Shown piece by piece: positions 1 to 60,445 of a stretch of DNA of 60,445 bases. Source of the stretch: a virus. Both the position numbers and the translations under genes were made by a program. Position 1 is the stretch's first letter. Each line of letters opens with the position of its first letter. The notes beneath the pieces were generated by a model. That model ran no database searches and was not told the origin of the DNA. It saw only the letters and a list, made by a program, of their open reading frames with translations. The stretch lies in the IMG/VR virus record IMGVR_UViG_3300027306_000005, positions 1 through 60,445 of that record, one strand, 5' to 3'.

Positions 1-12
1 GGTGCGCTGAGC
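1..12. other. cos: left cohesive end (cos), 12-nt terminal repeat
   Basis: The first 12 bases, GGTGCGCTGAGC, are identical to the last 12 of the window (60434-60445). A 12-nt GC-rich terminal repeat together with a GpA-type terminase fits a lambda-style cos with 12-nt 5' overhangs filled in at both ends. Bases 2-7 (GTGCGC) form an inverted repeat with 19-24 (GCGCAC), the kind of symmetry seen at terminase nicking sites. Seen: the repeat. Inferred: its cohesive-end role. Confidence 0.8.
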
Positions 13-51
13 CGCGACGCGCACAAATTTTTCTGAGTCCCCTAGGAGGTC

Positions 52-70
52 ATATATTCACTGAATACAT
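52..70. promoter_or_regulatory. palindromic operator, copy 1
   Basis: ATATATTCACTGAATACAT is a 19-bp dyad centred on base 61 (core TATTCA-C-TGAATA, one mismatch in the outer arms). The same palindrome occurs at 10963-10981 and 55071-55089. This copy lies 40 bp inside the left cos end, in non-coding DNA. It is probably a binding site for a phage-encoded regulator. Confidence 0.7.
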
Positions 71-626
71 CGACCCCCATCCCCCTGATCCGTGCGACGG
101 CTCGACGCGGATCGCGAAGTCAGTTCCAGGCAACCCCGTTTGCCCGCACACGCGTGTAGGCGTGCTCACGCACACACGAGGTTTAACCTGAAATCTAGAA
201 CAGGAGCCCCGTCAGTGGGTCGAAGCGCCAGGGCTGTTTTAAATGATCTTGGCGAGCCTGCCCACCTCCACGTACCAAATTTCCACGGCGTGAGCTTTAA
301 AAGTGCTGTGGCAATTCCTAAATTGGTTTGGGCCGGGGTGAGAGATCGCCGTTTACACCGTTTGCTCGGCCAAGGCTCGTCGATGGTCGCTCTGTCCGGA
401 AAACCGGGCTTGTCCCGTTGGTCCCGTAAACACCCCATTTTTACCCTTATGTGTAGGTATTGTTTGATGAACTTTCACGTAGCGCATAGTCAAAACAGGG
501 TATTTATGGGACCAACGGGACAAACGTACGGGAAAACCCTTAAATTTTTCTTTACAATCGTCGGCGATCTTGGTCGTCGCAAAACCGATTTTTAGAGAAG
601 TTAGTTCTGAGCCTGAAATCAAGAAA
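71..626. other. non-coding left-end region, possible replication origin
   Basis: About 550 bp without a convincing gene. The open frames at 92-595 and 353-622 overlap on opposite strands, lack ribosome binding sites and read as low-complexity translations. The region holds a long inverted repeat (410-523) and ends at the terminator of the primase-helicase gene. Its position next to the primase-helicase and near cos makes an origin plausible, but nothing in the sequence proves it. Confidence 0.4.
410..523. repeat. 26-bp inverted repeat, candidate origin element
   Basis: The arms at 410-435 and 498-523 match at 24 of 26 positions, with a perfect 16-bp part (TTGTCCCGTTGGTCCC and its complement) and 62 bp between them. 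Each arm contains a TTGTCCCG and a TTGGTCCC unit. A long dyad 150-250 bp downstream of the stop codon of a Prim-Pol/D5 primase-helicase gene is a reasonable candidate for initiator binding. The role is inferred. Confidence 0.6.
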
Positions 627-650
627 CGAAAAAGCCGCCCGAAGGCGGCA
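627..650 (-). terminator. rho-independent terminator after primase-helicase
   Basis: On the minus strand the sequence is GCCGCC-TTCG-GGCGGC followed by TTTTT: a 6-bp GC stem, a stable UUCG tetraloop and a T-tract. It lies 15 bp past the stop codon of the gene at 665-3160. Confidence 0.9.
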
Positions 651-664
651 TCTAAAGAACATTT

Positions 665-3160
665 TTAGAGTGATTCACACTCTTCACGCCTTTTCTTGAA
701 CCACTCACGGATCATCGCACCGGGGCTGTGTTCGAATCGCGAGGGGTCACGAACGTAGATGCGGCTGCGCTCATCCGAGCTAATTCGGACCCGCGCAAGC
801 AACTCGTAACCCTCTCGTTCCATCATGAAGCTGAGGGCCTTCTTCTGTGGGATCGCCGCGCCACGGGCCATCGCTGCTTCCATCAAGATGCTCAAGTCCA
901 CCACTTCGTAAGACACCTCCGGCACCTCGTTCTCGGCGATGATCTCGCTGAGGATCTGAATGAACTCAGGCTTGGAGCGGTCGATCATCTGGCGGCGGGC
1001 CTTCGTCTCAGGTGCGTCCCCCATCGGGTCGAACTCGTCGCTTTGCTCATGATCGAGAAGCCACGCCCGCAAAGCCCCGGCGCATTCGTCGATGCACTGG
1101 TAGAGCTTGGCGTAGTAGTCCCTGTTGGCCGACTTGAACGCCTTGATGTCATCCCTCTTCTGCCAGCGCGAGAAGAGGATGAGATAGCGCCGGTCTGTGT
1201 CATCGAGCGGCAGCGCGTCCTTGTAGTTGGTGAACAGCAGGTAGTTGGTCGTGTTGATGCAGTTGTAGACAGCCTTGCCCTTGGGGTGCACCTCGATCAC
1301 CGTGTTGGTGATGTAAGGCTTGATGCGGTTGATCACCTCGTACTTGTTCTTGTCGTTGATCAGGCGCACTTCCTCGACGCAGGCAACACACTGGCCAGCA
1401 CACCAGTCGGTGAAGTCGTTGTGCAGGATCTGTGCGTTGAGCATGGTCACGTTGCTCACGCCCATGATGGCCCGCAGCATCTCGGCGAAGAACGTCTTGC
1501 CGTCACCTTGAACACCTTGCAGCAGGATCGCGTAGTTCGCGTGCTTGCCGGGGTTCTGCACAACCCAGGACAGCCAGTCGAGCAGCATGCGTTGCTCACG
1601 CGGGTCTTCGAGAAGGTGTGCGATGTGCGCCCGCACACGCTCGATGGCTCGCTTGTCCTTGGGCAGCATTTTTTCGGGCCGTTCGGGGATCTCGTGCTCG
1701 GCGTAGGTGTTGGCGAACACGCCATCGGGCTCGTGGAAGATCGGGTCACGCCCAGGCATATAGCGCCTGCCGCCGACCGTGTGGATCTTGTAGATGTTCA
1801 ATGCCAGCGACGACGCGTTGGACGATGGCACCGTGCGACCCTCCAAGGCGTCCTTCTTGGTCAAGGCATTGCGGTCGTACATCGCGTTGAAGCCCTGCTG
1901 CGTCGTCGCGATCTTGTTGTCGGTGTTGAAGAAGCGGTCATCGCTGGTGTCGTACACCCAGCTTGCACACCACTTGGGCGTTTTCTCCTGCTTCTTGGGC
2001 GAGTAGGCCAGCGCCTTCTTGATCTCGACCAACGAGGTCTTGGTGCCGGTGATCGCGTCTCGCCTTTCCTTGGCAATCACGGCAAGGGCTGATCGCGACA
2101 AACCGTCGATCTCAGCTTCACGCACCAACTGCTGAGCCTTTGCCCAAGCACCAAGATCCTTGGCTTCGAGGAATGCGTCACGCAACTTGATGGTCAACTC
2201 GGCAGTCGTGTTCTCGACAGCTTCCTTGGCCAAGCGCAAGATGTATCGTGCGGTCAGTGGCGCCCGCTTTTTACCCTGGATGTTGAAGTCTTTCCAGCGA
2301 CGATCCAGCGCATCACCGTCGTAGTTGTCGGCGGTCTCAGACCACTCGTGCCACAACTCACGACCTTCGTCTTCGCCGTCGAACTGGTGGAAGAGGGCCA
2401 TGCCCACCTGCACCCAAGTCTCATAATCCTCGGCACCGTGCACGAGCAGCAGACGTGAGCGCAGTTCATCAACCGTGATGTCGATGGCGTCGGTGTCTTC
2501 AAGCCAGGGGTTGTCGGAAATCTTCGCAGAGCCGCTCATCGCGCTGCGAGCCTTCTTGGCCACTGTCCAGCCCTCTTCTTCGGCCAGTTCGTCGAAGTAG
2601 GCGATGAACTCTGCTGCCTTCTCAGGGGTCAGCACCGGCAGCGTGTGCGCCTGGGTCTCCAGCGGACCGTCGAAGTTCGGCCAGAAGTACGGCTTCTTCG
2701 TCTCAGGGTGGATGTGGTAGGCGACGAACTGCTGGCCGTCCCCCAACACCTCGATCTTGTGCTCCTGGCCCCATTCATCGACGTACTTCGACGACGTGAT
2801 CTTGCGGAAGGGCTCATCGCACCGGAACATGAACAGACGCTTAGGCGCCTTGCCGATGCGCACGGGCGCTTCGTCGCTCAGGTTCGTCTCGATCCAAGCC
2901 GACAGCTTCTTGACCACGTCGTCATCAAGCACGTCGATGTCTATGGCCGGCGTGTGCTTGGTGATGATGCCAACGCCTGAGTTCTTGTGCCCGTATTCGA
3001 GCCACTCGTTGAGTTGAGCCTTGGTCGAGCGAGACTTCTGCCAGCCGTCGAAACCTGGGGCCTTTTTGCCTCGTTGGATAGGGACGATGCTGTAGCCGTT
3101 GTCGATCAGTGTCTCGCCATGCTGAGCGAGGTAATCGCCGGGGTTGTTGAACTCACTCAT
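665..3160 (-). CDS. primase-helicase (Prim-Pol + D5/VirE-type ATPase)
   Basis: A 831-aa replication protein that probably synthesises primers and unwinds DNA at the fork. The N-terminus looks like a bifunctional primase/polymerase domain: GYSIVPIQRGKKAPGF (about residue 22), an acidic AIDIDVLDDD stretch (about 71-80) and GDGQQFVAYHIHP (about 141-153). A PriCT-like segment (about 225-300) follows. The C-terminal half is an SF3/D5-like ATPase with Walker A GVQGDGKT (about 545-552), a VEE Walker B-like stretch and the motif LPLDDTDRRYLI. The protein ends ECESL, one of several acidic C-termini ending in Leu in this genome. The ATG overlaps the stop of the upstream regulator gene (ATGA), so the two are co-transcribed, and a terminator follows. 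Confidence 0.88.
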   Translation of the reverse strand: MSEFNNPGDYLAQHGETLIDNGYSIVPIQRGKKAPGFDGWQKSRSTKAQLNEWLEYGHKNSGVGIITKHTPAIDIDVLDDDVVKKLSAWIETNLSDEAPVRIGKAPKRLFMFRCDEPFRKITSSKYVDEWGQEHKIEVLGDGQQFVAYHIHPETKKPYFWPNFDGPLETQAHTLPVLTPEKAAEFIAYFDELAEEEGWTVAKKARSAMSGSAKISDNPWLEDTDAIDITVDELRSRLLLVHGAEDYETWVQVGMALFHQFDGEDEGRELWHEWSETADNYDGDALDRRWKDFNIQGKKRAPLTARYILRLAKEAVENTTAELTIKLRDAFLEAKDLGAWAKAQQLVREAEIDGLSRSALAVIAKERRDAITGTKTSLVEIKKALAYSPKKQEKTPKWCASWVYDTSDDRFFNTDNKIATTQQGFNAMYDRNALTKKDALEGRTVPSSNASSLALNIYKIHTVGGRRYMPGRDPIFHEPDGVFANTYAEHEIPERPEKMLPKDKRAIERVRAHIAHLLEDPREQRMLLDWLSWVVQNPGKHANYAILLQGVQGDGKTFFAEMLRAIMGVSNVTMLNAQILHNDFTDWCAGQCVACVEEVRLINDKNKYEVINRIKPYITNTVIEVHPKGKAVYNCINTTNYLLFTNYKDALPLDDTDRRYLILFSRWQKRDDIKAFKSANRDYYAKLYQCIDECAGALRAWLLDHEQSDEFDPMGDAPETKARRQMIDRSKPEFIQILSEIIAENEVPEVSYEVVDLSILMEAAMARGAAIPQKKALSFMMEREGYELLARVRISSDERSRIYVRDPSRFEHSPGAMIREWFKKRREECESL

Positions 3161-3444
3161 GCGCTGGCCTTGATCTTCAAAGGTTCAATCAGGTACTCGG
3201 ACTTCACGATGGAGCGGCCAACTGCGTCCTCGATGGCCTTAGCCATGCTCTCCGTGAAGTAGCCCCGGCGAATGGCAAAGGACAGCGACGAGTGATCCAT
3301 TTCGATCTGCTCGCAAAGACCTCGTACACTCTGCCTTCCCGTGGCTTCGATTGCAGCTCTGTTGATCAAGTAGCGCAGGCGTGCCGACGCACGCTGCTCT
3401 TCGTCTTTGTGGGCGTCTACCCATTTGGGGAATCGCACAGTCAT
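3157..3444 (-). CDS. small putative HTH DNA-binding protein upstream of primase
   Basis: 95 aa from an ATG preceded by AGGAGATCCT. Longer in-frame starts exist but this has the best ribosome site. Residues about 38-72 (SVRGLCEQIEMDHSSLSFAI and on) have the spacing of a helix-turn-helix, as in Cro/YdaS-like regulators. It overlaps the primase start (ATGA) and is divergent from the replication operon at 3577, with promoter elements and a 16-bp repeat between them. It may control that divergent region. The family is not certain. Confidence 0.6.
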   Translation of the reverse strand: MTVRFPKWVDAHKDEEQRASARLRYLINRAAIEATGRQSVRGLCEQIEMDHSSLSFAIRRGYFTESMAKAIEDAVGRSIVKSEYLIEPLKIKASA

Positions 3445-3469
3445 AGGATCTCCTGTGTTGTTGCGAAAA

Positions 3470-3498
3470 AGTGTACGCGAACTTGTTGACAGTCTCAA
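3470..3498 (-). promoter_or_regulatory. promoter for regulator-primase operon
   Basis: On the minus strand TTGAGA (3498-3493) and TACACT (3475-3470) are separated by 17 bp, a good sigma-70 pair, 26 bp upstream of the ATG at 3444. The -35 overlaps the 16-bp intergenic repeat at 3495-3510. A plus-strand TTGACA sits within the spacer (3486-3491), but I see no good -10 for it. Confidence 0.55.
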
Positions 3499-3510
3499 CC
3501 AAATGTGGAA
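3495..3510. repeat. 16-bp intergenic repeat TCAACCAAATGTGGAA, copy 1
   Basis: An identical 16-mer recurs at 45653-45668 and 53031-53046, always in a gap upstream of minus-strand genes. Its core CCAAATGTGG is an imperfect dyad (CCAnATnTGG). It is probably a protein-binding or promoter-associated site. Confidence 0.65.
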
Positions 3511-3576
3511 AAGTACACCTCACTCGATCATCGAGTCGAAACCGCGAAATCGTTGAACCCGTTCTAGGAGAACACC

Positions 3577-4101
3577 ATGAGCACCACCATTGGCGCCAAC
3601 GCCAACATCCCCTTCGACTTCATCGCAAGCGTTCGCCGCTTCATGGAGATCAGCGGTCAGTACAAAGGTCATGGTGACCTGAAGACCTACGGCTTCTACA
3701 CCGGCATGCAGCTTGAAGAGCTTGCCGAGAAGATGGAACTCATCGCTGCCGGTGAGCCCAACCACTCGGATCGCATGCACTTGACCGAACTGGTGACGCT
3801 GATGAAGCTGTTCGCCACGCGCTTCAAGGGTGGCATGCACCTCGGTGCCATTGGCCTCGCGGATCTGCCCGAGATGCTCGACGGCGACATCGACCTCGGT
3901 TGGGTCTCGGTTGGCGCAGCCCACTTCGCCACCATCGGCCCGAAGGCGACCGAATGGTCCTTCGAGCACGTTGCTCAGCGCAACCTCGCGAAGTTCCCCA
4001 ACGGTGTCGTGCTGCGCGATGACAACGGCAAGGTCATGAAGCCTGAAGGCTGGACCCCGCCCGATCACACCCCCTACGTCACGTCGTTCCGCGCCGACTG
4101 A
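3577..4101 (+). CDS. MazG-like nucleotide pyrophosphohydrolase-type protein
   Basis: 174 aa, first gene of the plus-strand replication operon, with AGGAG upstream of its ATG. The segment YTGMQLEELAEKMELI (about 47-62) and the later MLDGDIDLGWVSVGAA (about 100-115) resemble the paired acidic helices of the all-alpha MazG/PRA-PH superfamily, which hydrolyse NTPs to NMPs. Phages often carry such enzymes with replication genes. The acidic pattern is only partly canonical, so substrate and activity are open. Confidence 0.45.
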   Translation: MSTTIGANANIPFDFIASVRRFMEISGQYKGHGDLKTYGFYTGMQLEELAEKMELIAAGEPNHSDRMHLTELVTLMKLFATRFKGGMHLGAIGLADLPEMLDGDIDLGWVSVGAAHFATIGPKATEWSFEHVAQRNLAKFPNGVVLRDDNGKVMKPEGWTPPDHTPYVTSFRAD

Positions 4102-4179
4102 CGCTCCCTTTCGTTTCCACATCCTGTGCTGCTGCCCACAGCACGGGCTTTCATCATCCATGGGCAAAAGGAAAACATC

Positions 4180-4539
4180 ATGAGCATCACCGTCTCGAAG
4201 ACCTTCGAAACCGAATCCGAAGCGATCGCATGGCTGAACGGCGGCAGCGCCGACACCTCGGTCTCCACCGGCAAGACCGGCAAGGCTGAAACCAGCAAAC
4301 CTGCCGCCAAGACCACCAGCAAGCCCAAGGTGACCCAGGAGCAGGTGCAAGCTGCCCTGACCAAGGTCAAGGACACCCTGGGTGTGCCCGCAGCCAAAGG
4401 CATCATCAACGAAACCGGCGGCGTCAAGAAGATGGACGACATCCCGGAGGACAAGTACGCCGCTGTGATCAAGGCTTGCGAAGAAAAGCTGACCGAAGCC
4501 GAAGCCGAAACCGAGAACGCCGAAGACGACGGCATCTGA
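4180..4539 (+). CDS. hypothetical protein with helical domain shared with the gene at 52478
   Basis: 119 aa, starting at the ATG after AAAAGGAAAA. An N-terminal segment is followed by a Lys/Thr/Ala-rich linker (about 28-50) and a C-terminal domain (about 52-105) with KDTLGVPAAKGIINETGG and DIPEDKYAAVIKACEE. The same domain is in the protein at 52478-52969 (KDKLGV..., DIPPEKYKAVIDACKN). Similar short helical domains occur in many phage proteins, but I cannot name the function. An acidic tail (AETENAEDDGI) closes the protein. A hairpin (GTGCTG/CAGCAC) lies upstream at about 4123-4141. Confidence 0.75.
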   Translation: MSITVSKTFETESEAIAWLNGGSADTSVSTGKTGKAETSKPAAKTTSKPKVTQEQVQAALTKVKDTLGVPAAKGIINETGGVKKMDDIPEDKYAAVIKACEEKLTEAEAETENAEDDGI

Positions 4540-4558
4540 CCCTGGCCGGTGGGCAGCA

Positions 4559-5869
4559 ATGAGTGAACATCGCATTGACCTGAAGCAGCTTGAAAGCATC
4601 CGTGATGGATCGGGCCACTCGATCTTCGGAGCTTCAGGTTCGGCGATGTTCCTCAACTGTGCCTACTCTTTGATCCCCAACCTCCTGGCACCCGACGACG
4701 CGGGCGAGGACGCTGCATACGGCACCGTGGCTCACGCCATGGGCGAGTTGTGGCGCAAGACCGGCCGCAAGCCGGTTGAGTTCCTCGGCAAGCGCAAGTT
4801 CGTGGAGTCTGGAGAGTGGGGGTTCTTCATCGAGATCGACGAAACGATGCTCGACTATGTGCAGCAGTCCGTCGATTGGTCTGCACTTCTCCCTGGAGAT
4901 CACATAGTCGAGGTTCGTGTTGATTATTCCGACCTCACACCAATCAGGAACCAAGGTGGCACCCTGGACTTCGGCGCGATGATGCTGCACCGTGCTTACG
5001 TGCAGGACGAGAAGTACGGCAAGAACGAAGAAATCCTGGCCGAAGAGAACACCCAACTCATGCTCTATGCCTATGGCATGTACCGAGAGTGGGACTGGCT
5101 GTATGGCTTCAAGGAGTTCGTCATTCGCATCTCGCAGCCGCGCCTTGGTCACTTCGACGAGTGGGTGTGTAGCCGTTCACGCCTGTTGGAGTTCGCGGCA
5201 TGGGCCAAAGAGCGTATGCATCTGGCATGGAGTCACGATGCACGCCCCACCCCAGGTCACAAGCAGTGCAAGTGGTGCAAGGTCAAGTCGTCATGCGCTG
5301 CTGCCGCGAAGATGGAGAACGACCTTGTTACCGAGGCGTTCGCCAGCATTCGCGAGTACGACGAAGAAGACATTGCGCAGTTCAAGGAGACATTGGACGC
5401 CGGCCTTCTGGGTCGACCGCTCAGCGTGATGACACTGACCCTGGAACAGATGGTTGCTCTGAAGCAGTATCAGCGTTTCAGTGAGTCGTTCTGGAAATCA
5501 CTAGACAAGGAACTGATGCGACGTGCAATCACCATGCGGGAGAAGATCCCCGGCATGAAGTTGGTTCACGGACGCTCGTTTCGCACCTTTAAGAACAGGA
5601 ATGTTGCGATCAAGACGCTTACCAGCCTTGGTTGCGACATCAAAGATGTTGTGGTTGAAACCTTGGTCAGTCCTGCTGAAGCGGAGAACTTGCTTCGCAA
5701 AGCTGGCCACCGGCACAAGGATTTGCCCCAACTGCTTGGCCCGCTGGTTGAGAAACCTCCTGGCAAGCCCACCCTCGTTCCGCTGAGTGATCGGCGTGAC
5801 GAGATCAAAGATGTCACCGATGGCGCATTTGTCGCCTTTGACGATGACGAAACCGAAGAAACCGATTGA
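4559..5869 (+). CDS. DUF2800 / Cas4-like RecB-family nuclease
   Basis: 436 aa. The layout fits DUF2800, a phage family of the PD-(D/E)XK RecB/Cas4 type: a Cys in FLNCAYS near the N-terminus, a conserved His in AYGTVAHAMGELW, Asp in GGTLDFG, the VQDEKYGK stretch in the place of the usual DxK, QLMLYAYG, and a C-terminal cluster CKWCKVKSSC that would bind an Fe-S cluster or zinc with the first Cys. It probably processes DNA ends during replication or recombination. It is followed 10 bp later by the DUF2815 gene, its usual neighbour. Confidence 0.75.
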   Translation: MSEHRIDLKQLESIRDGSGHSIFGASGSAMFLNCAYSLIPNLLAPDDAGEDAAYGTVAHAMGELWRKTGRKPVEFLGKRKFVESGEWGFFIEIDETMLDYVQQSVDWSALLPGDHIVEVRVDYSDLTPIRNQGGTLDFGAMMLHRAYVQDEKYGKNEEILAEENTQLMLYAYGMYREWDWLYGFKEFVIRISQPRLGHFDEWVCSRSRLLEFAAWAKERMHLAWSHDARPTPGHKQCKWCKVKSSCAAAAKMENDLVTEAFASIREYDEEDIAQFKETLDAGLLGRPLSVMTLTLEQMVALKQYQRFSESFWKSLDKELMRRAITMREKIPGMKLVHGRSFRTFKNRNVAIKTLTSLGCDIKDVVVETLVSPAEAENLLRKAGHRHKDLPQLLGPLVEKPPGKPTLVPLSDRRDEIKDVTDGAFVAFDDDETEETD

Positions 5870-5879
5870 AAGGTAGATC

Positions 5880-6527
5880 ATGAGCCAACTGACCGTTGTC
5901 AAGGAATACAAGAACGGCGCGATGATGAAGGACGCGAAGGGGGAGGTGTACTTCCGCGTCGACAAGATTCGCGCTTCCTACCCCTTCGTGGGCACCCCGT
6001 CGAAAGACGAGGGCGAGGATGGCAGCGAGCGCAGCAACTGGCGCATCGTCGGCATGCTGCCCAAGGCCACGCACACCGAGATCAAGGACGCCATGAAGCA
6101 GCACATCTTGCAGCTTCAGAAGGACAACGATGCTAAGGTGCCGGCTGACAAGTGGTATCTGAAGAACGGCGACGACTCGGAAGACGAAGCCATGCATGGC
6201 CACTTCTTGCTCAGTGCTGCCGACTCGAAGAAACGGCCCAAGGTGCGTGACCGCAAGGGTCAGGTCATGGACGACATCCAGAAGATCGATGACACCTTCT
6301 ACGGTGGCTGCTGGGTGAGCCTGCTGATCCGCCCCTGGTTCTTCAACGGCACCGCCCGCAGTTCGACGAAGAAGTTCCCCAAGCGTGTCTCGGCGAACCT
6401 CGTCGGCGTCATGTTCTACAAGGACGACACGCCGTTCGGCTCCGGCCGCATCGATGACGATGGCGCCTGGGGCGACACCGCGAGCGACGAAGACGACGGC
6501 ATGGACGACGGCGACGACGGCCTTTGA
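5880..6527 (+). CDS. DUF2815 ssDNA-binding protein
   Basis: 215 aa. The pattern (a strand-rich core, then YGGCWVSLLIRPWFFNG and ANLVGVMFYKDDTPFG) matches DUF2815, a family thought to be an OB-fold single-strand DNA-binding protein like T7 gp2.5. The last about 20 residues are strongly acidic (DEDDGMDDGDDGL), as in SSB-type tails that contact partner proteins. It sits between the Cas4-like nuclease and the polymerase, the standard position for this module. A hairpin at about 6531-6558 follows the gene. Confidence 0.75.
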   Translation: MSQLTVVKEYKNGAMMKDAKGEVYFRVDKIRASYPFVGTPSKDEGEDGSERSNWRIVGMLPKATHTEIKDAMKQHILQLQKDNDAKVPADKWYLKNGDDSEDEAMHGHFLLSAADSKKRPKVRDRKGQVMDDIQKIDDTFYGGCWVSLLIRPWFFNGTARSSTKKFPKRVSANLVGVMFYKDDTPFGSGRIDDDGAWGDTASDEDDGMDDGDDGL

Positions 6528-6585
6528 TTCCCCGCAGGCTCCACATCCCGTGGGGCCTTCAACAACTGCTCAACAGGAGAAAACC

Positions 6586-6783
6586 ATGAGCGTGCAACAA
6601 GCGTCCCTCGCCAAAGAGGGCAAGAAAGTCGAGATCACCCGCCGCAACGGTCAGGTCGCCAAGGGCACCGTGGCCAGTGTTGAAGAGACCGGCAAGGGCA
6701 CCTGGGTCGGCGTGAACATCGGCGACAAGAAGCTGCCGAACATCGTCAAGGTCCGCGCTTCGCAACTGCGCAAGCCGTCCTGA
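6586..6783 (+). CDS. small hypothetical protein, SH3/KOW-like
   Basis: 65 aa with an AGGAGA ribosome site. Basic, with a repeated strand pattern (KKVEITRRNGQVAKGTVASV, then GTWVGVNIGDKKLPNIVKVR) that could form a small beta barrel such as an SH3 or KOW fold. It may bind nucleic acid. It is not recognised as a named family. Its place between the SSB-like protein and the polymerase suggests a replication accessory role. Confidence 0.7.
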   Translation: MSVQQASLAKEGKKVEITRRNGQVAKGTVASVEETGKGTWVGVNIGDKKLPNIVKVRASQLRKPS

Positions 6784-6790
6784 TCGAAAC

Positions 6791-6815
6791 GAGCCCTGCG
6801 GGGCTCGGGCCTTTT
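6791..6815 (+). terminator. terminator-like hairpin inside replication operon
   Basis: GAGCCC-TGCG-GGGCTC followed by GGGCCTTTTG. This 6-bp GC stem with a short T-run lies between the small protein gene and the polymerase gene. It is probably a partial terminator that lowers polymerase expression, because the operon clearly continues downstream. Confidence 0.55.
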
Positions 6816-6844
6816 GCAGAGACACGTAAGCGTGGCTGCGCAAA

Positions 6845-8950
6845 ATGCCCAAACGTTACGCCATCAAACGCAAGGAAGCGTCCTTCGACTTGGAGGTCTT
6901 CCGAAACTACTTCGCGGTCGCTTTCAAGTGCATCGAAACGCGCCGCTGGAAGCGGTTTGAGTTGTTCCCTGGGGGAACGCTCGACCGCGCCGGGATCGCA
7001 AAGATTCTGCGCAACTTCCGTATCTACGGGTTCAACAGCATCAGCTTTGACATGCCGATCCTGATGGCCGCAATGGACGGCTTCAGTTGCTCTGAGTTGA
7101 AGAACCTGTGCGACACGATCATCCAAGAGCGGCTGATTTACTTCAAGACCTACGAGCAGTTTGGTATCAATAAGCCACCTGTCTTCGTCGACCACATCGA
7201 CTTGATGAACGTTTCCCCAGGTTCGCCCAACAACAACCTGAGCGGGAAGGGGAGCGGCGAGTGGCCGAGCCTCAAGCTCTACGGTGGCCGGCTGCACACA
7301 CGCAAGATCCAAGAGATGCCCGTGGACTTCACGCGCAACCTCACTGCGCAAGAGATCGAAGAAGTTCGGACGTACCACATCAACGATCTCGATGTGACCA
7401 TCGACATGGTGTCGGACTTGCGCACGCAGATCGATCTTCGTGCAGTGATGTCGGATGAGTACGGCATCGATCTTCGCTCGCGTTCTGACGCTCAGATCGC
7501 CGAGGCAGTCATCCGCGTTGAGGTCGAGCGGCAAAGCGGGAACAAGGTTCCAAAGCCGCAGATCACACCGGGGAAGTTCCGCTATACGCCCCCGTCGTTC
7601 ATCAAGTTCCAGACTCCCGTATTGCAGGAGTTGTTTGACACCGTTTGCAGTGCGAGGTTCACCATTGGCCATGACGGCAAAGTCTACGAGCCACCCGAGA
7701 TCAAGTCCAAGAAGATCACCCTGGACATCCAGACTTACACGTTCGGCATCGGCGGTTTGCATTCCACCGAGAAGCGGGTCTGCTACGTCGATGACGGCAC
7801 CTTCTCGCTTCGTGACCGTGACGTGACGAGCTACTACCCGCGCACGATCCTGAACACCGGCCTGTTTCCCAAACAGCTTGGAATTTACTTCCCGAAGGTG
7901 TACGAGGGCATTCTCGTTCGTCGGGTCACTGCGAAAGACGCAGGAGACAAGAACACCGCAGAGACACTGAAGATCGTTTTGAACGGCACTTTCGGGAAGC
8001 TGGGTCAAGGCACGTCGATCCTCTACGCGCCCAACCTGCTCATCCAGACCACCGTCACAGGTCAGCTTGCGATCTTCATGCTGATCGAGCGCCTCGTGCT
8101 TGCCGGCATCACGGTGATCTCGGCCAACACCGACGGCATCGTCAGCAAGGTTCCCAAGAACCTCGAAGATCGGTTCTTCTGGATCTGCCACGATTGGGAG
8201 GTCGACACCGGCTACGGCACGGAGGAAGTTCGATACAAGGCCCTCTACTCTCGCGACGTCAACAACTACATCGCGCTGTACGAAGAGAAGGACAAGGCCA
8301 CAGGTCAGGTCAAGATCAAGGCCAAGCGCAAGGGAGCCTACGGTGAACGCGGCCCCGGGCTCTCTGGCGCCGCTGGTCAGAAACACAACCCTGATGCGGA
8401 AATCTGCTCCATCGCGGTCATCGAGTACCTCAAGAACGGCACTCCCATCGAGACCACGATTGAGGACTGTGAAGACTTTCGCAAGTTCGTCATCGTGCGT
8501 CGCGTGGCCGGTGGTGCTGTGCTGCGCGGCGAGTTCATCGGCAAGGTTGTCCGGTGGTATCAAAGCACAGAGTCGGATGAGCCTTTGCGGTACGAGAAGA
8601 ACGGCAACAAGGTTCCATCGTCAGAAGGTGCAAAACCGGCGATGGTTCTCCCGGACGAGTTCCCCGATGACATCGACTACGAATGGTACGTGCGCGAGGC
8701 ATACGCGATCCTCTCTGACATCGGTGCCGGTGAAGGTGACCCGAACTTGGCCGGTCGCGCAGGCGTGATGTTTGGTCGGGCTCCCGATCAGAAGACGATC
8801 CACCGTGTGAAGCTGCCCGATGGCACAGCAATGTGCGGCAAGGAGCTTGCAAACTTCCGTGATCGTTGGGTGGAGTATCCGGACGGCGTGCCGATGGGCA
8901 TGCGTCTTTGCTCGAAGTGCGTCAAGTGCGTTGACGAGGATGATCTGTGA
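6845..8950 (+). CDS. family B DNA polymerase with 3'-5' exonuclease domain
   Basis: 701 aa phage replicase. The exonuclease domain has ExoI FDLEVF (Asp15, Glu17), ExoII YGFNSISFDMP (Asn64, Asp69) and ExoIII YHINDLD (about 177-183). The polymerase domain has motif A DVTSYYP (about 326), motif B KIVLNGTFGKLG (about 378) and motif C SANTDGIV (about 428). It is short for family B and lacks an obvious TPR1 insertion, so it is not clearly a protein-primed enzyme. The last about 50 residues have four cysteines (AMCGKEL, CSKCVKC), a possible metal-binding extension. The end is DEDDL. Its stop overlaps the start of the VRR-NUC gene (TGATG). Confidence 0.85.
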   Translation: MPKRYAIKRKEASFDLEVFRNYFAVAFKCIETRRWKRFELFPGGTLDRAGIAKILRNFRIYGFNSISFDMPILMAAMDGFSCSELKNLCDTIIQERLIYFKTYEQFGINKPPVFVDHIDLMNVSPGSPNNNLSGKGSGEWPSLKLYGGRLHTRKIQEMPVDFTRNLTAQEIEEVRTYHINDLDVTIDMVSDLRTQIDLRAVMSDEYGIDLRSRSDAQIAEAVIRVEVERQSGNKVPKPQITPGKFRYTPPSFIKFQTPVLQELFDTVCSARFTIGHDGKVYEPPEIKSKKITLDIQTYTFGIGGLHSTEKRVCYVDDGTFSLRDRDVTSYYPRTILNTGLFPKQLGIYFPKVYEGILVRRVTAKDAGDKNTAETLKIVLNGTFGKLGQGTSILYAPNLLIQTTVTGQLAIFMLIERLVLAGITVISANTDGIVSKVPKNLEDRFFWICHDWEVDTGYGTEEVRYKALYSRDVNNYIALYEEKDKATGQVKIKAKRKGAYGERGPGLSGAAGQKHNPDAEICSIAVIEYLKNGTPIETTIEDCEDFRKFVIVRRVAGGAVLRGEFIGKVVRWYQSTESDEPLRYEKNGNKVPSSEGAKPAMVLPDEFPDDIDYEWYVREAYAILSDIGAGEGDPNLAGRAGVMFGRAPDQKTIHRVKLPDGTAMCGKELANFRDRWVEYPDGVPMGMRLCSKCVKCVDEDDL

Positions 8951-9240
8951 TGGGCAGTTTCTTTGAGCGCACGAGTCGTGAGCGAGCCGACGTGGAAGCG
9001 CCGGCAATCAAGTTTGCGCAACGCCGTGGTTGGTGGCACACCAAGATCACCTCTCCAACGCGAGACTCTCTTCCCGATGACTTGTTTGTGCGCAATGGCG
9101 TCTACATCTGGTGGGAGTTCAAGGCCCCAGGTGAAGAGCCCACATCAAAGCAACGTCTTCGGCACCGGCAGATGTGCGAACGCGGCATGGACGTGAGGTG
9201 GACGGACAACCTCGAAGACTTCAAGAGGCAGATGCAATGA
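8950..9240 (+). CDS. VRR-NUC domain nuclease
   Basis: 96 aa from the ATG at 8950, with a GTG directly before it as an alternative. The protein shows SPTRDSLPDDLFVRNGVYIW followed by WEFKAPGEEPTSKQ and a final RWTDNLEDF, the usual pattern of stand-alone VRR-NUC enzymes, which are PD-(D/E)XK nucleases acting on branched DNA. The catalytic set would be D (LPDDLF) and ExK (EFK). It partners the SNF2 helicase that follows with an ATGA overlap. Confidence 0.8.
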   Translation: MGSFFERTSRERADVEAPAIKFAQRRGWWHTKITSPTRDSLPDDLFVRNGVYIWWEFKAPGEEPTSKQRLRHRQMCERGMDVRWTDNLEDFKRQMQ

Positions 9241-10838
9241 GTTTCTGCATGGCCGAGTTCATCGCGGAGAAGTTTGCTCATGTCGAGTATCGACGCGATG
9301 AGATGCACCCGTACCAGAGAGAGGGTTACGACTTTCTTCGCAAGAACCCTTTCTCTGCGCTGTTCATCGACATGGGGATGGGCAAAACAGTCACGTCGTT
9401 GACGCTCATCGTCGACCTCATCTGCTCCTTCGAGACCCCGAAGGTACTGGTGATCGGCCCGCTCAAGGTTGCCACCGACACATGGCCGAACGAGATCAAG
9501 AAGTGGAACCACACTGCGGTTTTGAACTACACCCTCATTCGCTGCGAGGATGACAACCCGGAGCTTGTCGAGGCAATGCGTGTCGCTCGACGCGAGGCTC
9601 GAAGCATCGGCTTAGGCGGCAATCAGGTCGAGAAGTATGTTCAAACTGTCCGTGCGAAGACCAAGGCTGACATCTTGGCTCGCAAGGCTTCGGATGGGAA
9701 CTCGGTTCACATCATCAACCGAGAAGAGGTTGAGTGGCTTGTTCAGTTCCATGGGCGGAAGTGGCCATATCGAACGGTGTTCATCGACGAGAGCAGTGCG
9801 TTCAAGGACCACACCACGATCAGGTTCAAGGCTCTTGCAAAGGTTCGCAAGACCCCTGGTTTGATCACTCGGATGCATCTGCTCACGGCAACACCGGCAG
9901 CAGAGACCTATGAGCACCTGTTTGCCCAAATCTACTTGCTCGATGCCGGTGAGCGTTTCGGCAAGCACATCACCAAGTTCAGGAACGAGTTCTTCACATA
10001 CAACGCCTACTCTCGCAAGTACAAGATCCGACCGAACTGCGAACAGATCATCCTCGACAAGATCAAGGACATTTGCTTGGTCATGCGGGCGAAGGACTAC
10101 CTCGATCTTGAAGAGCCAACTCTCGCGCCTCGCGAAGTGATCCTCTCAGAGGCACAGATGCGTCTCTACAAGAGCATGGAGGAAGAGGGCTACGTCAAGC
10201 TACCTGACGGCACCGAGATCGATGCTGAAACCGCCGCTGCGCTATCTGGCAAGCTGCTCCAGATGTCCTCGGGTGTGCTGTACGAAACCTTCGAGCTTGG
10301 TGATTGGGAGTCCGAGGACGTACGCAAGGTCAAGCGCGTTCATCAGTTGCACGATCACAAGATCGAGATGCTGCGGCAGATCGTCGAAGAGTGCCCTGGT
10401 GAGCCGCTGCTTGTTGGCTATCACTTCAAGTCCTCTCTTGACAGACTGAAGAAGGCGTTCCCCAAGGGTGTCGCCATGGACAAGGAGGGGCGGTGCATCA
10501 AGGACTGGAACGCACGCAAGATCCCGATGCTCTTCATTCACCCTCAGTCAGGTGGCCACGGCTTGAACATGCAGAAGGGTGGCCATAACCTCATCTTCTT
10601 CGATCTCCCGTGGTCGCTTGAACTGTTTCTGCAACTCATCGGTCGCTTGGCGCGTCAAGGTCAGAAGAATCCTGTTCTCGTGCAACCCCTGATCGCCAAG
10701 GGAACCCTTGACGAGTACGTCTACAAGCAACTGATCAACAAACGGGACGCTCAAGAAATGTTGTTCCGAATGCTCAAGAGAATGATCAAGAAAGCCAAAG
10801 AACGTCAGGCTTTGAGGGAGCTTGACCTCGCTCTTTAA
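9237..10838 (+). CDS. SNF2-family DNA helicase/translocase
   Basis: 533 aa, starting at the ATG that overlaps the VRR-NUC stop. N-terminal RecA-like domain: HPYQREGYDFL (Q-motif region), Walker A DMGMGKT (about 45-51), FIDESSAFKD (Walker B, about 181-190), and LTATPA (motif III). C-terminal domain: HPQSGGHGLNMQKGG (motif V) and IGRLARQGQ (motif VI, about 466-474). These are hallmarks of SF2 SNF2-like translocases found next to VRR-NUC genes in phage replication modules. It is the last gene before a strong terminator. Confidence 0.85.
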   Translation: MSFCMAEFIAEKFAHVEYRRDEMHPYQREGYDFLRKNPFSALFIDMGMGKTVTSLTLIVDLICSFETPKVLVIGPLKVATDTWPNEIKKWNHTAVLNYTLIRCEDDNPELVEAMRVARREARSIGLGGNQVEKYVQTVRAKTKADILARKASDGNSVHIINREEVEWLVQFHGRKWPYRTVFIDESSAFKDHTTIRFKALAKVRKTPGLITRMHLLTATPAAETYEHLFAQIYLLDAGERFGKHITKFRNEFFTYNAYSRKYKIRPNCEQIILDKIKDICLVMRAKDYLDLEEPTLAPREVILSEAQMRLYKSMEEEGYVKLPDGTEIDAETAAALSGKLLQMSSGVLYETFELGDWESEDVRKVKRVHQLHDHKIEMLRQIVEECPGEPLLVGYHFKSSLDRLKKAFPKGVAMDKEGRCIKDWNARKIPMLFIHPQSGGHGLNMQKGGHNLIFFDLPWSLELFLQLIGRLARQGQKNPVLVQPLIAKGTLDEYVYKQLINKRDAQEMLFRMLKRMIKKAKERQALRELDLAL

Positions 10839-10851
10839 GGTAATGTACACT
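10822..10851 (+). promoter_or_regulatory. possible promoter at the end of the helicase gene
   Basis: TTGACC (10822-10827) and TACACT (10846-10851) with an 18-bp spacer, overlapping the helicase stop. A GTACAC(C/T)TCACT string shared with the 3513-3524 region follows. A terminator lies 48 bp downstream, so the promoter would need read-through. Weak evidence. Confidence 0.25.
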
Positions 10852-10898
10852 TCACTTGCTCGATGCGGGGGTTGTGTCGAGTGATGTGAGTGGTGCGG

Positions 10899-10937
10899 AC
10901 GGGTACAGAGGGAAACTTCTGTACCCGTTTCTTCTTT
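10899..10937 (+). terminator. rho-independent terminator of replication operon
   Basis: An 11-bp perfect stem (ACGGGTACAGA at 10899-10909 with its complement at 10918-10928), an 8-nt loop and the tail TTCTTCTTT. It separates the replication operon from the small regulator and late genes. Confidence 0.88.
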
Positions 10938-10962
10938 GCAAATAGGTTTTCACTGATATGGG

Positions 10963-10981
10963 ATATATTCAGTGAATATAT
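10963..10981. promoter_or_regulatory. palindromic operator, copy 2 (perfect)
   Basis: ATATATTCAGTGAATATAT is a perfect 19-bp palindrome centred on 10972. Its last two bases are the AT of the ATG of the gene at 10980, so a bound protein would cover the translation start region and very likely the transcription start. Other copies are at 52-70 and 55071-55089. Confidence 0.75.
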
Positions 10982-11222
10982 GCCTTCAGCCACCCCCAAC
11001 CCACTGCTTGTCTCCCTGGAGTCCAGAACGGGGCTCGGGCCGACCTACGCCGCTGCGTTGCTGGGTATGCCCTACATCACCTACTCACAGTACCGCTCGG
11101 GCAAACGCCCGCTCAAGGCGACCGTGGTTCGGCACATCGAGCTTGTGCTGTTCCTCAACCCCGAGCAACTCCTGATCTGGATCGAAAGCCATGCCCGTCA
11201 GCCAAATATCGACCAAGCGTAA
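10980..11222 (+). CDS. small HTH-like protein before terminase
   Basis: 80 aa from ATG 10980. An in-frame GTG at 10890 would place the terminator and operator inside the gene, so it is rejected. The sequence GLGPTYAAALLGMPYITYSQ, then YRSGKRPLKATVVRHIELVL, looks like a compact Cro/CI-type helix-turn-helix. No ribosome site precedes the ATG; the operator palindrome abuts it, so the mRNA may be leaderless. It is a good candidate for the protein that binds the three palindromes and regulates itself. It overlaps the TerS gene by 32 bp. Confidence 0.6.
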   Translation: MPSATPNPLLVSLESRTGLGPTYAAALLGMPYITYSQYRSGKRPLKATVVRHIELVLFLNPEQLLIWIESHARQPNIDQA

Positions 11223-11811
11223 CCAAAAGAGCCTGGATGACCGCAGCCAGGAGATGCTCTTCGAGGGGCTGAACCTCTCGCAGCTTGGGCTCGCATTCAA
11301 CATGGACATCCGGGCAGTCCAACAAAAGCTCCACGGCGTGGCCCCATCCACTGTTCGCCACGGCTCGAAGGTGTGGCTCCTGGCCGATGCGGCTCCGTAC
11401 CTTGTGAAGCCCAAGGTAGACGTGGAGACCTACATCAAGTCGATGAGCCACAGCGATCTACCCAAGCACCTGACGAAGGAGTTTTGGGCGGGCCAGCGTG
11501 CACGGCAGGAGTTCATGCTCAAGGAGGGCGACCTCTGGCCGACACCAATGGTCGTTGAGAACGTCGGTGAGCTTATGAAGGTGATGGCCATGGCCTTAAA
11601 GCTGCTCGGCGACACCGTGGACCGCCAAGCAGAACTCACTCCAAAACAGCGCAAGATCATCACCGAGATCGTGGACGCAACTCTCAAGGATCTGGTCAGG
11701 TCCGTTGAAGAACGCTTCGGAAAGGCGAAGTCGCGAATCGAGGCTGAGGCAGCTATCGTTGCTGAATCGCGCAAGGTTGCCGAAGAAGAGGACGACGATG
11801 AGTCGCTATAA
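11191..11811 (+). CDS. terS: terminase small subunit (DUF1441/Nu1-like)
   Basis: 206 aa. It would recognise the cos region and load the large subunit. The N-terminal part (LNLSQLGLAFNMDIRAVQQK, then VWLLADAAPYLV) has the DNA-binding winged-helix pattern of Nu1/DUF1441 proteins. The C-terminal half is a long charged helix (about 130-200). The protein ends EEEDDDESL, an acidic tail like those of several other proteins here. It is directly followed, with an overlap, by the large subunit. Confidence 0.8.
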   Translation: MPVSQISTKRNQKSLDDRSQEMLFEGLNLSQLGLAFNMDIRAVQQKLHGVAPSTVRHGSKVWLLADAAPYLVKPKVDVETYIKSMSHSDLPKHLTKEFWAGQRARQEFMLKEGDLWPTPMVVENVGELMKVMAMALKLLGDTVDRQAELTPKQRKIITEIVDATLKDLVRSVEERFGKAKSRIEAEAAIVAESRKVAEEEDDDESL

Positions 11812-13864
11812 GCACATTGGCGAAATCTTCGTCGAACTCGCAACGATCTTTCGCCCGCCTGAGCGCATGTCGCCGGCCAAGGCGGCTGAAGAGTACCGCT
11901 ACGTCAACTCCCCTGGTTCTTACGTGGGCAAGTGGTTGAACAAGACCACACCGTACATGGTTGAGCCGGCAAACACCTTTGCCTCTCGCGATTTCATCGG
12001 TGAGGTGTTCGTCGGCCCCGCTCAATCCGGCAAGACCGACTCGTTGGTGCTCAACAGCTTGGTGTACTCGATCAAGGTTGAGCCGATGGACATCATGGTG
12101 GTGTGTCCCACCATGCTTGCGGCTCGCGACTTCTCGATGCGGCGTATTGACCGTCTGCATCGGCATAGCGAGAAGGTTGGCGCGATGCTGCTACCCGGAG
12201 CCGAGAACGACAACACGTTCGACAAGCACTACCGCACGGGCATGATGCTCTCGCTGTCCTGGCCAACGCCAACTGAACTGGCGGGTAAGCCGATTCCGCG
12301 TGTGATCTTGACTGACCGTGATCGCATGGACGATGACGTCGATGGTGACGGTGAACCCTTCGACTTGGCCTCGAAGCGGACCACCACCTTCGGCTCGTAC
12401 GCCATGACCGTTGCCGAGTCGTCACCTTCTCGTGAGGTGGACAACCTCAAGTGGATTCGGACATCGCCCCATGAGGCCCCGCCGTGCAAGGGAATTTTGG
12501 CTCTTTACAACCGTGGTGATCGTCGTCGCTGGTATTGGCCTTGCCCTGACTGCTCGCGCTATTTCGAGGGCAACTTCTCGATGCTGCTGTGGGACAAACA
12601 GCCGGGGATGACCAACCTCGAAGCTGCCGACAGCACGCGGATGGTTTGCCCACATTGCAGCTACAAGATCCACCCTGACGAGCGTGACGAGATGCAGCAG
12701 TGGGGTTTGTGGGTCAAGGATGGGCAGGCTGTTGACGAGAGCGGGCAGATCATCGGGCCAGCGCCGCGAACCCGGATTGCTTCGTTCTGGCTCAACGGCG
12801 TTGCTGCTGCCTTCACCAACTGGCGCAGCCTCGTTGCGATGTACCTCGATGCAAACGATGAGTACGAACGAACCGGCTCCGAGGAAGCACTCAAGAAGTT
12901 CTACAACAACGACCTAGGTGAGCCGTACTACCCCAAGTCGATGTCGGACCTCGGGCGTCTGCCTGAGACCCTCAAGAGCCGCGCAGAACATCTGCCGGAA
13001 CGTGAGGTTCCTGACAACGTGCGGTTCCTCATCGCCAACGTTGACGTGCAGAAGAACAGCTTCGCCGTGCAGGTTCACGGGGTTCTTCCTGGGACACCTT
13101 TCGACAGCGTGCTCATCGACAGGTTCGACATCAGGAAGTCAGATCGTGTTGACGCAGATGGTGACCGCGAATGGGTGAGGCCCCACGCGAACGCCGAGGA
13201 CTGGTACAAGATCGCCGAGCACGTCATTGATCGGGAGTACCCCTTGGCCGATGGCTCTGGTCGAATGATGTCGATCAAGTTCACGACTTGCGACTCGGGT
13301 GGTAAAGAAGGGGTCACCACCCGGGCCTACGAGTTCTATCGTTGGCTTCGTGCGCAGAACCGTCATCGCCGGTTCATCCTCACGAAGGGTGAAACTAAGC
13401 CGAACCAGCCGCGCACTCGCGTGAGCTACCCGGACGCGACTCGGAGGGATGTTAAGTCTGCTGCGCGTGGCGACGTCCCCGTTCTGATCTTGAACTCCAA
13501 CATGCTGAAGGACGACCTCAACGGACGCTTGGATTGCCTAACGCCAGGGGCCGGCATGTTCCGATTCCCTGATTGGGTATCTGACTCATTGTTCGGTGAG
13601 TTTTGCAGCGAGATTCGCACGCCTAAGGGTTGGGAGAAACCTAGCGGCGTGAAGAATGAAGGCTGGGACTTGGCCTACTACTTCATTGGAGTTTGCGTCT
13701 CAGAACTGATTCGCGTTGAGAGCATCGATTGGTCTAAGCCGCCTTCGTGGGCAGAGGTTTGGGACAAGAATGATTTGGTGCGGCACGCTGACGAATCCGC
13801 GCCCTTTGCGCATAACGTAGAATCCGCTTATGATTTCGGGCAACTTGGGAAAGCCCTAGCCTAA
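11798..13864 (+). CDS. terL: terminase large subunit (lambda GpA family)
   Basis: 688 aa, starting at the ATG inside the end of the small-subunit gene. ATPase: Walker A FVGPAQSGKT (71-80) and the Walker B region RVILTDRDRMDDD. It is preceded by YRYVNSPGSYVGKW, typical of GpA. A four-Cys element (CPDC...CPHC, about 249-290) resembles the zinc element of this family. The nuclease half has IANVDVQKN, TTCDSGGKEGVTTRAYEFYR and NEGWDLAYY. It cuts at cos and translocates DNA into the prohead, in agreement with the 12-nt terminal repeat. Confidence 0.92.
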   Translation: MSRYKHIGEIFVELATIFRPPERMSPAKAAEEYRYVNSPGSYVGKWLNKTTPYMVEPANTFASRDFIGEVFVGPAQSGKTDSLVLNSLVYSIKVEPMDIMVVCPTMLAARDFSMRRIDRLHRHSEKVGAMLLPGAENDNTFDKHYRTGMMLSLSWPTPTELAGKPIPRVILTDRDRMDDDVDGDGEPFDLASKRTTTFGSYAMTVAESSPSREVDNLKWIRTSPHEAPPCKGILALYNRGDRRRWYWPCPDCSRYFEGNFSMLLWDKQPGMTNLEAADSTRMVCPHCSYKIHPDERDEMQQWGLWVKDGQAVDESGQIIGPAPRTRIASFWLNGVAAAFTNWRSLVAMYLDANDEYERTGSEEALKKFYNNDLGEPYYPKSMSDLGRLPETLKSRAEHLPEREVPDNVRFLIANVDVQKNSFAVQVHGVLPGTPFDSVLIDRFDIRKSDRVDADGDREWVRPHANAEDWYKIAEHVIDREYPLADGSGRMMSIKFTTCDSGGKEGVTTRAYEFYRWLRAQNRHRRFILTKGETKPNQPRTRVSYPDATRRDVKSAARGDVPVLILNSNMLKDDLNGRLDCLTPGAGMFRFPDWVSDSLFGEFCSEIRTPKGWEKPSGVKNEGWDLAYYFIGVCVSELIRVESIDWSKPPSWAEVWDKNDLVRHADESAPFAHNVESAYDFGQLGKALA

Positions 13865-13880
13865 TTCGGAGAATTTCCAC

Positions 13881-14108
13881 ATGCCGTTGACGACCGAACA
13901 GAAACTGGAAGAAGCCGAAAAGGCTTACCACGCACTCGTGACCGGCACGAGCCCGCGAGTGATCGTCGACCGCAACGGTGAGCGTGTGGAGTTCACCGCT
14001 GCCAACCGACAAGGCTTGGCCAGTTACATCACCGAATTGAAGATGGCTCTCGGTCTGCTGACCCCCAACGCGCTGCCCGTCAACGGTCCCGCACAGTTCC
14101 TGTTCTGA
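13881..14108 (+). CDS. head-tail connector, lambda gpW-like
   Basis: 75 aa. EKLEEAEKAYHAL-type helices, then a short beta hairpin (SPRVIVDRNGERVEFTAAN) and a final helix (LASYITELKMAL) match gpW, which plugs the portal after packaging. The position between terminase and portal is as in lambda. Confidence 0.75.
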   Translation: MPLTTEQKLEEAEKAYHALVTGTSPRVIVDRNGERVEFTAANRQGLASYITELKMALGLLTPNALPVNGPAQFLF

Positions 14109-14109
14109 T

Positions 14110-15735
14110 ATGGCCAAAACTCCAACCACCACCGAGATCGTCCCTGTTGAGCAGAAAGCCATCGGTGGTGGCTTGGAGGGCGCCGAGCGCACGACGCGGG
14201 AAACCTTCAATTGGGCACCGGCCGTCATCTCGCCTGATCGACAGATCAACCCGAACAAGGAGATGGCCGACGCCCGCTCCTTGGATTCGGTGCAGAACGA
14301 CGGCTTTGCGATGGGAGCCGTTGGCACCCACCGTGACAGCATCGTCGGAAGTCAGTTCCGTCTCAACGCACAACCGAACATCGATGTGCTCGGTGCTGAC
14401 GAAGGCTGGCTTGAAGAGTTCCAGCGGCAGACCGAAAGCCGCTTCAACTTGATGGCTCAAAGCGAAGAGTGCTGGTTCGACGCTTCCGGTCGCAACACCT
14501 TCACCAACATGGTCCGCTTGGCCGTCGTCGGTGAAATCCTGACGGGCGAGGTGCTCGCCACTGCTGAGTGGTTACGCTCAACGTTGCGTCCCTTCAGCAC
14601 AGCGATCCAGATGGTCTCCCCGAGCCGTCTTTCGAACCCCGACAACACCTCCGACACACGCTACCTGCGCCGGGGGGTGGCAATCGACCGTTTCGGCCGA
14701 CCGCTGGGCTACCACATCCGAGCATCGCACCCGACCGACTTCTACAACGACATGGAAGTCAACCGTTGGATCTACGTGCCTGCTCGCAAGCCGTGGGGCC
14801 GTCGTCAGGTGCTGCACATCATCCAGCAGATGCGCCCCGACCAGACTCGCGGCATCAGCGACATGGTGGCCGTGCTCAAGAACATGCGCATGACCAAGAA
14901 GTTCCGCGACGTGACGTTGCAGAACGCCGTGGTCAACGCCAGTTACGCCGCAGCGGTCGAATCTGAGCTTCCGCGTGAAGTGGTGTTCGGTGCGCTTGGT
15001 GCAGGGCAGCCGGGCTTTGCTGACATGCTCAGCACCTTCATGACGGCACTGAACCAGTACGTCTCTGCCTCGGACAACATCGCCATCGACGGCGTGAAGA
15101 TCCCCCATCTGTTCCCTGGCACGAAGCTCAACCTCAAGCCGATGGGTACACCGGGTGGTATCGGCACCGACTTCGAAGAGTCGCTTCTGCGCCACACGGC
15201 TGCAACCCTGGGCTTGAGCTACGAGCAGTTCGCCAAGGACTACTCCAAGACCAACTACTCGTCGGCCCGTGCATCCATGGGTGAGACCGAGAAGCACATG
15301 GCCGCTCGCAAGAAGGCCGTGGCTGATCGCTTCGCGTCGATGATCTACGCTTTGTGGTTCGAAGAAGAACTCAATGCCGGCAACATCCCGATGCCACCGG
15401 GCAAGACGGCTGAAATCTTCTACAACCCGGTGATGCGCGAGGCGCTCCTGAATCATTCGTGGATTGGCGCTGGTCGTGGCCAGATCGACGAGAAGAAGGA
15501 AACGGAGTCGGCGATCCTGCGCATTCAGAACAACCTTTCGACTTTGGAATCCGAGTGCGCTCGCCTTGGTCAGGACTACCGTCACATCCTTCGTCAGCGG
15601 GCACGCGAGCAAAAGATGCTGAAGGAATTGGACCTGATGCCGCCTGCACCGCAACAGATGGGGCAGAATGCGACCCAGGATTCCACGAATGGTTCGGACG
15701 AGAACCAGCACGACGGAGAGAAGAAAGATGTCTGA
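14110..15735 (+). CDS. portal protein (lambda gpB family)
   Basis: 541 aa. It forms the dodecameric ring at the capsid vertex through which DNA passes. Family features include ARSLDSVQNDGFAMGAVGTH and DSIVGSQFRLNAQPN near the N-terminus, MVSPSRLSNPDN, a central VPARKPWGRRQVLHI, and RASMGETEKHMAARKKAVAD in the last third. The length is typical. Its stop overlaps the protease start. Confidence 0.9.
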   Translation: MAKTPTTTEIVPVEQKAIGGGLEGAERTTRETFNWAPAVISPDRQINPNKEMADARSLDSVQNDGFAMGAVGTHRDSIVGSQFRLNAQPNIDVLGADEGWLEEFQRQTESRFNLMAQSEECWFDASGRNTFTNMVRLAVVGEILTGEVLATAEWLRSTLRPFSTAIQMVSPSRLSNPDNTSDTRYLRRGVAIDRFGRPLGYHIRASHPTDFYNDMEVNRWIYVPARKPWGRRQVLHIIQQMRPDQTRGISDMVAVLKNMRMTKKFRDVTLQNAVVNASYAAAVESELPREVVFGALGAGQPGFADMLSTFMTALNQYVSASDNIAIDGVKIPHLFPGTKLNLKPMGTPGGIGTDFEESLLRHTAATLGLSYEQFAKDYSKTNYSSARASMGETEKHMAARKKAVADRFASMIYALWFEEELNAGNIPMPPGKTAEIFYNPVMREALLNHSWIGAGRGQIDEKKETESAILRIQNNLSTLESECARLGQDYRHILRQRAREQKMLKELDLMPPAPQQMGQNATQDSTNGSDENQHDGEKKDV

Positions 15736-17038
15736 ACACGCTGCACAGCAAGCCATCGCACGGATGAACAACCGTGAGGTGGCTGTCGCTGCTCACCTGA
15801 CCACCCTGGCCATGGACTTGCGCCAAATGGCTGGTGCTGACCCGAGTGAGCAACAGAAGATGTTCCTGGCTCGCCGCAGCGAACTGTGTGAATCGTTCGG
15901 TCTCGCTGCGATGCCGCAGAACAAACCGTTCGCCTTCTCGCAGGGTATCGCCGTGATTCCAGTGACCGGCTCCCTGATCAACCGATTCGGTCAGTCCTAC
16001 GGCTGGATCACCGGCTACAACTTCATCCGCTCCCAGGTTGCAGCGGCTGGCATGGACCCTGAGGTCTCGGCCATCGTCTTCGACATGAACAGCTATGGCG
16101 GTGAGGCCGCAGGCTGCTTCGAGTGCGCGGCCGACATCCCGCGCCTTGCCAACGGCAAGAAGACCTTGGCCGTCGTCGACTCCAACTGCTATTCGGCCTG
16201 TTACGCCCTGGCCAGTCAGTGCGACAAGATCGTGTGCACACCCTCCGGTGGTGTGGGCTCGGTCGGTGTCGTCGCCATGCACGCTGACATGAGCAAGATG
16301 CTCGACAAGTGGGGCATCGAGATCACCTTCATCTTTGCTGGCGATCACAAGGTCGACGGCAATCCATACGAACCGCTGCCTGACGAAGTGAAGGCAGACA
16401 TGCAAGCGAGCATCGACAAGAGCTACTCGGCTTTCGTTGCTCTCGTGGCCAAGGGTCGCAAGCTGGACGAGAAAGTCGTTCGCGACACCCAGGCCCGCAC
16501 CTATCGCGCCGACGACGCCCTTGCGCTCGGCCTCATCGACGCTGTTGCAACGCCCCAATCGGCGGTGCAGGCGTTCTTCGACGAGCTGTCCGGCTCGACA
16601 TTCCAACTGTCCTCAACAAAGGAGCCTGAAATGGCAGACCAAGAAAAGAAGCCGGGTGCCGACGAAGCCAGCACCCAAGCCGCACGCACTGCCGAGCGTG
16701 CTCGCATCCAGGGCATTCAGTCCTGCGAAGAAGCCAAGGGCCGTGAAGCCCTGGCCAACCACCTCGCCCTGAACACCGAGATGTCGGTGGACGATGCCAA
16801 GGCCATCTTGGCTGCATCGCCGAAGGTCGAGTCCAAGACCGAAGCTGCCGCGCAAACGCAGCAGACCCAAGGCAATGCCTTCAAGGCCACGATGGACGCT
16901 GACAACCACCCGAATGTTGGTGCTGATGGCGCTGGTGGCGAAGCTGCCTCCGGTGAGCAGAGCGCCGCCGCCCGCATCCTGGCCAACTACCGCTTGGCCA
17001 CGGGTCGCAACACCGACTTGGCTGGCGCCAAGAAGTAA
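15728..17038 (+). CDS. S49 capsid maturation protease with C-terminal scaffold
   Basis: 436 aa. The N-terminal two thirds are a ClpP/SppA-type S49 peptidase: catalytic Ser156 in NCYSACY, GGVGSVGVVAMH after it, and Lys208 in AGDHKVDG. The C-terminal about 130 residues are low-complexity, charged and helical, like lambda gpC with Nu3 at its end. It cleaves scaffold and portal/capsid termini in the prohead. A second translation start at 16631 would yield the scaffold alone. Confidence 0.9.
   Translation: MSEHAAQQAIARMNNREVAVAAHLTTLAMDLRQMAGADPSEQQKMFLARRSELCESFGLAAMPQNKPFAFSQGIAVIPVTGSLINRFGQSYGWITGYNFIRSQVAAAGMDPEVSAIVFDMNSYGGEAAGCFECAADIPRLANGKKTLAVVDSNCYSACYALASQCDKIVCTPSGGVGSVGVVAMHADMSKMLDKWGIEITFIFAGDHKVDGNPYEPLPDEVKADMQASIDKSYSAFVALVAKGRKLDEKVVRDTQARTYRADDALALGLIDAVATPQSAVQAFFDELSGSTFQLSSTKEPEMADQEKKPGADEASTQAARTAERARIQGIQSCEEAKGREALANHLALNTEMSVDDAKAILAASPKVESKTEAAAQTQQTQGNAFKATMDADNHPNVGADGAGGEAASGEQSAAARILANYRLATGRNTDLAGAKK
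16631..17038 (+). CDS. nested scaffold protein (Nu3-like), internal start
   Basis: 135 aa in the same frame as the C-terminus of the protease. The internal ATG has a strong ribosome site, AAAGGAG (16618-16624), six bases upstream. The product begins MADQEKKPGADEASTQ and is mostly helical and Ala/Glu rich, as capsid scaffolds are. The nested arrangement is well known for lambda C/Nu3. The start is inferred from the ribosome site and the domain boundary. Confidence 0.7.
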   Translation: MADQEKKPGADEASTQAARTAERARIQGIQSCEEAKGREALANHLALNTEMSVDDAKAILAASPKVESKTEAAAQTQQTQGNAFKATMDADNHPNVGADGAGGEAASGEQSAAARILANYRLATGRNTDLAGAKK

Positions 17039-17079
17039 GCGACTCGGCATCCGAAACCTGACACTGAAAGGAAACCATC

Positions 17080-17445
17080 ATGGCTGTCAATGACATCGCT
17101 GCCGGCTCGCTCGTCGGCACCTGGGCTCCCGAGCAACTCTTTGCCGGCGATGCCCCCGTCCGCACCGATTCGGCTCCCGCTGCCGCTGCGATCTCGAAGT
17201 ACCAACTGATCGCACTCCTGGCCGCTGGCACCGTGACCCCGTTCGTCCCCGGCACGCACACTGCTGACCAAGCCTTCGTGGCCGCGCAAGCCGCCTCCAC
17301 GGGCCAGCAGTGCCCGTACTTCGCGAGCGGCTGCTTCAACCACGAAATCATCGTCTGGCCCGCAGGCACCGCACTCGACACCTACGTTGAGCGCAAGGCG
17401 CTGTTCGGCAACCGTCCGCTGTCCGTGGGCAAGCTGCTCGCCTGA
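17080..17445 (+). CDS. head decoration protein (gpD-like)
   Basis: 121 aa. LVGTWAPEQLFAGDAPVRTD, then ISKYQLIALLAAGTVTPFVP and the end ALFGNRPLSVGKLLA match the gpD/HDPD family, trimers that stabilise the expanded capsid. It lies between protease-scaffold and major capsid, the usual place. Confidence 0.85.
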   Translation: MAVNDIAAGSLVGTWAPEQLFAGDAPVRTDSAPAAAAISKYQLIALLAAGTVTPFVPGTHTADQAFVAAQAASTGQQCPYFASGCFNHEIIVWPAGTALDTYVERKALFGNRPLSVGKLLA

Positions 17446-17484
17446 TCGCTTTCCAGCAACCAAGCCATAAGAAAGGAACCTGCC

Positions 17485-18528
17485 ATGGCTTTCTACAACA
17501 CCGCCGAACTGCTGGAAACGCTGCGCGTCGTGCGCCAGCCCACCAGCTTCTTCCTCGATCTGCTGTTCAACCGTCAGATCAACTTCGACAAGGACAGCAT
17601 CGACTTCGATGTCGTGTACGGTGACGACCGCAAGCTCGCCCCGTTCGTGGTTCCGAACGTTCAGGGCCGCGCCAGCAAGATGAGCGGCTACGAACAACGC
17701 TCGTTCAAGCCGGCCTACGTCAAGCCCAAGGATGTCATCGATCCCAACATGGTGATCGAACGTCTGCCGGGTGAAGCTCTGGGCACCGGCTCGCTCAGCC
17801 TGATGCAGCGCCGTGACGCCGTGGTTGCCGAACTGCTGCGCCAGCACTCGGTCAAGCACCGCAACCGCCAGGAATGGATGGCTGCCAAGGCGATCATCGA
17901 CGGCAAGGTCACCATCAGCGGTGAGGACTACCCCGAAACCCTGGTCGATTTCCGCCGCCACTCGTCGCTGAGCTACGTCCTGGCCGGTGCCGCTCTGTGG
18001 AGCGCAGCCACTGCCGACCCCCTGGCCAACCTGAAGGCCGCTCGCGTCAATGCCAACGTCCGCTCGGGTGCTCGCATCCAGAAGCACGTCTTCGGTGGTG
18101 AAGCCTGGGACAAGTTCACTGCTCGTGTGAACCTGAAGGATCTGCTGGACACCCGCTACAAGGACAGCCAGTCCGAGATCAAGACCATGACCGATGGTTA
18201 CGAAGGCGTCGAGTTCATCGGCACGATCCGCTCGATCAACGACGGCGGTCGCCTGGACATCTGGGTGCACACCGGCAAGTACATCGACGAGAGCGGCAGC
18301 GAGCAGTTCTTGATGGACCAGAACACCGTGGTGGGCTTCTCCGAGGCCGTCCAGGGTGTGCGCTGCTTCGGCGCCATCAAGGACAAGAACGCCAACTATC
18401 AGCCGCTGGAAATCTTCCCGAAGTCCTGGGAAGAAGAAGACCCGAGCGTCGAGTTCCTGATGACCCAATCGGCGCCGCTGATGGTGCCCAAGCAGCCTGA
18501 CGCCACCTTCTCGATCAAGGTGGCCTGA
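17485..18528 (+). CDS. major capsid protein (lambda gpE family)
   Basis: 347 aa, HK97-fold shell protein. Family signs: FYNTAELLETLRVVRQPTSF at the N-terminus, FDVVYGDDRKLAPFV, RSFKPAYVKPKDVIDPNMVI and the final PLMVPKQPDATFSIKVA. It has a strong AAAGGAA ribosome site. Length and position are as expected for phage_cap_E. Confidence 0.93.
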   Translation: MAFYNTAELLETLRVVRQPTSFFLDLLFNRQINFDKDSIDFDVVYGDDRKLAPFVVPNVQGRASKMSGYEQRSFKPAYVKPKDVIDPNMVIERLPGEALGTGSLSLMQRRDAVVAELLRQHSVKHRNRQEWMAAKAIIDGKVTISGEDYPETLVDFRRHSSLSYVLAGAALWSAATADPLANLKAARVNANVRSGARIQKHVFGGEAWDKFTARVNLKDLLDTRYKDSQSEIKTMTDGYEGVEFIGTIRSINDGGRLDIWVHTGKYIDESGSEQFLMDQNTVVGFSEAVQGVRCFGAIKDKNANYQPLEIFPKSWEEEDPSVEFLMTQSAPLMVPKQPDATFSIKVA

Positions 18529-18601
18529 CGGCTGACCCCTCACATCCGACAACCCCCAAGTCGAACCTCATTCAACCCAATCAGACTCACTGGAGCCCGT
18601 C

Positions 18602-18853
18602 ATGAGCCAGTCCCTCATCCCCTTGCAGTCCATCGTGGTCGTGCGTGACAACAAGATGGTCACGCCGCCCCTGAACAAGCCCTTCACCTTCACCGATGAC
18701 GAAGTGAAGGATCTGCCCGCTGGCAGCTACCGCAGCCCCGTGGTCGAGGTTGCCGCCGACGAAGGTGGTGACGAAGACACCAGCAGCAAGCAGACCGCAC
18801 CCGCTGCCAAGACCGCCGCGAAGGGCAAGAAGCCCTCCAACGAGGATCTGTGA
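18602..18853 (+). CDS. small head protein in the FI position
   Basis: 83 aa. An N-terminal folded part (IVVVRDNKMVTPPLN, TFTDDEVKDLPAGSYRSPVV) is followed by an acidic then Ala/Lys-rich disordered tail ending KKPSNEDL. By position (after the capsid gene, before the joining protein) it corresponds to lambda FI. Its stop overlaps the next start (TGATG). Its function is unknown from sequence alone. Confidence 0.65.
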   Translation: MSQSLIPLQSIVVVRDNKMVTPPLNKPFTFTDDEVKDLPAGSYRSPVVEVAADEGGDEDTSSKQTAPAAKTAAKGKKPSNEDL

Positions 18854-19203
18854 TGCCTTTCGACTTTGCATCTGCAAAGGCGAACGCACGCCGAGTGGTT
18901 CACACGACACTCGGCGTGTCTGCATTTATCAAGGTCAATTCGCTGAGCACGCCCCAAGAGATCGTCGCCCGCCTGCATGAAGCCAGCACCGTCTACGGTG
19001 ATTTGCTTGATCAGGGGTACGCCGAGACGGTTGAGGCTGTTGACCGAATTGTCTTCATCCCCGAGGACATCGCCACTGAGCATCGGCCGCGCAAACTCGC
19101 TGAAGTCACGTTCCCTCATCGTCCTGGGATCACGTTCATCCTTCAGGCCAAGATGCCCACGGATGGACCTCACGAAGAGGTATGGGAGGTGACTCGCAAA
19201 TGA
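18853..19203 (+). CDS. head-tail joining protein (FII-like position)
   Basis: 116 aa, with the ATG overlapping the previous stop. FASAKANARRVVHTTLGVSA at the N-terminus and a strand-rich C-terminus (AEVTFPHRPGITFILQAK) suggest a head-completion or tail-attachment protein like lambda FII. The call rests mainly on gene order. Confidence 0.6.
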   Translation: MPFDFASAKANARRVVHTTLGVSAFIKVNSLSTPQEIVARLHEASTVYGDLLDQGYAETVEAVDRIVFIPEDIATEHRPRKLAEVTFPHRPGITFILQAKMPTDGPHEEVWEVTRK

Positions 19204-19796
19204 GCGTCTCCGTTATTGCTGACGCGCTGGGTGACGCCGCTCGCTACTTCGAGCAGTTGCCTGAGATCGCGCCTCAAGCCGCAGCCTTAGCCATCAACAC
19301 GGTGAGCCAGCGCGAAGCCCTGCCGATGATCCGCCGCGAGATGCGCGAGCAGTTGGAGTTCCCGCAAGGCTACCTCGAAACCAAGGACCGCTTGGCCATT
19401 GTCCGCAAGGCCACCAAGGGCGCACTCCAGGCGACGATCCGTGGCCGAGACCGCGCCACCTCGCTCGCACGCTTTCGTGTCGGTGGCCAGAACCCCACGA
19501 ACACCCGTGGTCGTGGTGTGCGTGTTCAACTCAAACGAGGTCAGACACGCTTGCTGCGTAAGGCGTTCTTGGTGAACCTGCGCGGTGGCAACACAGGTCT
19601 TGCGGTACGCCTTAAGCCGGGTGAAAGCCTCCAGAACTCTACGGGTGCCGTGGAGCTTGCGAACAACGTGTATCTACTCTATGGGCCTTCGGTGGATCAG
19701 GTCTTTCAGACTGTCTCCGGTGACGTTGCACCCAACGTGCTCGACTCCGTGGCCAACGAGTTCTTCCGACAACTTGCGAGGTTGAGCAATGGCTAA
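19200..19796 (+). CDS. minor tail protein Z-like
   Basis: 198 aa from the ATG overlapping the upstream stop (ATGA). APQAAALAINTVSQREALPM and IRREMREQLEFPQGYL are typical of the minor tail Z family (tail completion, at the head-proximal end). The basic middle part, including RGVRVQLKRGQTRLL, fits too. It overlaps the tail terminator gene by 8 bp. Confidence 0.72.
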   Translation: MSVSVIADALGDAARYFEQLPEIAPQAAALAINTVSQREALPMIRREMREQLEFPQGYLETKDRLAIVRKATKGALQATIRGRDRATSLARFRVGGQNPTNTRGRGVRVQLKRGQTRLLRKAFLVNLRGGNTGLAVRLKPGESLQNSTGAVELANNVYLLYGPSVDQVFQTVSGDVAPNVLDSVANEFFRQLARLSNG

Positions 19797-20289
19797 CTCC
19801 CCGCGCTTGAACGTACTGATCGCATTGAGCGACTTGCTCAAGACCATGACACCGGCAAACGACTGGCCTTACGACTTGAGCGTGTCCGTCTTCCGTGGCC
19901 GCAGCAAGTTTGGCGAGGACGATCCTGAGACCATGGTTTCTATCCTCGAAGCGCCAAAGCCTGACTACGGTCTGACGGCAGGCGAGAGCGGTGGTCACCG
20001 CAAGGAAGAGTGGAACTTGCTTCTTCAAGGTTGGTGCCCCGAGGACCACAGCAATCCGACTGACCCTGCGCACGAAATGATGTGGGCCGTCGAGCAGTTG
20101 CTCAACAAGGTCATCGCTGTCGATGGCCGCAACGGCAACCCCAAGTACCCGTCTACCTACATGCTGGGTGGACTCATCGCGAGCTTTGCCTTTGGTCCCG
20201 GTGTTGTTCGGCCGGCGACGGAGGGCATTTCGAACAGGGCCTTCTTTTACCTGCCGGTGAGAGTTGGTCTTGTCACCCGCAACGGTTGA
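19789..20289 (+). CDS. tail terminator protein (gpU-like)
   Basis: 166 aa. It has the length and position of the protein that stops tail tube growth: it follows Z and precedes the tube protein. Visible stretches include RLNVLIALSDLLKTM and HRKEEWNLLLQGWCPED with YLPVRVGLVTR at the end. The sequence is weakly conserved in this family, so gene order carries weight. Confidence 0.65.
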   Translation: MANSPRLNVLIALSDLLKTMTPANDWPYDLSVSVFRGRSKFGEDDPETMVSILEAPKPDYGLTAGESGGHRKEEWNLLLQGWCPEDHSNPTDPAHEMMWAVEQLLNKVIAVDGRNGNPKYPSTYMLGGLIASFAFGPGVVRPATEGISNRAFFYLPVRVGLVTRNG

Positions 20290-20346
20290 CCCTATTCTCG
20301 CGGATAATTTCAACCGTCTTTCATCTGTTCCACAAGGAGTGCCATC

Positions 20347-21159
20347 ATGCCTTTGACTTCCGATCTCGGCGGCAAGAACTACATCCTCGGTCGAGGCAAG
20401 GTGTTCTTCGACCGCTTCGCCGCCAACGCCATCGTCACAGCAACCACCCGTGGTGAAGGCGAACGTTACCTGGGCAACACGCCCGAGTTCTCCACCACCT
20501 CGTCGGTCGAAAACCTCGACCACTACGACTCGGACGGTGGCGTCAAGACCAAGGACGGTTCCGTGCAACTGTCACTGGACCGCTCCGGCGCTTTCACCTG
20601 CGACAACATCACGGCCGAGAACTTGGCCCTGTTCTTCCAGGGTGACGCTTCCACGCTGACGCAGACCGCTGCGACCGGCGTGGTCGAGGTGCTCAACGAT
20701 GTGAAGCACGAACGCTTCTACCAACTCGGCGTGTCCACCAGCACCCCTTCGGGCGTGCGCAAGGTCACCAACGTGGTCGTCAAGAAGGGTGCGGGCTACA
20801 CCACCACGGTGACCCAGGCCGGCAACTATGAAGTCGATGAGGTCACCGGCCGCGTCTACATCCTGTCGGGCTCGACCGACATCCCCAACGACACGGACAT
20901 CCAGGTCACCTACGACATCCAGGCTTCGACTCGCGAGACCGTGATCTCGAAGAACCAGTCGATCTACGGTGCAGTGCGCTTCGTGTCCGACAACCCCACC
21001 GGCCCGAACCGCGACATCTACCTGCCCTACGTCAAGCTGTCTCCAGACGGCGACTACCAACTCAAGGGCGACGACTGGCAAGTCATGGGCTTCCAAGTCG
21101 AAGTGTTGAAGAAGGCTTCGAACATCGAGGCCATCTACGTCGACGGCCGCCCGGTGTAA
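20347..21159 (+). CDS. major tail tube protein
   Basis: 270 aa. Beta-rich with GKNYILGRGKVFFDRF, RYLGNTPEFSTTSSVENLDH and a central segment (GYTTTVTQAGNYEVDEVTGR, VYILSGSTDIPNDTDIQVTY) that might be an extra domain exposed on the tube. It lies before the tail chaperone genes as in lambda (gpV position) and has an AAGGAG ribosome site. Confidence 0.82.
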   Translation: MPLTSDLGGKNYILGRGKVFFDRFAANAIVTATTRGEGERYLGNTPEFSTTSSVENLDHYDSDGGVKTKDGSVQLSLDRSGAFTCDNITAENLALFFQGDASTLTQTAATGVVEVLNDVKHERFYQLGVSTSTPSGVRKVTNVVVKKGAGYTTTVTQAGNYEVDEVTGRVYILSGSTDIPNDTDIQVTYDIQASTRETVISKNQSIYGAVRFVSDNPTGPNRDIYLPYVKLSPDGDYQLKGDDWQVMGFQVEVLKKASNIEAIYVDGRPV

Positions 21160-21168
21160 GGTCAAATC

Positions 21169-21618
21169 ATGTCACTCGCCTCGTACACCCCCGAGACGCG
21201 AGCCGTGCCGCTCGGAAACGACAAGTCGTTTGTCGTTTCCGGGCTCTCGCTTGCTCACGTCGAGATCCTCATTCGTACCCACCTTGCGGACATCGAAGCA
21301 CTCTTCGACCTGTTCACCCAAGGTGGCGGCAACTTCGAACCGGAAGACCTCAAACGTCTGTCCATCTCTTTGGCCACCAACGCCCCGGGTTTTGTGGCCA
21401 ACCTCATCGCCCTGGCTGCCAACGAGACTGACGCGACCGAGAACGCAGCCCGTCTGCCGTTCCCGATCCAACTCCAGGCCCTGAGCGAAATCATGGAACT
21501 CACTTTCACGGAAGTGGGTGGGGTAAAAAAATTCATGGAGGCAGTCGCGAGCCTCCTGGGTTCGATCAGCGGAAAGGTGCCGACAAAGCTCAAGAAGGCG
21601 ATGGAGAACCTCGGGTAA
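21169..21618 (+). CDS. tail assembly chaperone G
   Basis: 149 aa, the short product of the G/GT pair. Chaperones of this type coat the tape measure during tail assembly. The helical sequence with VSGLSLAHVEILIRTHLADI fits the family. The zero-frame codons GTA AAA AAA TTC at 21523-21534 carry a -1 slippery run, from which the longer GT product is made. Confidence 0.82.
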   Translation: MSLASYTPETRAVPLGNDKSFVVSGLSLAHVEILIRTHLADIEALFDLFTQGGGNFEPEDLKRLSISLATNAPGFVANLIALAANETDATENAARLPFPIQLQALSEIMELTFTEVGGVKKFMEAVASLLGSISGKVPTKLKKAMENLG

Positions 21619-21857
21619 TCCGGTTCTACCTGGGCCTTCGACGCGACGTGAGCTTGTTGCTGTCAGAAGGCCACGCGGACGCACGGCGCTACCCCGTCGC
21701 GTTCGCTTGGTCAGAGGCGCGAATAGTTCGGCAGAGGAATGCGTTTCGACGCAAAGAGGAAACGGCTCTTCTGCAACTTGCTGTCGGGTCGATCCTCGAT
21801 AAGAAAGCAGGCAAAGAGCTTGCGAAACTGATCGAAAGGATGGACGAAAGTGATTGA
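21169..21857 (+). CDS. tail assembly chaperone GT (-1 frameshift fusion)
   Basis: After the A7 run the -1 frame stays open without stops to 21857 and adds about 110 residues, ending with LAKLIERMDESD. The T part (seen as an open frame from 21648) is basic and helical and would bind the tail tube protein, as in lambda. T has no separate ribosome site, and its stop overlaps the tape-measure start. The fusion is inferred from the slippery site, frame relation and position. Confidence 0.85.
21525..21531 (+). other. -1 programmed frameshift slippery site A AAA AAA
   Basis: Seven adenines in the phase GT[A AAA AAA] TTC, a perfect X-XXY-YYZ heptamer, about 88 bp before the G stop codon. The T frame is exactly -1 to G. 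Confidence 0.88.
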
Positions 21858-24800
21858 CAGCAAGACCGTTGACCTCATCATCCGGGCGCAACTGGAAGGG
21901 AAGGCCGATCTTGCATCGGTCACCAAGGGCATCAAGGAGCTTGAGAAGGCCCTCCAGTCTCAGTCCGAAGCTGCCAAGAAGGGTGAGTCCTCAATCGACG
22001 AGTTGCGGGCCACCCTCCTTGCCTTGGAGCAGGTTCAGAAGAAACTCAAGACCGACTCGTCGTTGGTGCGAGAGTTCGATTCGCTGCCTACCAAGATCGA
22101 CCGCGCATCGCGTTCGGTTGAAAAGGCCAAGACCGCTTACGAAACCCTGGCCGAACAGCAGAAGAAGTCGGCCGAAGTCACCGAAGCACAGGCCCAGCGC
22201 CTGTTTGACCTTTCCGCACGCTACGAGAACGCACAGAAGCGTCTCGATGGTCTGACGGCACGCCAAGGTGCACTGCGCGAAGAACTGGTCAAGCTCGGCG
22301 CCGATACCAATGACCTTGCTGGTTTTCAGAACCGACTGAACACCGCATTGGGGGATGCAGCCGTTGTCTACGGCAAGACGCAGCGGGCAATCACAGGCTA
22401 CGGTGAGACCGTTCGTGCTGCTCGTGACGCACAGCGAGAGCTTGCTCAACAGCAGGCTCAGGCGACACGCGAGGCCGCGCAATTCGAAGCTGCCGAGAAG
22501 CGTGCTGCCGCCGCATCAGAAGCCCGCGCTGCGGCTGCCCGCGCAGTGGCCGAAGCCCAGGCCAACCGTCGTGCTGAGAGCACCGCTGCTGGAAACCAGT
22601 TCGCCGATGACGCGGCTGCCGCTGCGCGGGCTCGCGAGCTTGCTCAACTGCGTGAGGACATCACTCGCCGCTCAGAAGAGCAACTGGCTGTCGAGCGCCA
22701 GCTTGCCAAGAGCAACGCCCTGGCCAAGACGGCTGACGACGCACAACAGGCCGCCCGTCAGTACGGCACCCTGGCCAACGCCTCGTCTGATCTCGCCCCC
22801 AAGCTCATCAGTGTGCGCTCGGCAGTCGATGACATCCTGAACCCGAGCAAGGCTGTCACTTCGACCCTGGCCGGCGTGGAAGGGCGCATCAACGACCTGT
22901 CGACCACCATCGGCAAGATCAACGGTCCGGTCAAGGAGTACCGCGAGACGTTGGCTTCCCTCAACGAGGCTCAACGTTCCCTGGCCAACCAAGCCGGCCT
23001 GATCGACAGCTACCGTCGCCAAGAGGTGGTTGTGCGTGCGGCTCGTGAGGAATACGTCAAGGCCACGGGCAAGGTTGACGAGTACGCCGCTGCCGTGCGT
23101 AAGGGTGGCTCAGACGTTGATCAGATGCTTGCCTCCCTGGCTCGGGCAAAGAGTGCGGCTGAAAGTAGCGGTGCGGCTTATCAGAAACAGGTAGGCGCAC
23201 TCAACGAGACCAAGGAAGCCCTGCGTACAGCCGGCGTCAACACAAATGATTTGGCGAACGCTCAGACCCGCTTGCTCAACAGCAGCCGTCAGGCGCAGGC
23301 CGCAGCCACGGCTCTTGGCAAGGCCGTCAAGGAGTACGGGCAAGAGTCTGAGGAAGCCGGCCGCAAGTCGGGCAAGGGGATCTTCGGTGATGAGGGGCGC
23401 ACCACGCTGTCGCTCGCTCAGCGCATCCGTGGTGAGATCCTCGCGTTGACCGCTTCCTACGTTGGTCTGCAAGGCGCGATCAGCACTGCAACTGGCGCAC
23501 TGGAGTCGTTCAACAACCGGGCCTCCACGCGCACCGTGATCGGCGTCGGCTTGCAGACCACCGACAAGGCGCAGATCGACGCTGAGTACAACTACATCAA
23601 GCAACAAGCTGACCGCATCGGCTTGGTGTTCGCTGACACAGCAAAGCAGTACGGCAAGTTTGCCGCTTCGGCTGCGTTCGCTGGCCGCGACCGCAACGAG
23701 ATCCGCTACATCTTTGAATCGTTCTCGGAAGCTGGCCGCGTCCTGGGGTTGACCCAGGACAACCTCAACGGCGTGTTCATCGCCCTGGAGCAAACCTTCT
23801 CCAAGGGTAAGATTGGCGCAGAAGAACTCAAGCAGCAGTTGGGTGAACGGCTGGCCGCCGTCTTCGAGGTTGCGCAGAAGGCCCTTCAAGACCAGTACCC
23901 CGACTTGGCCAAGGCCATGGAGAAGGGGCAGGTTGGTGCTGAGAACCTCGTGCTCATCGCACAGAAGTATCGCGAGATGATCGGCGGGCAGTTGCCCGAG
24001 GCAACGAAATCCTTGGCCGCTCAGCAAGCCCGTCTGACCAATGCGGTTGAGGACTTCAAGCTGGCCATCGCGGATGCGGGCTTCGTCGATGCATACGCTG
24101 CCACCATCGAAGAGATAAGCAAGTTTCTCAAGAGCGAGGATGGCAAGCAGTTCGCAGAGGGTATGGCCGGTGCATTCTCAAGCGTGCTGGAGATAATCAA
24201 GCTCCTGCTGAAGAACTTCGACGAACTGAGCGCCATCGTTTCGGCCGGGGTTTGGCTCTTCAGCGCAAACTTGTTCCTCAAGATCGCAGAGAACCTTTGG
24301 ACTGTCTCGAAGGCAGCAACTGCCGCATCCGTGGCCATGAGCGGCTTCCAGAAGGCATTTCTACTGCTGGGGGCAGCCATCGTCGGCTGGGAGATCGGCA
24401 AGTACCTGAGCGACAAGTTCAAGGAAGTTCGTGCATTCGGCGTGGCCCTGGTCACCGGGATGGACATCGCTTGGACCAAGATCAAGTACGGTGCTCAGAT
24501 CGCCTTCGAGGCCATTCCCACCTACGTCGAGAACCTCGTCATCAAGGTTGACAACCTGATGCTGCGGATGACTCGCGGTATTGCTCGCACCTTCGCCGAC
24601 TTGGCCAAGGCTGCCGGGTTGGACTCGGTTGCTCAGACCTACGCCAAGTTTGCTGATGGCTTGATCGAGAAGACCTACAAGAAGGAGACCGACAAGGCGG
24701 CAGCACTGCGCAAGCAGATGGAGGCCGACCTTGCCACGATCAAGCAGATCCAGAGCGACATGTACGACGAGATCCTTGCCAGCGACAAGAAGATCTCTGC

Positions 24801-26298
24801 CAAGACCTCACCCACGGCAACAGCTTTCCCAGGTAAGGGAGGTAACACCCGCAACACCGGCCCGAGCGAAGCTGACGTTGCCAAGGCTGCCCGTGAACTG
24901 GAGTCGCTCGAAGATCGCGTGCTGTCCCTCGAAGGCCGCATCGAACGCGCCTCTTCGCAGACCCTGGCCGTGCAACTGCAAGGCGTGGACAAGAGCACCA
25001 AGGATCTCAAGGACGACATCACCTCGAAGGTCAAGGACGCGGAGAAACGACAAGCCCTGCTGGCTCGCGTTGACGCTGCGACGGCCCAACTGCGGCTGCA
25101 AACCACCGACAAGTTCAACAAGGAGACGCTCACGGCTGAAGAGTCGTTGCAGCGTCAACTTGAGGAAGCTCAAGCCGCAGCAGGCAAGCGTCAGAAGGAA
25201 TCCCTGGACGCTCGTCTGAACGCGATCAAGTTGCGCTACGAGAAGTTCTTCCGCGAAGCCGATGAACTCATCAAGCGGCAGCAAGAGAACGGGCTCGACA
25301 CCTCGAAGACCGAGGGTGTCAAGGCCAACATGACCGCGAACGTGGCCGAGCTTCAACAGCTTGAGGCCAAGAAGTTCTACGAGGAAGAGATCAACCGGGT
25401 CATCGGTGAGCGAAAGATCCAGATCGACGCTGTTCGTGCTGCGCAGCAAGCGGGAAGCATTGATCAGAACCAAGCGGCAGAGCGCATCAACAAGCTCAAT
25501 GCCGACTTCATCCCCATCATCACGCAGATCAAAGATCAAGCTGTTCAATGGGCTCTTGCCAATCAACAGGTGTTTGGCAATCAAGAAGCCCTGGACGCTT
25601 TCATCGCGAAGATGGAAGCCATCAAGCTCAAGGCCACTGAAGTCAAAACTGAGTTCGGCACCTTCGACACTGCTGTCAAGAACAGCATGGTCAACGGTGT
25701 GAACTCCGGCTTGGAGAAGATCGCCGACTCATTTGGCCAGATCATCAGTGGTCAACAAACCGTGAAAGAAGGCTTCGCCGACATGGGCCGAAGCGCGGTG
25801 CTATTCATCGCGAACTTCTTGCGTGACCTCTCAATCGCGATGATCAAACTGGCGATCTTCAACGCCATGAAGAAGAGCCCCTATGCTCCCGTGGCTGCGG
25901 CCGGCAACGTCGGTGCCGCCTCTGTGAACGTGCAGCACACGGGCGGCATCGTGAGTGGTTCGTATGGACGCAACCGTCTCGCCGACCCTTCGTGGTTTGC
26001 CAACGCACCGCGCTACCACAGCGGCGGCATCTCCGGCCTCGCGCCTGATGAGTATCCGGCGATCCTCCAGAAGAACGAAGAGGTGCTCAGCGCAAGTGAT
26101 CCTCGCAACATCATGAACGGTGGTGCAGGCGTCAACGGTGCTGCGGGTGCTGCCGCCGATGCGCAGCCGATGCGCTTCGTGCTCGTGGATGACCGCAGCA
26201 AGGTGCCTGAGGCCATGAACAGTGCTGACGGTGAGAAGGTGATCATGCAGATCCTTACTCGCAACGCACCCACAGTTCGTCAAATGGTCAAGGGTTGA
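21850..26298 (+). CDS. tail tape measure protein
   Basis: 1482 aa, GTG start overlapping the chaperone stop. Residues about 15-520 are long Ala/Glu/Gln-rich coiled coils. A conserved tape-measure domain follows (FNNRASTRTVIGVGLQTTDK, EELKQQLGERLAAVFEVAQK, about 555-700), then hydrophobic segments (about 790-870) that could insert into the host membrane. The C-terminus (YHSGGISGLAPDEYPAILQK, NEEVLSASDPRN) is like lambda gpH. At about 0.15 nm per residue the tail would be near 220 nm long. Confidence 0.93.
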   Translation: MIDSKTVDLIIRAQLEGKADLASVTKGIKELEKALQSQSEAAKKGESSIDELRATLLALEQVQKKLKTDSSLVREFDSLPTKIDRASRSVEKAKTAYETLAEQQKKSAEVTEAQAQRLFDLSARYENAQKRLDGLTARQGALREELVKLGADTNDLAGFQNRLNTALGDAAVVYGKTQRAITGYGETVRAARDAQRELAQQQAQATREAAQFEAAEKRAAAASEARAAAARAVAEAQANRRAESTAAGNQFADDAAAAARARELAQLREDITRRSEEQLAVERQLAKSNALAKTADDAQQAARQYGTLANASSDLAPKLISVRSAVDDILNPSKAVTSTLAGVEGRINDLSTTIGKINGPVKEYRETLASLNEAQRSLANQAGLIDSYRRQEVVVRAAREEYVKATGKVDEYAAAVRKGGSDVDQMLASLARAKSAAESSGAAYQKQVGALNETKEALRTAGVNTNDLANAQTRLLNSSRQAQAAATALGKAVKEYGQESEEAGRKSGKGIFGDEGRTTLSLAQRIRGEILALTASYVGLQGAISTATGALESFNNRASTRTVIGVGLQTTDKAQIDAEYNYIKQQADRIGLVFADTAKQYGKFAASAAFAGRDRNEIRYIFESFSEAGRVLGLTQDNLNGVFIALEQTFSKGKIGAEELKQQLGERLAAVFEVAQKALQDQYPDLAKAMEKGQVGAENLVLIAQKYREMIGGQLPEATKSLAAQQARLTNAVEDFKLAIADAGFVDAYAATIEEISKFLKSEDGKQFAEGMAGAFSSVLEIIKLLLKNFDELSAIVSAGVWLFSANLFLKIAENLWTVSKAATAASVAMSGFQKAFLLLGAAIVGWEIGKYLSDKFKEVRAFGVALVTGMDIAWTKIKYGAQIAFEAIPTYVENLVIKVDNLMLRMTRGIARTFADLAKAAGLDSVAQTYAKFADGLIEKTYKKETDKAAALRKQMEADLATIKQIQSDMYDEILASDKKISAKTSPTATAFPGKGGNTRNTGPSEADVAKAARELESLEDRVLSLEGRIERASSQTLAVQLQGVDKSTKDLKDDITSKVKDAEKRQALLARVDAATAQLRLQTTDKFNKETLTAEESLQRQLEEAQAAAGKRQKESLDARLNAIKLRYEKFFREADELIKRQQENGLDTSKTEGVKANMTANVAELQQLEAKKFYEEEINRVIGERKIQIDAVRAAQQAGSIDQNQAAERINKLNADFIPIITQIKDQAVQWALANQQVFGNQEALDAFIAKMEAIKLKATEVKTEFGTFDTAVKNSMVNGVNSGLEKIADSFGQIISGQQTVKEGFADMGRSAVLFIANFLRDLSIAMIKLAIFNAMKKSPYAPVAAAGNVGAASVNVQHTGGIVSGSYGRNRLADPSWFANAPRYHSGGISGLAPDEYPAILQKNEEVLSASDPRNIMNGGAGVNGAAGAAADAQPMRFVLVDDRSKVPEAMNSADGEKVIMQILTRNAPTVRQMVKG

Positions 26299-26300
26299 TC

Positions 26301-27224
26301 ATGATCTACACACCATTCGAGTTCCCCCTTCCAACGGCAATCGCTGCATCGTTCACGAGCGGCGAGAAAGCCGTGGCCATTGCCAACCCCATGGCCAGTG
26401 CCCCAGGTCGAAGCACCTACGCGATCAGCCGCTGGATCTACCTGCACTCAGGCACATACGTCATCCGTTGTGCCGCAAAGACCTCGGCAACCTTTCTGCT
26501 CAACACCGTTGATGAACACCTGGGGTTTCGCAAAGAGCAGAAGCAGTTGCTTTTCACTTGCACCTCAAGCCAAGGTGTCATCGAGCGCGAGGTCTTCGTT
26601 GCCAAGTCTGGTGTGCGCAAGCTCGACGTGATCCTGCGCAATATCTCGGTTGGCCCGGATGACTGCTATGTCGTTTTCAACATCCGGCGCAGCGGCAACC
26701 TGATCTACGCCTCTGACAACGAGGGGTGGGTGGCAAGCGACACTGGCACGGTTGCACCGTCCGAGATGCCGGAGATGCCGGATTACCGAGCCTCCTTGCC
26801 TGTCTTCTCTGTGATTCCAAACTGGAAGGACGGGGTTCTTGAACGCCTGGAGTACAAGACCAACGTCCTGACGAGTACCTCGGACGCCGAGCAACGCAGG
26901 GCGATGCGGCTCTACCCACGGCGCTCATTCGAGGCTTCTTTCCTGAGAGAGAGGTCAGTTCGCTCGCGCCTGGACGCTTTCATCTCAGGTAACGGCCATG
27001 GGGAGTTCTTGGTGCCCCTGTGGCACGAGTCCTTGCGACTCCCTTATGGTGACCCTAAGGAGACGGTCGTTGTTCCGTTCGATGGCTACAATCTGGTCAG
27101 CAACGGGCTTAGGAAGAGTGACGGAACCTACTTCTCCTACGGTCTTGACTTCCTCTACACATCAATCTCAGACGGCGACGTTCTCTCTGACGGTGCCACA
27201 ACCTCAAACGGATACAAGGACTGA
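26301..27224 (+). CDS. minor tail protein, distal tail type
   Basis: 307 aa. The N-terminal half has a jelly-roll-like strand pattern. The C-terminal half (NWKDGVLERLEYKTNVLTST, AMRLYPRRSFEASFLRERSV, GHGEFLVPLWHES) is a domain common in phage tail-tip proteins and is also present in the protein at 29222-30775. It follows the tape measure directly, so it is probably part of the distal tail ring or tip. Confidence 0.7.
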   Translation: MIYTPFEFPLPTAIAASFTSGEKAVAIANPMASAPGRSTYAISRWIYLHSGTYVIRCAAKTSATFLLNTVDEHLGFRKEQKQLLFTCTSSQGVIEREVFVAKSGVRKLDVILRNISVGPDDCYVVFNIRRSGNLIYASDNEGWVASDTGTVAPSEMPEMPDYRASLPVFSVIPNWKDGVLERLEYKTNVLTSTSDAEQRRAMRLYPRRSFEASFLRERSVRSRLDAFISGNGHGEFLVPLWHESLRLPYGDPKETVVVPFDGYNLVSNGLRKSDGTYFSYGLDFLYTSISDGDVLSDGATTSNGYKD

Positions 27225-27226
27225 CC

Positions 27227-28903
27227 ATGGCCGACTTGACACCAACTCCCGACGAGAACGCTGCTGTGTGGCAATGGGACGGCGAGACACCGTTGCTCGG
27301 TGGGCCATCGACCGCCCCATTGAACCGACAAGCCCAGGCACTGCTGAATCGGCAGGCGTGGCTCAAGGCTGAGGTTGCGCGTGTCGAAGGCGTGGCAGAT
27401 GACGCGGCAACAGACGCCGCCACCGCCCTTTCCACGGCGGCATCGGCCTTGTCCTACGTCACCGACAACGTGGCCCAACTGCCGGAGACCTCCTACTTCG
27501 AAAACAACTACGCGGGTATTCTCGCCAAAATGGTCGACGGGCGCATCGTTGGCTGGGGGCGGGCAACGGCATCGAACCTCGGCACGGGGCACACCCACGA
27601 TGGTGACATTCGGCCTTCGTTTTCCAACTTTGCACCGAAGATCCCGGCAGGGGTGACCATCGCAGGCTTCAGCATGGCCGGTGCTGACAGCTTCGTTTGG
27701 CTGTCGAACGGCTGGGTTTACCACGCAGGGGTCAACGCTCGTGGCATTGGTGGACATGGGGACACCGCTCGTCGTTACATCTTCACCCGCATCAATTACT
27801 TCTTCTCTGGCGGGTTGTCCGTGGTTGATGTCAAGCCACGTTCCAATCGCTCCGACGACCAGTACAGCAACGCGCTGTTCTTGTGCAGCAACGGGGATGT
27901 TTACTTTTCGGGTTACTCCAATACAGCCGACGCTGGTGACGGCATCAACACCGAAAGGAGCATCTCCACGCCGGTCAAGTGCTTGGCCATCTCGGGTGCT
28001 GTTGGCATCTCAGCCGGCTCCGACAACTACAGCGGCAACTTTGCATGGCGAGCAGACGGCACCTGCTACGCATGGGGTCCGAACTCTCAAGGGATGCTGG
28101 GCGTGGGCGGCTCTGCGGCGACCCATACCCCCGTGGTCATCGCAGGGCTGCTTGCTGCCAAAGTGGTTAACCGTGTTGGCATGAACACATCCAACACACG
28201 TTACGGCTTCACGTTGTTCTTGCTCAAAGATGGCACCGTGAAGGCTGCGGGCTACAACCTGAATAACAACTTGGGTGACGGCACGACCACTGACCGCAAC
28301 ACCCCAACGACAGTCATCGGCTTGAGCGACATCGCAGACGTGGGCATCGGAGGTGGCGACTTCGGCTGGGGTTGGGCTGTTACCACCGGGAAACGTCTCA
28401 AGGTTTGGGGCTGCAACGTACACGGTGTCCTTGGCGTCGGTGACACCACAGCCCGTGGCACGCCCTTGGAGCCAATCGGCTGGACTGATGAGACCGACAC
28501 TGACGTTCTCAGCGGCTCCCCTCCGTTCCAGGGCAAGGTCGTCAAGGTCATCACAGGAAAGACGGTCGCCTCTGGCTACAGTGGACAGCAGATGGTCGTG
28601 CTCGATGAAGACGGCAACATCTGGTCTGCTGGTATGAACCTCACCCAATGTGTCGGCTGGAACTCTACCGGCACTAACACGAGGTTCAAACGTGCTGGCC
28701 TGATGGGTGTTGCGCCCGGGGACAAGATCGTTGACATCCATATTCAGGGCAGCCCCCTCTACGGTGGTCAACGCCTCTTCGCTCTGACCCAACAAGGTCG
28801 CTTGGTGGCTTCTGGCCCCAACAGTTACGCCATCCTGACGTGTGTGCCGAACTCCGGTTATCACGGCAACGTCTTTGTTCAACCTGTGCGCCTCGGAGTT
28901 TGA
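27227..28903 (+). CDS. tail protein with RCC1-like beta-propeller repeats
   Basis: 558 aa. A short N-terminal helical part (1-90) precedes at least five RCC1/ATS1-type repeats, each with a G-x-V/L-x-x-W/A-G-x-N core: SNGDVYFSGYSN, ADGTCYAWGPNSQGMLGVGG, KDGTVKAAGYNLNNNLGDGT, GKRLKVWGCNVHGVLGVGDT and EDGNIWSAGMNLTQCVGWNS. This predicts a propeller. In the tail-tip cluster it may be a side fibre or receptor-binding protein. Seen: the repeats. Inferred: receptor binding. Confidence 0.78.
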   Translation: MADLTPTPDENAAVWQWDGETPLLGGPSTAPLNRQAQALLNRQAWLKAEVARVEGVADDAATDAATALSTAASALSYVTDNVAQLPETSYFENNYAGILAKMVDGRIVGWGRATASNLGTGHTHDGDIRPSFSNFAPKIPAGVTIAGFSMAGADSFVWLSNGWVYHAGVNARGIGGHGDTARRYIFTRINYFFSGGLSVVDVKPRSNRSDDQYSNALFLCSNGDVYFSGYSNTADAGDGINTERSISTPVKCLAISGAVGISAGSDNYSGNFAWRADGTCYAWGPNSQGMLGVGGSAATHTPVVIAGLLAAKVVNRVGMNTSNTRYGFTLFLLKDGTVKAAGYNLNNNLGDGTTTDRNTPTTVIGLSDIADVGIGGGDFGWGWAVTTGKRLKVWGCNVHGVLGVGDTTARGTPLEPIGWTDETDTDVLSGSPPFQGKVVKVITGKTVASGYSGQQMVVLDEDGNIWSAGMNLTQCVGWNSTGTNTRFKRAGLMGVAPGDKIVDIHIQGSPLYGGQRLFALTQQGRLVASGPNSYAILTCVPNSGYHGNVFVQPVRLGV

Positions 28904-28905
28904 TC

Positions 28906-29214
28906 ATGGCTTTGACCGAATACACCCTCAACGGCATGACGTGTGTCGCGGAAGAGATCCCTCCTGGCGCCGTTCCGGTGGAGGTCTCCAGCTTTCAGGG
29001 CCGTGCTGCGCTCATTCAATCTGGCTACATGGCTGCCATTCGCGCTTACATCGAGCACCCCGACACCGACGCTTTGGTCAAGGAAGCGTGGGACAGCGTG
29101 CGAACTTTCCGCCGCCAAAGCCTGATGATCATGACTGTTGCCCTGGTTCTCGGTTTGAACGACCAAGACCTCGACAATCTGTTCATCTCAGCCCACAGCA
29201 TCGGCGACGTTTGA
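28906..29214 (+). CDS. small protein downstream of RCC1 tail protein
   Basis: 102 aa. ALTEYTLNGMTCVAEEIPPG is followed by helices (RAALIQSGYMAAIRAYIEH, RQSLMIMTVALVLGL). It is not a recognised family. A size of about 100 aa next to a fibre-like gene suggests an assembly chaperone or a small tip component. Confidence 0.6.
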   Translation: MALTEYTLNGMTCVAEEIPPGAVPVEVSSFQGRAALIQSGYMAAIRAYIEHPDTDALVKEAWDSVRTFRRQSLMIMTVALVLGLNDQDLDNLFISAHSIGDV

Positions 29215-29221
29215 GCAGAAC

Positions 29222-30775
29222 ATGGCCAATCAGTTGATCCACACAAACTACGGCTTGCGCTGGATGGGGCGAGCCCTGTCCGCTGGAACAACCGTGGCCA
29301 TTCATCAAGTCGCCATTGGCATTGGCGCCTTGACGCTCGACCGTGATGTCACAGCCCTGGTCGATGAACGTTTTCGCTTGCCGCCTGGACGCGTCTACTA
29401 CGAAGACGCAGAGACTCTTCTGGTGGTTATCGAGGTCATCCTGCCGGTGACGATCACACAGATCCAGCCGCGTGAAGTCGCGTTGTTCGATTCCACAGGC
29501 AGTTGTGTGGCGTGCGGCACGTTGAGCAGAGCCACGAAGTTCGCTGACGACCGCATGCGCATTCGCATGTACCTCGCTGTGCCCAGCGTGGGCTTTGTCG
29601 ATGAAGCTGGTGAGCCGAGCGCCGATCCAACGAAGATCGAGTTCCCGCTTGGCACACTGGATGAGCCTGAGCTTTACCCGAACAGCTATGCGCTGATGCA
29701 CAACAAAGAGCCGGCCGTCCATGAGGTCGTGAAAATCGTGTCGGTCACGGACACCACGATCACCCTGGCAGAAGCCCCGACGATGAATTGGCAACGTGGC
29801 TCGCGCATCACACCGTTGCGCGTGGCAAGGTTTGATCAGTTGCCGCAGATTCAGAACCTCACAGACCGGGTGTCGCAGATCACCGCACGCTTTGAGATCC
29901 TTGAATACACCCTCTACTCTCCGGTAGAGGATTGGGGGTACTGCGCTCCGGTGTTCGCTTTCGATCCCGATTGGTCGGACAGCGTTACCGTGAGCCATGA
30001 CCGCAACATCGTCGTGCTCGACAACGAGACTGGTGTGCGGCACTACTTCGACTCGGGCGAGCGTGATCGCATCGGCACACGGGCAAGTCTCAAGCTCCTT
30101 GAGCGCAGCGATGTTCTGCGCTTTCGTAAGTTCATCTCGGCCGCACGCGGCAAGGCTGTGAGCTTTTGGGCACCGTCGTTCACGATGGACATTGAGCCGG
30201 TTGGTGCGATCTCCGGCAGCTACTTTGATGCCCTGGACACCGGCTTCAGCGAGGCTTTCGTCAAGCCGCAAGACAGCCGCATCATGATCGCCATCGTGTT
30301 CGACGACGGTCGCCCCACGCTCTACCGCAAGCTCACTTCTGTCGTTCGAACGCTCACGGCAGAGCGGTACTTCGTCGACGTGCCGTTGCCGTTGATCAAG
30401 CGATCCGAGATCAACCGTGTGCACTTCATGGTGCCGTCCCGGTTCGATCAAGACGGATTCGAGATGCGCCATCACGTTGACGGCAGTCGAGCGGTTTCGA
30501 CCAGTGTCGTGCTCAAGTCTGTCGACATCGGTGATCTGCCTGACATCAACTGCTTCGTCACATCGAAGCCTTACCCGGTCGACGCCGTTGAGAAGCTGGA
30601 CGTTGGCATGGCAGTCACGGGCATTTCGATGGTTGAACTGCCGATGTGGGGCTATGCAGTGCAAGCCTCAATGTTTGTCTCAACCGTGAGCCTAGAAGAA
30701 GCCCCTGTGAGCTATACAGACGAGGCGCACGCCATCGAGACAAGCCTTACCGTAACAGGAGTGACACTGACATGA
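29222..30775 (+). CDS. tail tip/fibre protein with domain shared with 26301 product
   Basis: 517 aa. The N-terminal 150 residues (LIHTNYGLRWMGRALSAGTT, HQVAIGIGALTLDRDVTALV) look like phage fibre attachment domains. The middle and C-terminal part has FAFDPDWSDSVTVSHDRN, GVRHYFDSGERDRIGTRASL and RFRKFISAARGKAVSFWAPS, the same type of domain as in the minor tail protein at 26301. Its ATG is 7 bp after the preceding stop and its end overlaps the next gene (ATGA). Confidence 0.68.
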   Translation: MANQLIHTNYGLRWMGRALSAGTTVAIHQVAIGIGALTLDRDVTALVDERFRLPPGRVYYEDAETLLVVIEVILPVTITQIQPREVALFDSTGSCVACGTLSRATKFADDRMRIRMYLAVPSVGFVDEAGEPSADPTKIEFPLGTLDEPELYPNSYALMHNKEPAVHEVVKIVSVTDTTITLAEAPTMNWQRGSRITPLRVARFDQLPQIQNLTDRVSQITARFEILEYTLYSPVEDWGYCAPVFAFDPDWSDSVTVSHDRNIVVLDNETGVRHYFDSGERDRIGTRASLKLLERSDVLRFRKFISAARGKAVSFWAPSFTMDIEPVGAISGSYFDALDTGFSEAFVKPQDSRIMIAIVFDDGRPTLYRKLTSVVRTLTAERYFVDVPLPLIKRSEINRVHFMVPSRFDQDGFEMRHHVDGSRAVSTSVVLKSVDIGDLPDINCFVTSKPYPVDAVEKLDVGMAVTGISMVELPMWGYAVQASMFVSTVSLEEAPVSYTDEAHAIETSLTVTGVTLT

Positions 30776-31674
30776 ACAAAGTAACCTCGCAACTCAGTGG
30801 CCGCTACATGCTGCGTGCCACGCGCCCCGATGGCAGTGTCCGCACCGTGGCTGACTGGTTTGACAACCTCGTGCTCGACAACGGTCTGAACCGCATCGGC
30901 TCTGGCGGCATCATGTCCACTGCCGTCGTCGGCTCTGGCAACACCACGCCGGCAAACGCGCAGAGCACTCTTGCCGCCCTGGTTGGTAGCACCACGACAA
31001 CGCAAGGCTCTGACATCAAGGGGACAGATCTTGCGAATGGCTTCGCGTACTGCCGTCGCACTTTCCGCTTCGCAGCCGGGGTTGCCGCAGGCAACTTGGC
31101 CGAGGTCGGCATCGGCTGGGCGTCCAACAATCTCTTCAGCCGCACGCTGATCCGAGACGGTGGTGGCACACCCACGACGGTGACCGTGCTCTCCGATGAA
31201 GTCCTCGATCTGGTCTACGAGCTTCGGGTGTACTGGCCAACAACGGACAACGTGACCACGGTCGACATCGGCGGCACCACCTACACGGTCACAGTGCGTG
31301 CGAGCGACGTGGACCAGTGGGCCGAAGGCACCAGCATGTTCGCTTACCTGTTGGGTAACGGGATCACGAACGGCATTCAGGACGTTCTCGGGTATGGCCC
31401 TGGCACCCTTGGCGGTGTCACGGATGGGCCGGGTGGCAGCTTCCTCAACCGACCCAGCACAACGGGCTTCGACGGTTCCTACGTGAACAACAGCAACGAA
31501 CGCCTGTTCAAAACCATCGCTGGGCTGAGCGACATCACCTCCAGCATCGGCAGCTTCAATCTGATCACCCCGCTTGGTATGTACAAGATGGGCTTCAGCC
31601 CCTCAATCCCCAAGACCGCTTCGAACATCCTGACCATCAACTTCAAGCTCTCGTGGGCGCGCAAGGTCATCTGA
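30772..31674 (+). CDS. tail protein of unknown role
   Basis: 300 aa. Strand-rich with many Gly, Thr and Ser (GSGGIMSTAVVGSGNTTPAN, DIGGTTYTVTVRASD), typical of tail-tip or fibre proteins. Both ends overlap their neighbours (ATGA/TGATG), placing it in the tail operon. Not recognised as a named family. Confidence 0.65.
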   Translation: MNKVTSQLSGRYMLRATRPDGSVRTVADWFDNLVLDNGLNRIGSGGIMSTAVVGSGNTTPANAQSTLAALVGSTTTTQGSDIKGTDLANGFAYCRRTFRFAAGVAAGNLAEVGIGWASNNLFSRTLIRDGGGTPTTVTVLSDEVLDLVYELRVYWPTTDNVTTVDIGGTTYTVTVRASDVDQWAEGTSMFAYLLGNGITNGIQDVLGYGPGTLGGVTDGPGGSFLNRPSTTGFDGSYVNNSNERLFKTIAGLSDITSSIGSFNLITPLGMYKMGFSPSIPKTASNILTINFKLSWARKVI

Positions 31675-32267
31675 TGCTGCCGTCTAACGCGCCTGCCACG
31701 TACCCGATCCCCGGGCTCTTCTTGAGTCCGGACGACCGTTTGCCGTCGAGCCTCGTCGACTACGAACGTGGGGGCGTGGCCATCAACGATCCGTCGTTCG
31801 GTCTGGACGTTCAGGATTGGACATGCTGGTACGAAAGCCTGGAGGTTCGCGTTGCACCGGCTGACGGTCCACGCGAGACCTTGTTCACGCGTGCAGGCAT
31901 CAACCACTTGAGTTTCGCCTTCGATCAGAACATGCGCCCAACGGTAGTGTTCATCGAAGGTGAAACGACCTATCTTTGGTGGTACGACAGCACGGTCCCA
32001 GGGCACGTCTTCACCAGCTTCGGCACAGGCATTACCTCCCCACGCGTGGCCATGGACGACCGTCGCGCTCTTTCATCGTCCTCGTCTGACGTGATCTTCG
32101 CGTACATTCGCTATGACGCAGGCACCAGTTCCTATGCCCTGTGCTACCGGCAGCAGCGGGATCGATATACGGTCGAGCGGGTTCTCCGCACCGGGCTGTC
32201 AGAGCGCACGCGGCTCAAGAACATCGGCATGTCGGCGAACCTGCGCTTTCAATTCGAGTTGGCCTGA
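31674..32267 (+). CDS. tail-tip operon protein of unknown function
   Basis: 197 aa, start overlapping the upstream stop. Aromatic and strand-rich (DVQDWTCWYESLEVRVAP, RPTVVFIEGETTYLWWYDST, SSDVIFAYIRYDAGTSSYAL), with the repeated pattern of a beta-propeller blade or carbohydrate-recognition domain. No family recognised. Probably a virion protein. Confidence 0.62.
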   Translation: MLPSNAPATYPIPGLFLSPDDRLPSSLVDYERGGVAINDPSFGLDVQDWTCWYESLEVRVAPADGPRETLFTRAGINHLSFAFDQNMRPTVVFIEGETTYLWWYDSTVPGHVFTSFGTGITSPRVAMDDRRALSSSSSDVIFAYIRYDAGTSSYALCYRQQRDRYTVERVLRTGLSERTRLKNIGMSANLRFQFELA

Positions 32268-32269
32268 TC

Positions 32270-33100
32270 ATGAGCTTCAATGCACGCGAAACATCCACAG
32301 AAAGTGGACAACCGATCCGCTGTTACCGCTTCGTCTTCGAAGACGGCAGCCGCGACTTCGGCTTCACTTCTGCGCCCAACCTGACCACGTTGATCCCGAT
32401 TGCAGGGGCACTCATGTTCCTGCCCGTGGCCATCAAGGATGATGGTCTGCGTTCGACCGGCGACAAGATCGCCGACACGATGACGATCACAGCCCCTTCG
32501 GACATCGAGCCGGCTCAGTGGTTCGTGCGCTCACCGCCGACCCGAACTGTGCGGGTCATCATCTACGACAAGCACCACGCTGACGATGAGTTCCTTGTGA
32601 CCTACACGGGTGAGGTGCGAGAAGTCAGTTTCGACGAGATTGGCCAGTGCAAGTTCATCTGCGGCGCAATTGGTGACTCGATGGACCGCGAAGGCTTGCG
32701 GCTGTGCTGGGAGCGAACCTGCACACACACGATCTATGACGACGAATGCAAGCTCATCGCTGCGTTCTTCGGCGTCGACGTGTTTGTCATGAGCCTGACT
32801 GCTGACAGCGTGCAAGTTGACGGCTTGGCGGGCCAACCTGACGGGAAGTTCAACGGTGGTTTCCTCCAGTTCCAGCACCCGGTCAAGGGTCAGCTTTACA
32901 AGACGATCCGAAAGCACGTTGGCTCGACGCTCTCAATCTTCGAAGGAACGACCGACATCTTCGCGGGCACGCAGATCCGGGTCTATCCAGGGTGCGATCA
33001 CACGCCAGCAACTTGCCAGTCTTTCGGCAACTACAACAACTACGGTGGCGTGCCGAGCCTTCCTGGCAAGTCGCCGTTCGACGGCAATCCGGTCTTCTAA
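32270..33100 (+). CDS. DUF2163/BR0599-type tail tip protein
   Basis: 276 aa. The end YPGCDHTPATCQSFGNYNNY, then GGVPSLPGKSPFD is the typical C-terminus of the BR0599 domain of siphophage and GTA tail-hub proteins, with LRLCWERTCTHTIYDDECK supplying more conserved Cys. Lambda gpL, in a similar position, binds an Fe-S cluster with such cysteines. It probably sits in the tail hub. Confidence 0.78.
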   Translation: MSFNARETSTESGQPIRCYRFVFEDGSRDFGFTSAPNLTTLIPIAGALMFLPVAIKDDGLRSTGDKIADTMTITAPSDIEPAQWFVRSPPTRTVRVIIYDKHHADDEFLVTYTGEVREVSFDEIGQCKFICGAIGDSMDREGLRLCWERTCTHTIYDDECKLIAAFFGVDVFVMSLTADSVQVDGLAGQPDGKFNGGFLQFQHPVKGQLYKTIRKHVGSTLSIFEGTTDIFAGTQIRVYPGCDHTPATCQSFGNYNNYGGVPSLPGKSPFDGNPVF

Positions 33101-33109
33101 GGAGCGGCC

Positions 33110-33346
33110 ATGGAACTTGCAATCTATATCGCGATCCTTGTCATCTCGATCTACGTCTCTGTCTCTATGGCCCCTAAACCTGAAACACCTCGGGCCACGG
33201 CATTCGAGGACATTGACTTCCCGCAGGTTGACGAAGGCACCCCGCAAGCCGTGATCTTCGGTGACTGCTGGTCGGGTGACTGGACCGTCCTGGCCGTTGG
33301 CAACTACCGCACCACCGCCATCCGCTCGAAGGGGGGCAAGAAGTGA
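33110..33346 (+). CDS. small membrane-anchored tail-operon protein
   Basis: 78 aa. An N-terminal hydrophobic segment (AIYIAILVISIYVSVSM, 4-20) is followed by a soluble part with TPQAVIFGDCWSGDWTVLAV. The second part resembles the start of J-like tail proteins of related phages, and the gene lies just before the J-like gene. It might be a tail-tip assembly factor like gpI. Confidence 0.6.
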   Translation: MELAIYIAILVISIYVSVSMAPKPETPRATAFEDIDFPQVDEGTPQAVIFGDCWSGDWTVLAVGNYRTTAIRSKGGKK

Positions 33347-33552
33347 CCGACATCACCGTGACCATCGCAGACGTTCGTGCCTGCAACCTGTGCGTGCGTG
33401 GTGCTCGTCAGTGGTTCAACCTCAACAAGTTGGACTTCCAGCACTTCCTCATGCACGGCTATCCGATTGAAACCATCGAGGCCACGAACGATGCCCTGGG
33501 CAAGCAGGTGGCCGAGTACGCACGTCGTCGTGCAGCAGGGGAAGAAGAATGA
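33343..33552 (+). CDS. small tail-operon protein with two N-terminal Cys
   Basis: 69 aa. TVTIADVRACNLCVRGARQW with a CxxC, then a helical end. Overlaps at both ends (ATGA/GTGA style) tie it to the tail operon. Function unknown; it may bind metal. Confidence 0.6.
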   Translation: MTDITVTIADVRACNLCVRGARQWFNLNKLDFQHFLMHGYPIETIEATNDALGKQVAEYARRRAAGEEE

Positions 33553-35132
33553 GTCGTTGGCACCGTCATGAATGGGACATGCTGCCCGAGCGGGCGTTCC
33601 AGCCTCGTGGGCCGCACGGCCAGATGACGCTTGAAGGTGGCGGTGGCGGTGGGAGCCAAGTGGTTGGCTACCGCTACTACTTCGGCATTCACATGGGTGT
33701 TTGCCGTGGCCCTGTCGATGAACTCGTGGCCATCAAGGTTGGCGACAAGCTGGCGTGGAGTGGCTCGGTCACATCGTCAGGTTACTTCTCAATCGACAAT
33801 CCGAACCTGTTCGGCGGGGACAAAGGCGAGGGTGGTATCCAAGGAACCGTGCGGGCGATGTTCGGAGAGGACACGCAGACGGCCCCAGGTGAGATCGAGG
33901 CGATGACAGGGACCGCGCAACCTGCGTTCCGTCGAAAGTTCACGCTGTTCTTCGATGGTCTGGTCAGCGCACTCAACCCATACCCGAAGGCATGGAAGAT
34001 GCGCGTGCGTCGCGTGCTCTCTGGTTGGCAAGATGGCACCTTACCTTCGTGGGGTGTGACGTACGGCAAGATCATCATGACGCCGAACGACTTTGCTACC
34101 CTCGGTTCCGAATGGGGTGACAAGTACATCCATGCGATGAACCCGGCCCTGATCATCTACGAGTGCTTGACCAACAAGCAGTGGGGTCGAGGCTTGAGCG
34201 CCGATGCGATTGACGACACCTCTTTTGCCGCTTCCGCGCAGACCCTGTGGTCCGAAGGCTTCGGCCTGTGCATCAAGTGGTCACGCAAGGACACGATCCG
34301 CAACTTCATCAGTTCGGTTCTTGATCATGTCGCTGCAACGCTCTACACCGACAGAAGCACCGGCAAGATCACGCTGAAGTTGATCCGTGACGACTACACG
34401 GTGAGCACGCTTCCACTCTTTACGCCGGAAACTGGCCTGCTTGACGTTTCTTCGAACGATGTCGTCAGCCCCAACGAACAGGTCAACGTCATTCAAGTGA
34501 AATACAGGCACGCTGTGACGAATGAGGCTCGGATCGTTCGAAGCGACAGCCTCGGCGGTGTCATCGGCAAGTACGGTGTTGTGAACGCGAGCACGAGGGA
34601 CTACCCAGGTATCCCAACGGCATCGCTCGCTTTGCGCGTGGCCGAGCGTGATCTACGCATTTCCGCTACCAGTCTTCGTCGCTACAGCTTCCGGCTCGAC
34701 CGCCGAGGCTATGCGGTCTACCCCGGTCAAGCCATTCGAATCGCCCACCCTTCGATGAACATCCCTGAGACGGTGGTTCGCGTGGGCAAGATCGAAGACA
34801 ACTTCGGCGACGGCAACATCAAAGTCACCGCAGTGCAGGATGTCTTTGGCCTGCCCTCCGAGAGTTTTGGTGGCAGCGTGGGCAGCACTTGGACGCCACC
34901 TGACACCGCACCCTGTGTGCCGTTCAACCGCGCGTTCGAAGTGCCTTACTTCCTTGTCGCTCGATACACGACGGCTTCCGAGTTTGCTTTCGTGGACGCC
35001 ACGTCAGCCGGCATCGGTGTCGTGGCTGACAAGGGTAAACCGCTCAACGGTGCGTATGACATCGCGGTTCGCACGAGTGCGCCGACCAGCGATGACAATG
35101 CTGTCGACGCTTCCTACAACTGCCCGATCTGA
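33549..35132 (+). CDS. central tail-tip (J-like) protein, N-terminal part
   Basis: 527 aa. After a Gly-rich start (LEGGGGGGSQVVGYRYYFGI) come GVCRGPVDELVAIKVGDKLA and AMNPALIIYECLTNKQWGRG, both characteristic of the phage tail_3/J family, then the hub domains (DVVSPNEQVNVIQVKYRH, FRLDRRGYAVYPGQAIRIA). Host-recognition hub of the tail. J proteins are often 800-1100 aa; here the expected C-terminal part is a separate gene (35135), in a different frame. Confidence 0.82.
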   Translation: MSRWHRHEWDMLPERAFQPRGPHGQMTLEGGGGGGSQVVGYRYYFGIHMGVCRGPVDELVAIKVGDKLAWSGSVTSSGYFSIDNPNLFGGDKGEGGIQGTVRAMFGEDTQTAPGEIEAMTGTAQPAFRRKFTLFFDGLVSALNPYPKAWKMRVRRVLSGWQDGTLPSWGVTYGKIIMTPNDFATLGSEWGDKYIHAMNPALIIYECLTNKQWGRGLSADAIDDTSFAASAQTLWSEGFGLCIKWSRKDTIRNFISSVLDHVAATLYTDRSTGKITLKLIRDDYTVSTLPLFTPETGLLDVSSNDVVSPNEQVNVIQVKYRHAVTNEARIVRSDSLGGVIGKYGVVNASTRDYPGIPTASLALRVAERDLRISATSLRRYSFRLDRRGYAVYPGQAIRIAHPSMNIPETVVRVGKIEDNFGDGNIKVTAVQDVFGLPSESFGGSVGSTWTPPDTAPCVPFNRAFEVPYFLVARYTTASEFAFVDATSAGIGVVADKGKPLNGAYDIAVRTSAPTSDDNAVDASYNCPI

Positions 35133-35134
35133 CC

Positions 35135-35968
35135 ATGGCCAATAGCGACTATTCCGTGACAGCCACCTCGGCGCCTTTCTGCCCGAACGCGCAGATCGTC
35201 AATGCCGTAGGCCCTTTGACCACCGTCTTCGACATCGAGAACTTGCGCTCAACGGGCGTCGACGAAATCCTGGCCGGCGAGGCTGCGATGATCAACGACG
35301 AGATCGTCAAGGTGGTCAGCATCTCGTCGACTGAGTTGGTCGTCGCCCGTGGCTGTGCAGATACGATCCCACAGGCTCACGCCGCTGGCTCGCGCATCTG
35401 GTTCTTCAACGACAGCATCGGCTACGACGGACGTGAGTACGCCGGGTCTGAGACGGTAGGTGTGAAGATCCTGCCGAAGACGGCCAGTTCTCAGGTGCCC
35501 ATCGAGTACAGCCCACCTTCGGCCCTCACGTTCAACTTCCGCTTTGCTCGACCGTACGCCCCGGGGTTGGTCGAGGTCAACGGTGACCCGTTCACCGAGG
35601 TCAAGACCATCAACCCGACCAACGATACGCTGAGCCTGACCTGGGCGCACCGTGATCGCGTCACACAGTTCGACCAGTTGATCGACCACTTGGCCACCAG
35701 CATCGGCCCTGAGGCGGGCACCACCTACACCGTCAAGGCCCACAGGTCGAGCGACAACAGCGTGGTCAGGACGACGACGGGCATCACGGGAGCCAGTTGG
35801 ACTTACCCCTTGGCCACGGCGAGAAGTGATTTCGGGATCACGGTCGGCGCCGTGGGTGCACCTGTGGTGTTGACCGATGGCTACCTCACCCTGGAGGCGG
35901 TGCGTGACGGCTACACCTCATGGCAGAAATACAGGATCGACTTCAAGGTGAGCAACGCAGCCGTGTAA
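35135..35968 (+). CDS. tail-tip protein, probable separate C-terminal part of J
   Basis: 277 aa, two bases after the J-like stop, in another frame. Its content (FDIENLRSTGVDEILAGEAA, LVVARGCADTIPQAHAAGS, EYSPPSALTFNFRFARPYAP and a fibronectin-like end) is what often follows the hub domains inside J-like proteins. It may have split from J or may always be separate in this group. It is followed by a terminator. Confidence 0.68.
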   Translation: MANSDYSVTATSAPFCPNAQIVNAVGPLTTVFDIENLRSTGVDEILAGEAAMINDEIVKVVSISSTELVVARGCADTIPQAHAAGSRIWFFNDSIGYDGREYAGSETVGVKILPKTASSQVPIEYSPPSALTFNFRFARPYAPGLVEVNGDPFTEVKTINPTNDTLSLTWAHRDRVTQFDQLIDHLATSIGPEAGTTYTVKAHRSSDNSVVRTTTGITGASWTYPLATARSDFGITVGAVGAPVVLTDGYLTLEAVRDGYTSWQKYRIDFKVSNAAV

Positions 35969-36006
35969 GTCCTGCTACACTGGCCTTGCCAACACGAGTC
36001 TCCCTA

Positions 36007-36040
36007 AACCCCGTCCGACGCAAGTCGGCGGGGTTCTTTT
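36007..36040 (+). terminator. rho-independent terminator after tail operon
   Basis: AACCCCG and CCGAC pair with GTCGG and CGGGGTT around a GCAA loop, followed by CTTTT. It closes the structural operon before lysis genes. Confidence 0.88.
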
Positions 36041-36050
36041 CATGGGGTGT

Positions 36051-36077
36051 TTGAAATTGCAACGTTGTGCGTACAAT
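36051..36077 (+). promoter_or_regulatory. possible lysis-operon promoter
   Basis: TTGAAA (36051-36056) and TACAAT (36072-36077) with a short 15-bp spacer (16 if TTTGAA is used), just after the terminator and 42 bp before the holin-like gene. Confidence 0.4.
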
Positions 36078-36119
36078 GAGCGTCCAAATGGTTGAACCGT
36101 CAATCTTTTGGGAATCAGC

Positions 36120-36539
36120 ATGCCGCACAGCCAGCTTAATCCGGTGGAAGCGACAGTGGCCTTGCTGCTCTTGGTGTTCTCGCCGGAAGCAGCAAAGATC
36201 GTAGGCCCCTACGCAGTGATCATCCTCTCAGCGGCGCTCGGCGCAAGCTGGTCTCTCGGGCGCAAGCCGCCCCTCGAACGTAACGCAGGAGCGTTCGCGT
36301 TCTTCCTCAAGATCATCGGCACGGCATGCCTCGTGACCGTTGGCTTGGCTGAGTTGGCCAAGCACTACTTCAAGCTCGACATCGACATCACATGGCTGCT
36401 CGCTCCTATCGGGCTGCTGATCGGTGGGGTGGGCGACGACTGGCCGAAGCTGGTCAATTGGGCATGGGAGAAAGTCAAAGGTCGCATCGGCGCAAAGATC
36501 GAAGGCCAAAGCACCGGAGGCTCTGATGGCAACGCCTGA
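36120..36539 (+). CDS. holin-like membrane protein with three TM segments
   Basis: 139 aa from ATG 36120. Hydrophobic segments at about 9-25, 29-46, 61-78 and 91-104 suggest three or four membrane spans. A charged C-terminal tail follows (KVKGRIGAKIEGQ). First gene of the lysis cassette, with endolysin and spanins downstream, so a holin that forms holes in the inner membrane is likely. Confidence 0.65.
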   Translation: MPHSQLNPVEATVALLLLVFSPEAAKIVGPYAVIILSAALGASWSLGRKPPLERNAGAFAFFLKIIGTACLVTVGLAELAKHYFKLDIDITWLLAPIGLLIGGVGDDWPKLVNWAWEKVKGRIGAKIEGQSTGGSDGNA

Positions 36540-36831
36540 AGTCCAACTCATCGCTTCGATCAACCTCACCATCTGCGCAGGCTGCTTTTGGGCATGCCTG
36601 TGCAGACTCAACTCGATGTCTGCAAAGGTCTGCAAACGGGTGCGACTTCAGTTTGTGCTCTTGCTCGTCGGCTCCCTGGCCAGTGGGTTGCAGCCGATGT
36701 TCTTCCAGCAGTGGCCCGGTGTGGGCCAAACGCTTTTCTCCGCTGCCGTCCTCATCGGGCTGGTGTTGTCGATGAGCAGATGGAAGAGTGGGCCACCTGA
36801 AGACCTCCTGCCACGGGACGACGAATCATGA
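36526..36831 (+). CDS. second holin/antiholin-like membrane protein
   Basis: 101 aa, ATG inside the end of the previous gene. Segments LIASINLTICAGCFWACL and FVLLLVGSLASGLQ and VGQTLFSAAVLIGLVLSM give about three spans, and the tail is acidic. The pair of small membrane proteins before the endolysin is a usual holin/antiholin arrangement. Which one is the active holin cannot be told. Confidence 0.6.
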   Translation: MATPEVQLIASINLTICAGCFWACLCRLNSMSAKVCKRVRLQFVLLLVGSLASGLQPMFFQQWPGVGQTLFSAAVLIGLVLSMSRWKSGPPEDLLPRDDES

Positions 36832-37262
36832 GCACGCAGATCACCCTCGCGAACTACTGGATGGGCCGGGACAAGACTCATCCGATGGACCTGAGCACGC
36901 TGGTCTACCGCAACGCTGAAGTCCTCGTCAGCCTGATCAACAAGCTGCTGCCCTTGGCCGAGGCGGACGGGGTGAAGTTCGAGATTCACCCACGTACGAA
37001 GTCGATCATCTCCGGTGGCTGGCGCCCGCCCGCGATCAACTCATCCACAAAGGGTGCGGCCGTCAACTCCAAGCACATCACCGGGCAAGCTGTCGATGTG
37101 TACGACCCGGATGGCGACTTCGACGAGTGGCTCATCAGCGAGCGCGGAATCAAGGCTCTGGAGCAGATCGGGTTGTGGATCGAGCATCCCGCGTCGACGA
37201 AGGGTTGGACTCACCTGCAATCGGTGCCACCGGGCTCCAAGCGGCGCGTGTTCTATCCCTAG
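36828..37262 (+). CDS. endolysin, M15-type L,D-/D,D-peptidase
   Basis: 144 aa. Zinc peptidase motifs: SGGWRPP (62-68), SKHITGQAVDV (81-91; ligands His83 and Asp90) and WTHLQ (127-131; His129). It cuts the peptide cross-links of peptidoglycan. No signal peptide, so it depends on a holin for release. The start overlaps the holin-like gene (ATGA). Confidence 0.9.
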   Translation: MSTQITLANYWMGRDKTHPMDLSTLVYRNAEVLVSLINKLLPLAEADGVKFEIHPRTKSIISGGWRPPAINSSTKGAAVNSKHITGQAVDVYDPDGDFDEWLISERGIKALEQIGLWIEHPASTKGWTHLQSVPPGSKRRVFYP

Positions 37263-37271
37263 GAGGTTTCC

Positions 37272-37769
37272 ATGTTCGTGATCCCGACCCACTACAAGGT
37301 CATTGCAGGTGCCGCTCTCGCGGCCCTTTGCGCTTTCGGGGTTTGGTCGTTCGGCGAGGCCCGCTTTGCCGAAGGACAGGAGAGCGAAAGGGCACTGGCC
37401 AGGGCTGCGAAGACCACCGAATCCGAGAGCAGCCGCAAGCTCGAAGCTGATGTCTCGGGCAACAAGGAGAACCGTTATGACGAGTACATCAAGGCCCGTG
37501 ACACGGCCATCGCTTCTGCCGATGCTGCTCGCACTGAGCTTGGCCGGCTGCGCAACACCCTTGCCCGTTACCAACGTGGAGCCACCCAAGGCACCACCAC
37601 CGAATGCCGAGTTGATGAGCAAGCCGCGCTCGCTCGGAGCCTCGAAAGCTGCGGAGAACGACATCAAGAAGTGGCGCGAGACGGTGAACTCGACGCCGAG
37701 CAAGTGATCGGCTTGCAGAACTACATCCAATCCATCGCGCCTTTGTGCATTCGGAAAACTGAAGATTGA
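37272..37769 (+). CDS. i-spanin Rz
   Basis: 165 aa. N-terminal membrane anchor (VIAGAALAALCAFGVWSF, 10-27) followed by a long charged helix (about 40-110) and a soluble end with two Cys. With Rz1 nested in another frame this is the inner-membrane spanin that fuses with the outer membrane partner in the last lysis step. Confidence 0.8.
   Translation: MFVIPTHYKVIAGAALAALCAFGVWSFGEARFAEGQESERALARAAKTTESESSRKLEADVSGNKENRYDEYIKARDTAIASADAARTELGRLRNTLARYQRGATQGTTTECRVDEQAALARSLESCGERHQEVARDGELDAEQVIGLQNYIQSIAPLCIRKTED
37477..37707 (+). CDS. o-spanin Rz1, nested in Rz
   Basis: 76 aa in the +1 frame inside Rz, or 61 aa from the internal ATG at 37522. The sequence MLLALSLAGC-ATPLP is a clear lipoprotein signal with lipobox LAGC, followed by a Pro-rich segment (PPKAPPPNAEL) and a helix, as in lambda Rz1. 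The mature lipoprotein would sit in the outer membrane. Confidence 0.82.
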   Translation: MTSTSRPVTRPSLLPMLLALSLAGCATPLPVTNVEPPKAPPPNAELMSKPRSLGASKAAENDIKKWRETVNSTPSK

Positions 37770-37780
37770 AAGGAACCATC

Positions 37781-38146
37781 ATGAAACTCTTCTTCACGTT
37801 CATCCTGACCATCTTGCCAGCCATGGCCATGGCTTCCGCAGTGACCTGTCTGCCCAAGCAGCTCGCCGGCAGCGGCACAAGCGCCATTGCGCGTTCGAAC
37901 GCGAAGGGGGACTTCATCGCCTACTACTGTCCCAGGGAAGCCATGCCGACCATGTTCGTCTGCCTGAAGTCGACATGCTCCCTGGTCGCCAGCAAACGGG
38001 CCTTTGCGCAGATCCTCACCAACCCGAGCGTGGTGGGGGTCAACGCGGCCATCAAACCGTACACGCGTGACCCCCTGCGTGATCCTGAACTCAAACAGGT
38101 GTGGTTGCCGCACATCGACGAGATTGCCGCACTCGGAAAGCAGTGA
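37781..38146 (+). CDS. exported protein of unknown function
   Basis: 121 aa with a clean Sec signal peptide (KLFFTFILTILPAMAMASA) and four cysteines in the mature part (VTCLP, YYCPR, FVCLKSTC), probably forming disulphides in the periplasm. It follows the spanins and has an AAAGGAA site. No known lysis protein is recognised; superinfection exclusion or receptor blocking are guesses. Confidence 0.7.
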   Translation: MKLFFTFILTILPAMAMASAVTCLPKQLAGSGTSAIARSNAKGDFIAYYCPREAMPTMFVCLKSTCSLVASKRAFAQILTNPSVVGVNAAIKPYTRDPLRDPELKQVWLPHIDEIAALGKQ

Positions 38147-38147
38147 C

Positions 38148-38462
38148 ATGACGACTGCGGAACGTGTCCTCCAAATCCTCAAAGAGAAGGATGGGTTCGT
38201 CCGCATCTCAGATCTGCGTTCGCTCGACGTGCACCCACAGACACTGTACCGGGTGATCGGAAAACTCTTGAACGAGGGCTTGATCGAGCGAGGGATTCGG
38301 ATCACGGATCGTGGGCAGGCTTGCAGGGCCACTCGGCAGCGCAAGACTTGTCCTGAACTGTCCATGTTGATTCACCCACCTCAGGAAACCTTCAAAGCTA
38401 TCAGCGATGAGGCCATTGAAGACTTGAGAAACGAAGCCGTTGAGGCCCGACAATTTCGCTGA
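38148..38462 (+). CDS. winged-helix protein upstream of tail fibre
   Basis: 104 aa. TTAERVLQILKEKDGFVRIS, LRSLDVHPQTLYRVIGKLL and EGLIERGIRITDRGQA follow the helix-turn-helix-wing pattern. The C-terminal 32 residues (from MLIHPPQETF to EARQFR) are repeated, 26 of 32 identical, just upstream of the second fibre at 40762-40860, so this gene belongs to the duplicated fibre cassette. It may regulate the fibre genes. Confidence 0.65.
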   Translation: MTTAERVLQILKEKDGFVRISDLRSLDVHPQTLYRVIGKLLNEGLIERGIRITDRGQACRATRQRKTCPELSMLIHPPQETFKAISDEAIEDLRNEAVEARQFR

Positions 38463-38502
38463 GAGTTAGCTCACTGAAACAACCTTAGAAAGGAAACACA
38501 TC

Positions 38503-40617
38503 ATGCCTTCTCCCGGAAAACGTGAAATCACTTCCAACGGTCTCGTCATGCCTGCTGGTCTCGGCGACGAGTTCGACGATGAGACGAACTGGCGCGCTCT
38601 CGATCAGATGATCTCGGGCACGCACCCACTGGTCAAGCTGCCGCGTTTGAACGCGCAGAATCAAGTCGTGGACGCTCAAGGGCGACCTGTGAGCGGCGCT
38701 GTTGTTTGGGCGACCAACCCCACCTTTGCTGGCGGGGCAGACCCTTCGGGTGTGACCCCTTCGGCCGCTGCTTGGAATGCAGCGTGTCAGGCCGCTGCGG
38801 CTCTCGGGGTGCCGGCTTTCGTTTGTGCCCCAAAGGGCAACTACTTGCTCGAATCGACTGTGTTCGTCCCTGCGGGGGTGTTCATTGTCGGCGAAGGGGC
38901 CGGCAACGGGGCGCACCCCTTGACCTTCACTCCGACGGCCAGTTCATCGTTCACCGATGGGTGGATGTTCCTCATCAACTCGACGAATGGGACGACGGCT
39001 GTATCAAACATCTATGCTGCTCAATACCTCGGCGGCATCATTGGTGCTCGTTTCAACAACTACACGACGAACCTGCCGAACATTCGGGGCGCAATGTGCT
39101 TTGGTTCCGCCTTCTTCCAAGACATCCGTTCCTACCGGATGACCTGTGCTCTGAAACGACCTCGGAACCATTACATTGACCGATTCACGGTGATCCGATG
39201 TCACTCTGACCAAGAGTACAACGGCACCACCGAGTACCAGATTGAGATCGACGGGACTGGTGACACCGTGCTGATTGACCGCTGCACCTTCCCGGACTCA
39301 GGCGGGGTCACTTCGAGCGGCGGCACAAACCCGATCAAAGCTGTTCGCTTCAAGAACAGCGATTCGTTGCTGTCTTGCGCAAGTGCTGTCGTGCGAGGAA
39401 ACGTCAATGGAGATCACCTCTTCGTTGGCGTCAAGGCGTTGCGCATGGAGGTCTTCCACAGCGAGTTCGGCAAGGTCACTTGCGACAGGACCAACGTGGC
39501 CCTCGAAGACTTCTACGTGGCCGTCCCGACCGCACACAACTACACACCGCTCGTCTTTGTCGGCAGCGGCTTCAGCAGTGCGGCGTACTTCGCCAAGCTC
39601 AAGAACATCGAGTTCAACTATGGTTGGGGCAACTTCCAGAGCCCTTACGCTTTCGAGATCAAAACTCACCACGAGTATCACCTCCAGATCGAGAACTGCT
39701 ACCGGGTCTCTGACTTGAGCGCCGCAGCCCCCGCACTGCTGGGCCTGCGCATCGCCAACGCCTCCGACGCGGCCGTCTCATCGTGGGCTGCCGCTGCCCA
39801 CATGGCCAGTGCCTACGGCATCCTCCACGGCTACACGCTCGAAGACATCCGTCGTACCGTCACCATGGATTCCACGTACGGTGGCGCGTACTTCGCTTCG
39901 GCTTCGAGTTCTCAAGCTGATTGGGACGAGGCCGCAGGCACGTACTACTACACGACGCAGTACCTGCTCGACCCCGTGAACATGATTGGGGTTAACCAGT
40001 CGAACGGTGTGCAGTCCGCGACGATCTCGGCAACCACAGACACCGGCATCTTCTTGACGACCAGTGTTGGCAGCAGCCTCCCTTCTGCGACGGTCATTCG
40101 GGTCTACCGAGGAACCACGTCGGGCTCGTACGACAAGTACATCGACCTGCCCGCCGTGATGGTTCGCTCGATCCAAGATTCGGGCTCGAAGGTCTGCGGC
40201 TTGCCGTGGCTGTCGCGGACTGCCGGCGCTGTCGATACGCTCAAAGCCAACGCCAACAGCGGCAAGTGGGCTGTCAGCAGTGCAACGGGTGTGCGCCGTG
40301 CGGAAGATGTGTTTGTCGCTCGGACGAACAGTAACGGGCCGTTCGGCGCTTACGGTGGCCGAGCCATCATCGTCTACACCGCAGCGATTGGCACAACTTC
40401 GTACTACGTGAGCGCACCAACAAACGCCATGGCAGGTGACTCGGCCAGGGTTGTCCGCTCGATTGCTGCGACAGGCACAGGTGCCATTGTTGTGCAGAAT
40501 CTCGGCTCAGGTGGTAGCACCACACGCACCCTCGGCTCCCCTGGCATGTGGGTCGATCTCTACTTCGACGGCACAAGCTGGATCGAAGTGGGTGGTGGAA
40601 CCATGGTCACGACCTAA
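38503..40617 (+). CDS. tail fibre/spike 1, beta-helix type
   Basis: 704 aa. Residues 1-67 are an anchor domain, 58 of 67 identical to the start of the second fibre (40900). From about 75 the sequence has ADPSGVTPSAAAWNAACQAA and VFVPAGVFIVGEGAGNGAHP, the entry of a pectate-lyase-like right-handed beta helix, followed by helix coils to about 430, then beta-rich domains and an end with WVDLYFDGTSWIEVGGGT. Such spikes bind or cleave surface polysaccharide. No catalytic pair is assignable by eye. Confidence 0.82.
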   Translation: MPSPGKREITSNGLVMPAGLGDEFDDETNWRALDQMISGTHPLVKLPRLNAQNQVVDAQGRPVSGAVVWATNPTFAGGADPSGVTPSAAAWNAACQAAAALGVPAFVCAPKGNYLLESTVFVPAGVFIVGEGAGNGAHPLTFTPTASSSFTDGWMFLINSTNGTTAVSNIYAAQYLGGIIGARFNNYTTNLPNIRGAMCFGSAFFQDIRSYRMTCALKRPRNHYIDRFTVIRCHSDQEYNGTTEYQIEIDGTGDTVLIDRCTFPDSGGVTSSGGTNPIKAVRFKNSDSLLSCASAVVRGNVNGDHLFVGVKALRMEVFHSEFGKVTCDRTNVALEDFYVAVPTAHNYTPLVFVGSGFSSAAYFAKLKNIEFNYGWGNFQSPYAFEIKTHHEYHLQIENCYRVSDLSAAAPALLGLRIANASDAAVSSWAAAAHMASAYGILHGYTLEDIRRTVTMDSTYGGAYFASASSSQADWDEAAGTYYYTTQYLLDPVNMIGVNQSNGVQSATISATTDTGIFLTTSVGSSLPSATVIRVYRGTTSGSYDKYIDLPAVMVRSIQDSGSKVCGLPWLSRTAGAVDTLKANANSGKWAVSSATGVRRAEDVFVARTNSNGPFGAYGGRAIIVYTAAIGTTSYYVSAPTNAMAGDSARVVRSIAATGTGAIVVQNLGSGGSTTRTLGSPGMWVDLYFDGTSWIEVGGGTMVTT

Positions 40618-40628
40618 CCCACCAAAAC

Positions 40629-40655
40629 AAAAGGCCCAACACGGGGCCTTTCTTC
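40629..40655. terminator. terminator after fibre 1 (duplicated element)
   Basis: AAGGCCC-AACACG-GGGCCTT with A-run before and T-run after, so it can work on both strands. The same element with flanks occurs at 42548-42571 after fibre 2. Confidence 0.8.
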
Positions 40656-40669
40656 ATTGCAAGAAGCCG

Positions 40670-40757
40670 TCACAGGCTGTCGTCATCATCGTCGTCGTTC
40701 AGAGGATCGTGGGCAAACTCATCAGATCCATAAGCGAAGGTCAGCTTGTGCCGAGCC
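40670..40757 (-). pseudogene. 3' stub of a minus-strand gene with DPLN acidic tail
   Basis: The minus strand reads FAYGSDEFAHDPLNDDDDD-SL-stop and is open back to a stop at about 40762, but there is no start codon. The end and the following terminator are nearly identical to the end of the gene at 42587 and its terminator. The upstream residues differ from that gene, so this is the C-terminal remnant of a related but different gene, cut off where the second fibre cassette begins. Confidence 0.7.
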
Positions 40758-40761
40758 GGTC

Positions 40762-40860
40762 ATGCTGATCCACCCTCCGCAAGATGTCTTTGAAGCTGTC
40801 AGCGACGAGGCCATCGAACGGTTAAGAAGTGAAGCCGTAGAGGCTCGGCAATTTCGCTGA
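40762..40860 (+). pseudogene. 3' stub of winged-helix gene, duplicated cassette
   Basis: Encodes MLIHPPQDVFEAVSDEAI...EARQFR, matching the last 32 codons of the winged-helix gene at 38148 in 26 places. The DNA-binding part is missing. It is followed, as in copy 1, by a short spacer with AGAAAGGAA and the fibre start. Confidence 0.8.
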
Positions 40861-40899
40861 GAATCGGCACACCGAAGCAACCTTTAGAAAGGAATAATC

Positions 40900-42408
40900 A
40901 TGCCTTCTCCCGGAAAACGTGAAATCACTTCCAACGGTCTCGTCATGCCTGTCGGTCTCGGCGACGAACAAGACGACAAGCACAACTGGCCGGCGTTTGA
41001 CCAGATGCTTTCGGGCACGCACCCGCTGGTCAAGCTGCCGCGTTTGAACGCGCAGAATCAAGTCGTGGACGCTCAGGGTCAGCCGGTGGGTGGTGCGGTG
41101 CCCTGGCAGGCTAATCAGGTCGTTTCACCGTGGGCGGGCGCGGTCTTGCCAACGGGGACCGATGCGATCAACGAATGGACTTCGGCGGGTTCTTCTGGCG
41201 CGGTCATCTCTAGCGACACAAACGTGAAGTTTGGTGGGCGTCCGACAACGCGCGTGACGTTCGGTGGCGCACCGAGTGGCACGGCCTTCGAAGTGGGTGT
41301 TTCGGGTGCTTCAGTCGCCATCCGGGGTGTGGCGCGTGAGCTGCTGAGCGGATACGCAGTTGTCGCGGTCAATGGCACAGCTCCCATCACCGCCGCGAAG
41401 CTGTACATCGGTGACGCAGGTTACGCGAACTACTACGAAGTGAACATCACGAACAATGCGCTCAACGCTGTGAAGGACATCGGCAATGGGTGGCGGCTGC
41501 TCATGGCTGATTGCTCGCTCGCGGGCGTTGTGAGCGTTCAAGGTGCCCCGAACCTTGACGGTCTCAAGCGCATGAAAGTCACTTGCTTCAGTGACGCCAA
41601 CCCGCCTTCAGGAAGCGTGTGGGTCGGGTTCGCGGGCGTGGTCAAGAAGCCGAAGCCAACTGTCGTTCTGACCTGTGACGATGGTTACTCCGAGTGGGCC
41701 AGCTACCTTTTCCCGGCGATGAAGGAGCGCAACGTTCCCGGCTCTTTCTCGATCGACGCGGGCTATGTGAGTGCGCCGGGCTTCATGACCGAGCAGCAGT
41801 TCAGGACGTCTCTGGCGACTTATGGCGACCTGATCGAATATGTGAATCACGGGGCCAACAACGTCGCGTATGCGCCGGCCAGCTTCGCGCAGTACACGGC
41901 CAACATCTTGCAGTGCGACGCGCTGCTGAAGGAGTGGGGAGTCACCGATGAATCGCGCAAGCTGCACACGTACGTGCAAGGTCAATTTGATCAGTCTCTG
42001 ATTGACTGGCTGGTGTCAAACGGCTTCAAGGCGGCGCGAGAAGTGGGGGCCTCGAACCGTTCGCAGTTCCATTTGGCGGCGCACCTTGGCATTCCCGATG
42101 TGAACAGGAACTCGCGCTACGCGATCCCAGCAGGCTGCAACCTGAGCAACGCCCAGCCGGTGGCCACGGTGATCGACTACATCGAAGAGGCGAAGCTACG
42201 CGGCTCAGCCTTCTTCCTGATGGGCCATGAGTTCAAGGTCGCACCAGGCCCTCAGGCTTACGTCGCCGGTTATCACGCGACGCACGGCATGAGCAACCTG
42301 CTGGACTACTTGGCGGCTGAGCGTGATGCAGGGCGGATCGACCTTGTGAAGTGGTCGACCTATGTGGAATCAATGTCCCTTGGTCGTCCTGTTGTTGGCG
42401 TGAGCTGA
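40900..42408 (+). CDS. tail fibre 2 with polysaccharide deacetylase-like domain
   Basis: 502 aa. Residues 1-67 repeat the anchor of fibre 1. The middle (about 85-245) is beta-rich. From about 250 a NodB/polysaccharide deacetylase-like domain starts: PTVVLTCDDGYSEW (motif 1, DDG), EYVNHGANN (motif 2; one His is present, the second expected His is Asn), and a late segment AFFLMGHEFKV. It would modify or bind capsule or LPS sugars. The altered zinc site may mean a changed enzyme or a pure binding domain. Followed by a bidirectional terminator. Confidence 0.8.
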   Translation: MPSPGKREITSNGLVMPVGLGDEQDDKHNWPAFDQMLSGTHPLVKLPRLNAQNQVVDAQGQPVGGAVPWQANQVVSPWAGAVLPTGTDAINEWTSAGSSGAVISSDTNVKFGGRPTTRVTFGGAPSGTAFEVGVSGASVAIRGVARELLSGYAVVAVNGTAPITAAKLYIGDAGYANYYEVNITNNALNAVKDIGNGWRLLMADCSLAGVVSVQGAPNLDGLKRMKVTCFSDANPPSGSVWVGFAGVVKKPKPTVVLTCDDGYSEWASYLFPAMKERNVPGSFSIDAGYVSAPGFMTEQQFRTSLATYGDLIEYVNHGANNVAYAPASFAQYTANILQCDALLKEWGVTDESRKLHTYVQGQFDQSLIDWLVSNGFKAAREVGASNRSQFHLAAHLGIPDVNRNSRYAIPAGCNLSNAQPVATVIDYIEEAKLRGSAFFLMGHEFKVAPGPQAYVAGYHATHGMSNLLDYLAAERDAGRIDLVKWSTYVESMSLGRPVVGVS

Positions 42409-42547
42409 CGTCCGTTACAAGATCGACCATCGAAGTCGTTGATGATCTTGGCTCAAACCAAAATTCGGCCGAGCTGGCTGCATTGAAGCCATCGCCGCTT
42501 AACCACCCGACTCGGCGCGGATCAGCGAATTAAGCCCACCAAAACAA

Positions 42548-42571
42548 AAGGCCCCGTGTGGGGCCTTTCTT
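42548..42571. terminator. bidirectional terminator between convergent genes
   Basis: AAGGCCCC-GTGT-GGGGCCTT with A-run before and TTCTT after. It serves fibre 2 (+) and the gene at 42587 (-). Confidence 0.9.
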
Positions 42572-42586
42572 CATTGCGTCGTGCCG

Positions 42587-42889
42587 TCACAGGCTGTCGT
42601 CGTCATCGTCGTCGTCGTTCAGAGGATCGTGGGGCTTCTCGGCTACCTTGCCCTTGACAACCCTCTTTTCGGCCGCTGTGAGTGATCCTGACCTGTCCAC
42701 GGGGGCGTTGAGACGACTCTTGATGTGCTCGATCACGGCATCCCCGATGGCCAGAACGTCGCTGACCTTCCAGTTGTAGCCGTTCTTGACCCTGGAGACG
42801 GGCTTGACGCCGGCCTCGATCAGGATCTCGGGACGGAACTGCACACCGAAGTGCTTGCACAGTTGAGTGGTTGTGACGGTATCGCTCAT
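42587..42889 (-). CDS. HTH-like small protein with DPLN acidic tail
   Basis: 100 aa. TTTQLCKHFGVQFRPEILIE and VSRVKNGYNWKVSDVLAIGD resemble a phage excisionase- or MerR-like winged helix. After a Lys-rich linker the protein ends KPHDPLNDDDDDDDSL. The tail KP-x-DPLN-acidic-L recurs in the proteins at 46561 and 50955 and in the stub at 40670. Last gene of the long minus-strand block. Function not known. Confidence 0.72.
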   Translation of the reverse strand: MSDTVTTTQLCKHFGVQFRPEILIEAGVKPVSRVKNGYNWKVSDVLAIGDAVIEHIKSRLNAPVDRSGSLTAAEKRVVKGKVAEKPHDPLNDDDDDDDSL

Positions 42890-42922
42890 TGGCTGGTTTC
42901 CTTGTTGTGGTTGGGTGGTTGA

Positions 42923-43852
42923 TCAAAGGCTCTCGTCGTCTTCGGCTTCGACCTTCGGCACGTCACCCAGCACGCGCACGCGCAGCCGCTTGCCGTCGAT
43001 GGCGTCGACGTGCTGGCGGGGCACCCGCACGAAGAACGTCACGTAGTCGTTGGCTTCGAGGTCTTCAGCCGGGGCGTACACGTCGACCACGATCTCGGGG
43101 TTCTTGGCCTTGGTGTCGCCCTTGGTCAGGGTCTTCTTGGTGATCTTCTTCTTGCCACCGGCCTCGGCCACCTCGACGGCTTCGGTCAGCTTCTTGGCCG
43201 CACCCTTGCCGTCCTTCTTGAGTTCTTCGATGGCCAGGGACGCCGAGACCTTGCCCTGCTCGACCAGCTTGCGCACAGCAGCGGGAGCCGCGAGCAACTC
43301 GAAGAGGTTGTCGACGTACTTCTTGGTGAAGCAGAGACGATCAGCGATGGCTTTGTTGTCCAGGCCAAAGCCCTGCAAACGTTTGCACACGATGGCCGTC
43401 TCGATGGGCGTCAGGGGACGCCCCTTGTTGCCGGTGACCAGGGCAACTGTGATGTCTTCTTGCGACGTACCTTGCGGTTTGACGATCACCGGGACCGCTT
43501 CGATGGTGTGACCTTCTTCGATGGCCATGCCCACGGCTTCGTGCCGCGTGTGACCCCCGGTCACGAAGATGGCGTTGTTGCCGTTCCTGTCCTTGCCCAC
43601 GTAGCCTTCGAGCGGCTTGTCACGGTAGAAACCGTTCGCCGTGATTGAGTTCTTGATGTCGTTGAGGTGGGCAAGGTACTCAGCGTTGCGAATGCGGACA
43701 TTGAAGCCCGGAATCACACGCAACTGGCTGTAGGGGACCATCCACAGGTCGGACGACGAGGCGCCTGCGTCCTTCATGGCGGCTTTGACGCTGCCGGGGA
43801 CGAGGCCCTCGATCACCGTGTCGGTGGTGGGGGTTGCTGCTTTGGTGTTCAT
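42923..43852 (-). CDS. ParB/Srx-like protein
   Basis: 309 aa with an AAAGGAAG ribosome site. N-terminal ParB-like domain: SQLRVIPGFNVRIRN, EGYVGKDRNGN and FVTGGHTRHEAVGMA (the GxxRxxA box). Then a KorB-type HTH (RPLTPIETAIVCKRLQGFGL, DNKAIADRLCFTKKYVDNLF). The C-terminal third is basic then beta-rich, ending EAEDDESL. There is no ParA gene in the window. In lytic phages such proteins may bind DNA, act as CTPase clamps or nick DNA. The role is open. Confidence 0.8.
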   Translation of the reverse strand: MNTKAATPTTDTVIEGLVPGSVKAAMKDAGASSSDLWMVPYSQLRVIPGFNVRIRNAEYLAHLNDIKNSITANGFYRDKPLEGYVGKDRNGNNAIFVTGGHTRHEAVGMAIEEGHTIEAVPVIVKPQGTSQEDITVALVTGNKGRPLTPIETAIVCKRLQGFGLDNKAIADRLCFTKKYVDNLFELLAAPAAVRKLVEQGKVSASLAIEELKKDGKGAAKKLTEAVEVAEAGGKKKITKKTLTKGDTKAKNPEIVVDVYAPAEDLEANDYVTFFVRVPRQHVDAIDGKRLRVRVLGDVPKVEAEDDESL

Positions 43853-43877
43853 GGTGCTTCCTTTCGGGGTTGTGATG

Positions 43878-44114
43878 TCAGGTGGTCTTCACCTTGGTCT
43901 GACGGAGGTAACGGTGGGAGATGAGGTGGTCGAGCAGTTCGTCCACCTGCTCATCCGGGAGATCGATGTGGGCCACCACGGTGCCATGCTGGCCTCGGGT
44001 GCGGACGTTGATGCGCGTCGTGTTGTCGCCTTGATCGGTCACGTTCAGGTAGCCGGGGTAGCCCTGGCCGGTGCTCTCGGTGTAGGCGAAAACGCAGGTG
44101 TGTTCTTGGCTCAT
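43878..44114 (-). CDS. small hypothetical protein
   Basis: 78 aa from the ATG with GGAG ten bases upstream; an alternative start at 44159 would add 15 residues and overlap the next gene. AYTESTGQGYPGYLNVTDQG, INVRTRGQHGTVVAHIDLPD, then DEQVDELLDHLISHR. A strand-strand-helix pattern. No family recognised. Confidence 0.65.
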   Translation of the reverse strand: MSQEHTCVFAYTESTGQGYPGYLNVTDQGDNTTRINVRTRGQHGTVVAHIDLPDEQVDELLDHLISHRYLRQTKVKTT

Positions 44115-44155
44115 GGTTGACTCCACAGTGGGTTGAGGGGAGACCAGTGTAGTGC

Positions 44156-44722
44156 TCACTTGAGCGGCAGAAAGGGCTTGATCGCCTGCAACTTCTTCGA
44201 GCGAGAGACCTGATACCGATTGGTCTTCTCCCTGGCCGTCAGCGGAGAAATGTGTGGCGCGTTTTCCTTGGCACCGAATCGATAGCGGGCTCGCGGGTAC
44301 ATCTTTCCGCCTTCTTCAACACGTTCATAGACCTCGACGTGAGCTTGCTGCGGGTACGCCGGGCTCTTCTTGATCATGTTGGCCAGGGTGTTGCGCATCG
44401 TGTTGGGAAGGATCGTGATGCCGTGCGTGTGTTCAAGCTCTTGACGGATCTCTTCGGCAAGGAAGGAGTCTTCTTTGTGTTCGGCCAGGAAGTTAAGTAC
44501 CAGGGCTCGCAACGTGGCCATGCCCGTGCGCTCTTTGAGGATCTCGCGTTGAGCCCGGTGTTCGATGTTGCGCAAGCTGGTATGACGAACCAGCAGCGCA
44601 TCGATCTTCACGTTCAGGGCTGCGATCTGCTCGCTGACAGCGCGGAGTTCTTCTTGAGCCTTGGCCATGCGCTGCTTTGCCGGCAGCTTGAGCCAGGAGG
44701 TTTCATTCAATGGACGTGACAT
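44156..44722 (-). CDS. coiled-coil plus winged-helix-like protein
   Basis: 188 aa. N-terminal coiled coil (AKAQEELRAVSEQIAALNVK, IDALLVRHTSLRNIEHRAQR, residues 20-60), then a helical region with FLAEEIRQELEHTHGITILP and TMRNTLANMIKKSPAYP that looks like a winged helix, and a basic C-terminus. Possibly a DNA-binding regulator. Overlaps the next gene by 20 bp. Confidence 0.65.
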   Translation of the reverse strand: MSRPLNETSWLKLPAKQRMAKAQEELRAVSEQIAALNVKIDALLVRHTSLRNIEHRAQREILKERTGMATLRALVLNFLAEHKEDSFLAEEIRQELEHTHGITILPNTMRNTLANMIKKSPAYPQQAHVEVYERVEEGGKMYPRARYRFGAKENAPHISPLTAREKTNRYQVSRSKKLQAIKPFLPLK

Positions 44723-45005
44723 TGCTGATCAGGCTCAGAGATTGGAGTTGCCAGTGGTCCGGGATGAGGTTCACTTCGTCCCCGTCTTCAGAGTAGATCC
44801 ACTTCATGCTTTCGCCGATGCGGTAACGCCATGCGACGGGGATGCCCTGCTGCCTGAGGATGGTGAGTTGTTCTTCGTCGTCTGCGCGTGAACTCATCAT
44901 GAGGATGGCGCACAGGAAGAAACCGACGATGACCCCGAGTAGTAGGCAAGAGACAGCGACGATCAGCATGTAGGACGGCGGCATGGTGTTGATGAACTCG
45001 TACAT
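44703..45005 (-). CDS. single-pass membrane protein
   Basis: 100 aa. One strong membrane segment (YMLIVAVSCLLLGVIVGFFL, 12-31), then a soluble part RADDEEQLTILRQQGIPVAW and a short end. Good ribosome site GGGGAG. Not recognised; an inner-membrane accessory protein. Confidence 0.68.
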   Translation of the reverse strand: MYEFINTMPPSYMLIVAVSCLLLGVIVGFFLCAILMMSSRADDEEQLTILRQQGIPVAWRYRIGESMKWIYSEDGDEVNLIPDHWQLQSLSLISNVTSIE

Positions 45006-45008
45006 GGT

Positions 45009-45599
45009 TCACTCCCCAACGCCGTTCTCGGCCTGCATGTCTTCCCACCGCTGGAGGGAGACGATGGCCTCGTGCACATCCTTGGTCATGTCCTTGTGAC
45101 CACGGCCACCGGCAACGAGTAGCTTCTTGATCGCATGCTGGATGCACGGGTCGGTGACGTTCCACAAATCGATCACCCGGTAGACATCGATGCTGTCGAG
45201 GTGACTCACGTCTTTGAAGTAGTGCGGGAAGCAGGCGTAGGCGGCACCTTGGTGCACCTTGATGTTGGAGATGGGGAGGGTTTCGACTTCCGCCACGGCA
45301 GACACCTTGGTCGGCAGCACGGGAAGGTGGAACTCACCGATCTTGGTCTCGGTGGGGGCTTGTTCAGCCTTCACAGCACCAAAGCGAAACTTCGCCACCT
45401 GCGACCATGTAACGTTCTTGGCCAGGAGGTAAGCCTTGGTGTTGTCCTTGTAGATCACATCAACGAGGGTGACCCCAGGATGCTCGATGACAGGTGGTAC
45501 GCCGTGCGAGAAGGTCCAGTCGATCAGCTTGTACCAGCCGTTGCCTTGCGATTCGCAGTAGCCGTCACGTTGTTCGGGGTTCAAGGGTCCTTGGGCCAT
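45009..45599 (-). CDS. hypothetical protein with DUF3310-like C-terminus
   Basis: 196 aa, TTAGGAG ribosome site. The C-terminal segment (YRVIDLWNVTDPCIQHAIKK, LLVAGGRGHKDMTKDVHEAI, SLQRW) resembles DUF3310, a short helical domain found in many phage proteins near nucleotide metabolism genes. The N-terminal 130 residues have a DNA-modification-like or SH3-like strand pattern that I cannot assign. Confidence 0.55.
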   Translation of the reverse strand: MAQGPLNPEQRDGYCESQGNGWYKLIDWTFSHGVPPVIEHPGVTLVDVIYKDNTKAYLLAKNVTWSQVAKFRFGAVKAEQAPTETKIGEFHLPVLPTKVSAVAEVETLPISNIKVHQGAAYACFPHYFKDVSHLDSIDVYRVIDLWNVTDPCIQHAIKKLLVAGGRGHKDMTKDVHEAIVSLQRWEDMQAENGVGE

Positions 45600-45652
45600 G
45601 TCAGTTCTCCTAAGTGAGGTGTTTGGTGCAGTCAGTAAATTCTAATCACAAA

Positions 45653-45668
45653 TCAACCAAATGTGGAA
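45653..45668. repeat. 16-bp intergenic repeat TCAACCAAATGTGGAA, copy 2
   Basis: Identical to 3495-3510 and 53031-53046. It lies in the 87-bp gap between the genes at 45599 and 45687 (minus strand). On that strand TAGAAT follows 18 bp after TTCCAC, a weak promoter pair. Confidence 0.65.
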
Positions 45669-45686
45669 GTCAGTTCCAAAGAAATT

Positions 45687-45953
45687 TCAGAGTTCTTCGT
45701 CGGTCAGCGTGACGTGCGGGGCTTGGAGCCATACAACGTCATAGACCAGATCAACATTGAGCGACTTGTTCAGATCGCCGAAGATGGTGTCGAAGACCTC
45801 CGACAATGTTTCGACATCGCGAGCCATGATCGCAACCTCCTGCCCATTTGGCAGGTTGATCGATGCACCCTTGCCGAAAACGCCCATCGTCTTGGCGGTG
45901 TTGAGCTTTGCAACGTCCAGGCGTTGCAGCCGTGGCCCCTTGATGTCGCTCAC
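45687..45953 (-). CDS. small protein, tandem paralogue A
   Basis: 88 aa, GTG start overlapping the stop of the upstream gene (GTGA). It seems related to its neighbour at 45950: a similar length and the shared layout G-x-x-x-x-x-L-x-N-G-x-E-V, then D-x-E-x-L, V-x-D and LN-rich stretches (INLPNGQEVAIMARDVETLS here). Ends LTDEEL. Function unknown. Confidence 0.65.
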   Translation of the reverse strand: MSDIKGPRLQRLDVAKLNTAKTMGVFGKGASINLPNGQEVAIMARDVETLSEVFDTIFGDLNKSLNVDLVYDVVWLQAPHVTLTDEEL

Positions 45954-46216
45954 AGATCATCCTCCAGATCGAGATCACGCACGTCGCAGATAGCGGCGTT
46001 GATGTTGAGCCGTGTGTCCAGTGCCGGTGGCCTGTTCAGTGAGATGTCAAGTTGATCGACCACGCGTTGGAGGTTCTCGTCACTGCTCGTCAGCAAGATC
46101 ACCTCAATGCCGTTACGCAGCTTCACGCACGTCGCTCGACCCAGGTACACCGTGCGACCGGCCTTAGCCGACTGCTCGCGCTTGATCGTCTTCGGTGGTC
46201 GGGCACTGGCGCTCAT
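45950..46216 (-). CDS. small protein, tandem paralogue B
   Basis: 88 aa with a basic start (SASARPPKTIKREQSAK) then CVKLRNGIEVILLTSSDENL and QRVVDQLDISLN, the same layout as the next gene. Ends DLEDDL. Its start overlaps the small membrane protein gene at 46164-46334 by 53 bp. The two paralogues may act together. Function unknown. Confidence 0.65.
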   Translation of the reverse strand: MSASARPPKTIKREQSAKAGRTVYLGRATCVKLRNGIEVILLTSSDENLQRVVDQLDISLNRPPALDTRLNINAAICDVRDLDLEDDL

Positions 46217-46334
46217 GGGTCTTCTCGGTTTGAGGTTTGATGATCTGCTTCTTGTAGAGGTGCTCGGCTACGGAGAAGCCCAGCAGGAAACTCAGGAGCA
46301 GCATGAAGAGGGTGCGGATGAAGTAGGTTGTCAT
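46164..46334 (-). CDS. short membrane protein
   Basis: 56 aa. It begins MTTYFIRTLFMLLLSFLLGF, one clear membrane segment, followed by SVAEHLYKKQIIKPQTEKTH and a polar tail. The ATG overlaps the stop of the upstream zinc-ribbon gene (ATGA), the coupling used all over this block, which supports the gene. Function unknown. Confidence 0.6.
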   Translation of the reverse strand: MTTYFIRTLFMLLLSFLLGFSVAEHLYKKQIIKPQTEKTHERQCPTTEDDQARAVG

Positions 46335-46564
46335 CGTTGTTCACCTCCCGCCTGGGCGGGCATGGCGGCGCCTGCACCACTGCAAGCTGGGCATGCTTCG
46401 GTACGCATGCGCGGTGGCCAGGCGCTTGTTCCGCTGCCGCAGGTGATTCGACCGCTGCCACTGCACCTCTGGCATGGCCCCGCATCCAGCGCAGCGGCCT
46501 GATCCTGATCGCGCGGGCCCATGCCGCCGTCGCTCACGATGTCGGTGTATTGGGTATTGCTCAT
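46331..46564 (-). CDS. DnaJ-type zinc-ribbon small protein
   Basis: 77 aa. Two CxxCxGxG motifs (CQRCSGSG and CPACSGAG) about 25 residues apart, as in the DnaJ central domain, would bind one zinc. Such proteins are common in phage early blocks. Overlaps genes on both sides. Confidence 0.72.
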   Translation of the reverse strand: MSNTQYTDIVSDGGMGPRDQDQAAALDAGPCQRCSGSGRITCGSGTSAWPPRMRTEACPACSGAGAAMPAQAGGEQR

Positions 46565-46827
46565 AGCTCTTCATCCTCGTCATCATTGAGTGGGTCATAG
46601 GCAGGCTTGCTGACTGCCTTGCGCTTGGGATCAGGACGCCAGCGGTAGATGTACTTCTCGTTGTCGCTGGTGATCTCCAAAGTGCCGTGATCGACACCGT
46701 AGAAGAAGGCGTTACCTGTGACCGGGATGCCGGCCTTTTTCATGTCCTTGATCACCTCGATCTCGACGAGGATGCTGTTGCCCAGGAACTTGACACGGTC
46801 CTTGGAGATGGTGACTTCGATGGTCAT
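46561..46827 (-). CDS. small protein with DPLN acidic tail
   Basis: 88 aa from the ATG preceded by AGGAG. A beta-rich core (TIEVTISKDRVKFLGNSILV, GNAFFYGVDHGTLEITSDN) and the end KPAYDPLNDDEDEEL, the same kind of tail as at 42587 and 50955. Core function unknown. Confidence 0.7.
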   Translation of the reverse strand: MTIEVTISKDRVKFLGNSILVEIEVIKDMKKAGIPVTGNAFFYGVDHGTLEITSDNEKYIYRWRPDPKRKAVSKPAYDPLNDDEDEEL

Positions 46828-47642
46828 GGCGTCTCCTGGCCGGGGCTCAATTCTTCGAAGACCGAACCGTGCGAGGCCCAGGCTGCTTGTTGCATCGCAT
46901 CGAGTTGTTCGTCGGTGACGTTGGCGATGGTCACGCAAGTGACACCCTTGTATTGGCGCACGCCGATGGCATCGGGCTTGAGGATGTACTTGGGTGGGTA
47001 GAACAGTTCCTCGATCTCCGCATAGGAGAGGATCAGCCGGTTGCCCATGTCAGTGAGCACGCTGATTGCCCATTCACTGAGTTCCATCTTGGCACCGACG
47101 ACAACTGCGTTGCCACAGCGACGACCGTCCTTGGTCATGAGTTGGGCACGTTCCGCCAAGTAGCCATTGACGTGCGGCTCAACGTGGCATTCCGCCCATT
47201 CAGGTAGAGGGAACTCGTCTTCTTCGATGGTGGCAACGTGCTGAGTTTCATTGCCGATCACGATGCCTTCGGCCATGGGTTTGACTTGGTAGTCCCGGCC
47301 CACCAATGCCCGGTACAACTGCTCAGGCGTGATGTCCACGTTGCGCTGCTTGATGGCTTCAACGAAGTCCAGGGCAGCTTCCATCGTTTGCCACGCACCG
47401 AGCGGGTCGGCGCTGTAGCCGTGAGCAGAAATGACCAGCTTCCCATCGGCGTTCACACCGTAGGTGCTCAACGTGTTCGCAGCCCACAGGGTGTCGGTGG
47501 TCACGTCGCCGGCTTGCAGGGCATCGGCCAGGGTGAACAGCCAACGGGGCGCATCGTCCCAGGTGTTGAGCGCACGGTTGAGGGCCACCAGCAGCATCGG
47601 CAGGCGTTCTTCGGTGATGTGGGTCAGGAGGTTGGTTTTCAT
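46824..47642 (-). CDS. hypothetical protein, 272 aa
   Basis: The start at 47642 is chosen for its internal position after a 23-bp gap to the neighbour and the natural MKTNLLTH beginning. The N-terminal half is helical (ERLPMLLVALNRALNTWDDA), then PLPEWAECHVEPHVNGYLAE and a C-terminal beta/alpha part (YPPKYILKPDAIGVRQYKGV). No recognised family. Confidence 0.65.
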   Translation of the reverse strand: MKTNLLTHITEERLPMLLVALNRALNTWDDAPRWLFTLADALQAGDVTTDTLWAANTLSTYGVNADGKLVISAHGYSADPLGAWQTMEAALDFVEAIKQRNVDITPEQLYRALVGRDYQVKPMAEGIVIGNETQHVATIEEDEFPLPEWAECHVEPHVNGYLAERAQLMTKDGRRCGNAVVVGAKMELSEWAISVLTDMGNRLILSYAEIEELFYPPKYILKPDAIGVRQYKGVTCVTIANVTDEQLDAMQQAAWASHGSVFEELSPGQETP

Positions 47643-47665
47643 GATGGTGCGTTTGTCAGTTGGTT

Positions 47666-48037
47666 TCAGAAAATCTCGAAGCGGGAGATGCCGCGAGTGA
47701 CGAGACGTTGCTTGTTGGTGCCTTGCTCGACAGCGATCATCAGTCGCATGCTGTAGTCGCTGACCCAAGCCTTTTCGGAAGACTCGTACAACTTCACTTC
47801 GTTCTGTTGCATGCCGAGGTACACATCGAACCAGCGCACCGCCGTTTCCAGGGTTGACCGAGCTTCACCAGCGCGGATGAACGGTCGTTTAGCTTGCTGC
47901 TCGTCAATCGTGAGCTTCGTTGCAGCGACGATCTCGTCCTTGTTGGCGATGAGTGTGTCAATCGATTCCCGCAAAGCCCTGGCCATGCGCTGTGAGTCGA
48001 CCAAGTAAGGCAGAGTGTTGTTGATGGGGGAGTTCAT
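47666..48037 (-). CDS. hypothetical protein, helical
   Basis: 123 aa from ATG 48037. Mostly helical (MARALRESIDTLIANKDEIV, TLETAVRWFDVYLGMQQNEV) with a short final strand. No recognised family. A start further upstream at 48079 is possible but would overlap the next gene. Confidence 0.62.
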   Translation of the reverse strand: MNSPINNTLPYLVDSQRMARALRESIDTLIANKDEIVAATKLTIDEQQAKRPFIRAGEARSTLETAVRWFDVYLGMQQNEVKLYESSEKAWVSDYSMRLMIAVEQGTNKQRLVTRGISRFEIF

Positions 48038-48042
48038 GGTGC

Positions 48043-48474
48043 TCACAGGTTGTCGAGGGAGGCGATGATGGGCATGCATGACTTGCCACGGATGCGGCCG
48101 GACGCCTGGGCGAACTGCGGGGTCTCAGCGTCGATGGGACGACCAACCCACACGATGCGATCAGCGAACACGCGCCAGCCCGAGCAGTTGCTGTGATCGG
48201 ACAGGAGCAGACCGTTCGGATGGTCAGTCGTGACACGCAGCCAGCGGCGCAAGGCGGCTTCAGGGTTGACAGCGTTGAGCATGACGATGGACATGCCGGT
48301 GATCTTCTCTTGGATCAGGTTGGCCGCAGCGATACCGGGCACGAAGACAATGCTGTGACCGTACTTGACGATCTCGCGCAGGTTGGTCTCAGGGGTGTTG
48401 CTCATGATGAGGTGTGGTTGAAAAGCGAACAGACGGTTATCTCGTTGGGCAAGGTAGGGGGTGGGGTGGTTCAT
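48043..48474 (-). CDS. hypothetical protein
   Basis: 143 aa if it starts at 48474, where the ATG overlaps the upstream stop (ATGA) and AAGG precedes it; 120 aa from ATG 48405. Alternating strands and helices (IVKYGHSIVFVPGIAAANLI, KITGMSIVMLNAVNPEAALR) suggest an alpha/beta fold. Ends SLDNL. Function unknown. Confidence 0.6.
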   Translation of the reverse strand: MNHPTPYLAQRDNRLFAFQPHLIMSNTPETNLREIVKYGHSIVFVPGIAAANLIQEKITGMSIVMLNAVNPEAALRRWLRVTTDHPNGLLLSDHSNCSGWRVFADRIVWVGRPIDAETPQFAQASGRIRGKSCMPIIASLDNL

Positions 48475-48806
48475 GCCTTGAAGTGCGTCTCGATGTAGCG
48501 CACACCGAAGCGGGCGATCTCGACGGCGCTGGCGCCTGGGTTGTCGTTCTGCCAGAACGTCATCGCGCCGAAGATCCGATCCGTATTCTCGTCATCAGCA
48601 AGCTCAGGAAATTTCTGAAGCACTGCAATGCGGGCGACAAGTTGGGCGCACCACTTGATCGCATCTTTGTAGCTATCGCAGGGGTGGCTCATCGGGTGGC
48701 TGTTGAGCTTGGCGAGATTGCTCGGAACACGGACATACCAGTCACCCGTGGCACGTCGAACCGAGCAGACTTGGCGAGCTTTGACGAGGGCGAGGGAGAT
48801 GTTCAT
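48471..48806 (-). CDS. hypothetical protein
   Basis: 111 aa. RQVCSVRRATGDWYVRVPSN is followed by helices (DSYKDAIKWCAQLVARIAVL). No family recognised. It is the second gene after the promoter at 49050-49078. Confidence 0.62.
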   Translation of the reverse strand: MNISLALVKARQVCSVRRATGDWYVRVPSNLAKLNSHPMSHPCDSYKDAIKWCAQLVARIAVLQKFPELADDENTDRIFGAMTFWQNDNPGASAVEIARFGVRYIETHFKA

Positions 48807-48816
48807 GGTGGTGCTT

Positions 48817-49017
48817 TCATTCGGAGATGCAGACCCAGCGAGCCTTTGCCGACTTGCGGTGCCACACCGCTACGCCGTCGCGTGTGCAGCAGCCGGATTT
48901 GGCGTAGATGCACAGCAGGCCGATCACGCTTTCATGCTTCGTCCAGAACGAGACGTTAGGGCCTGAGATGGTGGCAGTGACCACGGCGTAACGGTCTTGC
49001 GGGGTGGCGGCGTTCAT
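48817..49017 (-). CDS. small hypothetical protein
   Basis: 66 aa, first gene downstream of a promoter with the AGACG/CGTCT dyad. Several Cys (LLCIYAKSGCCTRDG) and the end ARWVCISE. No family recognised. Confidence 0.6.
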   Translation of the reverse strand: MNAATPQDRYAVVTATISGPNVSFWTKHESVIGLLCIYAKSGCCTRDGVAVWHRKSAKARWVCISE

Positions 49018-49049
49018 GGTGCTGGGGTTGTTGCGTTGTCGATGGCTTG

Positions 49050-49078
49050 ACTTTAGCGATAGACGCCACGTCTGACAA
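49050..49078 (-). promoter_or_regulatory. promoter with AGACG/CGTCT operator
   Basis: On the minus strand TTGTCA (49078-49073), 17-bp spacer, TAAAGT (49055-49050). The spacer contains the dyad AGACG-TGG-CGTCT (49061-49073). Four promoters in this genome share the arrangement. It drives 49017 and the genes after it. Confidence 0.7.
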
Positions 49079-49095
49079 GCGGGTAACCTTAGAAC

Positions 49096-49320
49096 TTAGT
49101 CGGACTTTGCCGGGAGAAGTTCCGTCGCAAACGCCACACCCTCTTGATGGGCCATCTCACCGAGCGTCGACGGTGTGAGGGTCTTCATGTCGAGAGTCAT
49201 CGTGTCCTTCTCACCATGGCAGGTGACCTCGATCAGACGTGTCTTGGTGTCGAGGTCGTCACACCAGTAGACGCGATCCACGAGCTTGTTGCAGCGGGCA
49301 CAGCGGATGCGGGGGTTCAC
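49096..49320 (-). CDS. small zinc-binding-like protein
   Basis: 74 aa with a GTG start overlapping the upstream stop (GTGA). RIRCARCNKLVDRVYWCDD holds CxxC and another Cys, then EVTCHGEKDTMTLDM. Looks like a small zinc ribbon. Function unknown. Confidence 0.65.
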   Translation of the reverse strand: MNPRIRCARCNKLVDRVYWCDDLDTKTRLIEVTCHGEKDTMTLDMKTLTPSTLGEMAHQEGVAFATELLPAKSD

Positions 49321-49718
49321 GTCGCGCCTCCGTTGAGTTCCTCGGTCAGATCGACATCAGGCACCTCGATGATCTTGACGAAGACCTTCAGACCTTTGTA
49401 GTTGGCCATGTCGATCATCTGCTTCGTGCCCTTGCTCTGGCCATCCCATACCGCGATGAGTGCCTCACCGGCCTTGGCCATGTCGGTGTTGCGGCTGAAC
49501 CCGGCGTAACGGTTGAAGTTGCCCCGGGCGTCGTACCACACCGGCAGGAACTTCTCGACGGGTATGCCGTTCTCTTTGGCCCACTGGACACCCAGCTTGT
49601 CCACGCCTCGGGCGTCACCGGAGATCACCTTCGTGATCGTGAAGCCGCTTTCCGCTATGGCCTGCTTGAGCACCTCGTAGTCACAGATGGCACGGGTGCC
49701 TGCGATGACGGTTTTCAT
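49317..49718 (-). CDS. DUF2493 (SLOG superfamily) protein
   Basis: 133 aa. KTVIAGTRAICDYEVLKQAI, VISGDARGVDKLGVQWAKEN and DMAKAGEALIAVWDGQSKGT are the classic DUF2493/YspA motifs. The Rossmann-like SLOG fold binds nucleotide-derived ligands and is related to DprA and LOG. Its phage role is not known; nucleotide sensing or processing is possible. ATGA overlap with the upstream gene. Confidence 0.82.
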   Translation of the reverse strand: MKTVIAGTRAICDYEVLKQAIAESGFTITKVISGDARGVDKLGVQWAKENGIPVEKFLPVWYDARGNFNRYAGFSRNTDMAKAGEALIAVWDGQSKGTKQMIDMANYKGLKVFVKIIEVPDVDLTEELNGGAT

Positions 49719-49957
49719 CCTTCATCTCCCGACAGACTCTGCGGCAGACGCAGGGCCTCGTGCATGACCTCGACGGGTTGCCCCATGAAGAAGTCAGAGC
49801 CGGCCATGTCGCCGAGGAACACGAACCGCTTGGCCGCTGCGATGGTGGGCTGGTGGTAGCCGAGGTGGCCGGTGTTGCCGGTCTCCAGCGCGTTGTGCAG
49901 GCCCTGGATGCAGCGATATGCGCGGGCAAGTTCGATCTTGAGTTGGTATTCGGTCAT
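49715..49957 (-). CDS. small hypothetical protein
   Basis: 80 aa, overlaps on both sides. TEYQLKIELARAYRCIQGLH is helical, then HQPTIAAAKRFVFLGDMAG. Such small helical proteins are common in phage accessory blocks. No function assigned. Confidence 0.62.
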   Translation of the reverse strand: MTEYQLKIELARAYRCIQGLHNALETGNTGHLGYHQPTIAAAKRFVFLGDMAGSDFFMGQPVEVMHEALRLPQSLSGDEG

Positions 49958-50262
49958 TGTTCATCCTTCTTTGGTAGACGGTAGCTCCACACCCAAGAGG
50001 GGAAGCCCATGCTGTGCATGTCACCAAGACCTGTGCGATGGCGCCGAAGCCGTTTGCGCTTGTGCATCTCCGTGAGGTCTCGACCGAGTTGGCGGCAACG
50101 GTCGGCCCCGTACATCATGGGTTTGCTCTTTGCACCCGTGGCCTGCACATAGGCGAAAACGAAGTTCGCGTCGCAGACATCAACGGTGTAGCTGCCGTAG
50201 TTGGTTCGCGTGTGCACACGCAGGTAGTTCTCGATCCACTCGTAACGGTCGATGGGCTTCAT
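49954..50262 (-). CDS. small hypothetical protein
   Basis: 102 aa. DRYEWIENYLRVHTRTNYGS, then DRCRQLGRDLTEMHKRKRLR and GLGDMHSMGFPSWVWSYRLP, a helical pattern with a basic stretch near the C-terminus. Possibly binds nucleic acid. ATGA overlaps at both ends. Confidence 0.62.
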   Translation of the reverse strand: MKPIDRYEWIENYLRVHTRTNYGSYTVDVCDANFVFAYVQATGAKSKPMMYGADRCRQLGRDLTEMHKRKRLRRHRTGLGDMHSMGFPSWVWSYRLPKKDEQ

Positions 50263-50510
50263 TTCGATGCGCCTTCCTCATCGGGCAAACGTGTCACCCG
50301 AACGATGTCGATCACTTCTCGCGTGGTCGGCTGCACGGAGACAAACCACTCCTGTTTCAGCTTGCCGGTGAGCCCGTTGCGCTTGGCGCACGCGCACACG
50401 GTCTGCTGTAAGGGCATGGGACCACGCGAGGTAGCGTCGAAGAACTCAACGTCACCCGGTTGCATTGACAACAGCCGGTCGGCCATGCTGCCGTGGCGGG
50501 GGCCTGTCAC
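50259..50510 (-). CDS. small hypothetical protein
   Basis: 83 aa from GTG (GTGA overlap) or 76 aa from an in-frame ATG after it. SMADRLLSMQPGDVEFFDAT, QQTVCACAKRNGLTGKLKQE and EVIDIVRVTRL. The pattern (basic middle with a final strand) is like small phage DNA-binding proteins, but no family is recognised. Confidence 0.6.
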   Translation of the reverse strand: MTGPRHGSMADRLLSMQPGDVEFFDATSRGPMPLQQTVCACAKRNGLTGKLKQEWFVSVQPTTREVIDIVRVTRLPDEEGASK

Positions 50511-50713
50511 GTCGTCTCCTTGATGTGCTTGTTGCCGTCCGCAACCGACTCAGCGAGGCACGGTGACTGGTGCACACGGTGCTCGACGCCATCACGGTCG
50601 CGGACGATCTCGAAGTAGAAGAGGTTCAGACCCTTGCCGGGTGCGCGTTGAAGCTGGCGCAGGCAGTGCCAGCACAGCGACGGCGGGCCTGGGGCGATGC
50701 GGGCTTTGGTCAT
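50507..50713 (-). CDS. small Cys-containing protein
   Basis: 68 aa. PSLCWHCLRQLQRAPGKG carries a CxxC; a later Cys in QSPCLAESV. Possibly a zinc knuckle. Overlaps on both sides. Confidence 0.6.
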   Translation of the reverse strand: MTKARIAPGPPSLCWHCLRQLQRAPGKGLNLFYFEIVRDRDGVEHRVHQSPCLAESVADGNKHIKETT

Positions 50714-50955
50714 CAGTACGACCTTCTCAGCGGCTCAGGTTCCGGCCATGGCTTTGCGAAGCCGATCAACTGACAAGGCACCTCGACTTCAACCACTTGC
50801 TGGAGGCTTCCTCGCGTCAGTTGCATGTACCGACCATTGCTAACGACGTTATCGGCCCATTCCTTTTTGGCGATGGGACCGGCAAGCATGCCCACGATCT
50901 CATCGGGCTTGTCGGGCATGACCTCGACGACGTAGTAGCAGGTGAACGTGGCCAT
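50713..50955 (-). CDS. small hypothetical protein
   Basis: 80 aa, with the ATG overlapping the RdgC stop (TGATG). FTCYYVVEVMPDKPDEIVGM, AKKEWADNVVSNGRYMQL, then a Pro-rich end. Translationally coupled to RdgC. Function unknown. Confidence 0.62.
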   Translation of the reverse strand: MATFTCYYVVEVMPDKPDEIVGMLAGPIAKKEWADNVVSNGRYMQLTRGSLQQVVEVEVPCQLIGFAKPWPEPEPLRRSY

Positions 50956-52004
50956 CACAGTTCCTCGTCGTCTTCTTCGTTGAGCGGATCGACGGGTTTG
51001 GTCTTGGCGATCTCCTTGGCCTCGCGCTTGAGTTCGGCCAGGGTCTTGAAGCCACCGAACTCGTGCATCAGGTTGATCACCACATCGGTGTACGTGCGAG
51101 CCGTGAGCCACAGGACGGCTTCGAGTTGCTGCTCGGTGGTCTCGGCGTCACCCATCTCGGTCTTGGCGACACCATCGTTGAACTTCAGACCCTTGAAGAC
51201 CAGCTTGTCGCTGAGCTTGAAGCTGAGCATGCGGTTCTCTTCGTTGCCGTTGGGGTCGTAGCTGATGCCGAGTTCATGCACGTCATACTGCTGCTTGAGC
51301 AGCTTGGTCACGTCATCCGACTCGATGTCCTTGTCCTTGATGCGGATGGTCTGCTTGCCCTCGCCACGCAGCACGGCGTTGTCGGTGACCATGAAGGCGC
51401 CGTCATCATTGGCACTGCTGAAGCCGTCCTTGGCCAGGAGGGTCAGCGTGCCCACCACGGCGTTGTTCGGTTGCAGCGGGTACCACGAGGTGTCGCTGCT
51501 CGTCATCTGGTTGAACAGGCCGCACAGCATCACAATGGTGTCCTCGGCACGCTTGGGCGAGGTCGTGCACACCAGCACGAGACGGTGCTTGGCGATGAAG
51601 ATCACCGGGGTGACGGAGCGGCGGATGAACGCCTTGGGAAGCAAGGAGAACTCGACTTCCTCCTTGAGCATGGCGTAGTCCTTCTTGCCGATGGCACGGC
51701 CTTCGCGCTGGTTGAACTTCTCAACCTCCTTGGCCAGGAACTCGTCACGCACCTTGCCAGGGAGGATGCGTTCGTTGACCTGCATGGCCATGAGGAACTT
51801 GCCTGCTTCGATCTGGTGGACGAGGTTTTCACCCACGGCAGCGATCAGACCCTGCGAGCGCCAGGACGTTGCGGCCGGGTCTTTGCTGCCCCACACCTCG
51901 GCGATGCTGCCGCTGAGGGTCTCGGGCTCATCACCCTTGAGCCAGTCGAAGACGGCTTGCGATGCGAGGTAGGGGATGAACGCGGGGAACTTGAGCTTCT
52001 TCAT
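50955..52004 (-). CDS. rdgC: RdgC-like recombination-associated protein
   Basis: 349 aa (host RdgC is about 300). The RdgC core is visible: ERILPGKVRDEFLAKEVEKF, KDYAMLKEEVEFSLLPKAFI, HRLVLVCTTSPKRAEDTIVM, and RMLSFKLSDKLVFKGLKFND. RdgC forms a ring on double-stranded DNA and limits RecA loading. In a phage it could steer recombination or protect DNA ends. The extra C-terminus carries KPVDPLNEEDDEEL, the acidic tail shared with the proteins at 42587 and 46561. Confidence 0.85.
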   Translation of the reverse strand: MKKLKFPAFIPYLASQAVFDWLKGDEPETLSGSIAEVWGSKDPAATSWRSQGLIAAVGENLVHQIEAGKFLMAMQVNERILPGKVRDEFLAKEVEKFNQREGRAIGKKDYAMLKEEVEFSLLPKAFIRRSVTPVIFIAKHRLVLVCTTSPKRAEDTIVMLCGLFNQMTSSDTSWYPLQPNNAVVGTLTLLAKDGFSSANDDGAFMVTDNAVLRGEGKQTIRIKDKDIESDDVTKLLKQQYDVHELGISYDPNGNEENRMLSFKLSDKLVFKGLKFNDGVAKTEMGDAETTEQQLEAVLWLTARTYTDVVINLMHEFGGFKTLAELKREAKEIAKTKPVDPLNEEDDEEL

Positions 52005-52052
52005 GATGGTTTGTCCGTTGAACAGGTGGAGGGGAGAACCGGATGTGGAGGG

Positions 52053-52481
52053 TCAGCGCAGGAAGGCGTTGTAGGCGGCGCCGAAGTAGAAGCCCATGAT
52101 GAAGATCCCAGCGGCCAGGAGGATCTTTTCACCGTATTTGCGGGGCTTCTTGTTGAGGGTCTGGTCGATGAAGCCAAAGGTGTTGCTGGCCTCGCTCTCG
52201 CGTTCAACCCACTTGATGCGATGGTTGATCTCACCGTGCACCTTGTAGAGCAGAGTGATGTCGATGAGACGGCCGGCACGACGGTAGCTGTCGATCTTCT
52301 GGATCTCCTGCCAGAGGGTCGATGTCACCCCTTCACATTGGGCGATGCTGCGGGCCGCATGTTCCACGGTGCGGGCGTCGAAGTCAGTGAAGCGACGAGC
52401 AGGTTTACTGAAGTCGGTGGCGCTGGAGATGGTCATGGTTGGCGGTCCTGGGTTGCGTTGAGGTGGGGTTTGGTTGTTCAT
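52053..52481 (-). CDS. C-terminally membrane-anchored protein
   Basis: 142 aa from the ATG overlapping the upstream stop (ATGA). Pro-rich start, helical middle (ARRFTDFDARTVEHAARSIA, GRLIDITLLYKVHGEINHRI) and a C-terminal membrane segment (ILLAAGIFIMGFYFGAAY). Tail-anchored orientation is likely. Function unknown. Confidence 0.65.
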   Translation of the reverse strand: MNNQTPPQRNPGPPTMTISSATDFSKPARRFTDFDARTVEHAARSIAQCEGVTSTLWQEIQKIDSYRRAGRLIDITLLYKVHGEINHRIKWVERESEASNTFGFIDQTLNKKPRKYGEKILLAAGIFIMGFYFGAAYNAFLR

Positions 52482-52969
52482 TGGCTCTTCAGCTTCACTT
52501 GCTCGACGTGCTCGATCTCCAAGTGCAAAAGCTCTTGTTGCGACTCGCTGTAGCACCAATCAAACTTCGTGCCGAAGGGGAGATCGAACTGCTCGATCAG
52601 CAGCTTCTCGATGTCGTCGATGGCGATGCGGCCCTTGATCATGTGCGTTTGCACGGTCTCGGTGTTGCGAGCGATTGCCGCAGAGATGGCGTTGCGACCG
52701 GGTTTGGGCTTGGCACGTTGGTCGTCTTCGGCAGGTTTGTCTGGATTGTTCAGTTGTTGCCTGAGCAGGTTCTTACAAGCATCGATGACAGCTTTGTACT
52801 TCTCAGGTGGGATGTCCATCAACTTGGACCTGCCACCATAGACCTCCATGACAGTTTTGGCATCACCCACGCCCAACTTGTCCTTGAGAAGATATACGTG
52901 CGCCTCCATCGTGTGTTGGTCGACGGTCGTGCTGTCGAGCAGCGCAGTTTGTTCGGGGGTGAGTTGCAT
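52478..52969 (-). CDS. protein with helical domain shared with the gene at 4180
   Basis: 163 aa, AGGAG ribosome site. Residues about 22-70 (KDKLGVGDAKTVMEVYGG, DIPPEKYKAVIDACKNLL) match the C-terminal domain of the protein at 4180-4539. Then a linker and a helical end (KGRIAIDDIEKLLIEQFDLP, ELLHLEIEHVEQVKLKSQ). The shared domain may be an interaction module. Function unknown. Confidence 0.7.
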   Translation of the reverse strand: MQLTPEQTALLDSTTVDQHTMEAHVYLLKDKLGVGDAKTVMEVYGGRSKLMDIPPEKYKAVIDACKNLLRQQLNNPDKPAEDDQRAKPKPGRNAISAAIARNTETVQTHMIKGRIAIDDIEKLLIEQFDLPFGTKFDWCYSESQQELLHLEIEHVEQVKLKSQ

Positions 52970-53030
52970 CGGGTGCTCCTGTGAATCTGTAGAACCGGCC
53001 AGGGGTGTGAGGTAAGGGCCGGGTAAACAA

Positions 53031-53046
53031 TCAACCAAATGTGGAA
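53031..53046. repeat. 16-bp intergenic repeat TCAACCAAATGTGGAA, copy 3
   Basis: Identical to 3495-3510 and 45653-45668. It lies in the 139-bp gap (52970-53108) upstream of the minus-strand gene ending at 52478. No convincing -10 was found nearby. Confidence 0.65.
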
Positions 53047-53108
53047 TCAAGTGTAGACGAGAAATCTGACACCGGCAAGGGGTCGATAGCAGAAAGTTGG
53101 AAGTCAGT

Positions 53109-53378
53109 TCACGACGTGCGGGTGATCAGGGTGACAACGAAAATGTTGCCGGTGGCCGTGATCAGTTCGGTCGTCTCGATGATGTAGCCCTGGCCAGAGG
53201 AATCGCTCGCACGCTTGATCGGCGGGCTGTAATGCTGACGCAGGGTCTTCTTGACCTCGTTAAGCGTGTGCAGTTCGGACGGGTCGATCTGTTTGGCCAC
53301 GCTGAAGGTCTGACCGACATCGAGGTTGACCAGTTGTTCACGGATCGAGGGCATGGGAGTTTGTTCTTCGTTGCTCAT
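53109..53378 (-). CDS. small hypothetical protein
   Basis: 89 aa. SIREQLVNLDVGQTFSVAKQ, ELHTLNEVKKTLRQHYSPPI, and IIETTELITATGNIFVVTLI. This layout resembles small phage DNA-binding proteins with helix then beta sheet. The function is not known. Confidence 0.65.
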   Translation of the reverse strand: MSNEEQTPMPSIREQLVNLDVGQTFSVAKQIDPSELHTLNEVKKTLRQHYSPPIKRASDSSGQGYIIETTELITATGNIFVVTLITRTS

Positions 53379-53383
53379 GGTCT

Positions 53384-53887
53384 TCAGTCTTTCAGTGGGT
53401 CGATGGGAAGGTCGGGCCGGATGACGGTGTAGGGGGTGCCGAGCATGAGCCGGCCGAGTTCTGCGTCGGAGATGGGCTCACGGGCTGCGGCGGCGAACTT
53501 CTTCATCGCCCGATCACCTGACTCGGTGATCTTGGTGTGCATCGCAGGATCGTAGGGCCGGGTGAAGGTTGTGGTTCGCGGCATGGCCAGGGAGGGGAAG
53601 TCTTCGTCGTCGCTTGACACGTCCCACCAGGGGGAGCGGGCAAGAAGCTGACTTCGCCGCGAGAGCAACCCACCGTAGTGGCTGTTGATCATCAGCTTGC
53701 ACCACCTCACATAGAACCTGACCGTGGTGGACAGGGTTTTGTAGTTTGACGCGTTGATCGGTGTGCCTGGGCATGCCGGGATGCCACTGAGCTTGAGGAT
53801 CTTGGTTGCTCGGAGGTAGATCGTCCACTGATGTGCACGGTTGACCTGAAACGAGTTCTTGTGACGACGACGTTGACGCATCTTCAT
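53384..53887 (-). CDS. basic hypothetical protein
   Basis: 167 aa from the ATG overlapping the upstream stop (ATGA). Arg/Lys-rich start (MKMRQRRRHKNSFQVNRAHQ) and helical body. Ends LPIDPLKD, faintly like the DPLN tail but without the acidic run. Possibly nucleic-acid binding. Confidence 0.62.
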   Translation of the reverse strand: MKMRQRRRHKNSFQVNRAHQWTIYLRATKILKLSGIPACPGTPINASNYKTLSTTVRFYVRWCKLMINSHYGGLLSRRSQLLARSPWWDVSSDDEDFPSLAMPRTTTFTRPYDPAMHTKITESGDRAMKKFAAAAREPISDAELGRLMLGTPYTVIRPDLPIDPLKD

Positions 53888-54078
53888 TTGCGGAACCTCC
53901 GTTGCTCTTGCTTCCATTGAGCGGTCTTGCGTTGTTGCCGTGGTTGAGCAGGGCGGTCATAGCAGACGGCCACCGTAAGCCCATTCATCTCCTTGGGGAA
54001 TGTGACGGTGCCCGTGCGCTGGTTGAGTACAACCCCATCCACTGAGAGACTGACGTTGCTGATGATGTAGGTCTTCAT
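53884..54078 (-). CDS. small basic protein
   Basis: 64 aa. A beta-hairpin start (KTYIISNVSLSVDGVVLNQR) and a basic helical end (PRQQRKTAQWKQEQRRFRK). Its stop overlaps the next start (ATGA). No family recognised. Confidence 0.6.
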   Translation of the reverse strand: MKTYIISNVSLSVDGVVLNQRTGTVTFPKEMNGLTVAVCYDRPAQPRQQRKTAQWKQEQRRFRK

Positions 54079-54080
54079 GA

Positions 54081-54482
54081 TCAGAACAACTCCTTGACGT
54101 TGAACGGGTTGCGCAGGAGCACGATCTGGCATGGCGCCTGAACGGTCTGCATGCGATGACTGATGGCTGCAATGAGTTGACGCAGCTTGAAGAGCTTGTA
54201 CTCGTCGCAATCGTCGATGACCACAAGACTCACTGGCCGGAAGACCTTGCCGCCTCGTCCTTCGATCACATCGTCTGCCGTGACAGCTTTGTCTTCTTGC
54301 AAGGCTCGATGTTGCACGGTCCAAGCGACCATGCTTTGAGACGTGCAAACGAACCACGGGCACGGGGCGGTCTCAAGATCGAAGTAAGGGGCGAACCTGT
54401 TGACCATCGACACGCCGAGCGAGGTCAGGCCGGTTTGCCGCTCCATGGTGCCGAGGCTGATGATGTGGGGGAGGGTGGTCAT
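54081..54482 (-). CDS. hypothetical protein
   Basis: 133 aa. VSLVVIDDCDEYKLFKLRQL resembles a Walker B helix-strand, but there is no Walker A, so no ATPase call. Otherwise alpha/beta. Function unknown. Confidence 0.62.
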   Translation of the reverse strand: MTTLPHIISLGTMERQTGLTSLGVSMVNRFAPYFDLETAPCPWFVCTSQSMVAWTVQHRALQEDKAVTADDVIEGRGGKVFRPVSLVVIDDCDEYKLFKLRQLIAAISHRMQTVQAPCQIVLLRNPFNVKELF

Positions 54483-54528
54483 AGGGTGGTGCGGGTAGAA
54501 AAGGGTGGTACGTGTTCTGGAAGAGGCA

Positions 54529-55053
54529 TCAACCCTGGGTGGGTTGCTCAGGCTTCCACTGCTGGGTCTTGATCTGAACGATCAGGTCGCGTGCCTTGTT
54601 CTGGCTGTCCGCTGTCGGATGTGGTGCATCGGCGATGTCTTCGAGCAGATCGAACATGCGCTTCGCGTTGACCAGCAGCGGGACATTCTTGTAGTAGTCA
54701 TCGCGACGTTGACGCATCTCGGTCGCACGCTCTTCATCAGTCTGAGCTATGAGCCACCAAGTGGCGGGGATCATGGCCACGGTGTTGTCGTTCTCGTCGA
54801 TGACATGGCAGATGTCGTTGCGCATGACCTTGCGCCAACCCTTTTCAGGTGGCTTGGCCTTGGCCTCGCAGCGGTCAACGAGGTCTTGCATGTCGCTGGT
54901 GCGCGGGCATGCGGGCTTGTCGGTGCTCAGGTAGACGGTTTGGCCGCACTCGATGTCCTGCGGGATGCTCTGGCAGTGTCTGGCGTAGAGACTCAGCAGG
55001 TTGTCGATGCGGTTCACGTGGGTGACGAGGAACGGGGTGGTGCTGAGGGTCAT
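54529..55053 (-). CDS. first gene of the long minus-strand operon
   Basis: 174 aa from ATG 55053 (AAAGG upstream). A longer start at 55095 would begin at the -10 box, so it is rejected. Helical, charged body (DMQDLVDRCEAKAKPPEKGW, EERATEMRQRRDDYYKNVPL). No family recognised. First product under the operator-controlled promoter at 55095-55122, so probably early. Confidence 0.68.
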   Translation of the reverse strand: MTLSTTPFLVTHVNRIDNLLSLYARHCQSIPQDIECGQTVYLSTDKPACPRTSDMQDLVDRCEAKAKPPEKGWRKVMRNDICHVIDENDNTVAMIPATWWLIAQTDEERATEMRQRRDDYYKNVPLLVNAKRMFDLLEDIADAPHPTADSQNKARDLIVQIKTQQWKPEQPTQG

Positions 55054-55070
55054 GGTGGTGCCTTTCGTCG

Positions 55071-55089
55071 ATATATTCAGTGAATACAT
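55071..55089. promoter_or_regulatory. palindromic operator, copy 3
   Basis: ATATATTCAGTGAATACAT, same palindrome as at 52-70 and 10963-10981. It starts 5 bp after the -10 box of the minus-strand promoter and so covers the transcription start, an ideal repressor position. Confidence 0.75.
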
Positions 55090-55094
55090 CGCCA

Positions 55095-55122
55095 ATCATA
55101 GCGTAGACAAAGCGTCTGTCAA
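55095..55122 (-). promoter_or_regulatory. strong promoter of the minus-strand accessory operon
   Basis: Minus strand TTGACA (55122-55117), 16-bp spacer, TATGAT (55100-55095). The spacer has the dyad AGAC-GCTTT-GTCT (55117-55105). A second site, the ATATATTCA palindrome, sits directly downstream, so two regulators may act here. Confidence 0.82.
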
Positions 55123-55619
55123 CACTCTCAACCAAGAATTTACCCGGTGAAGATGTAAAAACTTTTGGAACGGGCCAGGGTCACAAAGTAAGACGAGGTG
55201 TGGAGTTGAGCTTTCTGCGGTGGTCCGGGGTGAGCACTGGCCAAATTTGCCCGCTGGCAAAGCGTAGAACTTAGGAACTGGCCAGGGTCACAAAGTAAGA
55301 ACGGGGAATCTGATTGAGCGGCTCACCGTTTGGCGGTGCGCTCTGCCTGTGTGCGTGCGCGTGGGCGTGCGCCCGTACACGTATGCACGCGTGCGATAGG
55401 TATACCCCCTGGGGTATCACCCCCTACCCCCTCAGGTATCGCCCCTAGGGAGGGCGCACGTTTTCAGGGGCGCACCCGTGCACCTCCCTAGGGGGAATGG
55501 GGCAGGGGGTATGCCGTGGACCCCCTGAGGTGCCCTAGGGGTGACGTGCTGAAGGCTTACCGTTTGTCGGGTTAGATGTGGCATCTATCACACATCCCGC
55601 AAATAAGGGGGTTAGGGTG
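55123..55619. other. non-coding divergent control region with repeats and hairpins
   Basis: About 500 bp without a gene between the minus and plus early operons. It holds a 21-bp direct repeat (starting GGCCAGGGTCACAAAGTAAG at 55173-55193 and 55280-55300), a GCACGCGTGC palindrome (55385-55394), an ATACCCC/GGGGTAT hairpin (55402-55417) and three CCCTAGGG palindromes (55443-55450, 55486-55493, 55533-55540). It may contain further promoters, transcription factor sites or an origin. Confidence 0.55.
55173..55300. repeat. 21-bp direct repeat pair
   Basis: GGCCAGGGTCACAAAGTAAG plus A occurs at 55173-55193 and 55280-55300 (107 bp apart), each preceded by a similar GGAAC(T/G)-type stretch. On the minus strand each copy includes TTGTGA, possibly a -35. 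Confidence 0.65.
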
Positions 55620-55647
55620 TTGACAGACGGGGTGTCTGTCGTGAGAT
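55620..55647 (+). promoter_or_regulatory. promoter with perfect 7-bp dyad operator
   Basis: TTGACA (55620-55625), 16-bp spacer, TGAGAT (55642-55647). GACAGAC-GGGGT-GTCTGTC (55622-55640) is a perfect inverted repeat covering the spacer and part of the -35. It drives the plus-strand block starting at 55684. Confidence 0.7.
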
Positions 55648-55683
55648 GATCGGGGCATCCCAACGAACACCGGATCACACATC

Positions 55684-56277
55684 ATGAGCAACACCCGCAG
55701 CGCCTACCGTGGCAAGTATCCCCACCGGATCAAGTCTGTTGTCAGCACCGCGCCCGGTTGGGTCTTGCTGACTGCCAACAATGGCGAATCCGTGGAAGTG
55801 AGCGCACGCGCAGCCGCTCATGCGGTGGGTGCCTACCGCATGCCTGAAATTGGCGATGACTTCGGCACGTGGCGGCAAATTGCCCGCGATTACGATTGTT
55901 TGCTCTCTCAGGTCTTTTCCGGCCTGACCCGTGCCATGGAAAGCATTCAATCGATCCACGGTCAGGCTTCACTTTTCGATCCCATGCGAGAAACGCAATT
56001 GCTGGCCTGCTTTCTGGCATGTGCCATGCAATGTGCATACATTGCGGCAGACAAAATGGTTCACGGCCGCAAATGGAACCCGGCCTCGCGTGCCTTTTCT
56101 TACAGTGTCGGGGAGGGTGGGCCGGAAATTGAGAATGCGTTCACTGTTGCTTATGTGTCCCGTATCGAGCGGCTTTATCCGCACGGCGTGCCCGTGCTGA
56201 CGTGCGGACACATCTGCACCCGTGGGCGTGACTCTGAAAAGGCCCGTCACATCATCGGCGTGGGCCTCATCGCCTAA
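55684..56277 (+). CDS. hypothetical protein, first of right early block
   Basis: 197 aa. VVSTAPGWVLLTANNGESVE and a helical body with FLACAMQCAYIAADKMVHGR, ending RHIIGVGLIA. There is no recognised family. It is the first gene behind the operator-controlled promoter, so probably expressed early against the host. Confidence 0.68.
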   Translation: MSNTRSAYRGKYPHRIKSVVSTAPGWVLLTANNGESVEVSARAAAHAVGAYRMPEIGDDFGTWRQIARDYDCLLSQVFSGLTRAMESIQSIHGQASLFDPMRETQLLACFLACAMQCAYIAADKMVHGRKWNPASRAFSYSVGEGGPEIENAFTVAYVSRIERLYPHGVPVLTCGHICTRGRDSEKARHIIGVGLIA

Positions 56278-56304
56278 ACCCTCACACCCTCAGGAGGTCA
56301 CACC

Positions 56305-56445
56305 ATGCATAACAACCGGCAAACGGAAAAGGCACAGACAGAAGCGCGGAAAGAAAAGCGCCCCTACACCCCGATCGTGTGGCTCGGCGGAAAGGTTTAC
56401 AAACCTTCCAAAAATGGGGGTTGGATTTTGGGTGCGAACAAGTAA
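56305..56445 (+). CDS. short basic protein
   Basis: 46 aa, excellent ribosome site (CAGGAGGT). Lys/Arg/Gln-rich start (NNRQTEKAQTEARKEKRPY) and the end VYKPSKNGGWILGANK. No family known. It lies between the first gene and the inverted-repeat promoter. Confidence 0.6.
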   Translation: MHNNRQTEKAQTEARKEKRPYTPIVWLGGKVYKPSKNGGWILGANK

Positions 56446-56446
56446 T

Positions 56447-56511
56447 CGTTAGACGCCCCGTCTGATACAAACCTTTACAATCTAAGGTGTTGACAGACGG
56501 GGCGTCTAACG
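56447..56511. repeat. 18-bp perfect inverted repeat around promoter
   Basis: CGTTAGACGCCCCGTCTG at 56447-56464 and its exact complement at 56494-56511, 29 bp apart. Each arm itself contains the AGACG/CGTCT dyad. The right arm lies in the spacer of the promoter at 56490-56518. It may let two dimers bind in a loop, or act as an RNA hairpin. Confidence 0.8.
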
Positions 56512-56518
56512 CTATAGT
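56490..56518 (+). promoter_or_regulatory. strong promoter with AGACG/CGTCT operator
   Basis: TTGACA (56490-56495), 17-bp spacer, TATAGT (56513-56518), a near-consensus sigma-70 promoter. The dyad AGACG-GGG-CGTCT (56495-56507) fills the spacer. It drives the genes from 56552. Confidence 0.85.
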
Positions 56519-56551
56519 TCATTCATCGCAACGAACAACGGACCCGACCTC

Positions 56552-56713
56552 ATGTCCCTCCTTTTCGCCCTCCTGAGTCTCGCCCTTTTCGCGGTCTCGC
56601 TTTTCGGCACGGTGTTTGCCGGGTTGAATCAAGCCCCCTTGATTCTGTGCGGTCTCGTCGGCGCCATGGCCATGGGGGCTCTTGCTGCGATCTGTGAGGA
56701 TCGGGGGCTCTGA
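56552..56713 (+). CDS. small membrane protein, two spans
   Basis: 53 aa. SLLFALLSLALFAVSLFGTV and ILCGLVGAMAMGALAAI are two membrane segments. First gene behind the near-consensus promoter. A small early membrane protein could act on the host envelope or in superinfection exclusion; this is a guess. Spacing of 2 bp to the next gene. Confidence 0.6.
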   Translation: MSLLFALLSLALFAVSLFGTVFAGLNQAPLILCGLVGAMAMGALAAICEDRGL

Positions 56714-56715
56714 CC

Positions 56716-56868
56716 ATGCGCAACGAACACCAAGCAAACCAAGCCCTGAGCGCCATGGCCCAAACCCGTGCTGCATGGGCTCAGGCCCTCAGCCCGTCGC
56801 CCCGTCGCATCGTGCGCCCCGTCAAGGTCAAGCGCGGGGGCTTGCTGGGTCTGCTGTTTGGGAAGTGA
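56716..56868 (+). CDS. short basic protein
   Basis: 50 aa, two bases after the previous stop. NEHQANQALSAMAQTRAAWA is helical, and the C-terminus is basic with a hydrophobic end (VKVKRGGLLGLLFGK). Possibly membrane or nucleic-acid binding. No family known. Confidence 0.58.
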   Translation: MRNEHQANQALSAMAQTRAAWAQALSPSPRRIVRPVKVKRGGLLGLLFGK

Positions 56869-56911
56869 TTCCACAAACGGTAACGCACACCACACACAGG
56901 AGATGCACACC

Positions 56912-57190
56912 ATGAAAATCTATGTTCGCGATGGCTTGGCCCGCATGGAAGGACATTCACGCTCAGACACCGTGATTCGTTTGGAAATGCCCCGCGATGG
57001 CAAGCCCGGGATTATGGTCACGCATGCCAAAGGTACGCGCGGATGGGTTGGACGTGGAGAGCCCTGGGCTTACTTCCCCGCCTCCTACACCGTGGTGACG
57101 TTCACCGAATACCGCACCTCAGACGATGGTAAGGGCCACGCAATCGAGCGTGCAAGTCACACCACGTTCAACCAAACCCCCGAGAAATAA
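56912..57190 (+). CDS. hypothetical protein
   Basis: 92 aa from ATG 56912; an in-frame ATG at 56903 sits too close to the AGGAG. Beta-rich (MKIYVRDGLARMEGHSRSDT, SYTVVTFTEYRTSDDGKGH). No family recognised. Confidence 0.65.
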   Translation: MKIYVRDGLARMEGHSRSDTVIRLEMPRDGKPGIMVTHAKGTRGWVGRGEPWAYFPASYTVVTFTEYRTSDDGKGHAIERASHTTFNQTPEK

Positions 57191-57227
57191 ACCCACACCA
57201 CGGGTGCACGTTGCCCCGTGAATCACT

Positions 57228-57242
57228 CAGTTAGGACTGAAA
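57228..57242 (+). promoter_or_regulatory. ribosome-site hairpin leader, copy 1
   Basis: CAGTTAGGACTGAAA precedes the ATG at 57245. TCAGT-TAGG-ACTGA forms a 5-bp stem with the TAGG part of the ribosome site in the loop. The same element precedes the gene at 58300. Confidence 0.5.
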
Positions 57243-57244
57243 TC

Positions 57245-57778
57245 ATGTCAGACGAAAAGCGCGCCCAAATCGAACAAATCCTGACCGATGCTCAGGTCAA
57301 GTTTTCGGCCATGTATCGCGGGGAGACCACGCGGGATGATGATTGGAAGTGCGACGAATGGTCGTGCACTTTCCGAAAGATTCGCACGAATGAGCCCCAA
57401 TACGCCATGGGTGCGGGTTTGGGAGGCAAGGTCGAAAAATTCGAGTTTTACACGGGTTTGGGACATCGCGAAGAAAACCCGGTGACGGTGCGCAATCTTC
57501 TGCAACAGGGCTACAAACGTCACTTGCACGCCTCACGGTTTTTTGACGCTGCAAAACCCGTGCCCCCTCATGCGGCGGATGTTCTCTATTCGCTCATTCT
57601 TGATTCGAGCGCATGCGAAATGAGTTTTGCCGACTGGTGCGCGAACTTCGGTTATGACACCGATTCGCGTAAGGCGTTCGCCACCTATGAGGCGTGCCAG
57701 CAAAACGCCAACAAACTGAGCCGCATCTTCACGCATGCGCAGATTGCATCCATCCGTGAAGCCCTGGAGGATTATTAA
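57245..57778 (+). CDS. hypothetical protein, 177 aa
   Basis: ATG after the CAGTTAGGACTGAAA leader. Body with WSCTFRKIRTNEPQYAMGAG, FEFYTGLGHREENPVTVRN and FADWCANFGYDTDSRKAFAT, YEACQQNANKL. It belongs to a type often seen in phage early blocks, whose function I do not know. The next gene starts two bases after its stop. Confidence 0.68.
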   Translation: MSDEKRAQIEQILTDAQVKFSAMYRGETTRDDDWKCDEWSCTFRKIRTNEPQYAMGAGLGGKVEKFEFYTGLGHREENPVTVRNLLQQGYKRHLHASRFFDAAKPVPPHAADVLYSLILDSSACEMSFADWCANFGYDTDSRKAFATYEACQQNANKLSRIFTHAQIASIREALEDY

Positions 57779-57780
57779 TC

Positions 57781-57984
57781 ATGAAAACGGCACAGATTCA
57801 CCGATTCCGGGGCAGTGTGGCGCTTTGGGTGGGCAATGGTCAGACTGTTTACCTTGACCCGAAAATGGCTCAATCAATCGCCCGATCCCTGAACGCATGC
57901 GCCCGTGACATCAAGGAAAAGCCAAGTTTTTCCGAATCGGATTTTCAAACGGTCGAATTTAAGTTTTCAGGGGAGGTCAAATAA
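57781..57984 (+). CDS. small hypothetical protein
   Basis: 67 aa. FRGSVALWVGNGQTVYLDPK, AQSIARSLNACARDIKE and TVEFKFSGEVK. A strand-helix-strand layout common in phage accessory proteins. Function unknown. Confidence 0.65.
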   Translation: MKTAQIHRFRGSVALWVGNGQTVYLDPKMAQSIARSLNACARDIKEKPSFSESDFQTVEFKFSGEVK

Positions 57985-57986
57985 TC

Positions 57987-58205
57987 ATGGCCACGTGTAC
58001 AAAATTCGAGATGCGGATTCAATGCGATAACGCGGCATTTGAAGACAACGGCACAGGGTTGGAAACTGCCCGGATTCTGCGCCAATTGGCCGATCAAATC
58101 GAGCGGGGATATAACGGTCGAATGCCCGATGAATACTACCCCCGTGACGACAATGGAAACTGTGTCGGCGTGGCGCGTTTCTATATCGGACGATTAACAG
58201 ACTGA
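57987..58205 (+). CDS. small hypothetical protein
   Basis: 72 aa. MRIQCDNAAFEDNGTGLETA, RILRQLADQIERGYNGR. This resembles small phage proteins of the beta-alpha kind. No function known. A GC hairpin (GCGCAT...GTGCGT, about 58214-58234) follows and may be an attenuator. Confidence 0.66.
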   Translation: MATCTKFEMRIQCDNAAFEDNGTGLETARILRQLADQIERGYNGRMPDEYYPRDDNGNCVGVARFYIGRLTD

Positions 58206-58284
58206 ACCCGCCTAGCGCATCCCTCAGGGGTGCGTTATGGGGTGGAGTCACCAAACCCGAAGCCGGCCGGGTAAAGCCGAATAT

Positions 58285-58299
58285 CAGTTAGGACTGAAA
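58285..58299 (+). promoter_or_regulatory. ribosome-site hairpin leader, copy 2
   Basis: CAGTTAGGACTGAAA directly before ATG 58300, identical to 57228-57242, with the same TCAGT/ACTGA stem and TAGG loop. Confidence 0.5.
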
Positions 58300-58857
58300 A
58301 TGTATAGCGGACAGACTTTTGATTTTGAGCACGAAGGCAAACAGTTTCGCGCATTCATCGAATCGGACCATGACGCGGGTACGCCATGGGATCGCGAATG
58401 TGGCCACGTTGATGTGAGCGAATGGGAACACCGCAACAAACGCCCGTCTGAGGTCATCGTTAACGAAGATCGGGGCTCACGCCGTTTCGTGTGCATCCGT
58501 GAGGCAATCGCTAAAGCAACTCGGGAGGGTTGGGGCCTGAGCGATGAATCCCTGCAAGCCCTGAGCGATCGCATCGGCCGCACCCCCACGAAAAAGGAAG
58601 TAACGACAGAATCCGTGCGCCTTGATGTGGAGCGCATGCGGGCATGGTGCGCCGATGAATGGGAATACATCGGCGTCTGTGTCTGCCTGCTCGATTCTGA
58701 GGGCTCACCCATTGGCAACAAATACGCGGCCGCATTGTGGGGGATTGAATCAGACTGTGATGATTACATCCGGGATGTTGCCCGGGAGCTGGCATCCGAA
58801 GCAATGACCGAAGCCCGCAACACCTGCGAACGTATCAATTCTGTTTTGGAGGGCTGA
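58300..58857 (+). CDS. hypothetical protein, 185 aa
   Basis: Starts at the ATG after the repeated leader; an upstream start at 58237 would have no ribosome site. YSGQTFDFEHEGKQFRAFIE, then ATREGWGLSDESLQALSDRI and a Cys-containing acidic part (AWCADEWEYIGVCVCLLDSE). A final helix (ARELASEAMTEARNTCERIN). No family recognised. Confidence 0.66.
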   Translation: MYSGQTFDFEHEGKQFRAFIESDHDAGTPWDRECGHVDVSEWEHRNKRPSEVIVNEDRGSRRFVCIREAIAKATREGWGLSDESLQALSDRIGRTPTKKEVTTESVRLDVERMRAWCADEWEYIGVCVCLLDSEGSPIGNKYAAALWGIESDCDDYIRDVARELASEAMTEARNTCERINSVLEG

Positions 58858-58860
58858 GCC

Positions 58861-59121
58861 ATGCCTACAGAATTGATTGTTTACGTGGAAGTCACCGACA
58901 CGTTTTCAGGTGAAGCCAATTATTCATGGGTGAAACGTCATGAGGTGCGCGGGCTTGAGAATAAATCAGACTTGGCCATTGTTCGCCACGTCAAACGCCT
59001 CATTGGTTGGAATGGCCATCGGTGCAACACCGACACATCGGGCGATCAAATCACGATTCGGCCGCGTGGCATGAATCAGGTTTGCTTTGTCTCTTGGCAC
59101 ACAGTGGGAAACGCATCATGA
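58861..59121 (+). CDS. small hypothetical protein
   Basis: 86 aa, three bases after the previous stop. LIVYVEVTDTFSGEANYSWV, then helix KSDLAIVRHVKRLIGWNGHR and a strand. Probably an alpha/beta fold; similar small proteins occur in many phages. Function unknown. Confidence 0.65.
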   Translation: MPTELIVYVEVTDTFSGEANYSWVKRHEVRGLENKSDLAIVRHVKRLIGWNGHRCNTDTSGDQITIRPRGMNQVCFVSWHTVGNAS

Positions 59122-59336
59122 GCCGCAAAACATCCGCAGTGTTCCGCGTGGGCGTTTCTTTCGAATCTTCAATCCTGTGCATGGGTGAGCCCGTCGCCCG
59201 TGAAGAATTGGGCAAGATCGAAAACGGTAACGCGTGGAAATATTACCCGCGTGCCCGACATTGGGACATTTGCCACGTTGACAAGAAAACGGGCGAATTG
59301 TTCACGGTGCGCGACATGGAAAACGGGGAGGTCTGA
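59118..59336 (+). CDS. small hypothetical protein
   Basis: 72 aa, ATGA overlap with the previous gene. TSAVFRVGVSFESSILCMGE and NAWKYYPRARHWDICHVDKK, all beta-like. Function unknown. Confidence 0.62.
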   Translation: MSRKTSAVFRVGVSFESSILCMGEPVAREELGKIENGNAWKYYPRARHWDICHVDKKTGELFTVRDMENGEV

Positions 59337-59338
59337 CC

Positions 59339-59479
59339 ATGGCTAAACCCGCTTTCTTTCTGGTGTTCGTTTCGGGTCGATTCGCCGAGCGTTTCGAAAC
59401 CCGCACCGGGGCGCGCATCTATGCCGCAGCACAAAGGGCCCTCGGGCATTCCGTCATCATCAAGCCTCAGGGGTTCTAA
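59339..59479 (+). CDS. short hypothetical protein
   Basis: 46 aa. AKPAFFLVFVSGRFAERFET, then RIYAAAQRALGHSVIIKPQG. The strand-helix-strand layout and the 2-bp gaps on both sides support a real gene. Function unknown. Confidence 0.58.
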   Translation: MAKPAFFLVFVSGRFAERFETRTGARIYAAAQRALGHSVIIKPQGF

Positions 59480-59481
59480 TC

Positions 59482-59931
59482 ATGAAAGATCAAACAAATA
59501 TGCACGGGGCCCGGGCTTGCGGTTTGGGCATGGGTCAGGTGCGCATCATCGCGAAACACTTCCTCATTGCTGCGGTTTGGGCCGATGCGCCTGAGGGCAC
59601 ACACCCACGCGTGACCAAGCAAGCCCGCGCAGCGGCCGAAGAATGGGCGAAGGCTTTTCTGTGCATGGTTGACCCTGCCGATATCAAGGCATGTGCCGAT
59701 GCCCCGGGCTATGGTGCGCACCCGGATGCGGGTAGCCCATGGGCGGCCATTGGTCATGATTTGTGGCTCACCTGCAATGGCCACGGGGTAGGGTTTTGGG
59801 ATCGTGACGAACTCCCCGATGACGTGGGGCAGCGTCTGACCGAGGTCTGTAAAAAGCTAGGTGAGCCGGGCCACGGGTTTGAGTGTTACCGGGGTTGGGC
59901 CTACCTGCGTGCCCCTGAGGTGCAGGCATGA
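59482..59931 (+). CDS. hypothetical protein, 149 aa
   Basis: Helical N-terminus (VRIIAKHFLIAAVWADAPEG, KQARAAAEEWAKAFLCMVDP), then DLWLTCNGHGVGFWDRDELP, VGQRLTEVCKKLGEPG and YRGWAYLRAPEV. The DLWLTxxGHGxGFWD stretch is one I associate with short conserved phage proteins of unknown function. Overlaps the last gene (ATGA). Confidence 0.68.
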   Translation: MKDQTNMHGARACGLGMGQVRIIAKHFLIAAVWADAPEGTHPRVTKQARAAAEEWAKAFLCMVDPADIKACADAPGYGAHPDAGSPWAAIGHDLWLTCNGHGVGFWDRDELPDDVGQRLTEVCKKLGEPGHGFECYRGWAYLRAPEVQA

Positions 59932-60152
59932 CAACCCGTCTGCTTTTCGCATGGGTGCGCCTCCTGCTAGGCGTGCTGGCCTCAGGCTATGGCCTCACAT
60001 GGGGGCTATGGCTTCACGTCACCGGCCATAGCGGGGAGGCCCTAGCCCATGCCCTCCTGTGGGGGCTAGCTGGGTGCATCGTTGCCCCATTGGCTGAGGA
60101 TGTGGGCGACATGCTGCAAAGACTCAAGCAAGCCCGAAGCAAGCCCCCTTAA
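59928..60152 (+). CDS. small membrane protein, last gene
   Basis: 74 aa. LLFAWVRLLLGVLASGYGLT and ALAHALLWGLAGCIVAPLAE are two membrane segments; basic C-terminus (QRLKQARSKPP). Last gene before the terminator and cos. Function unknown. Confidence 0.62.
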   Translation: MTTRLLFAWVRLLLGVLASGYGLTWGLWLHVTGHSGEALAHALLWGLAGCIVAPLAEDVGDMLQRLKQARSKPP

Positions 60153-60174
60153 ACCCGGAATTACTTCCTACCCT

Positions 60175-60202
60175 AGGCCCCCTATGCGGGGCCTTTTCTT
60201 TT
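60175..60202 (+). terminator. rho-independent terminator of right block
   Basis: AGGCCCC and GGGGCCT pair around CTATGC, followed by TTTCTTTT. It ends the plus-strand early block. Confidence 0.9.
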
Positions 60203-60433
60203 GCCCGTGTGCGCCCGTCTAGGGGTGTGCATGGGCTTTGTTGTTTGTGGGTTGCCCCATGCCATGGGCTAGGGGTGTGCACGTGTGCCCGTGCTATGGG
60301 ACTAGGTGTCATGCATGGTCATTAGGTCATGCATGGGCATGGGCTGCCCCGGTGCTGGTGACGTGGAGCACCGAGGGGCAACGGGCAATCAAGGGGCTAA
60401 CGGGTCCCTCCTGGGGGTTTGATTTTGCACGGG
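60203..60433. other. non-coding right end before cos
   Basis: About 230 bp with no convincing gene. It has a CTAGGGGTGTGCA repeat (about 60219 and 60269) and several GCATGG/CATGCATG strings. With bases 1-660 it forms a roughly 950-bp non-coding stretch across the joined cos, a usual place for terminase binding sites (cosB/cosQ-like). No specific site can be proven. Confidence 0.45.
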
Positions 60434-60445
60434 GGTGCGCTGAGC
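60434..60445. other. cos: right cohesive end (cos), 12-nt terminal repeat
   Basis: GGTGCGCTGAGC, identical to bases 1-12. The exact 12-nt match at the very ends supports a complete linear genome with filled-in 12-nt overhangs. Confidence 0.8.

What the first reader, a model, noticed from the sequence alone, without database searches (positions are those of the whole stretch)
38365..42571. Unequal duplication of a tail-fibre cassette with two gene stubs at the joint
The unit [winged-helix 3' end - fibre N-terminus] is present at 38365 and 40762 (58 of 67 fibre residues identical), and the unit [terminator - DPLN gene 3' end] at 40617 and 42535. The joint (40745-40762) lies between a minus-strand gene stub and a winged-helix stub. 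The simplest history is recombination between two related phages placing two complete fibre cassettes in tandem and giving alternative receptor-binding proteins.
Basis: partly seen in the sequence, partly recalled or inferred. Interest (0 to 1): 0.8.

Follow-up and report, generated by a model that had tools for sequence, protein, structure and literature searches.

The report
Tandem phage tail-spike cassettes, recombination scar
This phage carries two different sugar-attacking tail spikes side by side on the same attachment domain, and a scar between them, with two broken gene ends fused at a shared 10-letter stretch, shows that at least one was added by a crossover; paired spikes are ordinary for phages and also occur in both known relatives, but the scar gives an unusually clear record of how a pair was made.

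Summary
The repeats are real and at the stated places. The joint is sharper than reported and lies 32-41 nt further left. DPLN-gene homology runs up to 40713 and winged-helix homology starts at 40704, so the two overlap in a 10-nt identical stretch, GGATCGTGGG, that both intact genes contain. The intact and stub winged-helix ends differ mainly at silent sites (dS about 1.4, dN 0.15). The expectation that relatives have one cassette failed. The only two relatives found both carry two tandem fibres with the same anchor, but without stubs or an internal terminator. A fibre pair is thus typical of this Casjensviridae-like group, and the window formed or re-formed its pair by a separate route. Across the three genomes the six fibre bodies are nearly all unrelated: three NodB-like deacetylases, a pectate-lyase-like helix, and two unclassified (one possibly SGNH-like). 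The deacetylase sits in slot 2 here and slot 1 in the relatives, while anchors group by genome. Most likely function: two interchangeable enzymatic tail spikes on one anchor type. Interesting but of a known kind.

The parts
37272..37769 (+). Rz-like spanin; last gene left of the variable island. Identity to relative L002 falls inside it
   Evidence: PHROG 312 E=1.8e-07; identity to L002 drops from about 91-100% to 59-83% inside the gene
37781..38146 (+). 121-aa secreted-type small protein; lies before the fibres here, after them in L002, not found in L003
   Evidence: 60% identical to L002:10021-10389; genome search
38148..38462 (+). winged-helix gene, intact copy (104 aa); found in neither relative
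   Evidence: weak HTH_Crp_2/MarR matches below cut-off; search of relatives
38306..38315 (+). GGATCGTGGG in the intact winged-helix gene: one parent's side of the joint
38503..40617 (+). fibre A, 704 aa: shared anchor (residues 1-67) plus pectate-lyase-like beta-helix body
   Evidence: Pect-lyase_RHGA_epim E=1.9e-05, 25 bits vs cut-off 27; 21-27% identity to six phage proteins
38629..38678 (+). 50-nt perfect tract shared with 41026-41075 in the second fibre, in a part of the anchor that differs in the relatives; likely recombination handle
   Evidence: read; clustering of silent differences p=0.0005
40618..40660 (.). first copy of the two-way terminator, now internal to the fibre pair
   Evidence: hairpin -13.4 kcal/mol on + and -15.8 on -; terminator-like site on - strand
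40675..40713 (-). DPLN gene stub: last codons only (...HDPLNDDDDDDSL stop)
   Evidence: 35 nt at 97% to 42599-42633; translation
40704..40713 (.). the joint: GGATCGTGGG shared by both parental sequences
   Evidence: a run of 10 or more shared bases at random pairs of positions has frequency 4e-05
40704..40860 (+). winged-helix stub (DRGQ ... ARQFR stop)
   Evidence: E=1.8e-17 to the intact copy; dN 0.15, dS 1.39
40900..42408 (+). fibre B, 502 aa: shared anchor plus NodB-like polysaccharide deacetylase body
   Evidence: Polysacc_deac_1 E=1.6e-07, 31.8 bits above cut-off 23.1
42535..42577 (.). second (normal) copy of the two-way terminator at the right end of the island
   Evidence: -16.6 and -19.6 kcal/mol; single counterpart at the same place in L002 and L003
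42587..42889 (-). intact DPLN gene (100 aa), convergent with the fibres
   Evidence: 74% and 67% identical to relatives; 5' end 96%, 3' end 63-70% DNA identity to L002
42624..42633 (.). GGATCGTGGG in the intact DPLN gene: the other parent's side of the joint

Best explanation
The locus is a variable receptor-binding island of a siphophage related to Casjensviridae. It holds two tail-spike genes that share an anchor domain of about 50-67 residues and carry unrelated enzyme-like bodies, a pectate-lyase-like beta-helix and a NodB-like polysaccharide deacetylase. The present pair was made by an illegitimate crossover at 10 shared bases between two related phages (or two genomes in one cell), each with the order winged helix - fibre - terminator - DPLN. 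This left a DPLN stub, a winged-helix stub and an internal terminator between the fibres. Shown: repeats, stubs, shared bases at the joint, silent-site-rich divergence, two fibres in both relatives. Inferred: that the anchors dock both spikes on the same tail site, that the bodies modify or bind host surface sugars, and that two spikes broaden or secure host recognition.
For: Repeats; 10-nt overlap of the two homologies at the joint. Winged-helix stub vs intact: 6/4/14 differences at codon positions 1/2/3, dN 0.15, dS 1.39, third-position excess p=0.01. The relatives' backbone is about 92% (L002) and 71% (L003) identical and they also carry two tandem fibres with this anchor. Bodies differ within and between genomes; only fibre B and L002 fibre A are clearly homologous (z=11.5). 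Families: Polysacc_deac_1 in three fibres, pectate-lyase-like in one. Position after the lysis genes, with a tail-tip protein 44% identical to BcepNazgul.
Against: No single-cassette relative was found, so the parents are inferred. Only two relatives are known and all three are metagenome contigs; chimaeric assembly of the window at the joint cannot be excluded without reads. No virion or adsorption data. Some catalytic residues look changed in the relatives' deacetylase bodies, so activity is not assured.
Confidence: 0.6

Rival explanations
1. In-genome tandem duplication of one cassette, followed by replacement of one fibre body and decay of the extra gene ends in place.
For: A single-genome duplication would also give the unit order seen; fibre anchors of the window are closer to each other than to those of relatives.
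Against: Stub vs intact winged helix shows saturated silent sites with few amino-acid changes (dS 1.39, dN 0.15), while a stub decaying in place should accumulate both kinds freely. The stub could have been homogenised or replaced later, so this is not fully excluded.
Confidence: 0.12
2. The two-fibre state is simply ancestral; the window's stubs and second terminator come from replacement of one resident fibre by an imported cassette, not from joining two single-cassette phages.
For: Both relatives have two fibres, so the ancestor probably did too; the deacetylase fibre persists in all three but changes slot.
Against: The left unit runs spanin - 121 aa - winged helix - single fibre - terminator - DPLN stub with no second fibre, so the left parent appears to have had one. 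This rival differs mainly in what preceded the crossover.
Confidence: 0.22
3. Assembly chimaera: two strains' cassettes joined by the assembler at a repeat.
For: Metagenome contig; the units are repeats of each other.
Against: Units are only 76-86% identical and the joint uses just 10 shared bases, shorter than usual assembly overlaps. Two tandem fibres recur in independent contigs.
Confidence: 0.06

Closest known systems
K1-5 / K1E dual tailspikes (reviewed in PMC5380687)
   Different: There the spikes dock on a dedicated adapter protein; here the phage is siphophage-type, the docking partner is unknown, and a recombination scar separates the genes
Branched multi-tailspike systems of Ackermannviridae, CBA120 and G7C (PMC11721090 by title and abstract only; CBA120 and G7C as mentioned in PMC9569702)
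   Same: Several enzymatic spikes with shared attachment modules and exchangeable bodies
   Different: No tailspike attachment domain of that type was identified here; only two spikes share this anchor
Domain shuffling in phage receptor-binding proteins (PMC10684548)
   Same: Conserved N-terminus joined to unrelated catalytic or receptor domains, with recent exchange
   Different: Here the exchange scar itself, with gene stubs and a 10-nt shared breakpoint, is preserved
Tandem paralogous genes between tail fibre and spanin in Jacunavirus SLP-22 (Casjensviridae)
   Same: Row of homologous genes in the corresponding tail-to-lysis region (SLP22_0033-0036, 24-32% identical)
   Different: Homologous over most of their length rather than sharing only an anchor; no detectable similarity to the window's fibres

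Membership tests
Casjensviridae-like siphophage | Syntenic tail module with homologous tail-tip protein | tested here: met
   43-44% identity over about 90% of the 527-aa tail protein to BcepNazgul and SLP-22; order tail - lysis - ParB as in BcepNazgul
Casjensviridae-like siphophage | Formal family placement by genome-wide phylogeny | not tested
   No tree or shared-protein network was made
Modular tailspike pair sharing an N-terminal anchor | Conserved N-terminus followed by unrelated bodies | tested here: met
   Anchor 79% identical within the window, bodies without similarity (fibre A vs B z=0.0)
Modular tailspike pair sharing an N-terminal anchor | Anchor attaches to the virion | not testable with these tools
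   Needs virion proteomics or cryo-EM; anchor model low confidence (pLDDT 55.5)
NodB-like polysaccharide deacetylase (fibre B) | Profile match above curated cut-off | tested here: met
   PF01522 31.8 bits vs 23.1
NodB-like polysaccharide deacetylase (fibre B) | Metal-binding Asp and His motifs | tested here: inconclusive
   By eye TCDDG, HGANN and LMGH are present in fibre B; L002 fibre A (FDGAG) and L003 fibre A (FDDG, no His at motif 2) depart; no usable structure (pLDDT 32.7)
Pectate-lyase-like tailspike (fibre A) | Profile match above curated cut-off | tested here: not met
   PF12708 25 bits, cut-off 27, over 59 residues only; called pectate-lyase-like, not a member
SGNH esterase (L003 fibre B) | Significant family match | tested here: not met
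   No significant Pfam or NCBIfam match; only TesA at E=0.21

The most novel reading that the evidence does not exclude
The two anchors in each genome evolve together while the bodies change slot: anchors group by genome (trees by body type or by crossed pairs rejected, AU p<0.005), and in L003 the first 46 residues of both are identical although 20 of 46 third codon positions differ. This would mean that the paired spikes must match each other, for instance in one mixed complex on the tail, rather than acting as independent alternatives. Between the window and L002 the tail-tip proteins are about 99% identical while the anchors differ, so change in those tail-tip proteins is not an obvious driver.
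Probability: 0.2. Interest if true: 0.55.

Novelty: new member of a known kind. Interest (0 to 1): 0.33.

Why it matters
It is a well-preserved record of how a phage makes or renews a pair of tail spikes. The breakpoint, both gene stubs and the duplicated terminator are all still readable, and the relatives show that having two spikes is the usual state while their bodies turn over almost completely. It gives a concrete case for testing whether paired spikes are independent alternatives or obligate partners.

Tried and rejected
Fold prediction of fibre B from a three-row alignment (pLDDT 32.7) and of the anchor (pLDDT 55.5) was too poor for fold search, so none was run. Searches for the fibre bodies in viral contigs gave no relative; the anchor was not found in 50,697 phage records or in species genomes. 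A search for relatives through the winged-helix gene found none, and through DPLN only the same two. Solved-structure search of fibres A and B found nothing. An early full-length BLAST E-value between fibre B and L002 fibre A was inflated by the shared anchor; body-only comparison still supports homology (z=11.5), but L003's deacetylase body is only marginally similar. The mosaic test on the window's anchors (p=0.0005) is partly confounded, because the first 51 nt are well conserved in L002 too; only the 50-nt tract at 38629-38678 is a fair sign of exchange. Idea that the winged-helix stub is a translated peptide: no good ribosome-binding site seen by eye before the ATG at its MLIHPP; not pursued.

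Full report
Observation. The window is a whole IMG/VR virus record of 60,445 bases. The direct repeats are confirmed: 38500/40897 (203 nt, 86%), 38347/40745 (140 nt, 76%), 40618/42535 (81 nt, 86%) and 40679/42599 (35 nt, 97%). Reading from the left, the order is spanin, a 121-aa gene, winged helix, fibre A (704 aa), terminator, DPLN stub, winged-helix stub, fibre B (502 aa), terminator, intact DPLN gene on the minus strand, then ParB.

The joint. DPLN homology ends at 40713 and winged-helix homology, at a constant offset of 2398, begins at 40704. The overlap GGATCGTGGG is present at the matching place in both intact genes (38306 and 42624) and nowhere else on the + strand of the window. Random pairs of positions in the window share such a run with frequency 4e-05. 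This is the expected mark of illegitimate recombination at a short shared sequence.

Two parents. Over 33 codons the winged-helix stub and the intact gene differ 6, 4 and 14 times at codon positions 1, 2 and 3 (p=0.01 for the excess at position 3), with dN 0.15 and dS 1.39. Most of the divergence therefore arose while both copies were working genes, that is, in two lineages. Each unit holds one fibre between winged helix and terminator, so the left parent at least seems to have had a single fibre here. No such parent was found.

Relatives. Searches with the anchor and DPLN returned only two genomes that carry this locus; the ParB and tail-protein searches returned these same genomes plus short or distant contigs. 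The two are L002 (G001; about 92% in the flanking backbone) and L003 (G002; about 71%). Both have exactly two fibres with the same anchor, side by side. Neither has the winged-helix gene, and each has the two-way terminator only once, at the right end of the island. The 121-aa gene lies after the fibres in L002 and was not found in L003. Identity to L002 falls inside the spanin, is high again at the 5' end of DPLN and resumes in ParB, so the island between them is exchanged as a block while the backbone stays nearly the same.

Bodies and anchors. Fibre B and the first fibre of each relative match Polysacc_deac_1; fibre A is only pectate-lyase-like, below cut-off. L002's second fibre has no family match, and L003's second fibre has only a very weak esterase match. 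Body-only comparison shows clear homology for just one pair, window fibre B with L002 fibre A (z=11.5), and marginal similarity of L002 fibre A to L003 fibre A. So the deacetylase is in slot 2 here and slot 1 in the relatives. Anchors, in contrast, group by genome; the tree that follows body type is rejected (AU p=0.0001 for DNA, p=5e-81 for protein), and the two crossed pairings of window and L002 anchors are also rejected (AU p<0.005). In L003 the 46-residue anchors are identical with 20 third-position differences, so recent copying cannot be the reason there; selection on the protein is the better explanation. In the window a 50-nt perfect tract suggests exchange between copies. These are six short sequences and the cause is open.

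Function. The most likely role is a pair of enzymatic tail spikes displayed through one anchor type and acting on host surface sugars. That follows from position after the tail and lysis genes, modular build and families, not from a test. The internal terminator may reduce fibre B expression; no sigma-70-like promoter was found between the fibres.

Known context. [quoted passage not shown] those are SGNH-type), and domain shuffling of receptor-binding proteins in general (PMC10684548). The finding is a new member of that kind with a well-preserved scar.

Noticed in passing
27227-28903; L006:4359-5231; L009:4535-5224: A further tail protein just after the tape measure and one tail gene also has a conserved start (MAxLTPTPDENAxVxQWDG...TAPLNRQAQALLN) and wholly different bodies in the three phages; in the window the body matches RCC1-repeat families (E=2.5e-20). 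Probably a third exchangeable tail appendage with its own anchor.
   Followed up: partly
33549-35132 and 35135-35968: The tail-tip protein that is one gene in BcepNazgul and SLP-22 is split into two genes here and in L002; in L003 the second part may have a further frame change near L009:12254-12261.
   Followed up: partly
42409-42535: 127 nt between fibre B and its terminator, ending in a TAA directly before the terminator as fibre A does; may be the remnant of an older gene end.
   Followed up: no
L002:10784-11137: About 300 nt of extra sequence between DPLN and ParB in relative L002, absent from the window.
   Followed up: no
35500-35799 and 36500-36599: 100% identity to L002 in 100-nt blocks beside regions at 84-96%, suggesting recent exchange in the backbone too.
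   Followed up: no
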